This document shows positions 1 to 47,268 of a stretch of DNA of 47,268 nucleotides, piece by piece; within the stretch, counting starts at the first letter, position 1, and each line of letters begins with the position of its first letter. The stretch is from the NCBI GenBank assembly GCA_030145625.1, contig JAQYVF010000032.1, positions 1 through 47,268 on the forward strand. Reading direction: 5' to 3'. The notes under the pieces are model-generated. The model saw only the letters and a list, made by a program, of their open reading frames with translations. It was not told the origin of the DNA and searched no databases. The position numbers were made by a program, and so were the translations under genes. The DNA is from Desulfocapsa sp. (GTDB taxonomy: Bacteria > Desulfobacterota > Desulfobulbia > Desulfobulbales > Desulfocapsaceae).

Positions 1-377
1 GACTTCAATTATACATGGGTGATTTACATGCCAGAGCAGTTGTAGTTAGATTCAACAACAGTACTGGTTCATCGAAAACATCTTCGTCAGTATTTTTTGA
101 TCAAAAAGTAAATTTTGAAACTCAATATTTACTTTCAATTAAATTCGTTGGCTCAACAATTGTTTTTAAATGTAACGACGAGGCCAAAGTTTATTATATA
201 AGAACTGCTAGATATCCAACAAATAAATTAAACCGCGAATTAACGGCCATGATTTATGCTGATATGGGGGAGCAAGGTTATGTCGGTGGATTTTTTGATG
301 ATGTGTGTTTAGCAGAAACTTGCTCAAAGGCAATTTTTTTACCTTCAGCATATCAGCTTCTCTTAAGATCAAAGTGA
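1..377 (+). CDS. C-terminal part of unrecognised protein (5' end outside window)
   Basis: The reading frame is open to the left edge, so the annotated ATG at 15 is probably internal and the gene begins before the window. About 124 residues are visible. They alternate hydrophobic and polar residues (YLLSIKFVGSTIVFKCND) and end with a GGFFDDVCLAE segment, a pattern often seen in beta-sandwich, LamG/concanavalin-like modules. This is an impression, not a domain assignment. The tail after FDDVCLAE looks unstructured and may be a read-through end. Base composition is more AT-rich than the nap genes that follow. Confidence 0.4.
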   Translation, partial: LQLYMGDLHARAVVVRFNNSTGSSKTSSSVFFDQKVNFETQYLLSIKFVGSTIVFKCNDEAKVYYIRTARYPTNKLNRELTAMIYADMGEQGYVGGFFDDVCLAETCSKAIFLPSAYQLLLRSK

Positions 378-574
378 GGTGTGTTCCATTATTCTTTTTT
401 TGATTACGTACAAAGCTCAGCCAACCCCATATACACAAGCACAACCTCCTGATAAAGAAATAATAAAACGAATGCACTCGGAATTTCATCCCCGCGTAGG
501 CTGGGCTCCAGCTACATGCTGAACTCCTAGATTCCCGCCTTGTATGGGACTGACGAAAAAAGTGGTTGAGCTTC

Positions 575-693
575 ATACGTAATCAGAAGCAAATTTGCAT
601 GAATACCTCAAATTCTTGCTGCTTCAGAAATCTGGTGGCCTTGCTCAAGGATCAGTTTTACCGCCTTGTCAGTAAACTTTCTTCTTTTCTGAA
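575..693 (-). pseudogene. IS3-family transposase OrfA N-terminal remnant
   Basis: Read on the minus strand, the frame gives KRRKFTDKAVKLILEQG, then a short linker, SEAAR, a stop codon, then GIHANLL in the same frame. This matches the helix-turn-helix start of IS3-type OrfA proteins, which typically read KRRxFTxEFKxxAVKLxLEQG...xAARxLGIxxxLL. The EFK part of the first helix is missing and a TGA interrupts the AARNLG segment. Only about 40 residues survive, with no terminal inverted repeats or OrfB nearby, so it is a dead fragment. Confidence 0.6.
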
Positions 694-993
694 TGTAAAA
701 AATGTCCTTGACAAAAGGCGTTTTGGTGAGGGCCTCTTTTTTAGTTTTTATTGTAACTGGCCTGAACCAAAGACTCGTAAGTAGTAGATAAAACGGTTTT
801 GTTTTTTTCTCTATTACGGACTCTTGCGTTTTAAAAGCCTCAAGCACCTAACAGTTCTTTTTATCTTATTTTCCAAATTCATTGTTAACATCTTAGCCAA
901 GTAACTTGGTTCGTTTTAGTGGCCATCTTTAACTTTTGAAGCTCTTTAACAGGGATAGGGTGGAAGAGAGGGCGGTAGTACCGTTAGTTTTGG

Positions 994-1056
994 CCACAGG
1001 TGTTACCAAGTGGTAGCGCCTGTGGTAGCATGTGTTACCGTTTGGTGGCACATGCT
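994..1056. promoter_or_regulatory. Two tandem inverted repeats upstream of nap promoter (possible activator sites)
   Basis: Dyad 1 spans 994-1025: CCACAGGTGTTACC, four-base spacer, GGTAGCGCCTGTGG. Dyad 2 spans 1027-1056: AGCATGTGTTACC, four-base spacer, GGTGGCACATGCT. Each arm pair matches apart from two G/T wobble positions, and both share the core TGTTACC-N4-GGTRGC. Centres lie about 31 bp apart (three helical turns) and about 90-120 bp upstream of the predicted start. That geometry suits paired binding sites for a sigma-54 enhancer-binding protein; RNA hairpins are a weaker alternative. Confidence 0.55.
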
Positions 1057-1101
1057 GTTGTGGATAGTTCGTTAACTCCATGAAAAGTTAAAGAAAAAAC
1101 T

Positions 1102-1118
1102 TTGGCATGTGAATTGCT
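1102..1118 (+). promoter_or_regulatory. Sigma-54 (-24/-12) promoter for nap operon
   Basis: TTGGCATGTGAATTGCT matches the RpoN consensus YTGGCACG-N4-TTGCW with one mismatch. The invariant GG (1104-1105) and GC (1116-1117) are exactly 12 bp apart. Transcription would start near 1129, leaving a leader of about 190 nt before napD. Two tandem dyads sit upstream at typical enhancer distance. Sigma-54 control of nap is inferred. Confidence 0.65.
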
Positions 1119-1317
1119 TGGTATGTCACTGTGTGGTAATGGATTCGCGTTCTTATAGAGTACCTTTTTTCAATATTTTTTGTCGGAGTTCGATCGAATC
1201 TGTAATTACGGTGGTTAAAAAAATCTATAAACGGACACGCTACTGTGATAGGATTTTAGTTAACTATCTATTTTTTTGATTGGTACTTGAGAAAAAAACA
1301 TATTTTATGGAGGCGTT

Positions 1318-1551
1318 ATGCCGATTTTAAGTTATCTGGTGCTGCCTCAGGCAGGAGCGAAAGAGCAATTATGTGCTGATCTGGCAGCTATTGAGTACTG
1401 CGAGATCATTCCAGCAGATAATGAAGAGGCAGTGGTGCTTGTAACAGATACTCCTGATGAAGAAACAGAAAAGAACCTTCAAAAGATGCTCAAAAATTTA
1501 TCATCGTTGCAATCAATAAGTATGACCTTTGGCCATAATGCTGAATTATAA
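1318..1551 (+). CDS. napD: NapD, nitrate reductase maturation chaperone
   Basis: NapD proteins are small cytoplasmic chaperones that bind the twin-arginine signal of NapA and hold it until the molybdenum cofactor is inserted. The 77-residue product has the family features: an MPILSYLVLP start, a CEIIPADNEEAVVLVTDT strand-turn segment, and a length in the usual 70-90 range. The start is supported by a GGAGG about 6 nt upstream. It lies 22 bp before napA, whose product carries a twin-arginine signal, so the pair is coherent. It is the first gene after the sigma-54-like promoter. Confidence 0.85.
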   Translation: MPILSYLVLPQAGAKEQLCADLAAIEYCEIIPADNEEAVVLVTDTPDEETEKNLQKMLKNLSSLQSISMTFGHNAEL

Positions 1552-1573
1552 ATAGGGAGAGGAAAAAGAAAAT

Positions 1574-3892
1574 ATGAAGCTAAACAGAAGATCATTCATT
1601 AAGTCTGCCGCTGCAGGTAGTGCGATTGCTGCCGCTGGTTCAATCTTCCCTGGTATCAGCTTTGCCGGCTGGCAGAAACAGGAAGATGCATCCGGAAACA
1701 TAACCTGGCAAAAAGCTCCCTGCCGTTTCTGTGGCACCGGTTGCGGGGTATTGGTCGGTATGTCCGGAGACCGTGCCGTTGCCGTTAAAGGGGATCCGAA
1801 TTGCAGTGTAAATAAAGGGTTATGCTGTGTGAAAGGATTCCATTCTGTTCAGGCGCTGTATGGCAAGGATCGACTTAAAAAAGCACAGGTCCGTAAAAAT
1901 GGCAAAATGGTTGAAGTACCCATTGCCGAAGCTTTGGATGTTATTGCCGACAAGATTAAAGAAACCATCACAAAACACGGGAAAGATTCCGTTGCCATGT
2001 ATGGTTCAGGGCAGTGGACTATTCCGGATGGATATGTGGCATCCAAACTGTTTAAAGGCTGCCTCGGTACCAACAATGTTGAGGCCAATGCCCGACTTTG
2101 TATGGCTAGTGCGGTCACCGGTTTTATGACTTCCTTTGGTATTGATGAACCCATGGGCTGTTACGAGGATATCGAGCATGCCGATGTTTTTGTTACCTGG
2201 GGTAATAATATGGCGGAAATGCATCCGGTTCTTTTTTCTCGGATGCTGGCCAGTCGTAAACGCAAAAGAGATGTTACCATTATCGATTTTGCAACCCGTA
2301 CCACCCGTTCCAGCCAGGCGTCTGATAAATCCATACTCTTCAAACCCAATACAGATCTGGCGGTTGCCAACGCCATCTGTTACGAAATTATTCGCAATGA
2401 CTGGGTTAACTGGGACTTTGTCAAAAAACATACCTCTTTTCATAAGGGTAAAACCAATATTGGCTATGGTACTGAAGATCATTTCAGTTTCAAGGATAAA
2501 CCTGAAGATATCTCTTTTGAGGAGTATAAGACGTTCCTACAGGATTACACACCAGAAAAGGTGGAGAGAATCTCAGGCGTCTCCGCTAAAGATATAAAAT
2601 ACCTGGCATCTCTGTATGGCGATCCGAGCAAGAAGGTAACCTCCTTCTGGTGCATGGGAATGAATCAGCATGTGCGAGGTACCTGGATCAATAATCTTGT
2701 CTATAATATTCATCTGCTTACCGGAAAGATTTCCACCCCTGGTAACAGCCCCTTCTCTCTCACCGGTCAGCCGAGTGCCTGTGGAACGGTTCGTGAAGTA
2801 GGTACCTTGACCCACAAACTGCCGTATGGCGTTGTTATGAAGGAAGGTGCTCGCAAAAAGGCTGAGAAGATTTGGGGTTTGCCAGCCGGTTCCATTGATC
2901 CGAAACCGACCTATCACACGGTGGAGATGTTTCGTGCTCTTGATCGTGGTGATATCAGGTTTATGTGGATTCAGGTGACCAACCCTATGATTACCATGCC
3001 CAATCTGAATCGTTACCGGGACGGAGCCTTAAAAGAGGACCGTTTTGTTGTCGTTTCCGATGTCTATCCGACTCCAACCACTGATGTCGCTGATGTAATT
3101 CTGCCTGCAACCATGTGGGTTGAGCAGGAGGGCATGTATGGCAACTCTGAGCGTCGTACCCAGCATTTTGACCGGATTGTTCCTGGTCCTGGGGACACCA
3201 TGTCAGATACCTGGCAGATCATTGAGGTTGCCAGAAGGCTCGGTTTCGAGAAGCAGTTCCCTTGGGGAGAAGATGAATATATCGGCAAAATCTGGGAAGA
3301 ATACAGACAATTCCACGATAATCCCAAACACAATATGGCCCCATACGAGGTCCTTAAGGCCAGATCCGGGGTGCAATGGCCCTTTGTTAATGGCAAAGAA
3401 ACCAGGTGGCGCTTTAATACCAAGCATGATCCTGCCTGTAAAAAAGGAACCGATTTTGATTTCTATGGCAAAAAAGATGGCAAGGCTTGGATATGGGCCC
3501 GTCCCTACGAGCCTGCTGCCGAGTCGCCGGATCAGGAATACAATTTCTGGCTCAATACCGGCCGGGTCATCGAGCATTGGCATACCGGTTCTATGACCCG
3601 CAGGGTCCCTGTTCTCCATAATGCTGTACCTGAAGCTTATGTGGAACTAAACCCGGAGGATGCTTCAGATCTCGGTGTGGTAAATGGTGAAAAGGTAAAA
3701 ATTATCTCCAGACGTGGTTCGGTGACCATGAAGGCCTCAATCAACGGCCGAGGGGTGCCGCCGAGGGGTATGGTTTTTGTGCCGTTTTTTGATGAATCCT
3801 ACAAGATCAACGAAGTGACCTTGGATGCTTTCTGCCCGATTTCAAAGCAGCCTGATTATAAAAAATGTGCAGTTCGACTGGAGAAAGCATAA
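1574..3892 (+). CDS. napA: NapA, periplasmic nitrate reductase catalytic subunit
   Basis: NapA reduces nitrate to nitrite in the periplasm using a bis-MGD molybdenum centre and one [4Fe-4S] cluster. The 772-residue protein starts with a twin-arginine signal (NRRSFIKSAAAG) and an Ala-rich hydrophobic stretch. Cluster ligands are Cys50, Cys53, Cys57 and Cys84 in CRFCGTGCG...LCCVKG. Cys176 in ANARLCMASA is at the position of the molybdenum-ligating cysteine, and the C-terminal molybdopterin dinucleotide-binding domain is present (NTGRVIEHWHTGSMTRR). Length is close to the monomeric Desulfovibrio NapA (about 755). Electrons probably come through the tetraheme cytochromes that follow. Its stop overlaps the next start (TAATG). 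A nitrate rather than another oxyanion substrate is inferred from NapD and the NapA-like sequence. Confidence 0.9.
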   Translation: MKLNRRSFIKSAAAGSAIAAAGSIFPGISFAGWQKQEDASGNITWQKAPCRFCGTGCGVLVGMSGDRAVAVKGDPNCSVNKGLCCVKGFHSVQALYGKDRLKKAQVRKNGKMVEVPIAEALDVIADKIKETITKHGKDSVAMYGSGQWTIPDGYVASKLFKGCLGTNNVEANARLCMASAVTGFMTSFGIDEPMGCYEDIEHADVFVTWGNNMAEMHPVLFSRMLASRKRKRDVTIIDFATRTTRSSQASDKSILFKPNTDLAVANAICYEIIRNDWVNWDFVKKHTSFHKGKTNIGYGTEDHFSFKDKPEDISFEEYKTFLQDYTPEKVERISGVSAKDIKYLASLYGDPSKKVTSFWCMGMNQHVRGTWINNLVYNIHLLTGKISTPGNSPFSLTGQPSACGTVREVGTLTHKLPYGVVMKEGARKKAEKIWGLPAGSIDPKPTYHTVEMFRALDRGDIRFMWIQVTNPMITMPNLNRYRDGALKEDRFVVVSDVYPTPTTDVADVILPATMWVEQEGMYGNSERRTQHFDRIVPGPGDTMSDTWQIIEVARRLGFEKQFPWGEDEYIGKIWEEYRQFHDNPKHNMAPYEVLKARSGVQWPFVNGKETRWRFNTKHDPACKKGTDFDFYGKKDGKAWIWARPYEPAAESPDQEYNFWLNTGRVIEHWHTGSMTRRVPVLHNAVPEAYVELNPEDASDLGVVNGEKVKIISRRGSVTMKASINGRGVPPRGMVFVPFFDESYKINEVTLDAFCPISKQPDYKKCAVRLEKA

Positions 3893-4545
3893 TGAAAGAA
3901 GCAGATAAAATATTAGGCAAAGTTGTTACTGGTTTTGCCGCTATCTGCTTAACCGGAGCCTTGTTGACGCTGCCTGCAGATGCAGCGCCCGATATTCCCC
4001 AGGGCTTTGATTCAGATGGCGAAAAGATCTTTAACAGGTTTGATGAAACCCCTTTAGCAGCTATGACTGGAACAGACGGTAAGCGAACCCTGGATGTGTA
4101 CTACGAACTTCGTCAGTATCCTGGTTCACCACCACGGGTTCCCCATGATGTTCCGCTTTCTTTTTCAGGGGATACGATGAAATGTCTCTCCTGTCACGGT
4201 AGAGGCGGCTACGATGTCAATCAGAATGCCTATGCTCCCGTCACACCGCATCCTGAATATGAGAGCTGCGCTCAATGTCATGTGCCACGACGCACAGAAG
4301 AGCTTTTTGTGGAAACTGAGTGGCAGTCAATAGAGCCCCCTAGGCTGGGGAGGTCGGAAATGGGTGGGTCACCTCCGCCCATTCCCCACAGCTTGCAGAT
4401 TCGGGAAGATTGTATCGCCTGCCATACTGGCCCTGCCGCTGTGGCAGAAATTCGGGTTGAGCATGGATCGCGCGGCAATTGTCGTCAATGCCATGTTCCC
4501 ATGATAGCTACCGAACCCAGGAAAGAATTTACCAGAAACAATTAA
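3892..4545 (+). CDS. Periplasmic tetraheme cytochrome c of nap operon (NapB/NapM-like)
   Basis: The 218-residue product has an N-terminal hydrophobic export signal (residues 10-33, ending ADA) and four CxxCH heme sites: CLSCH, CAQCH, CIACH and CRQCH. Sites are arranged as two pairs, each preceded by a proline-rich IPH or VPH motif, the spacing seen in diheme NapB, so it may be a duplicated NapB-like fold. The ATG overlaps the napA stop codon by one base, implying translational coupling. The likely job is passing electrons to NapA. Desulfovibrio nap operons carry a tetraheme NapM in a similar place, but I cannot confirm orthology. Confidence 0.75.
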   Translation: MKEADKILGKVVTGFAAICLTGALLTLPADAAPDIPQGFDSDGEKIFNRFDETPLAAMTGTDGKRTLDVYYELRQYPGSPPRVPHDVPLSFSGDTMKCLSCHGRGGYDVNQNAYAPVTPHPEYESCAQCHVPRRTEELFVETEWQSIEPPRLGRSEMGGSPPPIPHSLQIREDCIACHTGPAAVAEIRVEHGSRGNCRQCHVPMIATEPRKEFTRNN

Positions 4546-4564
4546 TCAGGAAGATAGAACAGTT

Positions 4565-5182
4565 ATGAAAAAACTATTTTTTTGTTCTAGCCTGCTTTTT
4601 CTTGTGCTGGGAACAGTGCTCCTGTCATGGCAGGTCATCATGGCCTCCGGAAGTTCAGTTATGGATCGCATCCATGATGCTGATGAGCCTTTTGATAATA
4701 CGAAAATTGAGTCAGCTCATTCCTTGTCGGTTAAAACAGTGCAGGCAAAAGAATCCTATCAGGGAGGTGCTTTCAGAGTGCTTGCCCGCAAGGATTCTAT
4801 AACTCGATTCCGTTGCAGCGTTTGTCATACGGATAAGGTGGTACAGGTCAGAAACGGCGTCTTGTTTACTCATGGTGATATAGAAATCAACCATGGAAGA
4901 GGGGACGATAAGTTGGCTTGCATAGAGTGTCATGATGAGGATGATCGCGATTTTCTCTCTGATGCGGAGGGAAAGAAGATAGATTTCGATCACAGCTATC
5001 AACTCTGTGGTCAGTGTCATTTTCGCCAGAAGCGGGACTGGTTGGGCGGTGCCCATGGGAAACGCGATACATATTGGGCTGGAGAACGGGTGGTGCGAAA
5101 TTGTACCAGTTGTCATAGTCCACACTCCCCTGCCTTTGAAACAAAAATGCCAGTGACCTACTCGCTGCCATTGGACGAGTAG
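4565..5182 (+). CDS. Exported multiheme (tetraheme) cytochrome c
   Basis: The 205-residue protein begins with a clear hydrophobic signal or anchor (FFCSSLLFLVLGTVLLSW). Four heme sites follow: CSVCH, CIECH, CGQCH and CTSCH. Additional histidines (FTHGDIEINHGRG, FDHSYQLC, GGAHGKRDT) could be distal ligands, giving bis-His hemes. It sits between the NapB/M-like cytochrome and the Fe-S protein with gaps of about 20 and 7 bp, so it is part of the nap operon and probably bridges the membrane quinol module to NapA. It lacks a clear NapC/NirT signature, so its partner is inferred. Confidence 0.7.
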   Translation: MKKLFFCSSLLFLVLGTVLLSWQVIMASGSSVMDRIHDADEPFDNTKIESAHSLSVKTVQAKESYQGGAFRVLARKDSITRFRCSVCHTDKVVQVRNGVLFTHGDIEINHGRGDDKLACIECHDEDDRDFLSDAEGKKIDFDHSYQLCGQCHFRQKRDWLGGAHGKRDTYWAGERVVRNCTSCHSPHSPAFETKMPVTYSLPLDE

Positions 5183-5189
5183 GTGGGCT

Positions 5190-6152
5190 ATGAAATCCAG
5201 CAGAAAAAAAGAAGGCCAGATGAAAATAAAAGATATGCTTGAAAATAAAAGCAGCCGCAGATCCTTCATGAAAAAGTTGTCCATTGCTGCTGCTGCCGGT
5301 TCTGCAGGGCTTGTGACAGGAGGATGTGGTTCTCTCGAAAGCAGCGAAGAGATGGGGCTGAAGTGGGAAGAGTATTTCAAGAAAAACTATCGGTTGATGA
5401 CTCAGGAAGAAAAGGATGAAACCGTTGCCCGTTTGGAAAGACTTTTTAAACTTCGGATGGACGAAAACATTCAAATGTCCAACCAGGAACCACGGGAAAA
5501 TGTGCTGTTTGGCTATGCCTTTAATATCTCCCGCTGCAAGGGCTATATGGATTGTGTTGAGGCCTGTGTAAAAGAGAATAATCTTGACCGTAAAGCCAAG
5601 ACTCAATACATCCGCCTCTTTGAAATGGAATCCGGTAAACTTGATCCAACATCAGGAGATGGCAAATATCATCATGAAGTTCCGGTGGAGAATAAATTCT
5701 ATATGGGAGTCCAATGTTATCATTGTGAAAATTCCCCATGTACCAAGGCCTGCCCGACCAAGGCCACCTGGCGTGAGCCGGACGGCATCGTTGTGGTAGA
5801 TTACGATTGGTGCATTGGTTGTCGTTATTGCCTGGCTGCCTGTCCCTATTGGGGGCGTCGTTTTAACTGGGGTGAGCCTGAAGTGCCCAAGGAAGAGATT
5901 AACAAAAAGCAGCATTATCTCGGCAACCGCATGCGGATGAAAGGTGTCATGGAAAAATGTACTTTCTGCGTACAGAGAACTCGTCAGGGCAAGCAGCCGG
6001 CCTGTGCTGACGCCTGTCCCACTGGTTCCAGAGTTTTCGGCAATCTCCTCGACCCGGATAGTGAGATCCGTTATGTCCTTAAGCACAAGAAGGTTTTTCG
6101 GTTTAAGGAGGAATTGGGGACTGATCCAAAATTTTGGTATTTTATTGATTGA
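5190..6152 (+). CDS. Four-cluster [4Fe-4S] ferredoxin-like subunit (NrfC/DmsB type), Tat-exported
   Basis: The protein carries a twin-arginine signal (SRRSFMKKLSIAAAAGSAG) followed by GGC, which may be a lipobox cysteine. Sixteen cysteines fall in the DmsB/NrfC-type order: CKGYMDCVEACVKEN, CYHCENSPCTKACPTKA, CIGCRYCLAACPYWG and CTFCVQRT...CADACPTGS, enough for four [4Fe-4S] clusters. Such subunits partner NrfD-type membrane proteins, one of which is encoded next. It should relay electrons from the quinol-oxidising NrfD-like protein to the cytochromes. A second possible start is ATG 5220, which leaves a tidier signal peptide. Spacing to the upstream cytochrome gene is 7 bp. Confidence 0.85.
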   Translation: MKSSRKKEGQMKIKDMLENKSSRRSFMKKLSIAAAAGSAGLVTGGCGSLESSEEMGLKWEEYFKKNYRLMTQEEKDETVARLERLFKLRMDENIQMSNQEPRENVLFGYAFNISRCKGYMDCVEACVKENNLDRKAKTQYIRLFEMESGKLDPTSGDGKYHHEVPVENKFYMGVQCYHCENSPCTKACPTKATWREPDGIVVVDYDWCIGCRYCLAACPYWGRRFNWGEPEVPKEEINKKQHYLGNRMRMKGVMEKCTFCVQRTRQGKQPACADACPTGSRVFGNLLDPDSEIRYVLKHKKVFRFKEELGTDPKFWYFID

Positions 6153-6173
6153 TAGTAACGGGCGAAAATAGAT

Positions 6174-6340
6174 TACCGTTAGTAACTATTCAGCTAATGC
6201 TTAATAACTGGCGAACAACCGCTCTGTAACTGTTTAGCAGTGCTTTATATTCGTTCAGTTAGGACTTCGAAGCATACTAGTGCTATTCGAGAAGACCTAA
6301 ATGGACGAAGATGAAGTGCTGCTGAATAGTTACTACCGTT
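6174..6340. repeat. Long imperfect palindrome inside the nap operon
   Basis: The 218-bp gap between the Fe-S gene and the NrfD-like gene is mostly one large inverted repeat. The outer arms GTAACTATTCAGC (6182-6194) and GCTGAATAGTTAC (6321-6333) are perfect. A second pair of 28-nt arms (6236-6263 and 6296-6323) matches at about 22 positions, and the centre (around 6264-6295) also folds on itself. It carries no frame worth calling. It could be a MITE-like insertion or a structured processing site that adjusts expression of the last operon gene. It is unrelated to the six-copy MITE family in this window. Confidence 0.6.
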
Positions 6341-6370
6341 ATTTGTATTGACCACCCTAAGGAAGAAATA

Positions 6371-7594
6371 ATGATTACGAGCCCTAAAAAAGGAATTCCT
6401 GCTTTTATCTCGGACTGCACCCGTTGGGCACTGTCCGGGGGAATAGGATTCAAGGTATATCTTGTTGTTCTGCTGGCTGTGATAGGCGTTGGTGCATTTT
6501 CCTACGTAAAGCAGTTTCAAGAAGGCCTGATCATCACCGGCATGTCAGATATAGTCAGCTGGGGATTGTATATATCTAATTTTACTTTTTTTGTAGGTGT
6601 TGCAGCCGCAGCAGTCATGCTGATCGTGCCCGCCTATATATTAAAGGATAAGGATTTGCATGAAGTTGTTATCATAGGAGAATGTGTGGCTGTGGGTGCA
6701 CTGATCATGTGTCTGATGTTTATCACAATGGATATGGGCGGGCCATTGAAGGTATGGCATATGATACCTGGAATTGGCCTGTTTAACTGGCCTTCCTCCA
6801 TCCTTACCTGGGATGTGCTGGTGTTAAATGGGTATTTGGCCTTAAACAGCCTGGTGCCTCTGTACATCCTTTACTGTAATTACCACAATAGAGAACCTGT
6901 GGGCTGGAAGTATAAGCCTTTTGTTTTTCTGTCGATTTTCTGGGCTGTCTCCATCCATATGACAACAGCTTTTCTCTATCAGGGACTGCCTGCCAGGCCA
7001 TTCTGGAACAATCCGTTGCTTGGGCCTCGCTTTTTGGCTTCAGCCTTTGCTGCTGGACCAGCCGTAATTATGATGGTGCTTATTGTCATTAAACAGAAGA
7101 CCCGGTACCCGGTTGACATAAATATTTTCTTTAAATTAAAGAGAATTATTGTTGTTTCCGCGATTATCAACCTTTTGATGTTGTTCTCTGAGATTTTCAA
7201 AGAATTTTATACATTCACGCACCACAGTCTTTCTGCTCAATACCTTTTTTTCGGGCTTGAAGGACATGACTCACTGGTGCCATGGATATGGACTGCCATA
7301 GGCCTCAACATTTTCGGAACATTGCTTTTTTCTTTTGATCCAACGAAATGTAATCCGCGTTATCTTATGGTAGCAGCAATAAGTCTGTTTACCGGGATCT
7401 GGATTGAAAAAGGTTTTGGTCTTATTATTCCTGGTTTTATACCTTCGCCTATGGGTGAGGTTGTAGATTATACCCCGACCTCCAATGAGATTCTTATTAC
7501 ACTTGGGGTACTGGCAACTGGTGTGTTGGTGGTGACTTTACTTATCAAACCGGCTCTAGCTATTCTTATTAGATATAAAGAATCCAATGCGTGA
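6371..7594 (+). CDS. NrfD/PsrC-family membrane quinol dehydrogenase subunit
   Basis: The 407-residue protein is almost entirely hydrophobic, with about ten predicted membrane spans and short polar loops. It starts with a soluble segment, then GGIGFKVYLVVLLAVIGVG. Motifs typical of NrfD-like subunits include the span-2 region SWGLYISNFTFFVGVAAAA and the MDMGGPLKVWHMI turn. These proteins exchange electrons between menaquinol and a periplasmic Fe-S subunit, here the preceding ferredoxin. The pair would replace NapC or NapGH as the route from quinol to nitrate reductase. A GGAAG lies about 6 nt before the ATG. The gap of over 200 bp upstream suggests partly separate expression. Confidence 0.85.
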   Translation: MITSPKKGIPAFISDCTRWALSGGIGFKVYLVVLLAVIGVGAFSYVKQFQEGLIITGMSDIVSWGLYISNFTFFVGVAAAAVMLIVPAYILKDKDLHEVVIIGECVAVGALIMCLMFITMDMGGPLKVWHMIPGIGLFNWPSSILTWDVLVLNGYLALNSLVPLYILYCNYHNREPVGWKYKPFVFLSIFWAVSIHMTTAFLYQGLPARPFWNNPLLGPRFLASAFAAGPAVIMMVLIVIKQKTRYPVDINIFFKLKRIIVVSAIINLLMLFSEIFKEFYTFTHHSLSAQYLFFGLEGHDSLVPWIWTAIGLNIFGTLLFSFDPTKCNPRYLMVAAISLFTGIWIEKGFGLIIPGFIPSPMGEVVDYTPTSNEILITLGVLATGVLVVTLLIKPALAILIRYKESNA

Positions 7595-7636
7595 GGTGAA
7601 CGACTGAAGGGTCGACGACTGTACCACCCTGATTGC

Positions 7637-7768
7637 AAGGGTCATAATGATGGATGTGCCATACAAAAGGTTACCGGGGATTGTATCATGCCCAAAGAGG
7701 GAATATTTGCCAAGGTCCTACAAGGTGGAGAGGCCAAACCAGGTGATTCGATAGTTTTGAAAACCTGA
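7637..7768 (+). pseudogene. 3' remnant of a duplicated MOSC-domain gene
   Basis: Forty-three codons in one frame read HNDGCAIQKVTGDCIMPKEG and on to IVLKT-stop. They match the last 43 residues of the intact MOSC protein at 44698-45135 in 35 positions. The cysteine before HNDGC in the intact copy is glycine here, and upstream sequence loses frame. The similarity continues into the terminator hairpins that follow both copies (7801-7835 and 45167-45199). The 5' two thirds of the gene are missing and no start is present, so it is non-functional. Confidence 0.8.
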
Positions 7769-7800
7769 TCCGGTAATTGTTGTTCCCAAAGATACAAAAA

Positions 7801-7835
7801 GGCAGGTGGAAATGCATCCATCTGCCTTTTTTTTT
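7801..7835 (+). terminator. Rho-independent terminator after MOSC remnant
   Basis: GGCAGGTGGA, loop AATGCA, then TCCATCTGCC (one G-U pair), followed by nine T residues. The stem is almost identical to the terminator behind the intact MOSC gene near 45167. It would now end transcripts from the nap operon. Confidence 0.85.
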
Positions 7836-7881
7836 CAAAATTATCTCTGTTCAGTAGTGATCCAGGTATCCGCAGCACTGG

Positions 7882-8055
7882 TTAGAATTTTCGTTCAAAA
7901 TCGAGACCTGAGGAAAATTTTTCCGCAGGTGCCCTGCAAGAATCACCCTAACTACGGGTACAAGTGCCCTTGGGGTGCATATATTTTCTATTCCGAGGAT
8001 AAAATTTTACTCACAACGAAGAGTTTGGGCGAAAAGGCATCTTTGCAAGGTGGCC
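7882..8055 (+). mobile_element. MITE copy A (long form, left end lost)
   Basis: This copy aligns with the other five from TTAGAATTTTCG to the right end AAGGTGGCC at 8055. It carries the roughly 49-bp insert (about 7930-7978) shared only with the copy at 36134-36323, between CCGCAGG and ATATAT. The first 15 or so bases of the left terminus (GGGTACCTTGAAAAA) are absent, and no clean target duplication is visible. Two central arms have mutated (GAGGAAAATTTT versus AAAATTTTACTCA), so it is an older, degraded copy. It contains no gene. Confidence 0.8.
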
Positions 8056-8229
8056 GTTAGTCATAACGACCTTATTCTGTTAATATCCTTTTGTATCGGT
8101 TTCTATTTACTTTCCTGCAATGACAAAAAATACATCGCGCGTTAAAGATTGTCTGAGTGAGCTGTGCATATAAGGCCGATACACTGTGTTGCTTTTGTTG
8201 AGGATGTCTGGCGTTAAGGAGGATTAACA

Positions 8230-8718
8230 ATGTATTACGATATCATGGAGTCAGTACTTGGTCCCATTCTTTTGGGCCATAATGGAGAGGGCATCAATCG
8301 GGTGCATTTTCTTGGCTCTCCTAAACCGTCACCGAAAATTGATAATTGGAAAAAACTTAGTCGAGATCCATTACTCCAAAAAGCCCGTAAACAATTAGAA
8401 GCCTATTTTTCAGGTAAACGGCACCATTTTTCATTGCCACTCTCATTTGAGGGGACTGATTTTCAGGTACGAGTCTGGAAGGCACTCATCACTGTCCCTT
8501 ACGGAACAACTTGGTCTTACAAAGAACTCGCCATTGCAATCGGAAATCCAGCAGCTTGCCAAGCCGTTGGTGGTGCGAATGGTAAAAACAGGCTATCCGT
8601 TATTATACCCTGACATCGAGTCATTGGAAGCGACGGGGGCCTCGTCGGATTTGGAAGTGGGTTGGAAAGAAAAAAATATTTGATCGAATTGGAACAGGCA
8701 CAGATAAGAACAGAATAA
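8230..8718 (+). CDS. ogt: O6-alkylguanine-DNA alkyltransferase with predicted selenocysteine at the active site
   Basis: The enzyme removes alkyl groups from O6-alkylguanine in DNA by transferring them irreversibly to an active-site residue. Reading through one in-frame TGA (8611-8613) gives a complete 162-residue protein. The part before it has the methyltransferase fold (FQVRVWKALITVPYGTTWSY, then AVGGANGKN). The part after it has the canonical end (HRVIGSDGGLVGFGSGLERK). The family signature is PCHRVIG, and the TGA falls precisely on that catalytic Cys, giving P-Sec-HRVIG. A hairpin with a G-rich loop follows 17-34 nt downstream, as for bacterial SECIS elements. The start is supported by AAGGAGG 7 nt upstream. 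A nonsense mutation of TGT or TGC to TGA would look similar, but the intact downstream frame and hairpin favour Sec. Confidence 0.8.
8611..8653 (+). promoter_or_regulatory. Predicted bacterial SECIS element with UGA codon
   Basis: From the UGA at 8611, a hairpin forms at 8631-8647: stem CGACG, seven-base loop GGGGCCT, stem CGTCG. A short lower helix can extend it (GAA with TTT across an internal loop). The apical loop begins 23 nt after the UGA and starts with G residues, consistent with the described bacterial SECIS constraints. SelB binding is inferred. Confidence 0.6.
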
Positions 8719-9087
8719 GTGACGGGGGGCGTGTCTATCCTATTATCTCTGGAACCAGGCCAGGCGTCCCAGGAGAAAATTTAATGCTATCCCACAAATG
8801 TCATATAGTGCCGTTCCAAAAATAAGCGATTTTTTTTGGTTATACCCATGCTCGAATTGAGCAGTTTGCGTTGCTCGTCTTCTTGAGTTTTTGTTACTCC
8901 TGATGTTTTCCGGAAAGAGCGTTTCGAGCGAAGGACGATGGCAGAACACGTTTTGCCCCTCTCACGGTGGCAAGCCGTTTGCGAAGTCGTCGATCAGCCC
9001 TCCTCTGGCATATTGATCCTATGACATACCCAGGGCCTGAGGTATAGCAAGTCTCCCCTCTTTGGTTGACCTGATACAGCGACATGA
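8719..9087. other. Gene-free stretch between ogt and the beta-lactamase-like gene
   Basis: No supported gene. A minus-strand frame at 8743-8949 ends with a hydrophobic tail (LIFGTALYDICGIALNF) that resembles the end of a membrane protein, but it has no clear start or family. It may be a decayed gene end. Confidence 0.4.
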
Positions 9088-10206
9088 TCAAGAATCCATC
9101 AACAATATTTGAACCCCAGGTATACTGGAGCCCGGAAAGGTGACATGGTCCCTTAGCCAAAAGAATACACCGAGTGCTGAGGATTTGTCATTGCCGCCAA
9201 GGGCTTGACCATTGCAAAGGATCGTCACATACCACCCTTTGTATCTGCCAGCCCATGCGGTGAAATACGTATAGTATTCGCCGTTATGACCGATGGCGCC
9301 ATTCCAGGAAAGAATTCCCAGGCCATAGGTCATATTCGGGTTTGCTGTGGGTTTGAGATCGAGCCTTTCCTTCTGCATCTGGCTCGAAATCAAATCGCCC
9401 CGGATAAGTGCTTTGACCCATTGCATCAATTCCCGACCCGTGGACACCACAGAGCCAGCCGCTCCTGCAGGAGAGGGATCAATGGAATACGTGGCATCAC
9501 GCAACACACCTTCATCATAATTATATCCATGAGCATGAGGAAACGGGATCTGGAGTGATTCCTGAACATACGTCCTTTGCAGTCCCAACGGCACCACAAT
9601 ACGCGTACGGATATTTTCGGCATAGGAGATTCCCGTCAGCTTTTCTATGATCATGCCCAACAGGATATAGTTGGCATTGTTGTAATCGAAAACGGTTCCA
9701 GGGGCGGCAACTTCCCAATTGGAATACTCTACCAATTCCGCAGGCGTCCAGACCCGTTTCGGAGTGTCAGATAATATTTTCAGAAATTGCGGGTTGCTAA
9801 GATAACTCCCAAGCCCGCTATGCATGCCTAACAAATGCCGCATGGTGATTTTGGAAGAGTTAACGACAATACCAGGAAAAAGACTTTCCAAAACAGTATC
9901 CAGAGTCAATTTCCCCTGGTCCACCAATTGAAGGACAATGGTAGCTGTCATGGTTTTCGTCACACTGGCTATGTACAGACTGAGATCCGCAGTCATTGGC
10001 GTATCCGGATACTCAGCAACACCCGCAACGCCGGTCCATTTGCTACCGGCATCGTTCTCCACTACCACTATCGCTCCAGGAATTTTCAGGTGTTGCAGGC
10101 TTACTTCCAATTCCCGTTGCAGATCATTGAAAAATTGCGATGTGTCAGCCAAGGCTTGCGTCACCAGAAGAAGGAAAACCAACACGGACAGGAAACAAGA
10201 GCGCAT
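9088..10206 (-). CDS. Exported serine beta-lactamase-like hydrolase (class C / DD-peptidase family)
   Basis: The 372-residue protein has a Sec signal peptide (FLSVLVFLLLVTQALA) and the serine beta-lactamase fold. SVTK (around residue 82-85) is the SxxK motif with the nucleophilic Ser and general-base Lys, YNN in DYNNANYILLG is the YxN motif, and GHNGEYY is the KTG-equivalent HxG box. Family members act on D-Ala-D-Ala peptides, D-amino-acid esters or beta-lactams, and substrate cannot be read from sequence. It is transcribed opposite to its neighbours, with MITE copy B just upstream of its start (10277-10418), so the MITE lies in its promoter region. The extreme C-terminus after FFWLRDHV does not resemble the family closely and may be slightly frame-altered. 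Confidence 0.8.
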   Translation of the reverse strand: MRSCFLSVLVFLLLVTQALADTSQFFNDLQRELEVSLQHLKIPGAIVVVENDAGSKWTGVAGVAEYPDTPMTADLSLYIASVTKTMTATIVLQLVDQGKLTLDTVLESLFPGIVVNSSKITMRHLLGMHSGLGSYLSNPQFLKILSDTPKRVWTPAELVEYSNWEVAAPGTVFDYNNANYILLGMIIEKLTGISYAENIRTRIVVPLGLQRTYVQESLQIPFPHAHGYNYDEGVLRDATYSIDPSPAGAAGSVVSTGRELMQWVKALIRGDLISSQMQKERLDLKPTANPNMTYGLGILSWNGAIGHNGEYYTYFTAWAGRYKGWYVTILCNGQALGGNDKSSALGVFFWLRDHVTFPGSSIPGVQILLMDS

Positions 10207-10276
10207 GGCGAACTCCGTGAGAGAGATGTTGAAGAGAAGTTATCGTCGCAATAATGGAACAGACGTATTGTCTATA

Positions 10277-10418
10277 GGGTACCTTGAAAAATTAGAATTT
10301 TCGTTCAAAATCGAGGCATGAGATAAATTTTACCGCAGGAATATATTTGATATTCCGAGGATAAAATTTTTCTCATAACGAAGAGTTTGGGCGAAAAGGC
10401 AATTTTGCAAGGTGGCCT
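10277..10418 (+). mobile_element. MITE copy B (short form, TATA target duplication)
   Basis: This intact short copy is 142 bp. It begins GGGTACCTTGAAAAATTAG and ends AAGGTGGCC, with imperfect terminal inverted repeats. Both flanks carry TATA (10273-10276 and 10419-10422), a 4-bp duplication. The inner part contains TAAATTTTACCGCAGG and a matching arm around the centre. It has the same orientation as copy A and lies 70 bp upstream of the divergent beta-lactamase-like gene. Confidence 0.88.
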
Positions 10419-10422
10419 ATAC

Positions 10423-11195
10423 CCCCAGTAATCATATCAGGTCAGAAACAATATGATTATTAGTATTTCTCATAGTCATCCAAAAAGCAAGAGGGGAAGT
10501 CACTCTCTAACAGCAGCGGCCTTCCATGATCAACTAGAAGTTTTTCCCTCTTCAATACTCTCATTCCCATGAGTGACGGGTTCTCCGTATGTTTTTTCTT
10601 TCCACTGTATTTCAGTAGGATAAGATTTGGGCGGACCCGAGGATGGTGCCCGCCCTGGCCAGAAACTGCATGATTGCTCCTCTGCAGTGCAAGTAAAATA
10701 TTCTTTTCTTCTCTTGGGAACGGGCAAGGTGATACTCTTTACCTATGGTCCAGATACAGGAAGTCAGTCGAAAGGTTTTGGTCCGGTGGTGATGGTAGTG
10801 AAATCCGCGGTTCTCCTCATTTGCCCGGTAAGTTGGAACATCTCCTAGTCTTCCTGGAAAGAAAAAGAGTTATGAAGCCGTTGACGACGGCAGGGCAGGC
10901 TATGAATATCCTGTTTTCGACAGAGACTGATGGCCGGTTGTGGGGGGCTTATGGTTGTTGCCCTCGTCTGTGACTGGGGTTGTGCTTTTCTCTTTGGTAT
11001 TTTGTCAACAGAAAGCGAATTCTTATCTCTTTACTTGGCGGTCACTGAGGCAGTGTCGGTTTCATCCGGCAGAATTAGCAAGGGCTTGGTTGATCATGAT
11101 TGTTGTGCGGAATGGTCTCTGAAATCAAGGTGTTATCTTTGTGGTACTTTGTCTGAAACAAACAGTTTTTTTATCATTTTATCAGGTTATCACTT
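10423..11195. other. Gene-free stretch of about 770 bp
   Basis: Several short open frames exist on both strands, but none has a convincing ribosome binding site, a known motif or a family-like sequence. A 65-codon minus-strand frame at 10530-10727 starts only at TTG. I see no RNA gene, terminator or repeat apart from the flanking MITE. It may be the remains of lost genes. Confidence 0.5.
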
Positions 11196-12462
11196 ATGAA
11201 GAGTACACATCCTAAAAAAATATATTTGGAAATCACCACTCGCTGTAATCTGCAATGTCGCATGTGTGTGAAGTATGCAGCTGGGAGTTGTATTCCCGAA
11301 AGAGATATGCCTATTGATGTCTTCAATCAGCTCCTAGTGTCTTTTCCTAAGGCGGAAAGTCTTATTCTTAATGGTATCGGGGAACCACTACTGCATCCTC
11401 ATTTGTTTGAATTCATTAGATTGGCTCGTTCACGTATGGCAGAAAATACGAGTATTGGCTTTCAGAGTAATGGCATATTGCTTGACGAACACAAGGCGTT
11501 TAATCTTATTGAAGCAGGGCTTGATACTCTTTGCCTTTCGGTGGATGGTCTACAAAGCACCGTGGCAGATTGTGATTCACCTGGTGGAGAACATTCCTTC
11601 TCCATTGTGGCAAAAGCTGTTTCGAGCCTTAATCTGGCAAAACGAACGATCGGCAGCAATTTTAAAATCGGGCTCGAAATGGTTCTAACAAGAGAAAATA
11701 TTCATGAGCTACCTGGCCTAGTTGCATGGGCATCCGATGAAGGTGTTGATTATATTATAACTACACATCTTATTCTCTATTCTAAAACAACCGAAGATCT
11801 CAATCTTTTTAATCCCAATCCGTTGGGGGCTGTTCAACTATTTCAAAAATACAATCAAAAAGCTTTTTCACTAGGGTTGAATATGGGTGACTGTATTACA
11901 TTGTACCGAAAATATGCAGGAACCCGATCAGAGAGCGTAGTACTTGATCTTTTTTCAGGTATACAGAAGGAGGCTAAAGAAGAAGACATTCGGTTGAATT
12001 TTCAAGGCTGAAGAAACCGAGATCCTTTTTCAGCAGGCTCGCAGTATTGCTGATAGTCGGGGTGTTGACCTTTTTATTCCTCCACTTCAAGCCCTTAACG
12101 AGCGAACCTGTCCATTTGTTACAGATAAAGCGACATTTATTGCCTCAAATGGGGATGTTATGCCTTGCCATTTTTTATGGCATACCTACTCTTGTCGAGT
12201 TTTGCGAGAAGACATCCAGGTTCAAGAGAGGGTATTTGGAAATATTTTGCAAAATTCATTGGAGACAATCTGGCAGAGCAGTCATTATGAAGAGTTCAGA
12301 AAAGAATCCGGCCAGTATGAATATTCTTCCTGTTGGAGTTGCTCTCAGGGCCCTTGCTCTAACTTGGTTAACGATACTACAGATTATGCTAATGATTGCT
12401 ACGGCAGTCAGGTACCTTGTGGTCATTGTCAGTGGAATCTTGGCGGTATCCGATGTTTGTAA
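11196..12462 (+). pseudogene. Radical SAM/SPASM protein with one frameshift
   Basis: The first frame (11196-12011) encodes a radical SAM domain: TTRCNLQCRMCV gives the CX3CX2C cluster motif, followed by LNGIGEPLLHP. It ends at a TGA after LNFQG. The +1 frame from about 12010 continues without a break as AEETEILFQQARSIADSRG and reaches a Cys-rich SPASM-like end: TCPFVTD, ASNGDVMPCHFLW, YSSCWSCSQGPC, then PCGHCQWNLGG. Restoring one base would give a protein of about 420 residues. The tail resembles radical SAM/SPASM proteins annotated as putative metalloenzyme maturases, but I am unsure of the substrate. A sequencing error or real frameshift both fit. Confidence 0.7.
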
Positions 12463-12566
12463 GAAGTGAGTGGTACACGTAGATATCCTGGTAGCCGATG
12501 TAAGTTTACACGTAATGGAACTGCTCATCTGTATATTTCCTGTTGAATGCAATCTTCAAAAAAGTA

Positions 12567-12597
12567 TTGACCTGTCTACAGGTTCATACCTTAGTAT
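12567..12597 (+). promoter_or_regulatory. MerR-type promoter/operator for the MerR-methyltransferase gene
   Basis: A -35 box TTGACC (12567-12572) and a -10 box TAGTAT (12592-12597) are separated by 19 bp, the elongated spacer typical of MerR-activated promoters. A perfect dyad ACCTGT-CT-ACAGGT (12570-12583) overlaps the -35, and a second pair AGGT/ACCT follows it. The site ends 47 bp before the regulator's own start, suggesting autoregulation. Confidence 0.6.
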
Positions 12598-12644
12598 CTC
12601 TACCATTGTTGGCCAAAAAACATTTGTTTTTTTAAGGGAGATTC

Positions 12645-13862
12645 ATGCTTTCAATATCCAGAGTGTCAAAGATTATCGGCGTTGCTAGGTCCACTCTTCT
12701 CTACTACGAACGGATCGGCATCATCATACCGGAACGTAATCCTGACAATGGTTACCGGGAATATTCCCAGAAGGATTTCGACACATTGCTCCTGGTGCGG
12801 CAACTACAGCAGGCAGGTTTTAGCCTGAAGGAGTCCGCTGGAATTATGGAGGGGACCCTTGATCCGGATCTTATCAGGAGGCGGTATCAGGCCCTTGAGC
12901 AACAAATTGAAAGTATGAACATGGCAAAGGAGGTGCTTAGTTCGCTGTTGATGTGTGCTACAGGCGAGACATCTCCTGGGGATGATTTTGACAGCCGGGG
13001 GCGTAGCTGGCATGCAGATTTCGAACGAAAGGGGGCCGAGGCCCATTCTGCATGGTTGCAGCGGCTGGGATTTAGCGAAAAAGAGAGCCTCTACATCCGC
13101 TGGGTCACGAGAAGCGTATCTGACAATGGAGAATACATGAACAACTTTTTTAAGGTATTTGAACGGATGAAACGGCAGGGGCCGGGAAGCAGAGATTCCA
13201 CCCTCAGGGCATTTGAAAAAATACCATCTCAAGGGGAAATTAAAACCATTCTGGAGGTGGGCTGCGGCAAGGGAGCCTCTTGCCTGGTGTTGGCGGAAAA
13301 TAGTGACGCCCTTATCACTGCAGTGGATAACCACCAGCCGTTTCTTGATCATCTGAAGGAGCAGGCAGTGCTTTTGGGGTATGAAGAACAGATCTCCACA
13401 GTGAACATGAGCATGTTTGAGCTCGATTTCCCACGTCCCAGCTTTGATCTGATCTGGGCAGAGGGAAGTGCATACTTCATGGGATTTGAAAGAGCTTTGA
13501 AGGAGTGGAGGCAGTTGATCAATAAACAGGGGGTTCTTTTTGTTAGCGATGCTGTGTGGCTTACGGACGAGCCCTCACCCGCCTGTGCCGATTACTGGAA
13601 AATAGAGTATCCCACAATGACGGATGTAACGAGTCGGAAAGAGCAGGCAATTCAACAGGGGTATGACATCCTTTCCTGGTTCATCCTGCCGCGCCAGGAT
13701 TGGGAAGTGTTTTACAATGACATGCAGGCCTGCGTTAACTTTGCCATTCGAGAGCAGGGTATGACCCAGACCTTTGAGGATATGATCAATGAGATTAAAA
13801 CAGACAAGGATTACGGAAATGAGTACGGCTATCTCTGTCTGCTCCTCCGGCCACAGGATTAG
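12645..13862 (+). CDS. MerR-family regulator fused to a class I SAM-dependent methyltransferase
   Basis: Residues 1-70 form a MerR winged helix (SRVSKIIGVARSTLLYYERI, then NGYREYSQKDFDTLLLV). Residues 75-105 form the dimerisation coiled coil. From about residue 195 the sequence is a methyltransferase, with motif I ILEVGCGKGASCLVLAE, an acidic AVDNH post-motif, and LDFPRPSFDLIWAEGSAYF as motif IV/V. Total length is 405 residues, against 110-150 for a plain MerR. The C-terminal enzyme replaces the usual short effector-binding tail, so the ligand could be a methyltransferase substrate. A GGGAG precedes the ATG and a MerR-type promoter lies immediately upstream. No obvious target operon is beside it. 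The methylated molecule is unknown. Confidence 0.85.
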   Translation: MLSISRVSKIIGVARSTLLYYERIGIIIPERNPDNGYREYSQKDFDTLLLVRQLQQAGFSLKESAGIMEGTLDPDLIRRRYQALEQQIESMNMAKEVLSSLLMCATGETSPGDDFDSRGRSWHADFERKGAEAHSAWLQRLGFSEKESLYIRWVTRSVSDNGEYMNNFFKVFERMKRQGPGSRDSTLRAFEKIPSQGEIKTILEVGCGKGASCLVLAENSDALITAVDNHQPFLDHLKEQAVLLGYEEQISTVNMSMFELDFPRPSFDLIWAEGSAYFMGFERALKEWRQLINKQGVLFVSDAVWLTDEPSPACADYWKIEYPTMTDVTSRKEQAIQQGYDILSWFILPRQDWEVFYNDMQACVNFAIREQGMTQTFEDMINEIKTDKDYGNEYGYLCLLLRPQD

Positions 13863-13867
13863 CAATA

Positions 13868-13894
13868 GGCCACTTTGCAAAAATTCCTTTTCGC
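13868..13894. mobile_element. Terminal fragment of the MITE family
   Basis: Twenty-seven bases from GGCCACTTTGCAAAAATTCC through TTTTCGC match the GGCCAC end of the MITE family with few changes. The remainder of the element is missing. It lies just after the stop of the MerR-methyltransferase gene. Confidence 0.6.
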
Positions 13895-14052
13895 TGGTTA
13901 CTACTAATCTTCAGCTTAGTTCGATGTCATTTCCCCAAGGTGGGAGTGACTTTATCGCAATGGAATAATTGTTGAATATATAAAATATTGACTGGGTTGA
14001 TTCTTGTTTGGCTGAGTTTGAATGGTAATCACAATATAAAATGGAGATAATC

Positions 14053-14598
14053 GTGGAAATCAAAAAATCGACAGAATCGGATAAAACAGAAATAAGGAAT
14101 GTTCATATAAAGGCCTTTGGTGAAGAAAAAGGGCCTGAAATTGCGGATCTTGTCGAGGGCTTGATGAATGATAACACCGCAATCCCGATATGTTCACTTG
14201 TGGCAGTTGAAGAGAACAGGATTGTTGGTCATATCCTTTTCACAAAGGCAAAAATTACAGAAACTACTGAGTCAGTAGCTGTCCAGATACTGGCACCTCT
14301 TGCAGTTCTGCCAGAGGCTCAAAGTAAGGGGGTTGGTGGTCAACTCATACAAGAGGGGTTGATTCAATTAAAAAAAGCAGGCATTGAGTTAGTCTTTGTT
14401 CTTGGGCATCCGGACTATTATCCACGCGCTGGCTTTGTCCCGGCAGGAGCACTTGGTTACGACGCCCCATATCCCATTCCTGCAGAATTTGCAGGTGCTT
14501 GGATGGTGCAAGAGTTACGAAATGGATTTATTGGAAGAGTTACAGGAAAAATCCAATGTTCAGAAGTGCTTGATCAACCAGAGCATTGGCGAGAGTAG
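14053..14598 (+). CDS. GNAT-family N-acetyltransferase
   Basis: The product has the GNAT acetyl-CoA fold: a SLVAVEENRIVGHILFT strand pair, then LAPLAVLPEAQSKGVGGQLI carrying the acetyl-CoA pyrophosphate-binding (Q/R)xxGxG-type loop, and LVFVLGHPDYYPRAGFVPA, a signature of the YhbS-like subgroup. Acceptor substrate is unknown. A GTG at 14053 has a GGAG 6 nt upstream and is preferred to ATG 14041, which has no ribosome binding site. The gene precedes the thiamine leader by about 100 bp and is probably a separate unit. Confidence 0.75.
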   Translation: MEIKKSTESDKTEIRNVHIKAFGEEKGPEIADLVEGLMNDNTAIPICSLVAVEENRIVGHILFTKAKITETTESVAVQILAPLAVLPEAQSKGVGGQLIQEGLIQLKKAGIELVFVLGHPDYYPRAGFVPAGALGYDAPYPIPAEFAGAWMVQELRNGFIGRVTGKIQCSEVLDQPEHWRE

Positions 14599-14700
14599 AG
14601 AGCGCACAAAACGATTCTGGCCGGTTTCCGGTGTCGCTAAAAGTTTTTCAAAGAGTCCTTTACTTTCCATGCGGGTTTTAATATATCAATCATAATTGAG

Positions 14701-14795
14701 CTGGGGGTGTCCGGAAGCGTTTTTCGGACTGAGACGGATCGAGATATCCAACCCTTTGAACCTGATGCAGTTTGCACTGCCGTAGGGAAGCTGTG
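14701..14795 (+). promoter_or_regulatory. TPP riboswitch (thi box)
   Basis: The leader holds the conserved thi-box blocks in order: GGGGGTGTCCG, CTGAGA (14729-14734), CCCTTTGAACCTGATGCAG, then the closing CACTGCCGTAGGGAAGC. It is followed 25 nt later by an intrinsic terminator, so thiamine pyrophosphate binding should stop transcription of the thi genes. Confidence 0.95.
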
Positions 14796-14819
14796 AAATA
14801 GATATTTTTTCGCAATTCA

Positions 14820-14846
14820 GCTTGCCTTCGGGCGAGCTTTTTTTTT
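14820..14846 (+). terminator. Terminator of the TPP riboswitch
   Basis: GCTTGCC, UUCG loop, GGCGAGC (one G-U pair), then nine T residues. Its position between the thi box and the thi genes makes it the regulated expression platform. Confidence 0.9.
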
Positions 14847-14974
14847 GTCCGAAGTTTTCTTTTTCACCCTCTTTTCCTTCAAGGTTCTGTCACCTGTTTT
14901 TTCCCAGTAATCGTTGTAAAGGAAGGGGCGCTCATGCGTTCCTGCAGTACCTGTTTGTCTTTATGAGGAGGTAG

Positions 14975-15169
14975 ATGTTTTTTGTCAGCAACGAAGTAAA
15001 AACGTGAATTAGCCAACCCCACCGTTTTCGGGATCCTGTAGAGAGAGCAGGATGTTGACTCCGTGGACGTTAACACAAGGGTGGGGTTATCTTTTGCCAA
15101 GAATTTGAATAAACCGTACTTGGAGAGAACGCCGTTTTTGAGGTGTTCAAATTCATAAGGGGAGAATGA
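14975..15169 (+). pseudogene. thiS: Decayed thiS (thiamine sulfur-carrier protein)
   Basis: ThiS is a ubiquitin-like sulfur carrier of about 65 residues with a C-terminal GG tail. Here an ATG behind a strong GAGGAGGT starts MFFVSNEVKT. A TGA follows at 15005, then SQPHRFRDPVERAGC, a one-base insertion, DSVDVNTRVGLSFAKN, a second shift, then [18 protein letters not shown]. The stop overlaps an ATG (ATGA) at thiG. The repaired length is about 65 residues, as expected. One nonsense codon and two frameshifts make it non-functional. The final GG has become GE, which would also abolish the thiocarboxylate. thiG and thiH remain intact. Confidence 0.7.
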
Positions 15170-15174
15170 GAAAA

Positions 15175-15969
15175 ATGGATAAATCGAACAGTAACGATCT
15201 ATTGACTATTGGTGGTATTGGCCTTGAGAGCCGCCTTTTTACGGGGACAGGCAAGTACCCCTCTGACGCCATGATCCCGGAGGTCATAGAACGCTCGGGT
15301 TCACAGGTGATCACCGTGGCCTTGCGGCGGGTGGACTTTGCTGCCGGCACGGAGAATATCATGGATTTTATCCCTCAATCGGTTCAGTTGCTGCCCAATA
15401 CCTCCGGTGCCCGGACAGCCGAGGAGGCGGTGCGCATCGCGCATCTGGCACAGGCCGCCGGTTGTGGAAACTGGATCAAGATTGAGGTGATTTCCGACAA
15501 CCGCTATTTGCTTCCCGATGGCTATGAGACGGTGAGGGCCACCGAAATTCTGGCGAACGAGGGCTTTGTGGTATTACCCTATATTAACGCGGACCTGATG
15601 GTGGCGCGTAGCCTGGTGGATTCGGGCGCTGCCGCCGTCATGCCTCTGGGGGCACCCATCGGTTCTAATCGCGGCCTCCGGACAGAGGAGATGATTAGAA
15701 TTCTTATTGAGGAGATCAAACTGCCTATTATCGTCGACGCCGGTATCGGCAAACCTTCCGAGGCCTGCGCAGCCATGGAAATGGGTGCTGCTGCCTGTCT
15801 GGTTAATACCGCTATTGCCGGTGCCGGCGTGCCGGCAATTATGGCCGAGGCCTTTGGTCATGCCGTCCGTGCCGGTAGAGCTGCATTCCTGTCGGGCCCC
15901 GGTGCGTCCCGTAAGACGGCTGCTGCTTCGTCTCCCCTCACCGGCTTCCTCGAAGGGGGGACCCAATGA
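15175..15969 (+). CDS. thiG: ThiG, thiazole synthase
   Basis: ThiG builds the thiazole ring of thiamine from deoxyxylulose phosphate, dehydroglycine from ThiH, and sulfur delivered by ThiS thiocarboxylate. It folds as a TIM barrel. The product has [11 protein letters not shown] (Schiff-base lysine region), [23 protein letters not shown], and the phosphate-binding end [20 protein letters not shown] then NTAIA. The length is within the normal 255-270 range. A possible upstream ATG at 15166 is only 1 nt from the Shine-Dalgarno-like GGGGAG, so 15175 is preferred. It overlaps thiH by 4 bp. Expression is under the TPP riboswitch. A sulfur carrier must come from elsewhere because the adjacent thiS is broken. 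Confidence 0.92.
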
Positions 15970-17090
15970 CGGATTTTTACGAATATTACAAAACCTGGCG
16001 GGATTTTTCGTTCGTGGAGTATTTCAGATCCGTGTCTGAAAGTCGGGTGGCGGCAATCTTGCAAAAAGAGCGCCTGAGTGAGATTGATTTTCTGGCTCTG
16101 CTTTCTCCCGCTGCTGAAGGACTCCTGGAGGATATGGCGCAGAGATCCCGTGATTTGACCATCCGTAATTTTGGTCGGTCGGTGCTGCTGTTTACCCCTA
16201 TGTATCTCTCCAATTACTGCACGAACCGGTGCGTCTATTGTGGCTTCAATGTCGATAACAGCATCATGCGGCATCATCTCTCTTTTCCCGAGGTGGAAAG
16301 GGAGGCGGAGGAGATTGCCAAGAGCGGGTTGAAACATATATTGCTACTCACCGGAGAGGATAAGCGCCGTGCCTCCATTGAATACCTTTGTCACTGTGTT
16401 CGCATTGTCGAGAAATATTTCACCGCCATTGGCATCGAGATCTATCCCCTCGAAACTGAAGGATATAGAACGCTTGTGGAAAACGGAGTGGATTCTCTTA
16501 CTCTCTTTCAGGAGACGTACAATGAGACGCTCTACAAAAAATTGCATCCTGGAGGTCCCAAACGAAACTATCGGTATCGGTTGGCTGCTCCGGAAAGGGG
16601 ATGTGCAGCCGGTATGCGGGCAGTTAACGTGGGGGGCCTCCTGGGGCTGGACGACTGGCGGCGAGAGTCGTTTTTCACCGGCCTCCATGCGGACTGGCTG
16701 CAGAGTCGCTGGCCGGAGGTGACGGTGGGTTTTTCTCTGCCTCGAATGCGTCCCCATGCCGGGACATTTCAACCGGATTTTCCCATCTCCGATCGACACC
16801 TGGTACAGGTGATGACGGCTCTTCGTCTGTTTATGCCCCGTGCAGGGATCACCATCTCCACGCGGGAAGGGGCTCAATTCCGGGACAATATCCTGCCGCT
16901 GGGTGTAACAACGATGTCTGCGGGCGCCAGCACAGCCGTGGGAGGCCACTCTCGGGAAGAGGCGGACAGTACCAGTCAGTTTGATATCTCTGATGAAAGG
17001 AACGTTCAGGAAATGGCCGAGGCCCTTAAAGGGTTTGGGTATCAACCGGTCTACAAGGATTGGCATCCCATTGGCGGGATCCTTTCATGA
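15966..17090 (+). CDS. thiH: ThiH, radical SAM tyrosine lyase (2-iminoacetate synthase)
   Basis: ThiH cleaves tyrosine by a radical SAM mechanism to give dehydroglycine for thiazole formation, plus p-cresol. The 374-residue protein has the CX3CX2C cluster site in [11 protein letters not shown], then LLLTGEDKR, an [19 protein letters not shown] stretch, and the C-terminal [22 protein letters not shown] overlaps the thiG stop (ATGA), indicating coupling. Use of ThiH rather than glycine oxidase ThiO fits an anaerobe. No thiF or thiE follows in this window. Confidence 0.92.
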
Positions 17091-17115
17091 ACAGGGGTCT
17101 TGCTGATACTGCGGA

Positions 17116-17132
17116 AAGGGGTCACCCATTAA
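17116..17132 (+). repeat. 17-bp direct repeat (first copy)
   Basis: AAGGGGTCACCCATTAA occurs here and again at 18516-18532, on either side of the riboswitch-split-Soret unit. GGGTCACCC is itself a hairpin-like palindrome. It may be a residue of a REP-type element or a recombination scar. Confidence 0.45.
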
Positions 17133-17230
17133 TCTAGTGGGTTTTCAATGAGTTGACGCGAAAATTGGTGTTTATACCTATTTCAAAATTAATCTATTTG
17201 TGGTTAGATGGGCTGTGTTATCATTGATAG

Positions 17231-17303
17231 TATAATTTAAAAGCCAAACTTTGAGTGATCAAAGGACGGAAAACTACGGGGCTATAACAGTCAGCCGGGT
17301 TGC
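17231..17303 (+). promoter_or_regulatory. Promoter and c-di-GMP-I (GEMM) riboswitch aptamer
   Basis: A TATAAT box (17231-17236) puts the transcription start near 17243, with only a weak -35. The RNA then carries GEMM-I signatures: GCCAAAC, a CTTTGA-GTGA-TCAAAG helix capped by a GNRA tetraloop, GGACGGAAAACTACGGGGCTA, and AGCCGGGTTGC, which corresponds to the 3' strand of the second helix. The short 5' strand leaves a weak P1. The 3' strand also forms half of the terminator, so ligand binding should favour expression. Confidence 0.7.
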
Positions 17304-17329
17304 AACTTTAATGCAGCTCGGCTTTTTTT
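17293..17329 (+). terminator. Intrinsic terminator overlapping the c-di-GMP aptamer
   Basis: AGCCGGGTTGCA pairs with TGCAGCTCGGCT (two G-U pairs) across a seven-base loop and is followed by seven T residues. The left arm (17293-17304) is also the 3' strand of the aptamer, so the two folds exclude each other. This is the layout of a transcription-ON switch. Confidence 0.8.
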
Positions 17330-17622
17330 GTTTCATTTGAACGTACTGTTTTTAGCATTGTTTGTGAGATGTCTTCACTGGTATTTATCTGTCATCTTGC
17401 TTTCTCTGCTAACGCTTGAGAGCGTGTATAACAAAGTTTTTCGAAATCAGGACACAGGGGTATTTCAGGGCGGGATGAATAGTAAAAAGCCCTTAGTTCG
17501 GTCGTGAAAGGATCAACCTTTTTCCACAATAATAGTGAACATGATTCATGGTCAGGGGGCCAGGACAGTAATTGATTTGCGTTCTGGATAATTTTAAAAA
17601 TGAAAAGGTCAGAGGTGAAAGT

Positions 17623-18465
17623 ATGCAAGAAACCAGAAGAAATTTTTTAAAAGCTGGGTGTACTGTAGTTGCAGGTGCAACCGTTGCAAGTGGCATTAAC
17701 CTGTTGAATGTGAAATCCGCAAAGGCCACCTCCGCTGAACATCCTTATGGTTGGCCAGTTGAAGGACTGGATGTTGAGGAAACTAAAGAGTTGGGCTACC
17801 TTGGTTATAAGGGAGATTCTCGTTTCAGTATTGACGCTGGTAAAGATTGTGCATCAGGAACCTTTGGGGCCATTGTTGGTCAACTCCAAGAGGCAGTGGC
17901 GGATGATCTGGAGCATCCATATCATGGTATTCCGTTAGCCATGATGCAGTGGGCATCCGGAGGTGTTGCAGGATTTGCTACACTTTGTGGTGCAATCAAC
18001 GGTGCCTGCGCTGCCATTGGTCTCGTTTGCAGTAATAGTGAGGCAAAAGCTTATATAGCAGACCTGTTAACCTGGTGTTCAGAAACAGCCCTGCCGATCT
18101 ATCCGTCGCCTAACTATGAAGAACCTCATGCTCAATCGGTAGCGGGATCTAATCTCTGTCATGTATCAGTAACAAACTGGTGTCTTGCTTCAGGATATGC
18201 AAGTGGCTCATCCGAACGTTCTGATCGTTGTGCCTGTCTCACTGCTGATGTTGCCTCGAAGGTTGTTGAGATGCTGAATGACGGCGTTGGTGGTGTGCTT
18301 GGGAATCCCCGTGACAATAGCACGGTTTGCGGTGCCTGCCATTATAAGGGGCCTGACTATGATGCCGGGCAATTTACGCGTGGTAAGATGAATTGTCATT
18401 CTTGTCATGTGACCATTTCAAAGGCCTCAGAGAATGGGCATCATCTTGGTATTATAAATAAGTAG
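17623..18465 (+). CDS. Split-Soret cytochrome c (diheme, Tat-exported)
   Basis: The protein resembles the split-Soret cytochrome c of Desulfovibrio. It has a twin-arginine signal (ETRRNFLKAGCTVVAGA), then a C_GCAxxG-type domain rich in Cys, Gly and Ala (CASGTFGAIVGQL, GGVAGFATLCGAINGACAA). The C-terminus has two heme motifs, CGACH and CHSCH. In Desulfovibrio the protein is a dimer with stacked hemes and an Fe-S site, tied to nitrate or sulfur respiration. ATG 17623 follows AGAGGT, and a 17-codon upstream extension has no signal value. It is preceded by a c-di-GMP-I-like riboswitch with an overlapping terminator, suggesting control by c-di-GMP. There is no cotranscribed partner. Confidence 0.82.
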   Translation: MQETRRNFLKAGCTVVAGATVASGINLLNVKSAKATSAEHPYGWPVEGLDVEETKELGYLGYKGDSRFSIDAGKDCASGTFGAIVGQLQEAVADDLEHPYHGIPLAMMQWASGGVAGFATLCGAINGACAAIGLVCSNSEAKAYIADLLTWCSETALPIYPSPNYEEPHAQSVAGSNLCHVSVTNWCLASGYASGSSERSDRCACLTADVASKVVEMLNDGVGGVLGNPRDNSTVCGACHYKGPDYDAGQFTRGKMNCHSCHVTISKASENGHHLGIINK

Positions 18466-18962
18466 CTGTAAGATTGGCAGAAGCACCCAACAAAATGCTA
18501 ATCTGAACAAAAGACAAGGGGTCACCCATTAAAAGGCCCTTTGTCTTCCATTCGCAACCATTCGTCGCATCCGATGATCGTACAGTATCCCTATCCACCT
18601 CACTCTCACAAGCAACAGCCGAAGCAGGAAGAAGAGAAAAAAAAAGCACTCCGGATTGAGAGAAGATAGTGGTCCTGAGACGGAGTCGGATCATGTCAAC
18701 TGATTTTCCATGATGTTACAAAATCTCTGATTTTGTCTGCACAAAAAGAAAGAGCCCCCCTGCGACTGTAACTCCACTTTTCCCTATTTGCTAAAATTTT
18801 CTGATTTGTGATAGGATTTATGTACCCTTAAACAAACTCAGCAAAAAAGCTTTCGAGTCTTTGCCTGTGCTGGGATGACGAAAGTTTTTTTGTGATAACT
18901 TCTTGCAGGGTTGGATCCAACACGAGGCAAGGAGGGGAGTTATCAAAAGGACTGGAGATCGT
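18466..18962. other. Gene-free stretch after the split-Soret cytochrome gene
   Basis: It contains the second copy of the 17-bp repeat (18516-18532), inside a hairpin AAGACAAGGG (18511-18520) with CCCTTTGTCTT (18537-18547) that may stop transcription weakly, although no T-run follows. Minus-strand open frames are not convincing. Near 18870, CTGTGCTGGGATGACG resembles a common intergenic repeat fragment. Confidence 0.5.
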
Positions 18963-20018
18963 ATGACCGGGAAACAAAAACGTGGCAGATATTCACTTTA
19001 CCTGGCTCTCTGTCTGATATTCTATGTCGTGGTTGTCCTGGGCTACACTTCCTGGTCCAACCATCGTCATACACATATTGTTTTGGGGAGGATTGATCAG
19101 CAACTGTTATTGGCTGTCAAGGCCTTGAAATATATGCTCGCACCGGATTTTCACGACCGGGCCATCGATAAAGACTCCATCTTCTTTGCCGAAGAGCTGC
19201 GAAATCGTAAGGCCGTCACCGACTATGCTGACGATACCGCATTCACCTATATCTATACGCTGATTGAACAGGATGGGAAATTCTATTTTTCAGCCCCCAC
19301 CGTAACCGAAGAAGAAGCCAAGGAGAGGAAATCCTGGTATTTTTATCCTTATGATGATATCCCGGCTGAATTTGTCGAAGCCTTCCGTCAGAAAAAGAGT
19401 GTTTTTGTCAATTACTCGGATCAGTGGGGGAAATTCAGATCCATCGCATTGCCTCAGACCTCTCCCGGTGGGAGAACTTACCTTGCCTGCGCCGATTATA
19501 AGATCACGGATATGGATGCCATCATGCGGCGTGATCTGATTATATCTATCCTCACGGCAATCTATTTCTTTCTCAGCTCCTTACCATTTATTATAATTTC
19601 CAGGAACTTTTTCCGCTCTTATAATGCGGAACTGCAGGAGGTGAACAGCGAACTGACGCAACATAAGATGCATCTTGAAGAAGTCGTTATTGAACGCACC
19701 TGTAAGCTGCAGACGGCCCATGACCGTTTAGCCAGTGAGCTTGTTGAACGTAGGCGGATCGAGGCTGTTTTGGAAGAAAAAAAAGAGAAGCTTGAAACCA
19801 CCTTGGCCGAGGTAAAAACCCTGAGTGGTTTTTTTCCAATATGCTCGTCCTGTAAGAAGATTCGCGACGATAAGGGATATTGGAAGCAGATTGAGATATA
19901 TATCAGAGAGCATTCAGATGCTCAATTCAGCCATAGTGTCTGTCCCGACTGTGCCAAACAGCTCTATCCAGATTTGGATCTTGATGACATGCTGGAGGGA
20001 ACTCTTTCCAAGGATTGA
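18963..20018 (+). CDS. Membrane sensor-like protein with coiled coil and four-Cys C-terminal domain
   Basis: The 351-residue product has one membrane span near the N-terminus (LYLALCLIFYVVVVLGYTSW), a periplasmic sensor region of about 150 residues rich in Tyr and Asp, a second span (LIISILTAIYFFLSSLPFII), a coiled coil (about 215-285), and a C-terminal module FFPICSSCKKIRDDKGYWKQ, then CPDCAKQLYP. That module, with two CxxC pairs, is often found attached to histidine kinases and response regulators in Desulfobacterota. No HisKA or HATPase domain is present. Start ATG 18963 has GGAGA 5 nt upstream. Its neighbour is a hybrid kinase, so it may be an accessory sensor. Confidence 0.6.
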   Translation: MTGKQKRGRYSLYLALCLIFYVVVVLGYTSWSNHRHTHIVLGRIDQQLLLAVKALKYMLAPDFHDRAIDKDSIFFAEELRNRKAVTDYADDTAFTYIYTLIEQDGKFYFSAPTVTEEEAKERKSWYFYPYDDIPAEFVEAFRQKKSVFVNYSDQWGKFRSIALPQTSPGGRTYLACADYKITDMDAIMRRDLIISILTAIYFFLSSLPFIIISRNFFRSYNAELQEVNSELTQHKMHLEEVVIERTCKLQTAHDRLASELVERRRIEAVLEEKKEKLETTLAEVKTLSGFFPICSSCKKIRDDKGYWKQIEIYIREHSDAQFSHSVCPDCAKQLYPDLDLDDMLEGTLSKD

Positions 20019-20157
20019 TGAGGTGTATTTCACTTTGTTGCCTGACCAATATGACAAGGTGGGGGGATAGAGTGAAAACAGAAAATAAATGCGAGAAGAT
20101 TTATGCATCCGACGCAAAAAATATAACGTGGCTGATTAACAATGTTTGGCGGTGGAA

Positions 20158-23100
20158 ATGATGACTGTGCCCCCCTTAAGTAACTTTTTCTCCATAAATA
20201 CGGAGGGGTTTGCAGCTTTTGGGAAAAGATCCAGCCTCTTCGTGTTGACTGTGACAGCATGTTTTTCCCTTTCCTTCGCTTATGCTGATGTGCTTCCTGC
20301 ACAGCCCAAGCAAGTACTTGTGTTTTATTCTTATCATGATGCTGTTCCCCGGGAGAAACTTGCGTACAAGGGGGTACCTCCCGCTTTTTCCTCAATGAGC
20401 GGAGAACCTGTGCCGCTTAGTGTCGAATATAGGGGTCTTATTCGATATAAGGATGAAGGCTATCTTGATAAAATAAAAGAACTTTCCCGCCTCAAGTATG
20501 CGAGCAAACAGTTGGAGGTGATTATCTCCAAAGGTGCTGAGGCCATAACCTTTCTAAGCAATATTCCCTTATTCGATTGGCGACAACTTCAGCGCTGGGA
20601 GATCAGTGAGGAACAATTACCGGTGGGAAGCGTTGTCACCTTTCGACCATATTCGTTCTTTGAACTCCATAGGTGGAGAATCCTGATTGGAGCGTTTTTC
20701 ATATTGGTTCAATTTATTTTTATCGTATATATTTTCTCTCTGCTCCGGCATCGACGATTGGCTGAGCAGAAAGTGTATCAATTAGAAAAAAAGGCACGAG
20801 AGAACGAACGTAATTACAGAATTCTTCTGGGTAACGTTCAGGGAATGGCATATCGTTGCCTTAATGATCAAAACTGGACCATGCTGTCCCTCAGCAAAGG
20901 CTGTGAAGATTTGACCGGCTATTCTCCGGAAGATTTTATTCATAATAGTACTGTAACATTTAAGGATCTGATCAATCCTGATGATCAGCATCTTGTTTGG
21001 GATGGGGTGCAGCAGGCCTTTAAGGATGGGCTGCCCTATAAGCTCCACTTTCGTATCCGGACAGCTTCAGGAGAAGAGAAATGGGTTTATGGACAGGGGG
21101 TGAGTGTCTCACCGGCTGAGAACGGTACTCAGGTGCTGGAAGGTTTTGTCACCGACATTACGAACATGGCACTGGTCAAAAAAGAACTGACAGAAAAAAT
21201 GCGTCTCTTGGCATTAAGTTCTGAGATTGGGACCATCTTATCAAAAGGTGGTCCAATAGGGGCTACTTTGCAGCAATGTTGTGAATCTCTGGTTCGTCAT
21301 CTTGATGCTGCTTTCGCCAGAATATGGCTGGTCAACGGTGAGGAGCAGATTTTGGAATTGATGGCTAGCGCCGGATTGTATACCCATCTCGACGGGAAAC
21401 ATAGTCGTATTCCCATGGGAAAATATACAATAGGTTCCATTGCCAAAAACAAAAAACCTCACCTTACCAATTCCGTCATCGGAGATCCTCTCGTTAGTGA
21501 TCAAGAGTGGGCCAAGAGGGAAAAACTGGTCTCTTTTATCGGGCATCCTTTAATGGTTGAGGGAAAAGTTGCTGGGGTGATGGCACTTTTTGCATGCGAT
21601 CCATTGTCGGATTTTGTCAGCAAAATGCTGGCTTCATTGGCTGATGGGATTGCCATGGGAGTTGAACGGAAGAAGATAGAAGGGGCTTTGCTGGCAGAGC
21701 GTGATTTTAATGCAACTCTCATCAATACCTCACCGGCCTTCTTTGGTGCGATTTCACCATCTGGTCAAGTTATGATGTTAAATCAGGCTATGTTGAAGGC
21801 GACCGGTTACACAAAAGAGGAGGTTGTTGGTGTGGATTACCTTTCAACGTTTGTCCCCTCTGAAGAACATGAGAAATTGAAGGCCATCTTCTCCGAAATA
21901 GCATTATTGAAAAAACCAACTTCAAATGAAAATCACATTATTTCCAAAGATGGTAGGCGATATGACGTATTATGGCATGGGCAGCCGATTCTCAAAGCAA
22001 ATGGAGAACTTGATTTTTTCTATGGAACAGGTCTTGATATCACGGAACGGAAGAAAGCCGCCGAAGTGAAGGAAGAGCTGAAGAGGCAGCTCCTTCAGTC
22101 TCAAAAAATGGAGGCCATCGGCACCCTGGCGGGTGGGATTGCCCATGACTTTAATAATATTCTGTCGGCAATTTACGGTTATGCCGATATTGCTTATGAT
22201 GATATCAACAAACCGGAAAATCTGCGGCGGGATATTGATGAAATCTTAAAAGGAGCAGAAAGGGCCAAAAATTTAGTGCGACAAATTCTGACTTTCAGCA
22301 GAAAAACCGCGCAGGAAAAAAAGCCTCTGCAGGTTTCTCTGGTGGTCAAGGAGGCATTGAACTTATTACGCTCTTCCATCCCAACTACCATTGACATACA
22401 ACAGGATATTTCATCTGAGGCAATGGTATTGGCTGACCCAACTCAGATCCACCAAATTGTTATGAACCTCTGCACCAATGCCTATCATGCCATGCGAGAA
22501 TCAGGCGGTATCCTTGGTGTTTCTTTGGAAGACATTGAAATATCCATGTCTGATGAAATTCCTGATCTGAAACTTGCTGCTGGTAGATATCTTCACCTTG
22601 CAATAAGTGATACCGGAATTGGTATGGATGAAGCGACACAATCGAAGATTTTTGAACCATACTATACCACTAAGGGAATTGGAGAGGGGACCGGGCTTGG
22701 GCTGGCTGTGGTTCATGGTGCAGTGGAAAGCCATGGTGGTCGAATAACTGTTGACAGTGAACCGGGGCAAGTGACTATTTTTCATATTTATTTCCCTGTA
22801 TATGAAGGAAAAAGGAATGAAATACTCTCTGAAGACCAGGGAGTGCCTTTGGCTGGGGGGGAGGAAAAAATCATGCTCATAGATGATGATATGAAAATCA
22901 TCGAGCTTGCCAAGAAAATTCTCACTGGATACGGATATGAGGTAGATGTTTTTTCCAATGGTGTGCAAGCCTACCAGGAACTGCAAGGATATCCAGAAAA
23001 ATATGATCTGATCATTACTGATATGACCATGCCATATATGACCGGCGCCGATCTTGCGCAGAAGGTTCTAAAATTATGCCCTGATCTGCCGATTATTCTC

Positions 23101-23607
23101 TGTAGTGGGCATAGTGAGTTGATTAATCGTGAAAAGGCGTTGGCCATTGGCATCAGGGAGTATTGTGATAAGCCACTGCGTAAAAAACAAATGTTGCGTA
23201 CTGTCAGGAAGGTACTTGATAACACGAAGATCTGTGGAGTGCGGATTTTATTTGTTGATGATGCACAATTTAATGTTGATTTAAGTAAATTGCTATTGGA
23301 GCAGTTGGGGGGAGAAGTGACTGGTTCAATAAGTGGTCAGGATGCTTTTGAGATTTTCAGTAATGTGCCCGGTGACTTCGATGTTGTCATTACCGACCTG
23401 CGTATGCCTGACATGAGTGGGATAGAACTGGCTGAGAAGATCTTAACAATCCGACCCGATATACCAATAGTGTTAGTCACAGGTGACGAAGAGGCTCTTC
23501 AAGAAGATTTTCTGCCCCCGAATATGATTCGAGAAGTGCTGAAGAAACCAATATCTGAAAAGAGTCTTGTTCATGCGATACACAGAGTCGTAAGTAATCT
23601 TAATTAG
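20158..23607 (+). CDS. Membrane hybrid histidine kinase with PAS, GAF, PAS, HK and two receiver domains
   Basis: The protein of about 1150 residues begins with an export signal (VLTVTACFSLSFAYA), then a short piece of an ABC-type substrate-binding sensor (KQVLVFYSYHDAVP). Only about 80 residues of that sensor remain before its C-terminal IFDWRQLQRWEI-type end (here LFDWRQLQRWEISEEQL) and a membrane span (ILIGAFFILVQFIFIVYIF). Then come PAS (~220-340), GAF (~345-510), PAS (~515-635), HisKA with phospho-His in GGIAHDFNN (~663), HATPase (GIGEGTGLGLAVVHG), and two receivers with phospho-Asp in IITDMTMP (~955) and VITDLRMP (~1080). ATG 20158 is preferred to TTG 20146. The input domain looks internally deleted, so ligand sensing may rely on PAS/GAF. 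Confidence 0.85.
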   Translation: MMTVPPLSNFFSINTEGFAAFGKRSSLFVLTVTACFSLSFAYADVLPAQPKQVLVFYSYHDAVPREKLAYKGVPPAFSSMSGEPVPLSVEYRGLIRYKDEGYLDKIKELSRLKYASKQLEVIISKGAEAITFLSNIPLFDWRQLQRWEISEEQLPVGSVVTFRPYSFFELHRWRILIGAFFILVQFIFIVYIFSLLRHRRLAEQKVYQLEKKARENERNYRILLGNVQGMAYRCLNDQNWTMLSLSKGCEDLTGYSPEDFIHNSTVTFKDLINPDDQHLVWDGVQQAFKDGLPYKLHFRIRTASGEEKWVYGQGVSVSPAENGTQVLEGFVTDITNMALVKKELTEKMRLLALSSEIGTILSKGGPIGATLQQCCESLVRHLDAAFARIWLVNGEEQILELMASAGLYTHLDGKHSRIPMGKYTIGSIAKNKKPHLTNSVIGDPLVSDQEWAKREKLVSFIGHPLMVEGKVAGVMALFACDPLSDFVSKMLASLADGIAMGVERKKIEGALLAERDFNATLINTSPAFFGAISPSGQVMMLNQAMLKATGYTKEEVVGVDYLSTFVPSEEHEKLKAIFSEIALLKKPTSNENHIISKDGRRYDVLWHGQPILKANGELDFFYGTGLDITERKKAAEVKEELKRQLLQSQKMEAIGTLAGGIAHDFNNILSAIYGYADIAYDDINKPENLRRDIDEILKGAERAKNLVRQILTFSRKTAQEKKPLQVSLVVKEALNLLRSSIPTTIDIQQDISSEAMVLADPTQIHQIVMNLCTNAYHAMRESGGILGVSLEDIEISMSDEIPDLKLAAGRYLHLAISDTGIGMDEATQSKIFEPYYTTKGIGEGTGLGLAVVHGAVESHGGRITVDSEPGQVTIFHIYFPVYEGKRNEILSEDQGVPLAGGEEKIMLIDDDMKIIELAKKILTGYGYEVDVFSNGVQAYQELQGYPEKYDLIITDMTMPYMTGADLAQKVLKLCPDLPIILCSGHSELINREKALAIGIREYCDKPLRKKQMLRTVRKVLDNTKICGVRILFVDDAQFNVDLSKLLLEQLGGEVTGSISGQDAFEIFSNVPGDFDVVITDLRMPDMSGIELAEKILTIRPDIPIVLVTGDEEALQEDFLPPNMIREVLKKPISEKSLVHAIHRVVSNLN

Positions 23608-23676
23608 AGGGTTTGTTCCAGGGGATACCAGTTTCATCCTGCAACCCTCACCAGGTCAGGTGGTGGGGAATTCAAG

Positions 23677-24003
23677 TTGAGTATCATCCCCCTTGATCTT
23701 TCCGGGCATTACACAGAGACTGACATCCAGACGGTCAGATTGTCTTTGGTTCCAAGAGAGTCTGCCGTGGAGCTCTTGGGCAGTGTAAAGGATGAACTGG
23801 CTAAAGCAATTAACATCATCGTGGCGACCATTGAAGAAGCCGCCGGTTCAGAGCCGATTTTCGACCTTTCTGAGACGACTATCACCTTAAATTTTGGAGT
23901 TACTACAGATGGCAAGATTTCAATAATTGCCAGTGCCGGGGGAAAGCGAGAGAGGACTCACACGGTTCAATTAACGTTACGCAAACGATCCGTTTCGGGA
24001 TGA
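23677..24003 (+). CDS. Small conserved protein, trypco2-like (unknown function)
   Basis: The 108-residue product has an amphipathic helix (LLGSVKDELAKAINIIVATI) followed by a beta-rich segment (ETTITLNFGVTTDGKISIIA). The arrangement recalls the trypsin-co-occurring domain (trypco2) family, which is an impression only. It starts at TTG 23677 with GGTGGTGGGG upstream and lies 70 bp after the hybrid kinase, so it may be cotranscribed. No catalytic residues are seen. Confidence 0.5.
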   Translation: MSIIPLDLSGHYTETDIQTVRLSLVPRESAVELLGSVKDELAKAINIIVATIEEAAGSEPIFDLSETTITLNFGVTTDGKISIIASAGGKRERTHTVQLTLRKRSVSG

Positions 24004-24036
24004 GGTGGTAGAGGTATATTGCTTCGAAAAAATGTA

Positions 24037-24444
24037 TTACTCTACGCCCTTCTCCTGGAGATAGGGTCCGTATTTTTTATCTATTCCGACGATATGAGAT
24101 ATCCACCACGTGCGCAGGTATGTATAAAGCTCAGGCACAACTGTATCCGGTGAGTCGGCAAGCTTGTTTTGCAGGGCGTTCACAGTCTCGATAAATTGAG
24201 CATGATGATCAAGCTGTTCCTGCAGGTCCTGGTACTCGTTCTTCATCAAAAGTTGTTCTTCATCGTGTAGGTGCTTCTGGGCATAAGTCAGGCACACATC
24301 AATAATTTTAGAGACTTCCTCGTGCCCGCGGTGGTCTCTGAGGATTGAGTAGAGTTGATTGATCAGGTCAAGCAGGGTCTTATGCTGATTGTCCATTGAT
24401 GCGATACCGGTTTCATAGCTTTCTCGCCATTTTACAATTTGCAT
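24037..24444 (-). CDS. Bacteriohemerythrin
   Basis: The 135-residue protein has the hemerythrin four-helix fold with a diiron O2-binding site. Ligand residues appear in order: His in DNQHKTLLDLINQL, HLHDEEQLL (HxxxE), DHHAQFIETVN (HxxxH), and HIVGID (HxxxxD). Bacteriohemerythrins bind and carry oxygen or scavenge it in the cytoplasm, useful to an anaerobe. It is convergent with the small gene at 23677, and its leader faces a gene-free stretch of about 480 bp. The start is ATG at 24444. Confidence 0.9.
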   Translation of the reverse strand: MQIVKWRESYETGIASMDNQHKTLLDLINQLYSILRDHRGHEEVSKIIDVCLTYAQKHLHDEEQLLMKNEYQDLQEQLDHHAQFIETVNALQNKLADSPDTVVPELYTYLRTWWISHIVGIDKKYGPYLQEKGVE

Positions 24445-24928
24445 GACTTGCGTCTCCTGTTGTTTGTTCTACTCTGAATTATGCAGTATGAGCCGTAATC
24501 TTCTTGTCCCCTGCACTTTGACCATGTACACATTGAGATGAAAGAAAAGTGTCCCCGCCCCTTGTTAAAAGGTAATTTCTTGCCAGCTTCGTTGGAGAGA
24601 TTACTGCGGGTAGAGTCATATGCGAGTGAGGATTACATCAATCAGCGCAGTACTAATTTTACGTTATCATGAGTGGAGCCCAACACTCCAGAAAAAAATC
24701 TGCAATAAGTTTTTCATGGTATTGCTGTGAATATAATATTATTTCTGCCTGTTTGATGGGGGCGTCTTCATTCACCCATTTCGCTCCGTAAGTATTTCCC
24801 TGGTGGAAAAATTAGTGAGTGAGGTAGAGATGGAGTAGGAGCAGGTAACTGTTTGATACTAAATTGTGATTTGTTCCTTCTTTTCCCGATGGCAGGTGTT
24901 AGGCGAATGACAAACTAAGGAGAAAATT
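24445..24928. other. Gene-free stretch between bacteriohemerythrin and the isochorismatase-like gene
   Basis: No gene or RNA is supported. Divergent promoters for both flanking genes are expected but no strong consensus pair stands out. A short inverted repeat TGGAG/CTCCA lies around 24673-24690. Confidence 0.4.
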
Positions 24929-25444
24929 TTGAGTAAAGCATTGTTGGTTATTGATCTGCAAAATGACTACTTTCCGGATGGAAAGTTCCCGCTGTGGGAT
25001 ACTGATATGGTGTTGCAGAATACCGTAAGTGCCATTGAAAAGGCGATGTCACAGGAAATCCCAGTAATTTTGATACAGCATATCGCAAATGCCGCTATGG
25101 GGATTGCGCCTTTCTTCAATGAGAATACTGAGGGGGCTGAGATTCATCCACGTATTCTTGCGGCGGCTCCCGAAGCCACCATCGTTACTAAAGCGTTTGC
25201 CGACAGTTTTGTCGAGACCACACTAGAGGAGACGTTGACAGGCATCGACGCCACTGAATTGATTGTGTGCGGTATGATGACACAGAATTGTGTTACCCAC
25301 ACTGCGATTTCTAAGTCGGCTGAAAAGTATAAGATCTCAGTCCTTGCAGACTGTTGTACTACGGTGGATGAAATGATTCATAAGATTGCATTAAATGCCT
25401 TGTCTCTTCGCGTTCAACTCGTGCCGTTTGCTGAAGTGTTATAG
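24929..25444 (+). CDS. Isochorismatase-family cysteine hydrolase
   Basis: The 171-residue product has the cysteine-hydrolase fold of isochorismatase, nicotinamidase and related enzymes: ALLVIDLQNDYFPDGKFPL with catalytic Asp9, a Lys in VTKAFADSF, and the nucleophile Cys in CGMMTQNCVTHTA. Substrate cannot be deduced, since nicotinamidases usually carry extra metal-binding histidines that are not evident here. The start is TTG (24929) with AAGGAG 8 nt upstream. It stands alone, followed by a gap of about 130 bp. Confidence 0.8.
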   Translation: MSKALLVIDLQNDYFPDGKFPLWDTDMVLQNTVSAIEKAMSQEIPVILIQHIANAAMGIAPFFNENTEGAEIHPRILAAAPEATIVTKAFADSFVETTLEETLTGIDATELIVCGMMTQNCVTHTAISKSAEKYKISVLADCCTTVDEMIHKIALNALSLRVQLVPFAEVL

Positions 25445-25594
25445 CTGTCTTTATGGGGCTGCAGTCCGTTTGTCTGTTTGGGCTGTGTGTCGACTGTTCG
25501 CGGATAAATCGGTCATACTGTTTTACTGCTTTTTTCTGTCAGTTCATTTCTGTATAATTAAAGTGATGATAGGGCATTGACCTGGGGTAAAAAA

Positions 25595-26230
25595 ATGTCT
25601 ACAAAAATAGGGTTGATCAGTGATGTCCATGCTACTGTTGCTCCCCTTTACGAGGCACTGAAAATTTTTGAGCAGGAGAGTGTCGAGCTGATTGTTTGCG
25701 CAGGTGATATAGCGGGCTATGGAACAGAGCTTGAGCAGAGCATTGAACTCCTTGTTGGAAAGGGCTGTATAACGATTCTAGGTAATCATGATGTTTGGCA
25801 TCTTGAGCATCAGGTTGGCAATCTTGAGAAGGGGGGGAGAACGTTTTTTCAAAATTTGCCTGTGACATGGGAATCGACCGTAGAAGGGAAACGGATTTTT
25901 GCTGTGCATGCAAGTCCTCCCCTTTCATTGACCAGAGGGATTACTCTACTGGATCAGTATGAAAAAATAATGACCGGTGAGAAAGATCAGTGGACGTATG
26001 AGTTAAACGAATATGAGTTTGATGTGCTGGTTGTGGGGCATACCCATCAGGTCTTTGCAGAAGTATTGGGGGAGACCCTGGTAATCAATCCGGGGAGTAC
26101 GAAATTTAATCATACCTGTGCAATTGTGAGCCTGCCTGACCTGGAAGTTAGAACTATTCCCTTACCAGGAAAAACACCGAGAAAGATTTGGCACTGGGGG
26201 ATGATGAGCAGGGAAGAGCGAATCATGTAA
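25595..26230 (+). CDS. YfcE-type metallophosphoesterase
   Basis: The protein has the calcineurin-like metal sites in order: GLISDVHAT (DxH), CAGDIAGYG (GD), ILGNHDVWH (GNHD), a later FAVHASPP, and VVGHTHQVF (GHxH). It ends with an INPGSTKFN motif common to YfcE-like phosphodiesterases. Two divalent metals are expected, with phosphodiester or phosphomonoester substrates. ATG 25595 has GGGG 6 nt upstream, and a TTG start at 25577 gives only a short extension. The sequence is intact at 211 residues, but no partner is apparent. Confidence 0.82.
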   Translation: MSTKIGLISDVHATVAPLYEALKIFEQESVELIVCAGDIAGYGTELEQSIELLVGKGCITILGNHDVWHLEHQVGNLEKGGRTFFQNLPVTWESTVEGKRIFAVHASPPLSLTRGITLLDQYEKIMTGEKDQWTYELNEYEFDVLVVGHTHQVFAEVLGETLVINPGSTKFNHTCAIVSLPDLEVRTIPLPGKTPRKIWHWGMMSREERIM

Positions 26231-26306
26231 TTATCTCTCTGGCTCTTGTTCGTCTTTGTCTGCAACCATTTTTTATACCTGTCAGGATCAATAAAAGGAA
26301 TATATT

Positions 26307-26555
26307 TTGACCAGTGTAAAAAAAGAAATGACTAAGTTGCCAGTTGTAAAACTCATCTTCATCTGGGGAGTTACCGGATGCAGGATACTGGTCGGTCTTC
26401 TTGTGATGAAGACTGGAATTGATCTGATGAGGGGAGGCACTTTTACAGGGTATAACAGGCAGGATCCCTTCCTGGTTGGTGGATTTGTCACGATCATTGG
26501 TCTCTATTTTATATGTTCCAGTCTCTTTCATGTTCTCTCTAAAAAGGATACCTAA
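26307..26555 (+). CDS. Small two-span membrane protein (hypothetical)
   Basis: The 82-residue product has a short basic N-terminus and two hydrophobic segments (VKLIFIWGVTGCRILVGLLV and DPFLVGGFVTIIGLYFICSS) with a small Gly- and Arg-rich loop between them. I do not recognise a family. It starts at TTG with AAAGGAA about 8 nt upstream. It lies 76 bp after the metallophosphoesterase and may form an operon with it. Confidence 0.5.
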   Translation: MTSVKKEMTKLPVVKLIFIWGVTGCRILVGLLVMKTGIDLMRGGTFTGYNRQDPFLVGGFVTIIGLYFICSSLFHVLSKKDT

Positions 26556-26651
26556 GCGAACTTTTCAGGGAAGTAATGCTTGTCGATTTAATCGAAGATT
26601 TTGTAATGAGATGCAGCTGTCGTCTGTTAATTAAATTATGAGGAGATTGCC

Positions 26652-27248
26652 ATGTATGCGTTAGCTATAAACGGAAGTCCGCGTAAAGGTGGAAATACGG
26701 AACTGCTCTTGAAAGAAGTACTCAGTGAATTAAATGATGCTGACTGGGAAACAGAACTTGTAAAGGTTGGCGGAACAGCAATTCGTGGTTGTCTTGCCTG
26801 TGAGAAGTGCTTTGAGAATCGAGATAATCAGTGCATGACGAAAAAGGATAAGTTTAATGAAATTTTTTCAAAAATGTTGAAGGCTGACGCTATGATTTTG
26901 GGTTCTCCAACCTATTTCGCAGCTGTATCTGCGGACTTAAAAGCATTGATTGAAAGAGCAGGGTATGTCGCCTACGCTAACGATCACGCTTTTTCGGGAA
27001 AAATAGGGGCGGCGGTGGTGGCCGTTAGACGTGGTGGAGCCACACATGTATATGACACTATTAACCACATGTTTCAAATGTCCAGGATGATCATTCCTTG
27101 TTCAACATACTGGAATATGGGGTTTGGCCTGGGTAAAGGGGAAGTGCTTGAAGACGATGAAGGGTTGGCGAACATGCGTCATCTCGGAAAAAGCATTGAT
27201 TGGCTGGGCAAGGCCATTAAACCCAATATTATGAACTATCCAAAGTGA
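26652..27248 (+). CDS. Iron-sulfur flavoprotein / NADPH-dependent FMN reductase family
   Basis: The 198-residue protein has a flavodoxin-like FMN-binding start (ALAINGSPRKGGNTELLLK), then GCLACEKCFENRDNQC, a compact cysteine motif that ligates a [4Fe-4S] cluster in archaeal and bacterial iron-sulfur flavoproteins (Isf). ILGSPTYFAAVSADLKALIE supplies the second FMN-binding turn. Family members reduce oxygen, peroxide or other acceptors in anaerobes. The start has GGAG 7 nt upstream. No partner is encoded next to it. Confidence 0.82.
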   Translation: MYALAINGSPRKGGNTELLLKEVLSELNDADWETELVKVGGTAIRGCLACEKCFENRDNQCMTKKDKFNEIFSKMLKADAMILGSPTYFAAVSADLKALIERAGYVAYANDHAFSGKIGAAVVAVRRGGATHVYDTINHMFQMSRMIIPCSTYWNMGFGLGKGEVLEDDEGLANMRHLGKSIDWLGKAIKPNIMNYPK

Positions 27249-27685
27249 TTTTTTTCCCTCGTATTGCAACATAAACAGGGGGCATTCTTGGATTGTTTGT
27301 CGTTAATAATGCAAGTCTGGTCCCCTCTTTTATTTTCCGATTACTGGTGTCCCTTATCCCCTCTGGCTATTGTTTCAAATCCTATCGCATTGGTGGATGG
27401 AAGAAAAATTCTTGTCATTCTATCGTCTCATTTGATTCACCAGTAACTGTTCATCAACTCATCAGTTTCTGGTGAGTTCTTTCCTGCTATTCTCAAGTAA
27501 CTGTTCCGTCGGAATAGGTTGTTTATTCAATTGATTGCTCGTTAATCCTCTGTTGTTTTTCAGTGGTTTTTGTTTCTGGCACTTCATTTGCTCATGTTCT
27601 GTTGTTTGCACTAACGATTGTTATTGGCAACATGTTTCTGCAGAATTGAAATTAGTCAGGGCAGTAAAATTATTGGAGGGGCGCA
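27249..27685. other. Gene-free stretch of about 440 bp
   Basis: Short AT-rich open frames only. No terminator, RNA or repeat recognised. It presumably holds the promoter of the exported protein gene at 27686. Confidence 0.45.
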
Positions 27686-29323
27686 ATGAAAAAGTTCTAT
27701 TCAACGGTTTTGTGGGTTGTTGCATCTGTTTTGATCAGCGGTGCAGCAGATGCGGCAACTAGGGTGTACACGAGCCCGAAGTACATTTTTTCGACAGAGG
27801 ATGTGATGTGTGATGTCGGGGTCTTTGGCGCGGCTTGCCTCGATAATGGCAATCCGTTCCTGGATGCAGATTTTTTTAAGGACAATTACACACACTATGC
27901 GATTGATTCGGCGTATGGATTTGAGGTCAGGGATTTTGACCCGGCTGTGGCAATGTTTCCCCGTCCTATGGATGGTATGTTTGAGGAAGGGTATATTGCA
28001 GATATCGTAGATGACTCGGGCAATATCATCGGTGTTGACTGTAAAAATGATCCGACTCCAGGGTATTTGACCGGTATGTTGAAGGGCGAGGTTATTGCCG
28101 GTGTGGGTGGCTTGAATGTCAAAGCCGGTTCCGAGCATTACAAGGTCATGGCTCATGTCTGCAATGCACCGTGGATGCCGCCCCTGGTTGAGGTTATGAG
28201 GGATCCGGATACGGGAGAACTGCTGAATTTTGGTGATTATACGACTCGCATGAAGGATGATGGGAAAATCTTGTATCAGTGGGGTAATTTCAAGAAACGT
28301 CCGACACAGCTTCGTCTCTATAAACAGATCCCGCTACCTGAGGAATGGAAGGTTCCAGGTGCTAATTACAGAGTGACAAAGGCATCCCTGAGTATTACTC
28401 ATCGAATTACCACCAGTCCTAATGATCAGATTCGACCTGAAGATTTTGAGAACGAATGGGCCACTGGTATCAAGCCGGGATATGTAGTTGATGCTCTCGG
28501 CCGTTGGCTTTCTGACAAGGATGCTTTTGAGGGTGATGGTGATTTTATTCCGGCCGGAACCGTTCTGCGTGATCCGGCCCTCATTGATTTAGAAAATGGC
28601 CGTTCCGCTGACCAGTGGCTTGGCTTTACCAATGCCTGGTATACTTCTCTTGATCGTGATCCATTCGCTGGTGATAATCCACGGTTTCGTTTGAAATCAA
28701 GCAAGTTCGGTCAGGATATTCCTGGTGTTGAGATCCCCTGGTACACACAGGGAGCTATTACAACGACTACCATCGATCTGCTGGCCTGGAATGAGAGTGA
28801 TCCGATAACGCATGAACCCATGAATCCGCCGGTACCCTCACCGCTGAGCGATACGGTTAACTGGAATAACTATCTGGACCTGAATCCGTATGATTCAGCT
28901 GATACGGTCCCGGACGGCTTGTCCTGGGCAGAAGGTGCTCCCCTGACTCCGGATTTTGACTTGATTCTTTTTATTAAGGGAGAGTACAGCGGTATTGAAA
29001 TCATGGATGCTCAGCTCTATCTTGAATGGGAAGATCCAGAATACCCGGTGGATGATGTGCCATCTCCGACAGATGAGCTAGATACGATTTCGGTCATAGG
29101 TGCCAAATATATATCTGCCAGTGGTGTTCTGCAGGTTAAGGCATTGAGCAGTGCTGGTGAGCTGGCTGCTCTGAGTATTGTGTATGGTGGCAAAATCTAT
29201 TTTATGAAATGGGATTCGACTAAAAATATTTTTTATCGCAATATCCCTACAGGATATCTGTCAACAGTCGAGATTCTTTCAGATTTTGGCAGCAGTGTAA
29301 TCGCTGATGTACAGATTCGCTAA
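27686..29323 (+). CDS. Large exported protein of unknown function
   Basis: The 545-residue product begins with a Sec signal (VLWVVASVLISGAADA, cleavage after ADA or ATA). The mature part is rich in Asp, Pro, Tyr and Trp, suggesting a beta-rich extracytoplasmic fold. It has a Cys pair near the N-terminus (VMCDVGVFGAACLDNG), further Cys in VDCKND and VCNAPW that could form disulfides, and an acidic Pro-rich hinge (YPVDDVPSPTDELDT). The C-terminal 90 residues (SVIGAKYISASGVLQVKALS) resemble an Ig-like domain. I recognise no enzyme motif. A terminator follows the stop. Confidence 0.6.
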   Translation: MKKFYSTVLWVVASVLISGAADAATRVYTSPKYIFSTEDVMCDVGVFGAACLDNGNPFLDADFFKDNYTHYAIDSAYGFEVRDFDPAVAMFPRPMDGMFEEGYIADIVDDSGNIIGVDCKNDPTPGYLTGMLKGEVIAGVGGLNVKAGSEHYKVMAHVCNAPWMPPLVEVMRDPDTGELLNFGDYTTRMKDDGKILYQWGNFKKRPTQLRLYKQIPLPEEWKVPGANYRVTKASLSITHRITTSPNDQIRPEDFENEWATGIKPGYVVDALGRWLSDKDAFEGDGDFIPAGTVLRDPALIDLENGRSADQWLGFTNAWYTSLDRDPFAGDNPRFRLKSSKFGQDIPGVEIPWYTQGAITTTTIDLLAWNESDPITHEPMNPPVPSPLSDTVNWNNYLDLNPYDSADTVPDGLSWAEGAPLTPDFDLILFIKGEYSGIEIMDAQLYLEWEDPEYPVDDVPSPTDELDTISVIGAKYISASGVLQVKALSSAGELAALSIVYGGKIYFMKWDSTKNIFYRNIPTGYLSTVEILSDFGSSVIADVQIR

Positions 29324-29340
29324 GAGGAGGGGGGGAGGGA

Positions 29341-29379
29341 TGCCCTCTGGCGGACATTAGGCCGTCAGGGGGCATTTTT
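29341..29379 (+). terminator. Rho-independent terminator
   Basis: TGCCCTCTGGCGG, loop ACATTAG, CCGTCAGGGGGCA, then five T residues. It lies 18 bp after the stop of the large exported protein gene. Confidence 0.85.
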
Positions 29380-29500
29380 CAATTTTCCCAACGGGGTAAC
29401 ACAGTGTGTCCTGGATGTAAAAGAGTAAGGGAGAGTCGGGAATCAGAACAGAGCGACGTATCTTCCAGATGGTTTAAAACGAGAATTCAAAAGCTGTATC

Positions 29501-30190
29501 ATGTTTAAAACAAAACCTTTCACATATAAATCAACGTTTATCCTGGTGACGCTGTCTCTATTCTTGTCTGTCTCGGCTATAGCGATGCAGGGAATGACAA
29601 TAGTTAATCAGGAATTCAGCGCTAAAATGGTGACAACTATTCAGGGAGATACTTCGGTGGCCCAGATGAGTCTCAAAGGAGAAAAACTTCATCTGCAGGT
29701 GGTTGGTGGAAGGATGTTTTCTACTATGATTGCCCGCTATGATAAAGGTGTCCTCTGGCTGATGGCCCCGGCTGCTCAGTTGTACATGGAAATGTTTGTT
29801 GATGCAGTCGGCTTTGGGGTGCCGCACTTTTTTCGTCCGGATTTAAGCATTGAGAAAATCAGAATGGGCGAGGACATAGTCGGTGGAATAAAGGCTGTCA
29901 AATACAGAGCGCATGTTTCCGTGTCAAGCAGCAAAAGGGAATATGAAGGTTTTTTGTGGGAATCAATTGATCGCCCAGGCTTTCCCTTGAAATGGGAAGA
30001 GCCGCAGACTGTTACTACGGTGGAGTGGCAGGAGCGTATTTTTGAAGATATCCCTGATATTCTCTTTGAGGTGCCGGAAGAGTATCGAAAAATCAAGTTG
30101 CCCAGAGACAGGCCGTTGTCTAAAAAAGAACAAGAGTTAGAGGCAGGAACAGGGCACCGAAACGGCAGCGGACCAGCGCTTTTAAATTGA
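29501..30190 (+). CDS. Exported LolA-like/DUF4412-type protein (unknown function)
   Basis: The 229-residue product has a signal peptide (FILVTLSLFLSVSAIA). Its mature part is a repetitive beta structure typical of the LolA/LppX superfamily (FSAKMVTTIQGDTSVAQMSL, RYDKGVLWLMAPAAQLYMEM). The C-terminal end (FEVPEEYRKIKLP) also fits that group. Such proteins bind lipid or lipoprotein moieties in the periplasm, but the ligand is not known here. It lies after the terminator of the previous gene, so it is likely transcribed on its own. Confidence 0.55.
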   Translation: MFKTKPFTYKSTFILVTLSLFLSVSAIAMQGMTIVNQEFSAKMVTTIQGDTSVAQMSLKGEKLHLQVVGGRMFSTMIARYDKGVLWLMAPAAQLYMEMFVDAVGFGVPHFFRPDLSIEKIRMGEDIVGGIKAVKYRAHVSVSSSKREYEGFLWESIDRPGFPLKWEEPQTVTTVEWQERIFEDIPDILFEVPEEYRKIKLPRDRPLSKKEQELEAGTGHRNGSGPALLN

Positions 30191-30237
30191 TTTGATATAT
30201 TTACTCATCTAATCAGCGGGATCACTCAATTCATCTA

Positions 30238-30260
30238 ATGCATCCAATTATTGGATGCAT
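30238..30260. repeat. Perfect 23-bp palindrome
   Basis: ATGCATCCAA, TTA, TTGGATGCAT is a perfect inverted repeat with a three-base centre. It lies 47 bp after the LolA-like gene. Without a T-run directly after it, an operator or transcription stop are both possible. Confidence 0.55.
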
Positions 30261-30790
30261 GTCTCAGTTCTTTCTTTTTCGTACAGATTACTGCATGTAA
30301 CGTAAAGATTGAAAGTACCCTCACCTCAACGTCGCATTGTTTTATTGTATTTATGGTAGTCATTGATGACGGGGCGGTATCTGCGGTTATTTCTTCTGCG
30401 ATCCATTTTAGTTGGTAAGCAAACAACCTGTATATTCCCTTTATCAACAGAAAGTGTAACTCAGATTACATTGTTCTCTCAAACGGCATCCATCTGCTTG
30501 ATTTTAAAGTTTTGATGGAAAAATACGAAGCTACCGAGAGATGGAACAATGTAGTACGCTGATATTTCTGATATTTTGAGAAAATTGTTGACTCCTAACT
30601 GGCCGTATTGTAGTTCTTTTGCAGTGGGGCTTGAAGAGTGAGTGGATAACGACATTCTTGGATCACCGGCATCCGGATTACCAAATGGTTGGTTGCCGTT
30701 CCCCGCAAAACTTACAACAAGACGATACTTCTCGGTATCGCCTGCACTTCAGGATGGCTTTTCCAGGCCCTCCGTAATATTGGTGTGGGA
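30261..30790. other. Gene-free stretch before the ATP-grasp gene
   Basis: No supported gene. Overlapping frames begin around 30642-30689 and continue into the ATP-grasp gene in its own frame, so the true start could be earlier than 30791, but no good ribosome binding site is seen there. Confidence 0.4.
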
Positions 30791-31648
30791 ATGCGAATTC
30801 TTATCACCTGTGAAGGATCTCGTATGTTACTCTCCTTTAATCCCGCCATTGATGGTGACCGTTTCATCTGGAATCTGGCACCTTGGAACCAGGAACTTCT
30901 GGCCGCCATCAGAGAGGCCCAAGCTGTTGTTCTGCCGCAAACTGTAACTCGTGAATTTTATCGTTTATGTAAGGAAAATTGTGCCAGAGTTTTTCCTAAC
31001 TATAACTTGCGATGTTCTTACGAGGGTAAGGTGGGCGATACGCTTCTTTTTTGGACATTTGGTGTTGCTCATCCCCGGACCATGGTGTTCTCCAGATTGG
31101 AATCATTGATAAACGAGCATCCGGAAATGATGGCCAAGCCGGTTCTGCCGGACTTCCCTTTTGTGATCAAAGGAGCTTGTGGGGGAGAGGGCAGGTATGT
31201 CTGGCTTATTAAGTGTCAAGAGGACCTTGAGAAGACCATTTCCAGGCTAAAAACATGTGAATTAGAGGGTGTTTTTGGTTTTGTTATTCAGGAATACTTA
31301 CCAGGTCTGGACAGAGATCTGCGGGTGGTGGTAATCGGAGATAAAATTGTCAGTTATTGGCGCACCTGTGATGGTTTTTTTCATAACATTGCCAAGGGAG
31401 GAAAAATCGACTTTGAGTCGGATCTCCATTTGCAGAAAAAAGGCCGAGAGGCTGTGCGTAAGCTTTGTGGGGAAACCGGTATCAACCTGGCCGGATTTGA
31501 TCTGATTTTTGCGGAACCAAGCCAGGAGCCAATTTTTCTGGAAATTAATTACACCTTCGGTCGGGTTGGACTTGGTGGCAGCGAGGCTTTTTATTCTCTG
31601 CTTGATCAGGAGGTGAAGAACTGGTTTACAAGGGAAACAAAGTGTTGA
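30791..31648 (+). CDS. ATP-grasp (RimK-like) protein
   Basis: The protein (about 285 residues from ATG 30791) has the ATP-grasp core. FPFVIKGACGGEGRYVWLI supplies the nucleotide-binding lysine and Gly-rich loop. GFVIQEYLPGLDRDLRVVVI matches the RimK-type EYL-G-DxRv motif with catalytic acidic and basic residues. GFDLIFAEPSQEPIFLEIN ends with the metal-binding glutamate and Asn. Enzymes of this group ligate carboxylates to amines. N-terminal MRILITCEGS suits the start, although GGTGTGGGA is a weak ribosome binding site. A longer open frame begins at 30689. Substrate is unknown and no obvious partner is adjacent. Confidence 0.7.
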   Translation: MRILITCEGSRMLLSFNPAIDGDRFIWNLAPWNQELLAAIREAQAVVLPQTVTREFYRLCKENCARVFPNYNLRCSYEGKVGDTLLFWTFGVAHPRTMVFSRLESLINEHPEMMAKPVLPDFPFVIKGACGGEGRYVWLIKCQEDLEKTISRLKTCELEGVFGFVIQEYLPGLDRDLRVVVIGDKIVSYWRTCDGFFHNIAKGGKIDFESDLHLQKKGREAVRKLCGETGINLAGFDLIFAEPSQEPIFLEINYTFGRVGLGGSEAFYSLLDQEVKNWFTRETKC

Positions 31649-31942
31649 AAGTCTGTTCCCGCTACTGAGAATTATTTGATATTCAATCTATCTTCTTGAG
31701 AGTGAGAATTTTCTTGGGCAAATAGGCAACAAGCATGGTTCCAGATCTGCCCCTATCGAAAAGGTAAAGGTGGAGCCCATTTTTTACCCGATTCGACATC
31801 CCTCTTAGGTTCTCCAAGGTGTTTTGCCATTCATTCAATTCAGGGATGCAAATGTTTCGCAAGGATCGCAAGCATTGCTTCAAAGAAAGTTTGAAGAATG
31901 GAAATGTTGACATCTCTGCTCATGTGACGGATACTCATTTAA

Positions 31943-32082
31943 GGCCACCTTGCAAAATTGCCTTTTCGCCCAAACTCTACGTTATGGGAAGAATTTTATC
32001 CTCTGAAGATCAAATATATGCCTGCGGTAAAATTATTCTCATGCCTCGATTTTGAACGAAGTTTCCAATTTTCAAGGTACCC
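31943..32082 (-). mobile_element. MITE copy C (short form)
   Basis: The 140-bp copy begins GGCCACCTTGCAAAATTGCC and ends GGTACCC, opposite in orientation to copies A and B. Flanks TTAA (31939-31942) and CTAA (32083-32086) fit the 4-bp duplication with one change. Several internal bases differ from E and F. The surrounding gap (31649-32158) holds no other clear feature. A minus-strand frame at 31683-31913 has no recognisable product. Confidence 0.85.
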
Positions 32083-32158
32083 CTAAGGTTCATTCAAAAC
32101 AATTCTACATTGATGTGTTTGAGTTGTTTGTAAAAGAATAATTCACAAAGGACGAATC

Positions 32159-32395
32159 ATGTCGAGTCTTAAGACAGAGGTCATTCTTCTGACCAAGTAT
32201 TTTCGGATTGAAGGTGAAATCGATCTGCTGCCAGGTGCAAGATTGACTGATTTCATGAATGACGTCAAAAAAATTATGGTGGTTACCGACGCCACGGTTA
32301 CTGATCATAATGGCAAGGAGCTCTTGAAAGGAAAATTCATCAATGTTCTCGTTAGGAATGTGGAGATAATTCTTCCTGCCGAAAGTGCATTATAG
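32159..32395 (+). CDS. Small conserved protein preceding the PilT-type genes
   Basis: The 78-residue product is a compact alpha/beta protein without a signal peptide (VILLTKYFRIEGEIDLLPGA, LTDFMNDVKKIMVVTDATV, FINVLVRNVEIILPAES). Similar small proteins (DUF6812-like, from memory) often sit beside pilus retraction ATPases. The ATG has AAAGGAC about 6 nt upstream. It is 27 bp from the first PilT-like gene, so it belongs to that operon. Role unknown. Confidence 0.6.
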   Translation: MSSLKTEVILLTKYFRIEGEIDLLPGARLTDFMNDVKKIMVVTDATVTDHNGKELLKGKFINVLVRNVEIILPAESAL

Positions 32396-32422
32396 ATTTT
32401 AGCTTTTGGGGAGAGGAGTCCC

Positions 32423-33508
32423 ATGGCTGTACTGGATAAAGTGTTTAAGGCTGCTGTGGATATGCGGGCCTCGGATGTACATGTTGTGCCGGGAGAACCC
32501 TTCATGGTGCGCCGGATGGGGAGGCTGGTACGTTTGAAAAGTCAGGTCCTCACCCCCGAGCATACCATGAAGGTGGTTGGGGAGTTATTGACGCCGTCTC
32601 AGCGGGAGATCCTGTCCCAGGATCAGCAGCTGGATTTCGCTTATGAGATTAAAGGCTTAGGGCGATTCAGGGGCAGTGTCATGCAGCACAATAGAGGAAT
32701 GAGCGGGGTGTTTCGGGTTATTCCTGTGCAAATTCCCACTTTAACTCAGCTCGGTTTGCCTGATGTGATCTATTCAGTCCTTGATAATCATCAGGGGATC
32801 ATATTGGTGACCGGAGCAACCGGTCATGGCAAGACCACGACTCTTGCCGCCATGGTTGATTATCTGAACTCAAAACGTCCTCATCATATTCTCACGGTTG
32901 AGGATCCCATCGAGTTTATTCATCCCTTTAAAAAGGGGGTCGTAAACCAGCGAGAACTGGGGAACACGACCTTTTCCTATCAAAATGCCCTAAAAGGGGC
33001 CTTGCGGCAGGATCCGGATGTCATTGTTATTGGCGAGTTGAGGGACCTGGATACTATTTCTCTGGCTATTTCAGCCTCAGAAACGGGACATTTGGTCATC
33101 GGCACTTTGTCGACTTCAAGTGCAGCCAAGACCATAGACCGGATTATTGATTCGTATCCTCCAGGGGAACAGAATCAGATCAGAACCATGCTCAGTGAGT
33201 CGTTGAAAGCGGTTCTTACCCAGCGTCTTATCCCTGGTGCCGATGGGAAGGTGATGCAGCTGGCACTTGAGATATTGATTGGCAATTTATCCATTGCCAA
33301 TCTTATCCGAGATCATAAAACCTATCAGATTCACTCCACCATGCAGATGGGGAAAAAACTGGGTATGCGCCTTATGGATGAATCCATAGTGGGGTTACTG
33401 GAGGAAGGAAAAATTACCCTGGAAGCAGCAATTGCCAATGTTGAAAATCAACTCCTTTTAAAGCCCTTTATGGCTCCTGAACAAAAGGCGGGGCTTGAAG
33501 GAGACTAG
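32423..33508 (+). CDS. PilT/PilU-type ATPase with altered His box
   Basis: This 361-residue GspE/PilT-family AAA-like ATPase has a Walker A box (GATGHGKTTT), an Asp box (TVEDPIEF), and a Walker B region (VIVIGELRDLDT). The His box, normally TLHTNSA, reads GTLSTSSAAKTIDRI, losing the histidine seen in its neighbour. The N-terminal regulatory domain (ASDVHVVPG) is intact. It may be a PilU-like accessory ATPase or a partially inactive paralogue. The gene lies between the small protein and the canonical PilT at 33584, suggesting a retraction operon. No pilin genes are seen in this window. Confidence 0.82.
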   Translation: MAVLDKVFKAAVDMRASDVHVVPGEPFMVRRMGRLVRLKSQVLTPEHTMKVVGELLTPSQREILSQDQQLDFAYEIKGLGRFRGSVMQHNRGMSGVFRVIPVQIPTLTQLGLPDVIYSVLDNHQGIILVTGATGHGKTTTLAAMVDYLNSKRPHHILTVEDPIEFIHPFKKGVVNQRELGNTTFSYQNALKGALRQDPDVIVIGELRDLDTISLAISASETGHLVIGTLSTSSAAKTIDRIIDSYPPGEQNQIRTMLSESLKAVLTQRLIPGADGKVMQLALEILIGNLSIANLIRDHKTYQIHSTMQMGKKLGMRLMDESIVGLLEEGKITLEAAIANVENQLLLKPFMAPEQKAGLEGD

Positions 33509-33583
33509 GAGCTAGAAGTTTTCTGTTTGAGCAAGTGCTTGTAGAATCAAGTTTCGTTTATATCAACCACGGATAGAGTGATC

Positions 33584-34648
33584 ATGGCTCAGATTGATGC
33601 ATTTTTTAGACAGATGAAAGAACATGGGGCCAGTGACCTGCACATGGTTATTGGCTTTCCTCCACTCTTGCGTCTGCGCGGAGACCTTCTCCCTCTTGAT
33701 GCCCCTGTCCTCACTCCGGAATCGAATAAAGAGTTTCTCTTTGAAATTCTTGCTTCGGAACAGCAGGCAGCCCTTGAAGAAAGGAAAGATTTTGACAAGG
33801 CTTACGAACTGGAAGGTGTTGGACGCTTCCGTTGTAACTTTCTATTCCAGCATCGGGGGATTGGCGCTGTATTCCGCATTATCCCCACCAAAATTCTCAC
33901 CCTGGATCAGCTTGGTATGCCGGAGGTGGTGAAGAAAATAGCCCAATATGAGCGGGGACTGGTTCTGGTTACCGGTCCCACCGGCAGCGGAAAGTCCACA
34001 ACCATGGCTGCCATTATTGATATGATCAATGATACCTATCCCAAGCATATCATCACCATTGAAGATCCTCTGGAATTTGTCCACCCCAATAAGAAATGTA
34101 TTTTTTCTCAAAGAGAGATCGGTGCTCATGCAGGGAGTTTTGCCAAGGCATTGATGGTGGCCAATCGTGAAGACCCTGATGTCATTCTGGTAGGTGAGAT
34201 GCGGGATCTTGAGACCATTGCCCTTGCCCTGACCTGTGCCGAACTCGGTATTCTTGTCTTTGGCACGTTGCACACAAACAGCGCAGCAAAGACCATTGAT
34301 CGAATCATTAATGCCTTTCCTGCAGAACAACAGGCCCAGACGCGAACCATGCTTTCGGAATCATTGAAAGCTGTCATTGCCCAGCAGCTTTTAAAAACAC
34401 AAGACGGCAAGGGAAGGTGTGCGGCCATTGAGGTCTTGATTGGCTCCTCTGCTCTGGCAAGTATCATCAGGGATGGAAAGATTACCCAGATAGACTCGCT
34501 GATACAGACAGGGAAAACTCAAGGGATGCAGAGCATGGACCAGCATCTTCAGGAGCTAGTGGCAAAAGGAAGCATAACCCGGGAAGCTGCACGGGAAAAG
34601 GCTATGGATAAAAGGCTGTTTGCTGATCCGGCCGGAGAAGAAATGTAA
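33584..34648 (+). CDS. pilT: PilT, twitching-motility retraction ATPase
   Basis: The 354-residue protein has the full PilT motif set: ASDLHMVIG at the N-terminus, a Walker A box GPTGSGKSTT, an Asp box TIEDPLEF, Walker B VILVGEMRDLET, and His box GTLHTNSAAKTIDRI. PilT retracts type IV pili by depolymerising pilin at the inner membrane. The start ATG at 33584 is preferred over GTG at 33578. It lies 75 bp after the paralogue and just upstream of a small monooxygenase-domain gene. PilT and PilU cannot be separated with certainty; the canonical His box favours PilT. Confidence 0.85.
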   Translation: MAQIDAFFRQMKEHGASDLHMVIGFPPLLRLRGDLLPLDAPVLTPESNKEFLFEILASEQQAALEERKDFDKAYELEGVGRFRCNFLFQHRGIGAVFRIIPTKILTLDQLGMPEVVKKIAQYERGLVLVTGPTGSGKSTTMAAIIDMINDTYPKHIITIEDPLEFVHPNKKCIFSQREIGAHAGSFAKALMVANREDPDVILVGEMRDLETIALALTCAELGILVFGTLHTNSAAKTIDRIINAFPAEQQAQTRTMLSESLKAVIAQQLLKTQDGKGRCAAIEVLIGSSALASIIRDGKITQIDSLIQTGKTQGMQSMDQHLQELVAKGSITREAAREKAMDKRLFADPAGEEM

Positions 34649-34664
34649 GAAACTGGAGAAGTAA

Positions 34665-35009
34665 ATGATCGCTGTCATTTTTGAGGTCTTTCCTGCTGAA
34701 GGGAAGGTTCAAGAGTATTTAGATATAGCTGCTGAATTGAGACCGCAATTGGAAAATATTGATGGTTTTATTTCCATAGAGCGTTTCTCAAGCCTTACCG
34801 AAGAAGGGAAAGTACTCTCTCTTTCCTTTTGGCGTGATGAAGGGGCTGTTAACGTATGGAGAAAACTGGAGTCTCATCGACATGCTCAGAAAAAAGGCCG
34901 TGAAGGAGTATTTAACAATTATCGGTTGAGAGTTGCCAGTGTCAGCAGGGATTATGGAATGAAAAATCGAGAACAAGCTCCGTTTGATAGTGAAAACGCA
35001 TCTACTTAA
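34665..35009 (+). CDS. Antibiotic biosynthesis monooxygenase (ABM) domain protein
   Basis: The 114-residue product is a ferredoxin-like ABM fold: MIAVIFEVFPAEGKVQEYLD, a GFISIERFSS strand, VLSLSFWRDEGAV, then a helix ESHRHAQKKG. Such proteins act as small cofactor-independent monooxygenases, heme-degrading enzymes or ligand-binding proteins. It starts 16 bp after pilT with GGAG 7 nt upstream. The broken hydrolase frame begins inside its end, with GTG at 34990, indicating former operon coupling. Confidence 0.75.
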   Translation: MIAVIFEVFPAEGKVQEYLDIAAELRPQLENIDGFISIERFSSLTEEGKVLSLSFWRDEGAVNVWRKLESHRHAQKKGREGVFNNYRLRVASVSRDYGMKNREQAPFDSENAST

Positions 35010-35715
35010 GGCCATAGGTTCGGATAAGCAAGGGCATCGTATCTACCAGGTCCATGGAAATGGGATTGAAATAGGCTATAAATTGATTGGCTCAGGTGAT
35101 GATCATGGGGCTGGGTGGCACAATGGATCGTTGGCCACAAGAGGTCATTGAAACGTTATCAAAGAACTATCAGCTGATTATACCGGATAATCGAGGTATG
35201 GGGTATACAACAGCCAATGAGGCAACCTTTACCTATAAGTTGTTTGCAGATGATGTCATTGCTCTTCTTGATGCCCTTCAAGTACAAAAGGTACATGTCT
35301 TGGCTTTTCCATGGGAAGTACTGTTGCCGAGGAGTTATTGTTGGAATATCCACAGCGCTTGAATAAGGCAATTATCTATGCAACCTCCTTAGACGGAAGT
35401 AATGTTGCCACTGCCTTGGAGGGAAAGACACCTGATGATCCCATTGTCCTGAGACAGATAGAAGCTACAACCTATTGGAAGGAACCTCTGGATAAACTGT
35501 CTGCTATTACCAATCAGGTTCTGTTTATGATTGGCACTTCGGATACTGTGGTGGGAGTGGAAAGTACCAAAACGATAGCTATGGCTATTCCGGGAGCATG
35601 GCTTGTGCAATTCAAAAATGCAACTTACCTGTTAATAATGGAGGAAGTACCCGGAGAATTTGCAAGGGTTATCCAGGTCTTTTTGGATATTGATGAGACG
35701 GTAGTAGTAAAATAG
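34990..35715 (+). pseudogene. Alpha/beta hydrolase broken by two frameshifts
   Basis: Three frames must be joined. Frame 1 reads GHRIYQVHGNGIEIGYKLIG. Frame 2 (from about 35090) reads MIMGLGGTMDRWPQEVIETL, then IIPDNRGMGYT. Frame 3 (from about 35311) reads FSMGSTVAEELLLEYPQRLN and continues to the end. The nucleophile elbow GFSMGS is split exactly where one G seems missing (about 35308). The usual catalytic histidine in a GGHG motif is also replaced (NATYLLIMEEVP). This looks like decay rather than programmed frameshifting. Confidence 0.7.
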
Positions 35716-36605
35716 AGCCCCGGCTACTCAAGTGGATGGGAGGAAAAAAACGGATTGAACGTCCTGTAAGTGCGGCGATGATTCCCGGGCCGCTACATAT
35801 CTGCCAAGCTGAACCGAATCTTCATTGGATCTCTTTGTTGCGGCAGCGATGGTGGTTGCCGCAAACCTTTGAGCGACAGTCAGCATTGAGAGGTGGCATG
35901 GCTTGTATCTTTTTCGCCGCAGGAAGATTAAATGCCGTTGGTAACTGCAAGGGGTGTGAGCCTGACAAACGGTTTGAGAGATGACGTGTGTGAGAGTCAT
36001 GCGTCTTTGTTGAATAGATGCTTTTGCTCCTCCCCCCCCCATCACCTTGAAGGACTTCGTTTTGCAGGAATCCACCACGGTATCCATACTGCCGGTGAGG
36101 GGCTGCTGGGTCTGTTTGGCACTTCATTCTTTAGGCCACCTTGCAAAATTGCCTTTTCGCCCAAACTATTCGTTATGAGAAAAATTTTATTCTCGGAATA
36201 TCAAATATATGCACCCCAAGGGCACTTGTACCCGTAGTTAGGGTGATTCTTGCAGGGGCACCTGCGGTAAAATTTCTCTCATGCCTCGATTTTGAACGAA
36301 AAGTCTAATTTTTCAAGGTACCCTTTACGGTGATGCAGCAGTAAGTTGTCATTTCATCAATCCGTCCGGTCTGCTGCTCGCATCACTGAAGTTCAATGTG
36401 GCTGGTTGCGGACCGGCTTGTTTCGTCTGCACAAAAAGCTTGTCAGGGAATGGCGGAAGCGTTAAACTATTAATTGTATACAAATACAGTAGAAAATGGA
36501 ATATTGTACCAGGCGGGTTTCCCAATATGAGACAGATTGTGTTTTGTCGTGATGAGAAAGAATCGTGGTCTGTTTCTTGTTATTCCTAAAAAAGGAGGGC
36601 TGAGT
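35716..36605. other. Gene-free stretch before the RiPP cluster
   Basis: It contains long-form MITE copy D (36134-36323). The left part has minus-strand frames of no known family. The right part holds the likely promoter of the peptide gene, including a 10-bp palindrome TTGTATACAA at 36474-36483. The peptide gene's ribosome binding site AGGAGG lies just before 36606. Confidence 0.5.
36134..36323 (-). mobile_element. MITE copy D (long form, TTTA target duplication)
   Basis: This intact 190-bp long-form copy runs from GGCCACCTTGCAAAATTGCC to GGTACCC. It carries the 49-bp insert (about 36212-36260) seen in copy A. Both flanks are TTTA (36130-36133 and 36324-36327), a perfect 4-bp duplication. 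ATGAGAAAAATTTTA and TAAAATTTCTCTCAT form the inner inverted repeat with one change. Confidence 0.9.
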
Positions 36606-36869
36606 ATGTCAGATGAAGGCAATCGGATGCAGGATTTTCTTGAACGGATGACTAAAGACAGCGATTTTTCGAAGCGCGTAAAAGAGGATAAGAATGTTTT
36701 GACGGAATTGGGCTGGACTCCTGAGACAGTTTCCGGTTTTCAGGTAAAACGTTCAAAAGACTCGGCGGAGAAGGAAGGATATTGGGGGTGTGGTACCGAT
36801 TGTGGATGCATCGCTTCAGTTGGCAAGGGGGGTGGTTGTGTCTGTGGAAGCGGTAGCGGTTCCGGATGA
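36606..36869 (+). CDS. Predicted RiPP precursor peptide (Nif11-like leader, Cys/Gly-rich core)
   Basis: The 87-residue peptide has a helical, charged N-terminal half (MSDEGNRMQDFLERMTKDSD, then a LGWTPETV segment) that resembles Nif11-type leaders. A basic linker (QVKRSKDSAEKEG) leads to a core of about 28 residues, with CGTDCGC, VGKGGGCVC and a (GS)n tail; five cysteines are candidates for thioether crosslinks. A perfect GGAGG precedes ATG 36606. Its TGA overlaps the ATG of the radical SAM maturase (ATGA), so the two are translationally coupled. This arrangement strongly supports a precursor-maturase pair. The family is not certain. Confidence 0.8.
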   Translation: MSDEGNRMQDFLERMTKDSDFSKRVKEDKNVLTELGWTPETVSGFQVKRSKDSAEKEGYWGCGTDCGCIASVGKGGGCVCGSGSGSG

Positions 36870-38299
36870 GCCAACATACCCAATCGCCATCCGGTATAAG
36901 TTCCTTGCAGACAAAAGAGGAACAAACAATATTTTACTATCCGTCCCAAGTTTATTCTTCGCAGCGGGGAGATGAAACTCTTTATTTTGCACCGGGCCAG
37001 CAGGCGTTTGTTGCTGTTAACCTTGCAGGGCATGACGTGCTCAAGGCGGCTGTGGAAGGTGGGACGGCGAGTGAAATTTCCTTACGACTTTCCCAGGGAG
37101 ATCGTGAACTGGGAGCGGCGGTCCAGCAACTGGTCAGCCCGTTTCTGGATGATATGGTGTCGCGCCGGTTTCTTGCTACAGAACCTTTTAGCAAAGAGCG
37201 GAAAGAACGCCCCGAAGCCGACAAGGCTTCTTTGAAGCTCAGCAATCTCTACCTACATCTCACCGATGCCTGTAATCTCCATTGTGTCTATTGTTACAAT
37301 GTTTGTCATCGAACAGAAAACATTGCTCAACAGCGCAGTGATGCGAAAAAGGGCAGGCAGCTGTCTGATGATGAAATCAGGAAGGTGCTGGATGCTGCTG
37401 CCGAAGAGGGAGTTGAGACAGTTGTTTTTACCGGCGGTGAACCACTGTTGCGTAAGCATATATTTGAATTGGCAGCTTACGCCAAGGAGAAAGGGATCTC
37501 TCCTTCTTTACTTACTAATGGCACCCTCATTGATCGTGAAAAGGCTGTTTGTATTGCTGATTCGTTTGATGGTGTCATTGTAAGTATTGATAGTTGGGTG
37601 GAGGCGGAATATGCTAGGTTGCGACCGGGTGCTCCTTTGCAGCAAGTGTGGGATGGCGTGCGTTATCTGAACGAAGCCGGTGTCGAATCCCTGGCTATTC
37701 GTCCCGTGATTACATCTTTGAACCTTGCATCGTTACCAGGCTTCCCCAAAATTGCCAAGGAGCAATTGGGTTGTACCAGATTCTATCCTGCCGTATACCT
37801 CCCCAATAGTCCGGAAGAACTTGAAACACTAGGTCTATTTCCAGATCATGAGATTTATTGGAGTACCTTGGTTTCTTTTTTTAAGGCCCTGGATGAAGTG
37901 GGTGGCATTTCAGTAAAAGATGAATTCGCTCTCTCCGGTGCTGGTACCTGCGGTGCCGCTACCAGTCTGCTCAGTGTTAGTGCAACCGGTGATGTCTATC
38001 CCTGTCAGAGTTTGCATGTGGATGAATTTTGGGCAGGGAACATACGCGAGCAGTCTCTTGGTGAAATTCTTCAAGATGCTCCTGCCTTGCACTCCTTTCG
38101 GAAAAATCGCTGGCCATGGTTCAAATCATGTGCAGAATGTTCCTTGGTGACGATCTGTTCTTCGACTTGTCGAGTTTTCCAAAATGTTTTTGAAAAACAC
38201 CAGGACTTGTTTTTTCAGCATATGTGTCCTTTTTTCAAGAAGGAGTGTGAGCACAGGCTATGGCGTGAAGTGGACAAGATGCAAGTGCAGTCTGCTTAG
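36866..38299 (+). CDS. PqqD-radical SAM-SPASM peptide maturase
   Basis: The 477-residue enzyme has an N-terminal PqqD-like peptide-recognition domain (about residues 20-105; FYYPSQVYSSQRGDETLYF). A radical SAM domain follows with cluster motif LTDACNLHCVYCY (CX3CX2C) and GGEPLLRKHIFELA. The C-terminal SPASM region carries extra cysteines (GTCGAATS, GDVYPCQSL, SCAECSLVTICSSTC, HMCPFFKKEC) for auxiliary Fe-S clusters. Such enzymes form thioether or carbon-carbon crosslinks in Cys-containing peptides. The upstream gene, overlapping by 4 bp, supplies a fitting Cys-rich substrate. The crosslink type and product bioactivity are unknown. Confidence 0.88.
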   Translation: MSQHTQSPSGISSLQTKEEQTIFYYPSQVYSSQRGDETLYFAPGQQAFVAVNLAGHDVLKAAVEGGTASEISLRLSQGDRELGAAVQQLVSPFLDDMVSRRFLATEPFSKERKERPEADKASLKLSNLYLHLTDACNLHCVYCYNVCHRTENIAQQRSDAKKGRQLSDDEIRKVLDAAAEEGVETVVFTGGEPLLRKHIFELAAYAKEKGISPSLLTNGTLIDREKAVCIADSFDGVIVSIDSWVEAEYARLRPGAPLQQVWDGVRYLNEAGVESLAIRPVITSLNLASLPGFPKIAKEQLGCTRFYPAVYLPNSPEELETLGLFPDHEIYWSTLVSFFKALDEVGGISVKDEFALSGAGTCGAATSLLSVSATGDVYPCQSLHVDEFWAGNIREQSLGEILQDAPALHSFRKNRWPWFKSCAECSLVTICSSTCRVFQNVFEKHQDLFFQHMCPFFKKECEHRLWREVDKMQVQSA

Positions 38300-38390
38300 G
38301 CGTATACGTTGCAGGAGGGTATGAAGTGTAAGTTCTTGCGATAGAGGAAAGATCGTAAGGGGTAGATTTTGTTTTTTCTACGCGTTGTGT

Positions 38391-38409
38391 ATCCATAGGA
38401 CCTATGGAT
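38391..38409. repeat. Perfect 19-bp dyad
   Basis: ATCCATAGG and CCTATGGAT flank a single A. It lies between the convergent maturase and TPR genes. It could be a two-way terminator without T-runs or a protein-binding site. Confidence 0.5.
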
Positions 38410-38423
38410 TAGAAGCGAATTCG

Positions 38424-39008
38424 TCAGCCCGTTGATCTTGTTGGGGGAGTGGCTGCCTCCCGTTGTTTTCTGGAGGCTGTTTTTTGTCGATTAAAATTTT
38501 CAATCCTTCTGGCATTGGCTGCCAGTACTCCCTTCTCTCTCATCACATCGAAACGGCTTTTTCTGTTGTGATCTACAATGCTATCCATGATAATGGTAGG
38601 GGGATTTTCGACCTCATATTTTTTTTGGATCTCTGCCATAGATTTTTTAATGAGCTTGTCGGCCTCATAGGTCAACGTAGGAACCTCTTTTTTTGCCGCC
38701 TTGGCATCTTCATAGGCTAGGTCATATTTTCCCCTGGCCATTAGAAAATGGCTTCGTTCAAGATGGATCCAACCTTTATGGTTGAGTTCCAGGGCCTGGT
38801 TGTAGTCTTCCAGGGCCTTTCCCCATTCCTGTATCTGAGTATACTGCCTGGCTCGGTACATATGAAATGCACTTTTAGTCACAGAGTCTTGAGCCTGCTT
38901 AATTTCGAGATCTAATTGTTCGATAATTGATTGACTGTTGCCAGCTAGACCAATAGAGGATGTGAGCAAGACAAGAAGCAGTGGAAACAGGAAAAATTTG
39001 TGGAACAT
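38424..39008 (-). CDS. Exported TPR-repeat protein
   Basis: The 194-residue product has a signal peptide (FFLFPLLLVLLTSSIGLAG) and a pair of TPR-like helices (AFHMYRARQYTQIQEWGKAL, then HLERSHFLMARGKYDLAYED). The C-terminal third is charged and basic (RKSRFDVMREKG) and probably flexible. TPR proteins scaffold protein complexes, and this one is likely periplasmic. It runs convergent to the maturase gene, so its link to the RiPP cluster is only positional. Confidence 0.7.
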   Translation of the reverse strand: MFHKFFLFPLLLVLLTSSIGLAGNSQSIIEQLDLEIKQAQDSVTKSAFHMYRARQYTQIQEWGKALEDYNQALELNHKGWIHLERSHFLMARGKYDLAYEDAKAAKKEVPTLTYEADKLIKKSMAEIQKKYEVENPPTIIMDSIVDHNRKSRFDVMREKGVLAANARRIENFNRQKTASRKQREAATPPTRSTG

Positions 39009-39145
39009 ATTATCATTTACCTCACTGATTTTTTACGAAGGGGAAAATTTTAAGCCTAACACGTTAATTGCTTCTTGACATATCATAAAAATCTTGGAGA
39101 AGCTTACAAAAATCGATGCTTATATCTCGAATATACTTCAAATAT

Positions 39146-39175
39146 GGGATGGGATGGGATGGGATGGGATGGGAT
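39146..39175 (+). repeat. Pentanucleotide tandem repeat GGGAT x6 (G-quadruplex-capable)
   Basis: Six perfect copies of GGGAT occupy 30 bp. Four runs of GGG spaced by AT form a textbook G-quadruplex with two-base loops. Pentanucleotide repeats mutate readily by slippage and would shift frame, but no convincing gene spans it. The weak 96-codon frame from 39075 to 39365 runs through it as (GWDGM)n. Confidence 0.8.
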
Positions 39176-39357
39176 GCCAGAAAATAGAGATGCCTTTATA
39201 GAATTCCTGATTATCTTGGCCTGTAATATATATTGCCACCAGGCATCTCAAAAATTATATTCTCAATACGCTTGTCACCTGCAGGAGAACCCGGGTGTTT
39301 TATTTGATCATCAGGGTGTACAGCGATCCGAAACCTTGATGAAGAATTTTGTTTCCC

Positions 39358-40292
39358 GTGCGTAATCAGCCCAAAGCCTATATCCTGACTTTCCTGGTCG
39401 TTATCTTTTGGGCAACTGTAGCTTCCGTCTTTTAGATTGCTCTCAGAGATGTTACTGCGTAGACCCTCCTCTTTTACACCACTTTTTTTTCTACTCTCTG
39501 TCTGTTTTGTATACTTTGCAGTCAGGGTAAGTTGAACCTGCTGAGAAAAAGTAGTCGTAGCTCCCTTGCAAAAGCTGCTCTGCTTGGCCTTCTTAATCCC
39601 TTTCTTTACTATCTTATCCTTTTTAAGGCCTAAGCTGTTTTGCCCGGCCAGATTGCCATGAGTTTGAACTACGGCTGGCCCCGGTGCTTACTTTGTTGTC
39701 GGTGCCTATTCTTGGGCACTCCTTGAGTAAATGCCAGGTGATGGCGGTAGTGATCAGCTTTGTGGGGGCTATAATTATCGCAACCAGAGGAGAAATTACC
39801 AGTTTCGGAGACGTCAGTCGGCTTGGTATTTTTCTGGCAGGAAGTTCTACTCTGATCTGGGCTGTATACTGGCTCATTAATGCAAAGGATGGGCTTGATC
39901 CGGTGGTAACATTGTTTACCGGGTTCTGTTTTGGTCTGCTCTATACTGTCTTGTTCTGCATGTTTGCAGGAGGCCTTGTGCTTCCTGAGGGCTGTGTGTG
40001 GCTGCCATTGAGTTATATAGGCCTTTTTGAAATGAGTATCACCTTTGTTTGCTGGCTTACCGCGTTACAGCTGACTTCTTCTGTAGCGCGCATCGGAAAC
40101 CTGATTTATGTGACCCCCTTTTGCTCTTTGCTTTTATTGAACCTTGTGGTGGGAGAAAAAATATATTTGGCCACCTTTGTCGGCCTGTTCCTGATTGTGG
40201 GCACTACCCTGTTTCAGGGTTGGCAGAACAGAGGAGTGAGGGTGGTGGCACGTTTCAGATATTTTGACAAGTCCAGGAAATATGTAATTTGA
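39358..40292 (+). pseudogene. EamA/DMT-family transporter with three stops and a frameshift
   Basis: Joined, the frames give a full-length transporter of about 300 residues with ten membrane segments. The start GTG 39358 reads MRNQPKAYILTFLVVIFWAT. In-frame stops fall where family members have other residues: TAG after ASVF, TAG after RDVTA, and TAA after LILFKA. A one-base shift follows near 39680, after NYGWP. The intact tail (39684-40292) carries the second EamA repeat. TAG at two sites could suggest pyrrolysine, but the TAA and frameshift argue for decay. Confidence 0.8.
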
Positions 40293-40416
40293 ACTGTCTG
40301 ATTTGACCTTTCTGTTTTTGTGCCAAGAGTGATAGCAAAAGTCTCTGTACAACGTGTTTAAAAGGCTTACTGTATGAAATAGGAACGAGTGCTATTATCA
40401 TCCAAGGTGGGAGTCA

Positions 40417-40602
40417 ATGACAGATAAAAAATATATTATTAAAAAACCGGATCCTGAGCGAGTCGCAGTCCTCAGGTCACTCCCTAAGGAGATTAAGGAG
40501 ATACTTACCGGAGAAGAGGCGGCAGCATTTATAAATAATGAGCCTCTTTCTGAAACACTTTATGAAAAACTCAAAAACTACCTGGTCCCGATCGATGAGT
40601 AA
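40417..40602 (+). CDS. Small hypothetical protein, 61 residues
   Basis: The charged product (KKPDPERVAVLRSLPKEIKE, LTGEEAAAFINNEPLSETL) is rich in Glu and Lys and looks helical. It has no cysteine, signal or known motif. A GTGGGAG lies 3 nt before the ATG. It is 29 bp from the next small gene and could form an operon with it. A leader or regulatory peptide role is possible but unproven. Confidence 0.45.
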   Translation: MTDKKYIIKKPDPERVAVLRSLPKEIKEILTGEEAAAFINNEPLSETLYEKLKNYLVPIDE

Positions 40603-40631
40603 CTGTGAGGTGGACAGGAAAGGAGCGTATC

Positions 40632-40805
40632 ATGGAAAAGACAAATAATCAGCAAGCAAAACCTGTGGAAGTGTGTGAATGTAATGCGGAATGGCGCGGT
40701 GTTCTTGGAGGAAATGATTGGGAAGAGTGTCAGTGCTATCTGGTTGGAGAAAAAGGTGAAGAGAAGGATAAGGGTAAAGAGGTTGAAAATCCTGAAAATC
40801 CTTGA
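40632..40805 (+). CDS. Small Cys-containing hypothetical peptide, 57 residues
   Basis: The product has two CxC pairs (VEVCECNAEWRGV and WEECQCYLVGEK) separated by about 20 residues and an acidic, Lys-rich tail (EEKDKGKEVENPENP). GGAAAGGAG precedes the ATG. The spaced cysteine pairs could bind a metal or be modified. It lies about 2.3 kb downstream of the radical SAM maturase, so a second substrate is conceivable, though the cluster is interrupted by other genes. Confidence 0.5.
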   Translation: MEKTNNQQAKPVEVCECNAEWRGVLGGNDWEECQCYLVGEKGEEKDKGKEVENPENP

Positions 40806-40878
40806 GACATCTTTTTGGAAATATAGAAATCAGCTGAGTATGAACGTATATTTCTTTGCTCACAGCTTGTAGTGTATA

Positions 40879-41019
40879 GGCCACCTTGTAAAATTGCCTT
40901 TTCTCACAAACTCTTCGTTATGAGAAAAATTTTATCCTCGGAATATCAGATATATGTCTGCGGTAAAATTTTTCTCATGCCTCGATTTTGAAGGAAAATT
41001 CTAATTTTTCAAGGTACCC
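40879..41019 (-). mobile_element. MITE copy E (short form, TATA target duplication)
   Basis: This 141-bp copy begins GGCCACCTTGTAAAATTGCC and ends GGTACCC. Flanks are TATA at 40875-40878 and 41020-41023, an exact 4-bp duplication. The inner inverted repeat ATGAGAAAAATTTTA with TAAAATTTTTCTCAT is perfect. It matches copy F almost throughout. Confidence 0.9.
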
Positions 41020-41096
41020 TATATTTTTTTGGGCCTTTTCAACTATTGGGGCGCTGTTCGTTTTCTTATCTGTAGGTTTCAAAAGCATTAAGTCGG

Positions 41097-41155
41097 AAAC
41101 ATTGTTTACGTTGTGCGTAAACAATGTTTGTACCGTCGTAAAAAAATTTTTACGA
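41097..41155. repeat. Two adjacent perfect palindromes
   Basis: The first (41097-41129) has 14-bp arms AAACATTGTTTACG and CGTAAACAATGTTT around TTGTG. The second (41136-41155) has arms TCGTAAAAA and TTTTTACGA around AA. Neither is followed by a T-run that suits a terminator. They lie about 270-320 bp upstream of a sigma-54-like promoter and could be activator sites. The rest of 40806-41508 holds no gene. Confidence 0.6.
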
Positions 41156-41419
41156 AAACACCTTCCTATTCGGTTTTCCCGAGAAGACAGGTCAGCCTGA
41201 AACTTTCTTTTTGACTTTTTATCTGCTGTATCCTTTGTCCTGAAGTACAATAACGTAATCTTTTTGTTTCCCAGAAGTAAAAAAGATAATAATCAGTCTT
41301 ATTAGTATGATGCTTTTTATCTATCTGGTAATTCGTATTTTTCTCTAATACATCTTTTGTATTAAGCCGGTTACTTTGTTGAGGGAATGCTGATGGTGTT
41401 TCCTCTATGTTAAGGTGTT

Positions 41420-41436
41420 CTGGCGCTCATTTTGCA
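41420..41436 (+). promoter_or_regulatory. Sigma-54-like promoter for the decaheme cytochrome
   Basis: CTGGCGCTCATTTTGCA fits YTGGCACG-N4-TTGCW with two mismatches in the -24 half, and the GG and GC elements are 12 bp apart. Transcription would start near 41447, about 60 bp before the gene. The fit is weaker than at nap. Confidence 0.5.
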
Positions 41437-41508
41437 TACCACATTGTGGCAAATGTTTGTTCTTTATCATAAGAACAAGAAGACTCACTTTAGCCCTTCG
41501 GGGAGGAA

Positions 41509-43455
41509 ATGAAAATGAGCAAAAAAACACTTTTTCTGACTGCGCTTCTCCTGGCGCAGCCACCACTTTTTTATAGCACAGCCTCTGCAGAGATTGAAGA
41601 TGTCGAGGCCGTATGGGATCAGAACAAAGAGAAACTCTCTGTCAATGCAAAGGATGAACACGGTAGTGGCTCTCTGACTGTACTCTATAACGGTCAGGAG
41701 TTACCCATGACCTACAATGAAAGAAAAGAGAGATACCAGCTTAGGCTCAGCCCGACCTGTTATGATAACTCAGTTTCCATCGTTTCTTCCTCGGGAGAGA
41801 GAGAGACAAAGTCTGTTCGAACTAAAAACGGTAACGGATCCGGTTATGAGTGTGGTGTGGCCCCTCCGGCATGTCAGGATGGGGACGGCGATGGATACAC
41901 CGCTGCTGTTTGTGGCGGTCAGGACTGTAATGATTCTGATCCTCTTGCTTTTCCAGGAGCCCAGGAAATCTGCGGTGACAATATTGATCAGGACTGCAAT
42001 GGTGCGGATCTGGCCTGCGAGACACCTACTACTCCTCATGGTGGACTCACATTTGCAGAATACCCTGCTAATTGTATTAGTTGCCACTATACCGAGGCAA
42101 TGGAAATGCAGAGTTCTACCCATTATAGATGGGTTGGTGAAACTCCTGATATGGTCAACAGTACTGGAACGCTTCAGGGTAAGCTCACCAATGCGGTGAA
42201 TAGTTATTGTATCAACATCAAGGGCGACTGGCCCGTATGCGGTTCCTGCCATGTCGGTCGGGGGAAAAAGCCCGATGATCCCACTGCAGGATTGGAAAAT
42301 ATAGATTGTCTGGTCTGTCACAGTGAAGAATACTCCACTTCCAGGACTCGCTTGGCGGACGGCAGCATGGGTGTTTTGACGCCCACTGATTCAATGGTCC
42401 AAAATCTTCATGCCCCCACCAGGGCAAATTGTCTCACCTGTCATGCCAAAGCAGGTGGCGGTGATGGTGTGAAACGGGGAGACATTTCCCTGACCACAGC
42501 CCACAACAGTGATCCGGAGTTTGATGTGCACATGAATACCAGTGGCAGTGACCTTTCCTGTCAGAAGTGCCATGTCTTTGAGAATCATCTGGTCATAGGC
42601 AAAGGATCGGATCTGCGGCCCACCGATGATCTGAATCGAGGAGCGGAAATAAGCTGTACAACCTGCCATACCAATAAGGATTCTATCGGCGGTCATGATA
42701 ACTCAACCATAGGCAATCATGTAACCAGAGTTGCCTGTCAGACCTGTCATATTCCCACCTATGCCAAGGTACCCACGGAAATCTACCGTGACTGGCAGCT
42801 TACCCATGCTGGGTTGCCCGCTGATGGAAGCGCTGGGCCCGGTCATCCCTTAACCCTCAAGGAAGGGAATCTTATTCCCGAATACAGGTTCTGGAACAGA
42901 TTGAGTGATAACGCTCTTCTTGGAGATGATGCTTCTTTGACCTACGACGCGGTTAAAGGTACTTATCCAACCTCTAGTCTCCGCGGAGATGTAGGAGAGG
43001 GTAAGCTCTATCCATTCAAATACAAAAGGGCCAATCAGCCTATGACGGTTGCAGACTCCAGATTGATCGCTCTGGATACCTTTGAGTATCTTAAGGGCTC
43101 CGGAGATGTAGACATAGCGATCAAAAAAGGTTTGGTAAATACAGGATACTCAGCCGACGAGCCCTACAAATGGGTCGAAACCGATACCTATCAGATGTTG
43201 AATCATGGGATTTCTCCTTCTTCAAGTGCTCTCCAGTGTAGTAGTTGTCATGAGAACACCTCAACAATGGATCTGCCGGGAGAACTCGGCTATCAGTTGA
43301 AGGGTGCAAAAGAAGTTGTTTGTTTCCAGTGTCATGGAAGTGAGGAGGTTAAGCCCTTTGCAACGATTCACGATAAGCATGTAAAAGACAAACGATATGA
43401 CTGTTCCTGGTGCCATAGTTTCTCCAGGCCAGAACGTAATCTACGTATGCCTTGA
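41509..43455 (+). CDS. Decaheme c-type cytochrome with MopE-like metal-binding segment
   Basis: The 648-residue secreted protein has a signal peptide (TLFLTALLLAQPPLFYSTAS) and ten CxxCH motifs: CISCH, CGSCH, CLVCH, CLTCH, CQKCH, CTTCH, CQTCH, CSSCH, CFQCH and CSWCH. Between the N-terminal beta region and the first heme lies a MopE-type repeat (DGDGDGYTAAVCGGQDCNDS, then FPGAQEICGDNIDQDCNG), an extracellular Asp-rich calcium- or metal-binding motif. The heme domain probably works in extracellular or periplasmic electron transfer. GGGGAGGAA lies just before ATG 41509, so 41515 (also ATG) is better spaced. A sigma-54-like promoter is upstream and a terminator downstream, so it is a single-gene unit. 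Confidence 0.85.
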   Translation: MKMSKKTLFLTALLLAQPPLFYSTASAEIEDVEAVWDQNKEKLSVNAKDEHGSGSLTVLYNGQELPMTYNERKERYQLRLSPTCYDNSVSIVSSSGERETKSVRTKNGNGSGYECGVAPPACQDGDGDGYTAAVCGGQDCNDSDPLAFPGAQEICGDNIDQDCNGADLACETPTTPHGGLTFAEYPANCISCHYTEAMEMQSSTHYRWVGETPDMVNSTGTLQGKLTNAVNSYCINIKGDWPVCGSCHVGRGKKPDDPTAGLENIDCLVCHSEEYSTSRTRLADGSMGVLTPTDSMVQNLHAPTRANCLTCHAKAGGGDGVKRGDISLTTAHNSDPEFDVHMNTSGSDLSCQKCHVFENHLVIGKGSDLRPTDDLNRGAEISCTTCHTNKDSIGGHDNSTIGNHVTRVACQTCHIPTYAKVPTEIYRDWQLTHAGLPADGSAGPGHPLTLKEGNLIPEYRFWNRLSDNALLGDDASLTYDAVKGTYPTSSLRGDVGEGKLYPFKYKRANQPMTVADSRLIALDTFEYLKGSGDVDIAIKKGLVNTGYSADEPYKWVETDTYQMLNHGISPSSSALQCSSCHENTSTMDLPGELGYQLKGAKEVVCFQCHGSEEVKPFATIHDKHVKDKRYDCSWCHSFSRPERNLRMP

Positions 43456-43487
43456 TTCTTATCATACTCATGTAATATTTCTGACTC

Positions 43488-43527
43488 GCCAGGGAAGGGG
43501 TACTTCAGCCCCCTTCCCTGGCTTTTT
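43488..43527 (+). terminator. Rho-independent terminator
   Basis: GCCAGGGAAGGGG pairs with CCCCTTCCCTGGC over a loop of nine bases and is followed by five T residues. It ends the decaheme cytochrome unit. Confidence 0.92.
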
Positions 43528-43638
43528 CATTGCAGGATACCCTATCCAGTCTTACCTTCTGTTCAGGGTAGTTAAGGTAGGATTTCTTCTGTACCAAATG
43601 TGGTCATTGCCTTGCTTGTTAGATGATCTTATAGTGAA

Positions 43639-43779
43639 GGCCACTTTGCAAAATTGCCTTTTCGCCCAAACTCTTCGTTATGAGAAAAATTTTATCCCCG
43701 GAATATCAAATATATGCTTGCGGTAAAATTTCTCTCATGCCTCGATTTTGAACGAAAATTCTAATTTTTCAAGGTACCC
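43639..43779 (-). mobile_element. MITE copy F (short form, TGAA target duplication)
   Basis: This 141-bp copy begins GGCCACTTTGCAAAATTGCC and ends GGTACCC. Flanks are TGAA at 43635-43638 and 43780-43783, an exact 4-bp duplication. It nearly equals copy E, suggesting recent activity. The gap 43456-43947 holds only this and the terminator. Confidence 0.9.
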
Positions 43780-43947
43780 TGAAGAAAAGTAAATGGTCTG
43801 ATTTTTACTTTATCCGCAAAAGGTCAACGCCTTTGTCTGATGGGCTAAAGGGGGTTCTGCCCTTATTTAGCTTGTTGGCCCTGGTATTTTGGTTCGCTTA
43901 TTTGTATGCGGACAATGGAACTTCCCTAGAAAAAGGAATGAGTCAAA

Positions 43948-44397
43948 ATGATGAAAAGATTTATTGTGTTGAGTGCTGTTTTGCTGATGTTGTTTTCTCT
44001 GTGTGCCACTCACGTAATGGCGCAGGGGGCTGGAAACGGAAAACAGAAAAGTAGCCCTCCTTTTTTGATAACAGGTAAATTGCCCCACTTCACCAAACTG
44101 CTGATGCAGCAGTGGGATAATGTGAAACTCGATCTTACTGATGAGCAAAAAAGTAAACTGCTGGTGGTCAGAAAAGAGACTATTGCGGGAGCCCAGAAGC
44201 TTGGCCGAGAGATTGCACCGCTTGAAAAACAGGTTGTCGAGGAGATTTTTAGTGGGGAAACACCTGATGAACTGCAATCGATTGTTCAGGCTATTGCCAA
44301 GCTGAAGGCTGAGGCAACCATGCTCCATTTGCGCTGTATTTACAGCACCAGCAGGATACTGGATCAGCAACAGGTTGATTTTTTGATCAATTTGTAG
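43948..44397 (+). CDS. Periplasmic Spy/CpxP-like protein
   Basis: The 149-residue product has a signal peptide (FIVLSAVLLMLFSLCATHVM). The mature part is helical, with LDLTDEQKSKLLVVRKETI, a hydrophobic heptad pattern and LEKQVVEEIFSGETPDELQ. This resembles the Spy/CpxP and heavy-metal-resistance families that act as periplasmic chaperones. It carries no conserved metal motif. It stands between the MITE and the MOSC gene. Confidence 0.65.
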   Translation: MMKRFIVLSAVLLMLFSLCATHVMAQGAGNGKQKSSPPFLITGKLPHFTKLLMQQWDNVKLDLTDEQKSKLLVVRKETIAGAQKLGREIAPLEKQVVEEIFSGETPDELQSIVQAIAKLKAEATMLHLRCIYSTSRILDQQQVDFLINL

Positions 44398-44517
44398 ATG
44401 GGAAGGAGTCGGGGCGCCGAAAAAATGATTTTTGCAGAGTTCTGCATCAAAGGATGATTCGAGGATCGACGGTAGGCGGACCATGGTGCAATGGGAAGAA
44501 GTACTGCTTACGGTTTG

Positions 44518-44549
44518 CCAAAAGATGCCACCGTGTGGTATGCTTTTGG
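44518..44549 (+). repeat. Hairpin in the MOSC gene leader
   Basis: CCAAAAGATGCCAC pairs with GTGGTATGCTTTTGG apart from one bulged G, around a CGT loop. It lies about 150 nt upstream of the MOSC gene. No match to a known molybdenum cofactor riboswitch was recognised. Confidence 0.4.
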
Positions 44550-44697
44550 TGGGCTCAGAGAGTATCTTACTCTGTTCTTTGTCGTTGCTAATCATGAAAA
44601 ATATAAATGTATTCTTTATCGCGACAGATCTTTGATCAATAGTAATAGACCTGTCGTGTAAAGATTCAACCGTTTGATATCGAAGGAGATACTTGAA

Positions 44698-45135
44698 ATG
44701 GCCACTATTGAAGCAATTTGTATAAGTAAAAAAAAGGGTATCGTGAAAAGGCCGGTTGAACAGGCAACTTTTCAAGAAGGGTTCGGGATTGTTGATGATG
44801 CTCATGCTGGTAAATGGCATCGACAGGTTTCTTTGTTGGCTGGAGAAAGCATCGATACCGTCAAAAAACAACTCCCCACTCTAAAAGATGGTGCTTTTGC
44901 AGAAAACATTATCACCAGAGGCCTGCCTCTGCTGTCTGTCTCAGTTGGCGACAGTCTTCAGATCGGCACGGATATCATTCTGGAAATTACACAAATTGGT
45001 AAAAAATGCCATAATGACGGGTGTGCCATAAAAAAGGCTACAGGTGATTGTATCATGCCCAAAGAGGGAATATTTGCCAAGGTCGTACAGGGAGGAGAGG
45101 CGAGAGCCGGTGATCAGATAGTTTTGAAAAACTGA
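44698..45135 (+). CDS. MOSC-domain protein
   Basis: The 145-residue protein is a single MOSC domain. MOSC proteins bind molybdenum-cofactor derivatives or donate sulfur through a conserved cysteine. Motifs include IVKRPVEQATFQEGFGIVDD, LAGESIDTV, GAFAENIITRGL, and a Cys-rich end KKCHNDGCAIKKATGDCIMP. Start ATG 44698 has GGAG 9 nt upstream, and an upstream in-frame start at 44674 lacks support. A nearly identical C-terminal tail plus terminator is duplicated after the nap operon at 7637-7835. It may serve the Mo-dependent NapA. Confidence 0.8.
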   Translation: MATIEAICISKKKGIVKRPVEQATFQEGFGIVDDAHAGKWHRQVSLLAGESIDTVKKQLPTLKDGAFAENIITRGLPLLSVSVGDSLQIGTDIILEITQIGKKCHNDGCAIKKATGDCIMPKEGIFAKVVQGGEARAGDQIVLKN

Positions 45136-45166
45136 GCAGAGAGTCGCTCTCCCTAATAGAGTAAAA

Positions 45167-45199
45167 GGCAGGTGGAAAACTATCCACCTGCCTTTTTTT
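45167..45199 (+). terminator. Rho-independent terminator
   Basis: GGCAGGTGGA, loop AAACTA, TCCACCTGCC, then seven T residues, 32 bp after the MOSC stop. Its stem is shared with the terminator at 7801-7835. Confidence 0.92.
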
Positions 45200-45355
45200 G
45201 TGAAAATTTATCGATTCAATCTGTTATGCTACTATACAAACAACCATGATGGACGTTTTTTCTATAAGCTCCCATTCTCCGGGGTATTACTTGGTCGCTA
45301 CCTGTTGCCAGTCGTCAAGTAATACTCTGCAAAATTTAATCACGGATAGGACAGA

Positions 45356-46537
45356 ATGTTTTTTGTAGATAAGCCCTACATATCCGATTTTTTTAAAAAG
45401 AGTGTCAGGGATAATGCTATCCCTGTAGTTGGTACAGAGATCGCAAAACAATCAGGCCTGTATAGTGGAACAGTGATAATCAGCGAAGAGAGAGCTATTG
45501 AAATGGCGCAAGAGTCAGATAACCTGACACTCTATACGACATCCGAAAATTCAATAGGCTGGATAGCGAAACATTTGGGTTTCACCAATCTTCCTGGGAG
45601 GATAGAGCTCTTTAAAGATAAGCTGAAGTTTCGGGAAATAACACAATCAATCTTTCCAAACTTTTATTTTAAGGGGGTTCGTGTGGAAGATTTGAAAAAG
45701 CTTCAGTATGATGAAATCCCACTTCCCTGTATTATCAAACCGACGGTTGGGTTTTTCAGTATGGGCGTTTATAAGGTTTCAGATCATGGGGAGTGGGAGA
45801 ACATTATTGATTCAATCATTGGGGAGATAGATCAGATTAAAGATTTGTATCCTGGAGAGGTGCTGGACACCAGTTCCTTTATCATTGAACAATGTATTAA
45901 CGGCGAAGAATTTGCTGTTGACGCATATTTTAACGCAAATGGAGCGCCGGTTATCCTGGGCATCTTTAGGCATGCGTTTTCTTCAGATAGCGATGTGAGT
46001 GACAGGGTGTATATCTCATCAAAAGAGATTATTGAAAACAATCTTGACGAGTTTACCGATTTTGTCGGCAAGATTGGTGGATTGACTGGTGTGACCAACT
46101 TTCCGGTACATGTTGAGCTCAGACGGGAAGATGATGGGACTCTCTTGCCCATCGAGGTAAATCCCGTGCGCTTTGGTGGCTGGTGTACCACCGCAGATAT
46201 GACCTTCCTGGCCTATGGATTCAATCCCTATCTCTATTTTTACTCGCAGAGAAAACCGGATTGGTCTGAGGTCCTCAAAGGAAAGGAAGGGAAACTCTTC
46301 AGTCTTGTTGTGTTGGATAATTCGACCGGTAGAGATGGTGCTGAGATTGCATCATTCGATTATGAGAAGCTGTTGTCAAACTTTGAGAAGCCCTTGGAGT
46401 TGAGGAAAATTGATTACAAAAAGTATCCTGTCTTTGGGTTTCTGTTCACCGAAACCAGAGAGGATAATTTTATTGAGTTGAAAAACGTATTGGATTCAGA
46501 TCTGAACGAATTTGTATCAACCACTGTGGCAACATGA
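45356..46537 (+). CDS. ATP-grasp domain protein
   Basis: The 393-residue product has an ATP-grasp core: a nucleotide-binding lysine in LPCIIKPTVGFFSMGVYKV, a FIIEQCINGEEFAVDAYFN hinge and metal-binding residues in VHVELRREDDGTLLPIEVNP. The last (ExN) is typical of carbamoyl-phosphate synthetase- and RimK-like enzymes. The N-terminal half may bind the substrate. It is followed at 80 bp by a YCII protein. Substrate unknown; unlike the ATP-grasp protein at 30791, it is not RimK-type. Confidence 0.75.
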   Translation: MFFVDKPYISDFFKKSVRDNAIPVVGTEIAKQSGLYSGTVIISEERAIEMAQESDNLTLYTTSENSIGWIAKHLGFTNLPGRIELFKDKLKFREITQSIFPNFYFKGVRVEDLKKLQYDEIPLPCIIKPTVGFFSMGVYKVSDHGEWENIIDSIIGEIDQIKDLYPGEVLDTSSFIIEQCINGEEFAVDAYFNANGAPVILGIFRHAFSSDSDVSDRVYISSKEIIENNLDEFTDFVGKIGGLTGVTNFPVHVELRREDDGTLLPIEVNPVRFGGWCTTADMTFLAYGFNPYLYFYSQRKPDWSEVLKGKEGKLFSLVVLDNSTGRDGAEIASFDYEKLLSNFEKPLELRKIDYKKYPVFGFLFTETREDNFIELKNVLDSDLNEFVSTTVAT

Positions 46538-46617
46538 CAATGTCATATGTTCTAGTAGGATAGGTGTGTTTTGAGCGTCTGCTGGGTGTTGTCGTACTTT
46601 TAAAATTAAGAGAAAAT

Positions 46618-46908
46618 ATGTTTATCGTGTCATTGACGTACAAGCGCCCCCTTACAGAAGTAGACAGTTATCTTGAGGCCCACGTTGCCTTTTTGCAGGA
46701 AGCGTATGCCAAAGGAAGTTTTGTCGCATCAGGAAGAAAGGTCCCAAGAACGGGAGGTGTTATTTTGAGTGGTGTTAAAACACGAGCTGAGTTGGAATCG
46801 ATTTTGGCTAAAGACCCTTTTTACCAGGCTGGTATCGCGGAATATGATATCATCGAGTTTGTGGTCAGTATGGTGGCAGAAGGATTTGAGCAATTGAAAG
46901 AACAATAA
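46618..46908 (+). CDS. YCII-related domain protein
   Basis: The 96-residue product matches the YCII fold, a dimeric ferredoxin-like family: MFIVSLTYKRPLTEVDSYLE, HVAFLQEAYAKGSFVASGRK, ILAKDPFYQAGIAEYDIIEF. His and Asp of the proposed active site are in the AHVAFL and KDPF segments. The enzymatic function of most members is not known. ATG 46618 is preferred to upstream starts since the earlier 18 residues do not fit the family. Confidence 0.8.
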   Translation: MFIVSLTYKRPLTEVDSYLEAHVAFLQEAYAKGSFVASGRKVPRTGGVILSGVKTRAELESILAKDPFYQAGIAEYDIIEFVVSMVAEGFEQLKEQ

Positions 46909-46935
46909 GATACAACAAAAAAAGGGCAGGCGATT

Positions 46936-47268
46936 ATGGCTCGGATTGGCATCCTGACGTGTTCAAATTGTACTCAAGAAACGAATTGCGCGGCAGTCGT
47001 ATGTCTTGGAGATATGAGAAAACGACGGGGCTTTTTTGAACGCTATCAAGGAGACGAGAAATTAGATCTGATCGGCATTATTAACTGTAGTGGATGCCCA
47101 ACCCTGGCGGCCCCAGAAAAGATACTTAAGAGGGTGGCATCACTGGCTGCTTATAAGATTGATGCCCTTCATTTTTCATTTTGCGTTACAGCCTTGTGTC
47201 CTTTTGTTAAAAAATACCAGAAAGTCATTCAGGGGGCATATCCTGATCTTCCAATTGTCCTTGGCACC
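46936..47268 (+). CDS. CGGC-domain protein, 3' end outside window
   Basis: From ATG 46936 an open frame of 111 codons runs to the right edge. It reads MARIGILTCSNCTQETNCAA, a GIINCSGCPTLAAPEKILK segment, then IDALHFSFCVTALCPFVKK and PDLPIVLGT. This Cys pattern matches the CGGC domain family of putative metal-binding proteins. GGGCAGG lies upstream. It is 27 bp after the YCII gene, so they are probably cotranscribed. The last part of the protein is not visible. Confidence 0.8.
   Translation, partial: MARIGILTCSNCTQETNCAAVVCLGDMRKRRGFFERYQGDEKLDLIGIINCSGCPTLAAPEKILKRVASLAAYKIDALHFSFCVTALCPFVKKYQKVIQGAYPDLPIVLGT

Follow-up and report, generated by a model that had tools for sequence, protein, structure and literature searches.

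The gene at positions 8230-8718 (forward strand) of the window, the whole stretch of 47,268 nucleotides of Desulfocapsa sp. DNA that was analysed, is with a probability of roughly 0.92 a selenoprotein form of O6-alkylguanine-DNA alkyltransferase (MGMT/Ogt), in which UGA would be read as selenocysteine (Sec) and the Sec residue would act as the suicide acceptor. The frame consists of 163 codons, from an ATG at 8230 to a TAA at 8716-8718, and would code for 162 residues. It contains a single in-frame TGA (8611-8613), which is codon 128 and falls on the catalytic Cys position of the family, so that the motif would read P-U-H-R-V. A Shine-Dalgarno-like AAGGAGG (8216-8222, forward strand) lies 7 nt 5' of the ATG. 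After the TGA the frame runs on as HRVIGSDGGLVGFGSGLERKKYLIELEQAQIRTE to the TAA, and these 34 codons are normal for an alkyltransferase.

With the TGA read as Cys, PF02870 matched residues 1-72 (E 1.2e-12, 48.6 bits, cut-off 21) and PF01035 matched residues 77-156, a region which spans the TGA (E 1.1e-30, 105.7 bits, cut-off 27). The TIGR00589 score of the read-through product was also above the cut-off. The best solved relatives were Ogt-type alkyltransferases (4bhc, E 5e-39, residues 2-158), with PCHRV aligned to the TGA site, and the fold of the window protein can be assigned because the structures of such homologues are known. The predicted read-through product is a complete two-domain O6-alkylguanine-DNA alkyltransferase. 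It was claimed in an earlier note on this DNA that the TGA lies exactly on the catalytic Cys of PCHRV, and the frame, the Pfam matches and the structure alignment all bear this out. The window protein shares the two-domain layout, the motif and the Asn, His and Glu residues with Cys-containing Ogt/MGMT proteins (4bhc, the E. coli Ada domain 1sfe and human AGT 1eh6), and differs from them in having a Sec codon at the catalytic Cys. Another difference is the Arg which follows the Asn, where 36 of 39 Cys rows have Pro. Gene calling that halts at UGA would give a 127-residue fragment without the active site. At E 0.001 the host genome has no PF01035 match other than the window gene; therefore, gene callers that take UGA as a stop would score the genome as one without an alkyltransferase.

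The TGA was compared with the corresponding codon of the relatives, as the earlier note had proposed. Of 47 fetched best-match loci, 45 have Cys at the residue aligned to codon 128, and the remaining two, the window and a genome of the same family (G030), have a stop there, namely TGA. A nonsense mutation or a miscalled base could turn a Cys codon into TGA and leave no useful product, and both TGC and TGT are only one base away from TGA. We consider such a pseudogene or assembly error very unlikely. The TGA is on the one catalytic codon and there is no other stop in the frame. Columns conserved in at least 90% of 39 Cys homologues were kept by the window gene in 20 of 24 cases before the TGA and in 10 of 11 after it. 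Three of these columns (the P before, and the H and R after) belonged to the motif filter by which the rows were chosen; without them, 19 of 23 columns are kept before the TGA and 8 of 9 after it. The placement of the TGA is unlikely to be due to chance, because a single step would turn 23 of the 163 codons of the window gene into TGA, and because in 93 genomes of the family each of the four genuine in-frame TGAs among the window-gene matches is on the catalytic Cys. On the other hand, the end branch of the window row has a length of 0.77, where the median is 0.2, and relaxed constraint could produce such a long branch as well. The closest row in the tree is a Fusobacterial Sec row that is only 47% identical over 148 columns, and the window is thus without a near relative for a test of selection.

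A decayed gene would also have to be found in a genome which, by all indications, recodes UGA in other genes. The host genome (4.98 Mb in 229 contigs, with a listed completeness of 100% and a contamination of 1.26%) was searched for selA, selB, tRNA-Sec and selD as the earlier note had advised, and all of them are present. A lack of selB and tRNA-Sec had been named there as the result that would speak against selenocysteine; selB was found with 374 bits, above the cut-off, and tRNA-Sec with 73 bits (gathering score 47), the latter being reported by ARAGORN as tRNA-SeC with anticodon tca. The selA gene (491 bits) is cut by a contig edge. Two different selD genes exist, at G000:C120:48950-49891 and C211:62964-63893 (L055 and L056), each with one in-frame TGA. 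In both the TGA is near the N-terminus within G-U-A-A-K, which we take to be the position of the SelD active-site Cys, and the hairpins after both pass the bSECIS rules described below. There are in addition three long FdhA-type matches with one in-frame TGA each; two of the three are above the FdhA cut-off and the site was read in one (L083). The presence of selB, tRNA-Sec, selA and two selD genes, together with the in-frame TGA in the SelD and FdhA matches, makes it very probable that the host organism recodes UGA.

The same UGA-for-Cys swap was found in ten other genomes, all with tRNA-Sec, and this again speaks against a nonsense mutation or a sequencing fault. Six of the ten carry full-length homologues (G030 of the same family, four Fusobacteriaceae and one Clostridiales MAG) and four carry short forms made of the C-terminal domain only. 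A pattern scan of 84,980 species, with one genome per species, gave 7 matches, of which 5 were real Sec alkyltransferases: the Clostridiales MAG (L047) and the four Fusobacteriaceae, including Propionigenium maris DSM 9537 (L050). The other two (L048 and L052) were chance matches and not alkyltransferases. A match to the window gene was present in 83 of the 93 genomes of the window's family, and six rows had a stop. Four of these six have TGA on the catalytic Cys, namely the window and G030, which are full-length, and G007 and G487, which are short. Two rows were rejected as Sec forms: the stop of G464 is its normal terminator, and that of G452 precedes the start of an alkyltransferase-like frame which has Trp at the site. 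In a search for the short form in 146 genomes of the order, the top rows (G051, G555 and G487) were Sec forms with TGA at the Cys, and among the matches listed five more rows were flagged with stops (G053, G552, G527, G564 and G533). In a sample of 395 genomes of the phylum, the only match to the long-form pattern was the window itself; this pattern is not suited to the short form, and the sample did not include G030. A PF01035 survey of 297 genomes recorded best matches only and is unfit for counting TGA forms.

The short Sec forms (L076 of G007, L077 of G487, L085 of G051 and L086 of G555) are about 100 residues long and have an in-frame TGA in EVP-U-HRVVA, at the same PF01035 Cys as the window. 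All four have Asn eight residues before the UGA. Unlike the full-length window protein, they consist of the C-terminal domain alone and form a separate clade. In G051 the short Sec form is the only PF01035 match among the matches listed. The tRNA-Sec was above the gathering score in 10 of 10 other carriers of either form as against 5 of 14 control genomes, and selB was above the cut-off in 8 of 10 carriers as against 2 of 14 controls, with partial matches only in G555 and G593. A locus close to the short Sec form (L097, G041:C123, about 10568-10804) lacks the RRN-to-GTA stretch with the UGA and the hairpin while the frame is kept; this gap may be a deletion, decay or an assembly fault. A mobile or viral Sec alkyltransferase found no backing in the viral contigs, where five pattern matches were inspected by eye and had no alkyltransferase frames. 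Whichever acceptor residue they carry, 24 phage records contain relatives of the full-length protein and 249 plasmid records contain relatives of the short form. When codon usage was scanned along the window for other genes with read-through, one weak candidate came up; the scan is uninformative because the MGMT/Ogt gene itself was left unflagged.

A bSECIS-like hairpin, CGACGGG-GGC-CUCGUCG, is present after the UGA at 8631-8647 (forward strand), with a stem of 7 bp (8631-8637/8641-8647). An alternative fold has 5 bp and the loop GGGGCCU, 17-34 nt past the TGA, and the distance from UGA to loop is 24 nt in the 7-bp fold and 22 nt in the 5-bp fold. By published bSECIS rules the stem should have 4-16 bp and the loop 3-9 nt, there should be a G in the first two positions of the loop, the distance from UGA to loop should be 16-37 nt, and the minimum free energy should be -7.5 kcal/mol or lower (PMC13188914). 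Only unbroken stems were scored here, and the energy is that of the stem-loop alone. At -7.6 kcal/mol the window hairpin agrees with all these rules, narrowly. A bSECIS check had been called for in the earlier note, and against its outcome stand 422 of 5000 synonymous recodings, which pass the rules too. Likewise, the five-bp stem with a G-rich loop 17-34 nt past the UGA, which had been put forward as SECIS-like, does exist, but by itself it is weak evidence: a hairpin of the same geometry and at least the same stability was seen in 409 of 5000 recodings of the window (8%). Fold z-scores against shuffles (-0.22, 0.55 and 0.05) were no better than chance. With z-scores near zero and so many recodings as good, the hairpin was rejected as stand-alone proof of Sec, and that it lies within chance is what one would also expect of a pseudogene. 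The hairpin is consistent evidence and not proof, because shuffles fold as well and 8% of synonymous recodings match it.

Among full-length genes the bSECIS rules were passed by 3 of 7 Sec genes as against 4 of 39 Cys homologues, and among short genes by 0 of 4 Sec and 0 of 2 Cys genes. The recoding test was repeated in relatives with 3000 recodings each and codon weights taken from the G+C of the locus. The counts were 22 for L039, 302 for L047, 465-563 for the four Fusobacteriaceae and 1144-1429 for the four short forms; L039 is the only tested relative whose hairpin stands out alone. The four Fusobacteriaceae have a 6-bp hairpin (stem GUAAGU/ACUUAC) with its loop 19 nt past the UGA, which fails the energy rule. 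In these four, synonymous codons have stayed unchanged in 5 of 6 cases within the hairpin and in 4 of 15 cases beyond it (Fisher p 0.046, with the region set post hoc).

The acceptor column was masked for the tree, which holds 52 rows. The motif filter dropped six of 52 loci from the tree and the counts (L034, L043, L044, L045, L046 and L064), all of them Cys, and it was passed by 6 of 15 short-form loci (4 Sec and 2 Cys). The Sec label changes five times on the 52-row tree, and at least three of the changes are forced by well-supported branches. A tree that unites the seven full-length Sec rows in one clade, set among 39 Cys rows, was rejected with a p-AU of 0.005, and one that unites all eleven Sec rows, set among 41, with a p-AU of 1.4e-5. 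By these two values one ancestral Sec form is rejected for all the sampled rows, in a tree with long branches and sparse sampling. The short Sec forms make one clade (support 100/94), and G030 pairs with a Cys form of its own family (98/80). A clade of the window and G030 was rejected as well (p-AU 0.0002). More than one origin of the Sec swap in alkyltransferases is thus supported, as a clade of all Sec rows was rejected for the rows sampled. The window row attaches to the tree without support. A clade of the window and the four Fusobacteriaceae was not rejected (p-AU 0.12), and because of this value and the identity of the window to the Fusobacterial Sec row mentioned above, the two may share a Sec ancestor or may be connected by transfer.

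A Cys alkyltransferase takes the alkyl group on its Cys once and is then spent. In the mechanism that we propose for the window protein, the UGA at 8611-8613 would be decoded as Sec by the ribosome with SelB and tRNA-Sec, and the hairpin at 8631-8647 could serve as the SECIS and help in the insertion. Sec128 of PUHRV, beside Asn120, His129 and Glu155, would attack the alkyl group of an O6-alkylguanine flipped out of the DNA. The alkyl group would stay on Sec128 as a selenoether, so that each molecule would carry out a single repair, like the Cys enzyme. We infer from the sequence that Sec is inserted in the cell, that this hairpin works as the SECIS, and that the protein repairs DNA by a suicide mechanism.

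A protein with the alkyltransferase fold could instead be using its selenol for redox or sensing chemistry and not for alkyl transfer, and thiol-type oxidoreductases do make up 33 of the 51 selenoprotein families listed in GOS (PMC2398784). This seems even less probable than a pseudogene. Asn120 (8587-8589, forward strand), eight residues before the Sec, is the equivalent of Asn137 of human AGT, for which a role is described (PMC4150793), and it is present in 7 of 7 full-length Sec rows and 39 of 39 Cys rows. The Glu at +27 is kept in the window and is likewise conserved in 39 of 39 Cys rows, and the His at +1, a filter column, is kept too. As read from the translation, there is no Cys within three residues of the Sec, which also argues against redox chemistry.

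UGA-Sec codons generally compete with termination, and a shortage of selenium should therefore yield truncated product. That the UGA is a true stop or a switch, giving a 127-residue product on purpose or the full-length protein only when selenium is available, is nevertheless the least credible of the alternatives, as truncation loses the acceptor residue and a part of PF01035 whose sequence after the UGA is conserved. A selenium-dependent level of the full-length protein would not contradict the reading of the gene as a Sec alkyltransferase.

The Sec alkyltransferase is already known as a kind of predicted selenoprotein, and the window gene is one more case of it. The statement in the earlier note that Sec members of the family had been reported from metagenomes was right: in the GOS study of 2008 the family appears with a single selenoprotein, present in one sample, beside 2,879 Cys homologues (PMC2398784). 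Two reviews list a Sec 'methylated-DNA-protein-cysteine methyltransferase' with ABB14497.1, and both cite for it a 2007 paper (PMC1976440) on the Olavius algarvensis symbiont (PMC9312934, PMC13188914). This published family (MDPCM) resembles the window protein in being PF01035 with a predicted Sec, a likeness drawn from its description. Algae have an 'MDP' selenoprotein, which is eukaryotic where the window protein is bacterial, and which is set beside it by description (PMC7539508). In a report on marine deltaproteobacterial selenoproteins a term search of the main text did not find the alkyltransferase family named (PMC8318568). In the open-access literature no paper was found that joins Fusobacteria, selenoprotein and the alkyltransferase name, and among the matches listed there was nothing on short or alkyltransferase-like Sec forms. 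The Fusobacterial and the short Sec forms may be unreported, given that this search found none. To this the present analysis adds a count of relatives, support for more than one origin, and the short Sec form.

An engineered human AGT with Sec145, which is the residue equivalent to that of the window in the same family, is active in E. coli, where it carries out DNA repair in vivo and protects against MNNG (PMC4150793). The earlier note supposed that Sec would be the more reactive suicide acceptor, which may apply to the window protein. It was made with a UAG/EF-Tu system, in contrast to the UGA, SelB and SECIS of natural forms. Asn137 is dispensable in the human Sec145 protein (PMC4150793), whereas the Asn is kept in all seven full-length natural Sec forms. 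Most of the known selenoprotein families function in thiol-redox chemistry, and Sec in a DNA-repair acceptor that works only once poses the question of why the costly Sec should be spent. It could be imagined that Sec entered alkyltransferases repeatedly, both in full-length proteins and in a short form which seems not to have been described, since a selenolate acceptor would offer what Cys cannot: transfer that is faster or covers more kinds of alkyl group, or even turnover, if a thiol or selenol of the cell regenerates the enzyme; we regard this as a doubtful though not negligible idea. The natural Sec forms (seven full-length and four short, one of them from Propionigenium maris DSM 9537) open the way to a matched comparison of Sec and Cys enzymes.

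The MGMT/Ogt gene is situated between a molybdopterin oxidoreductase cluster (1574-7594) and a convergent gene of the beta-lactamase fold (9088-10206). The cluster comprises a molybdopterin subunit, cytochrome c, a 4Fe-4S protein and NrfD, and its catalytic subunit, which lacks an in-frame TGA, scores under the FdhA cut-off. Further along the window a TPP riboswitch (14693-14805) is present upstream of thiG (15166-15969) and a radical-SAM/BATS gene (15966-17090). A c-di-GMP-I-GGC riboswitch at 17234-17308 (60 bits, gathering score 59) lies upstream of the gene at 17572-18465, which codes for a putative redox protein of the C_GCAxxG_C_C type (PF09719).
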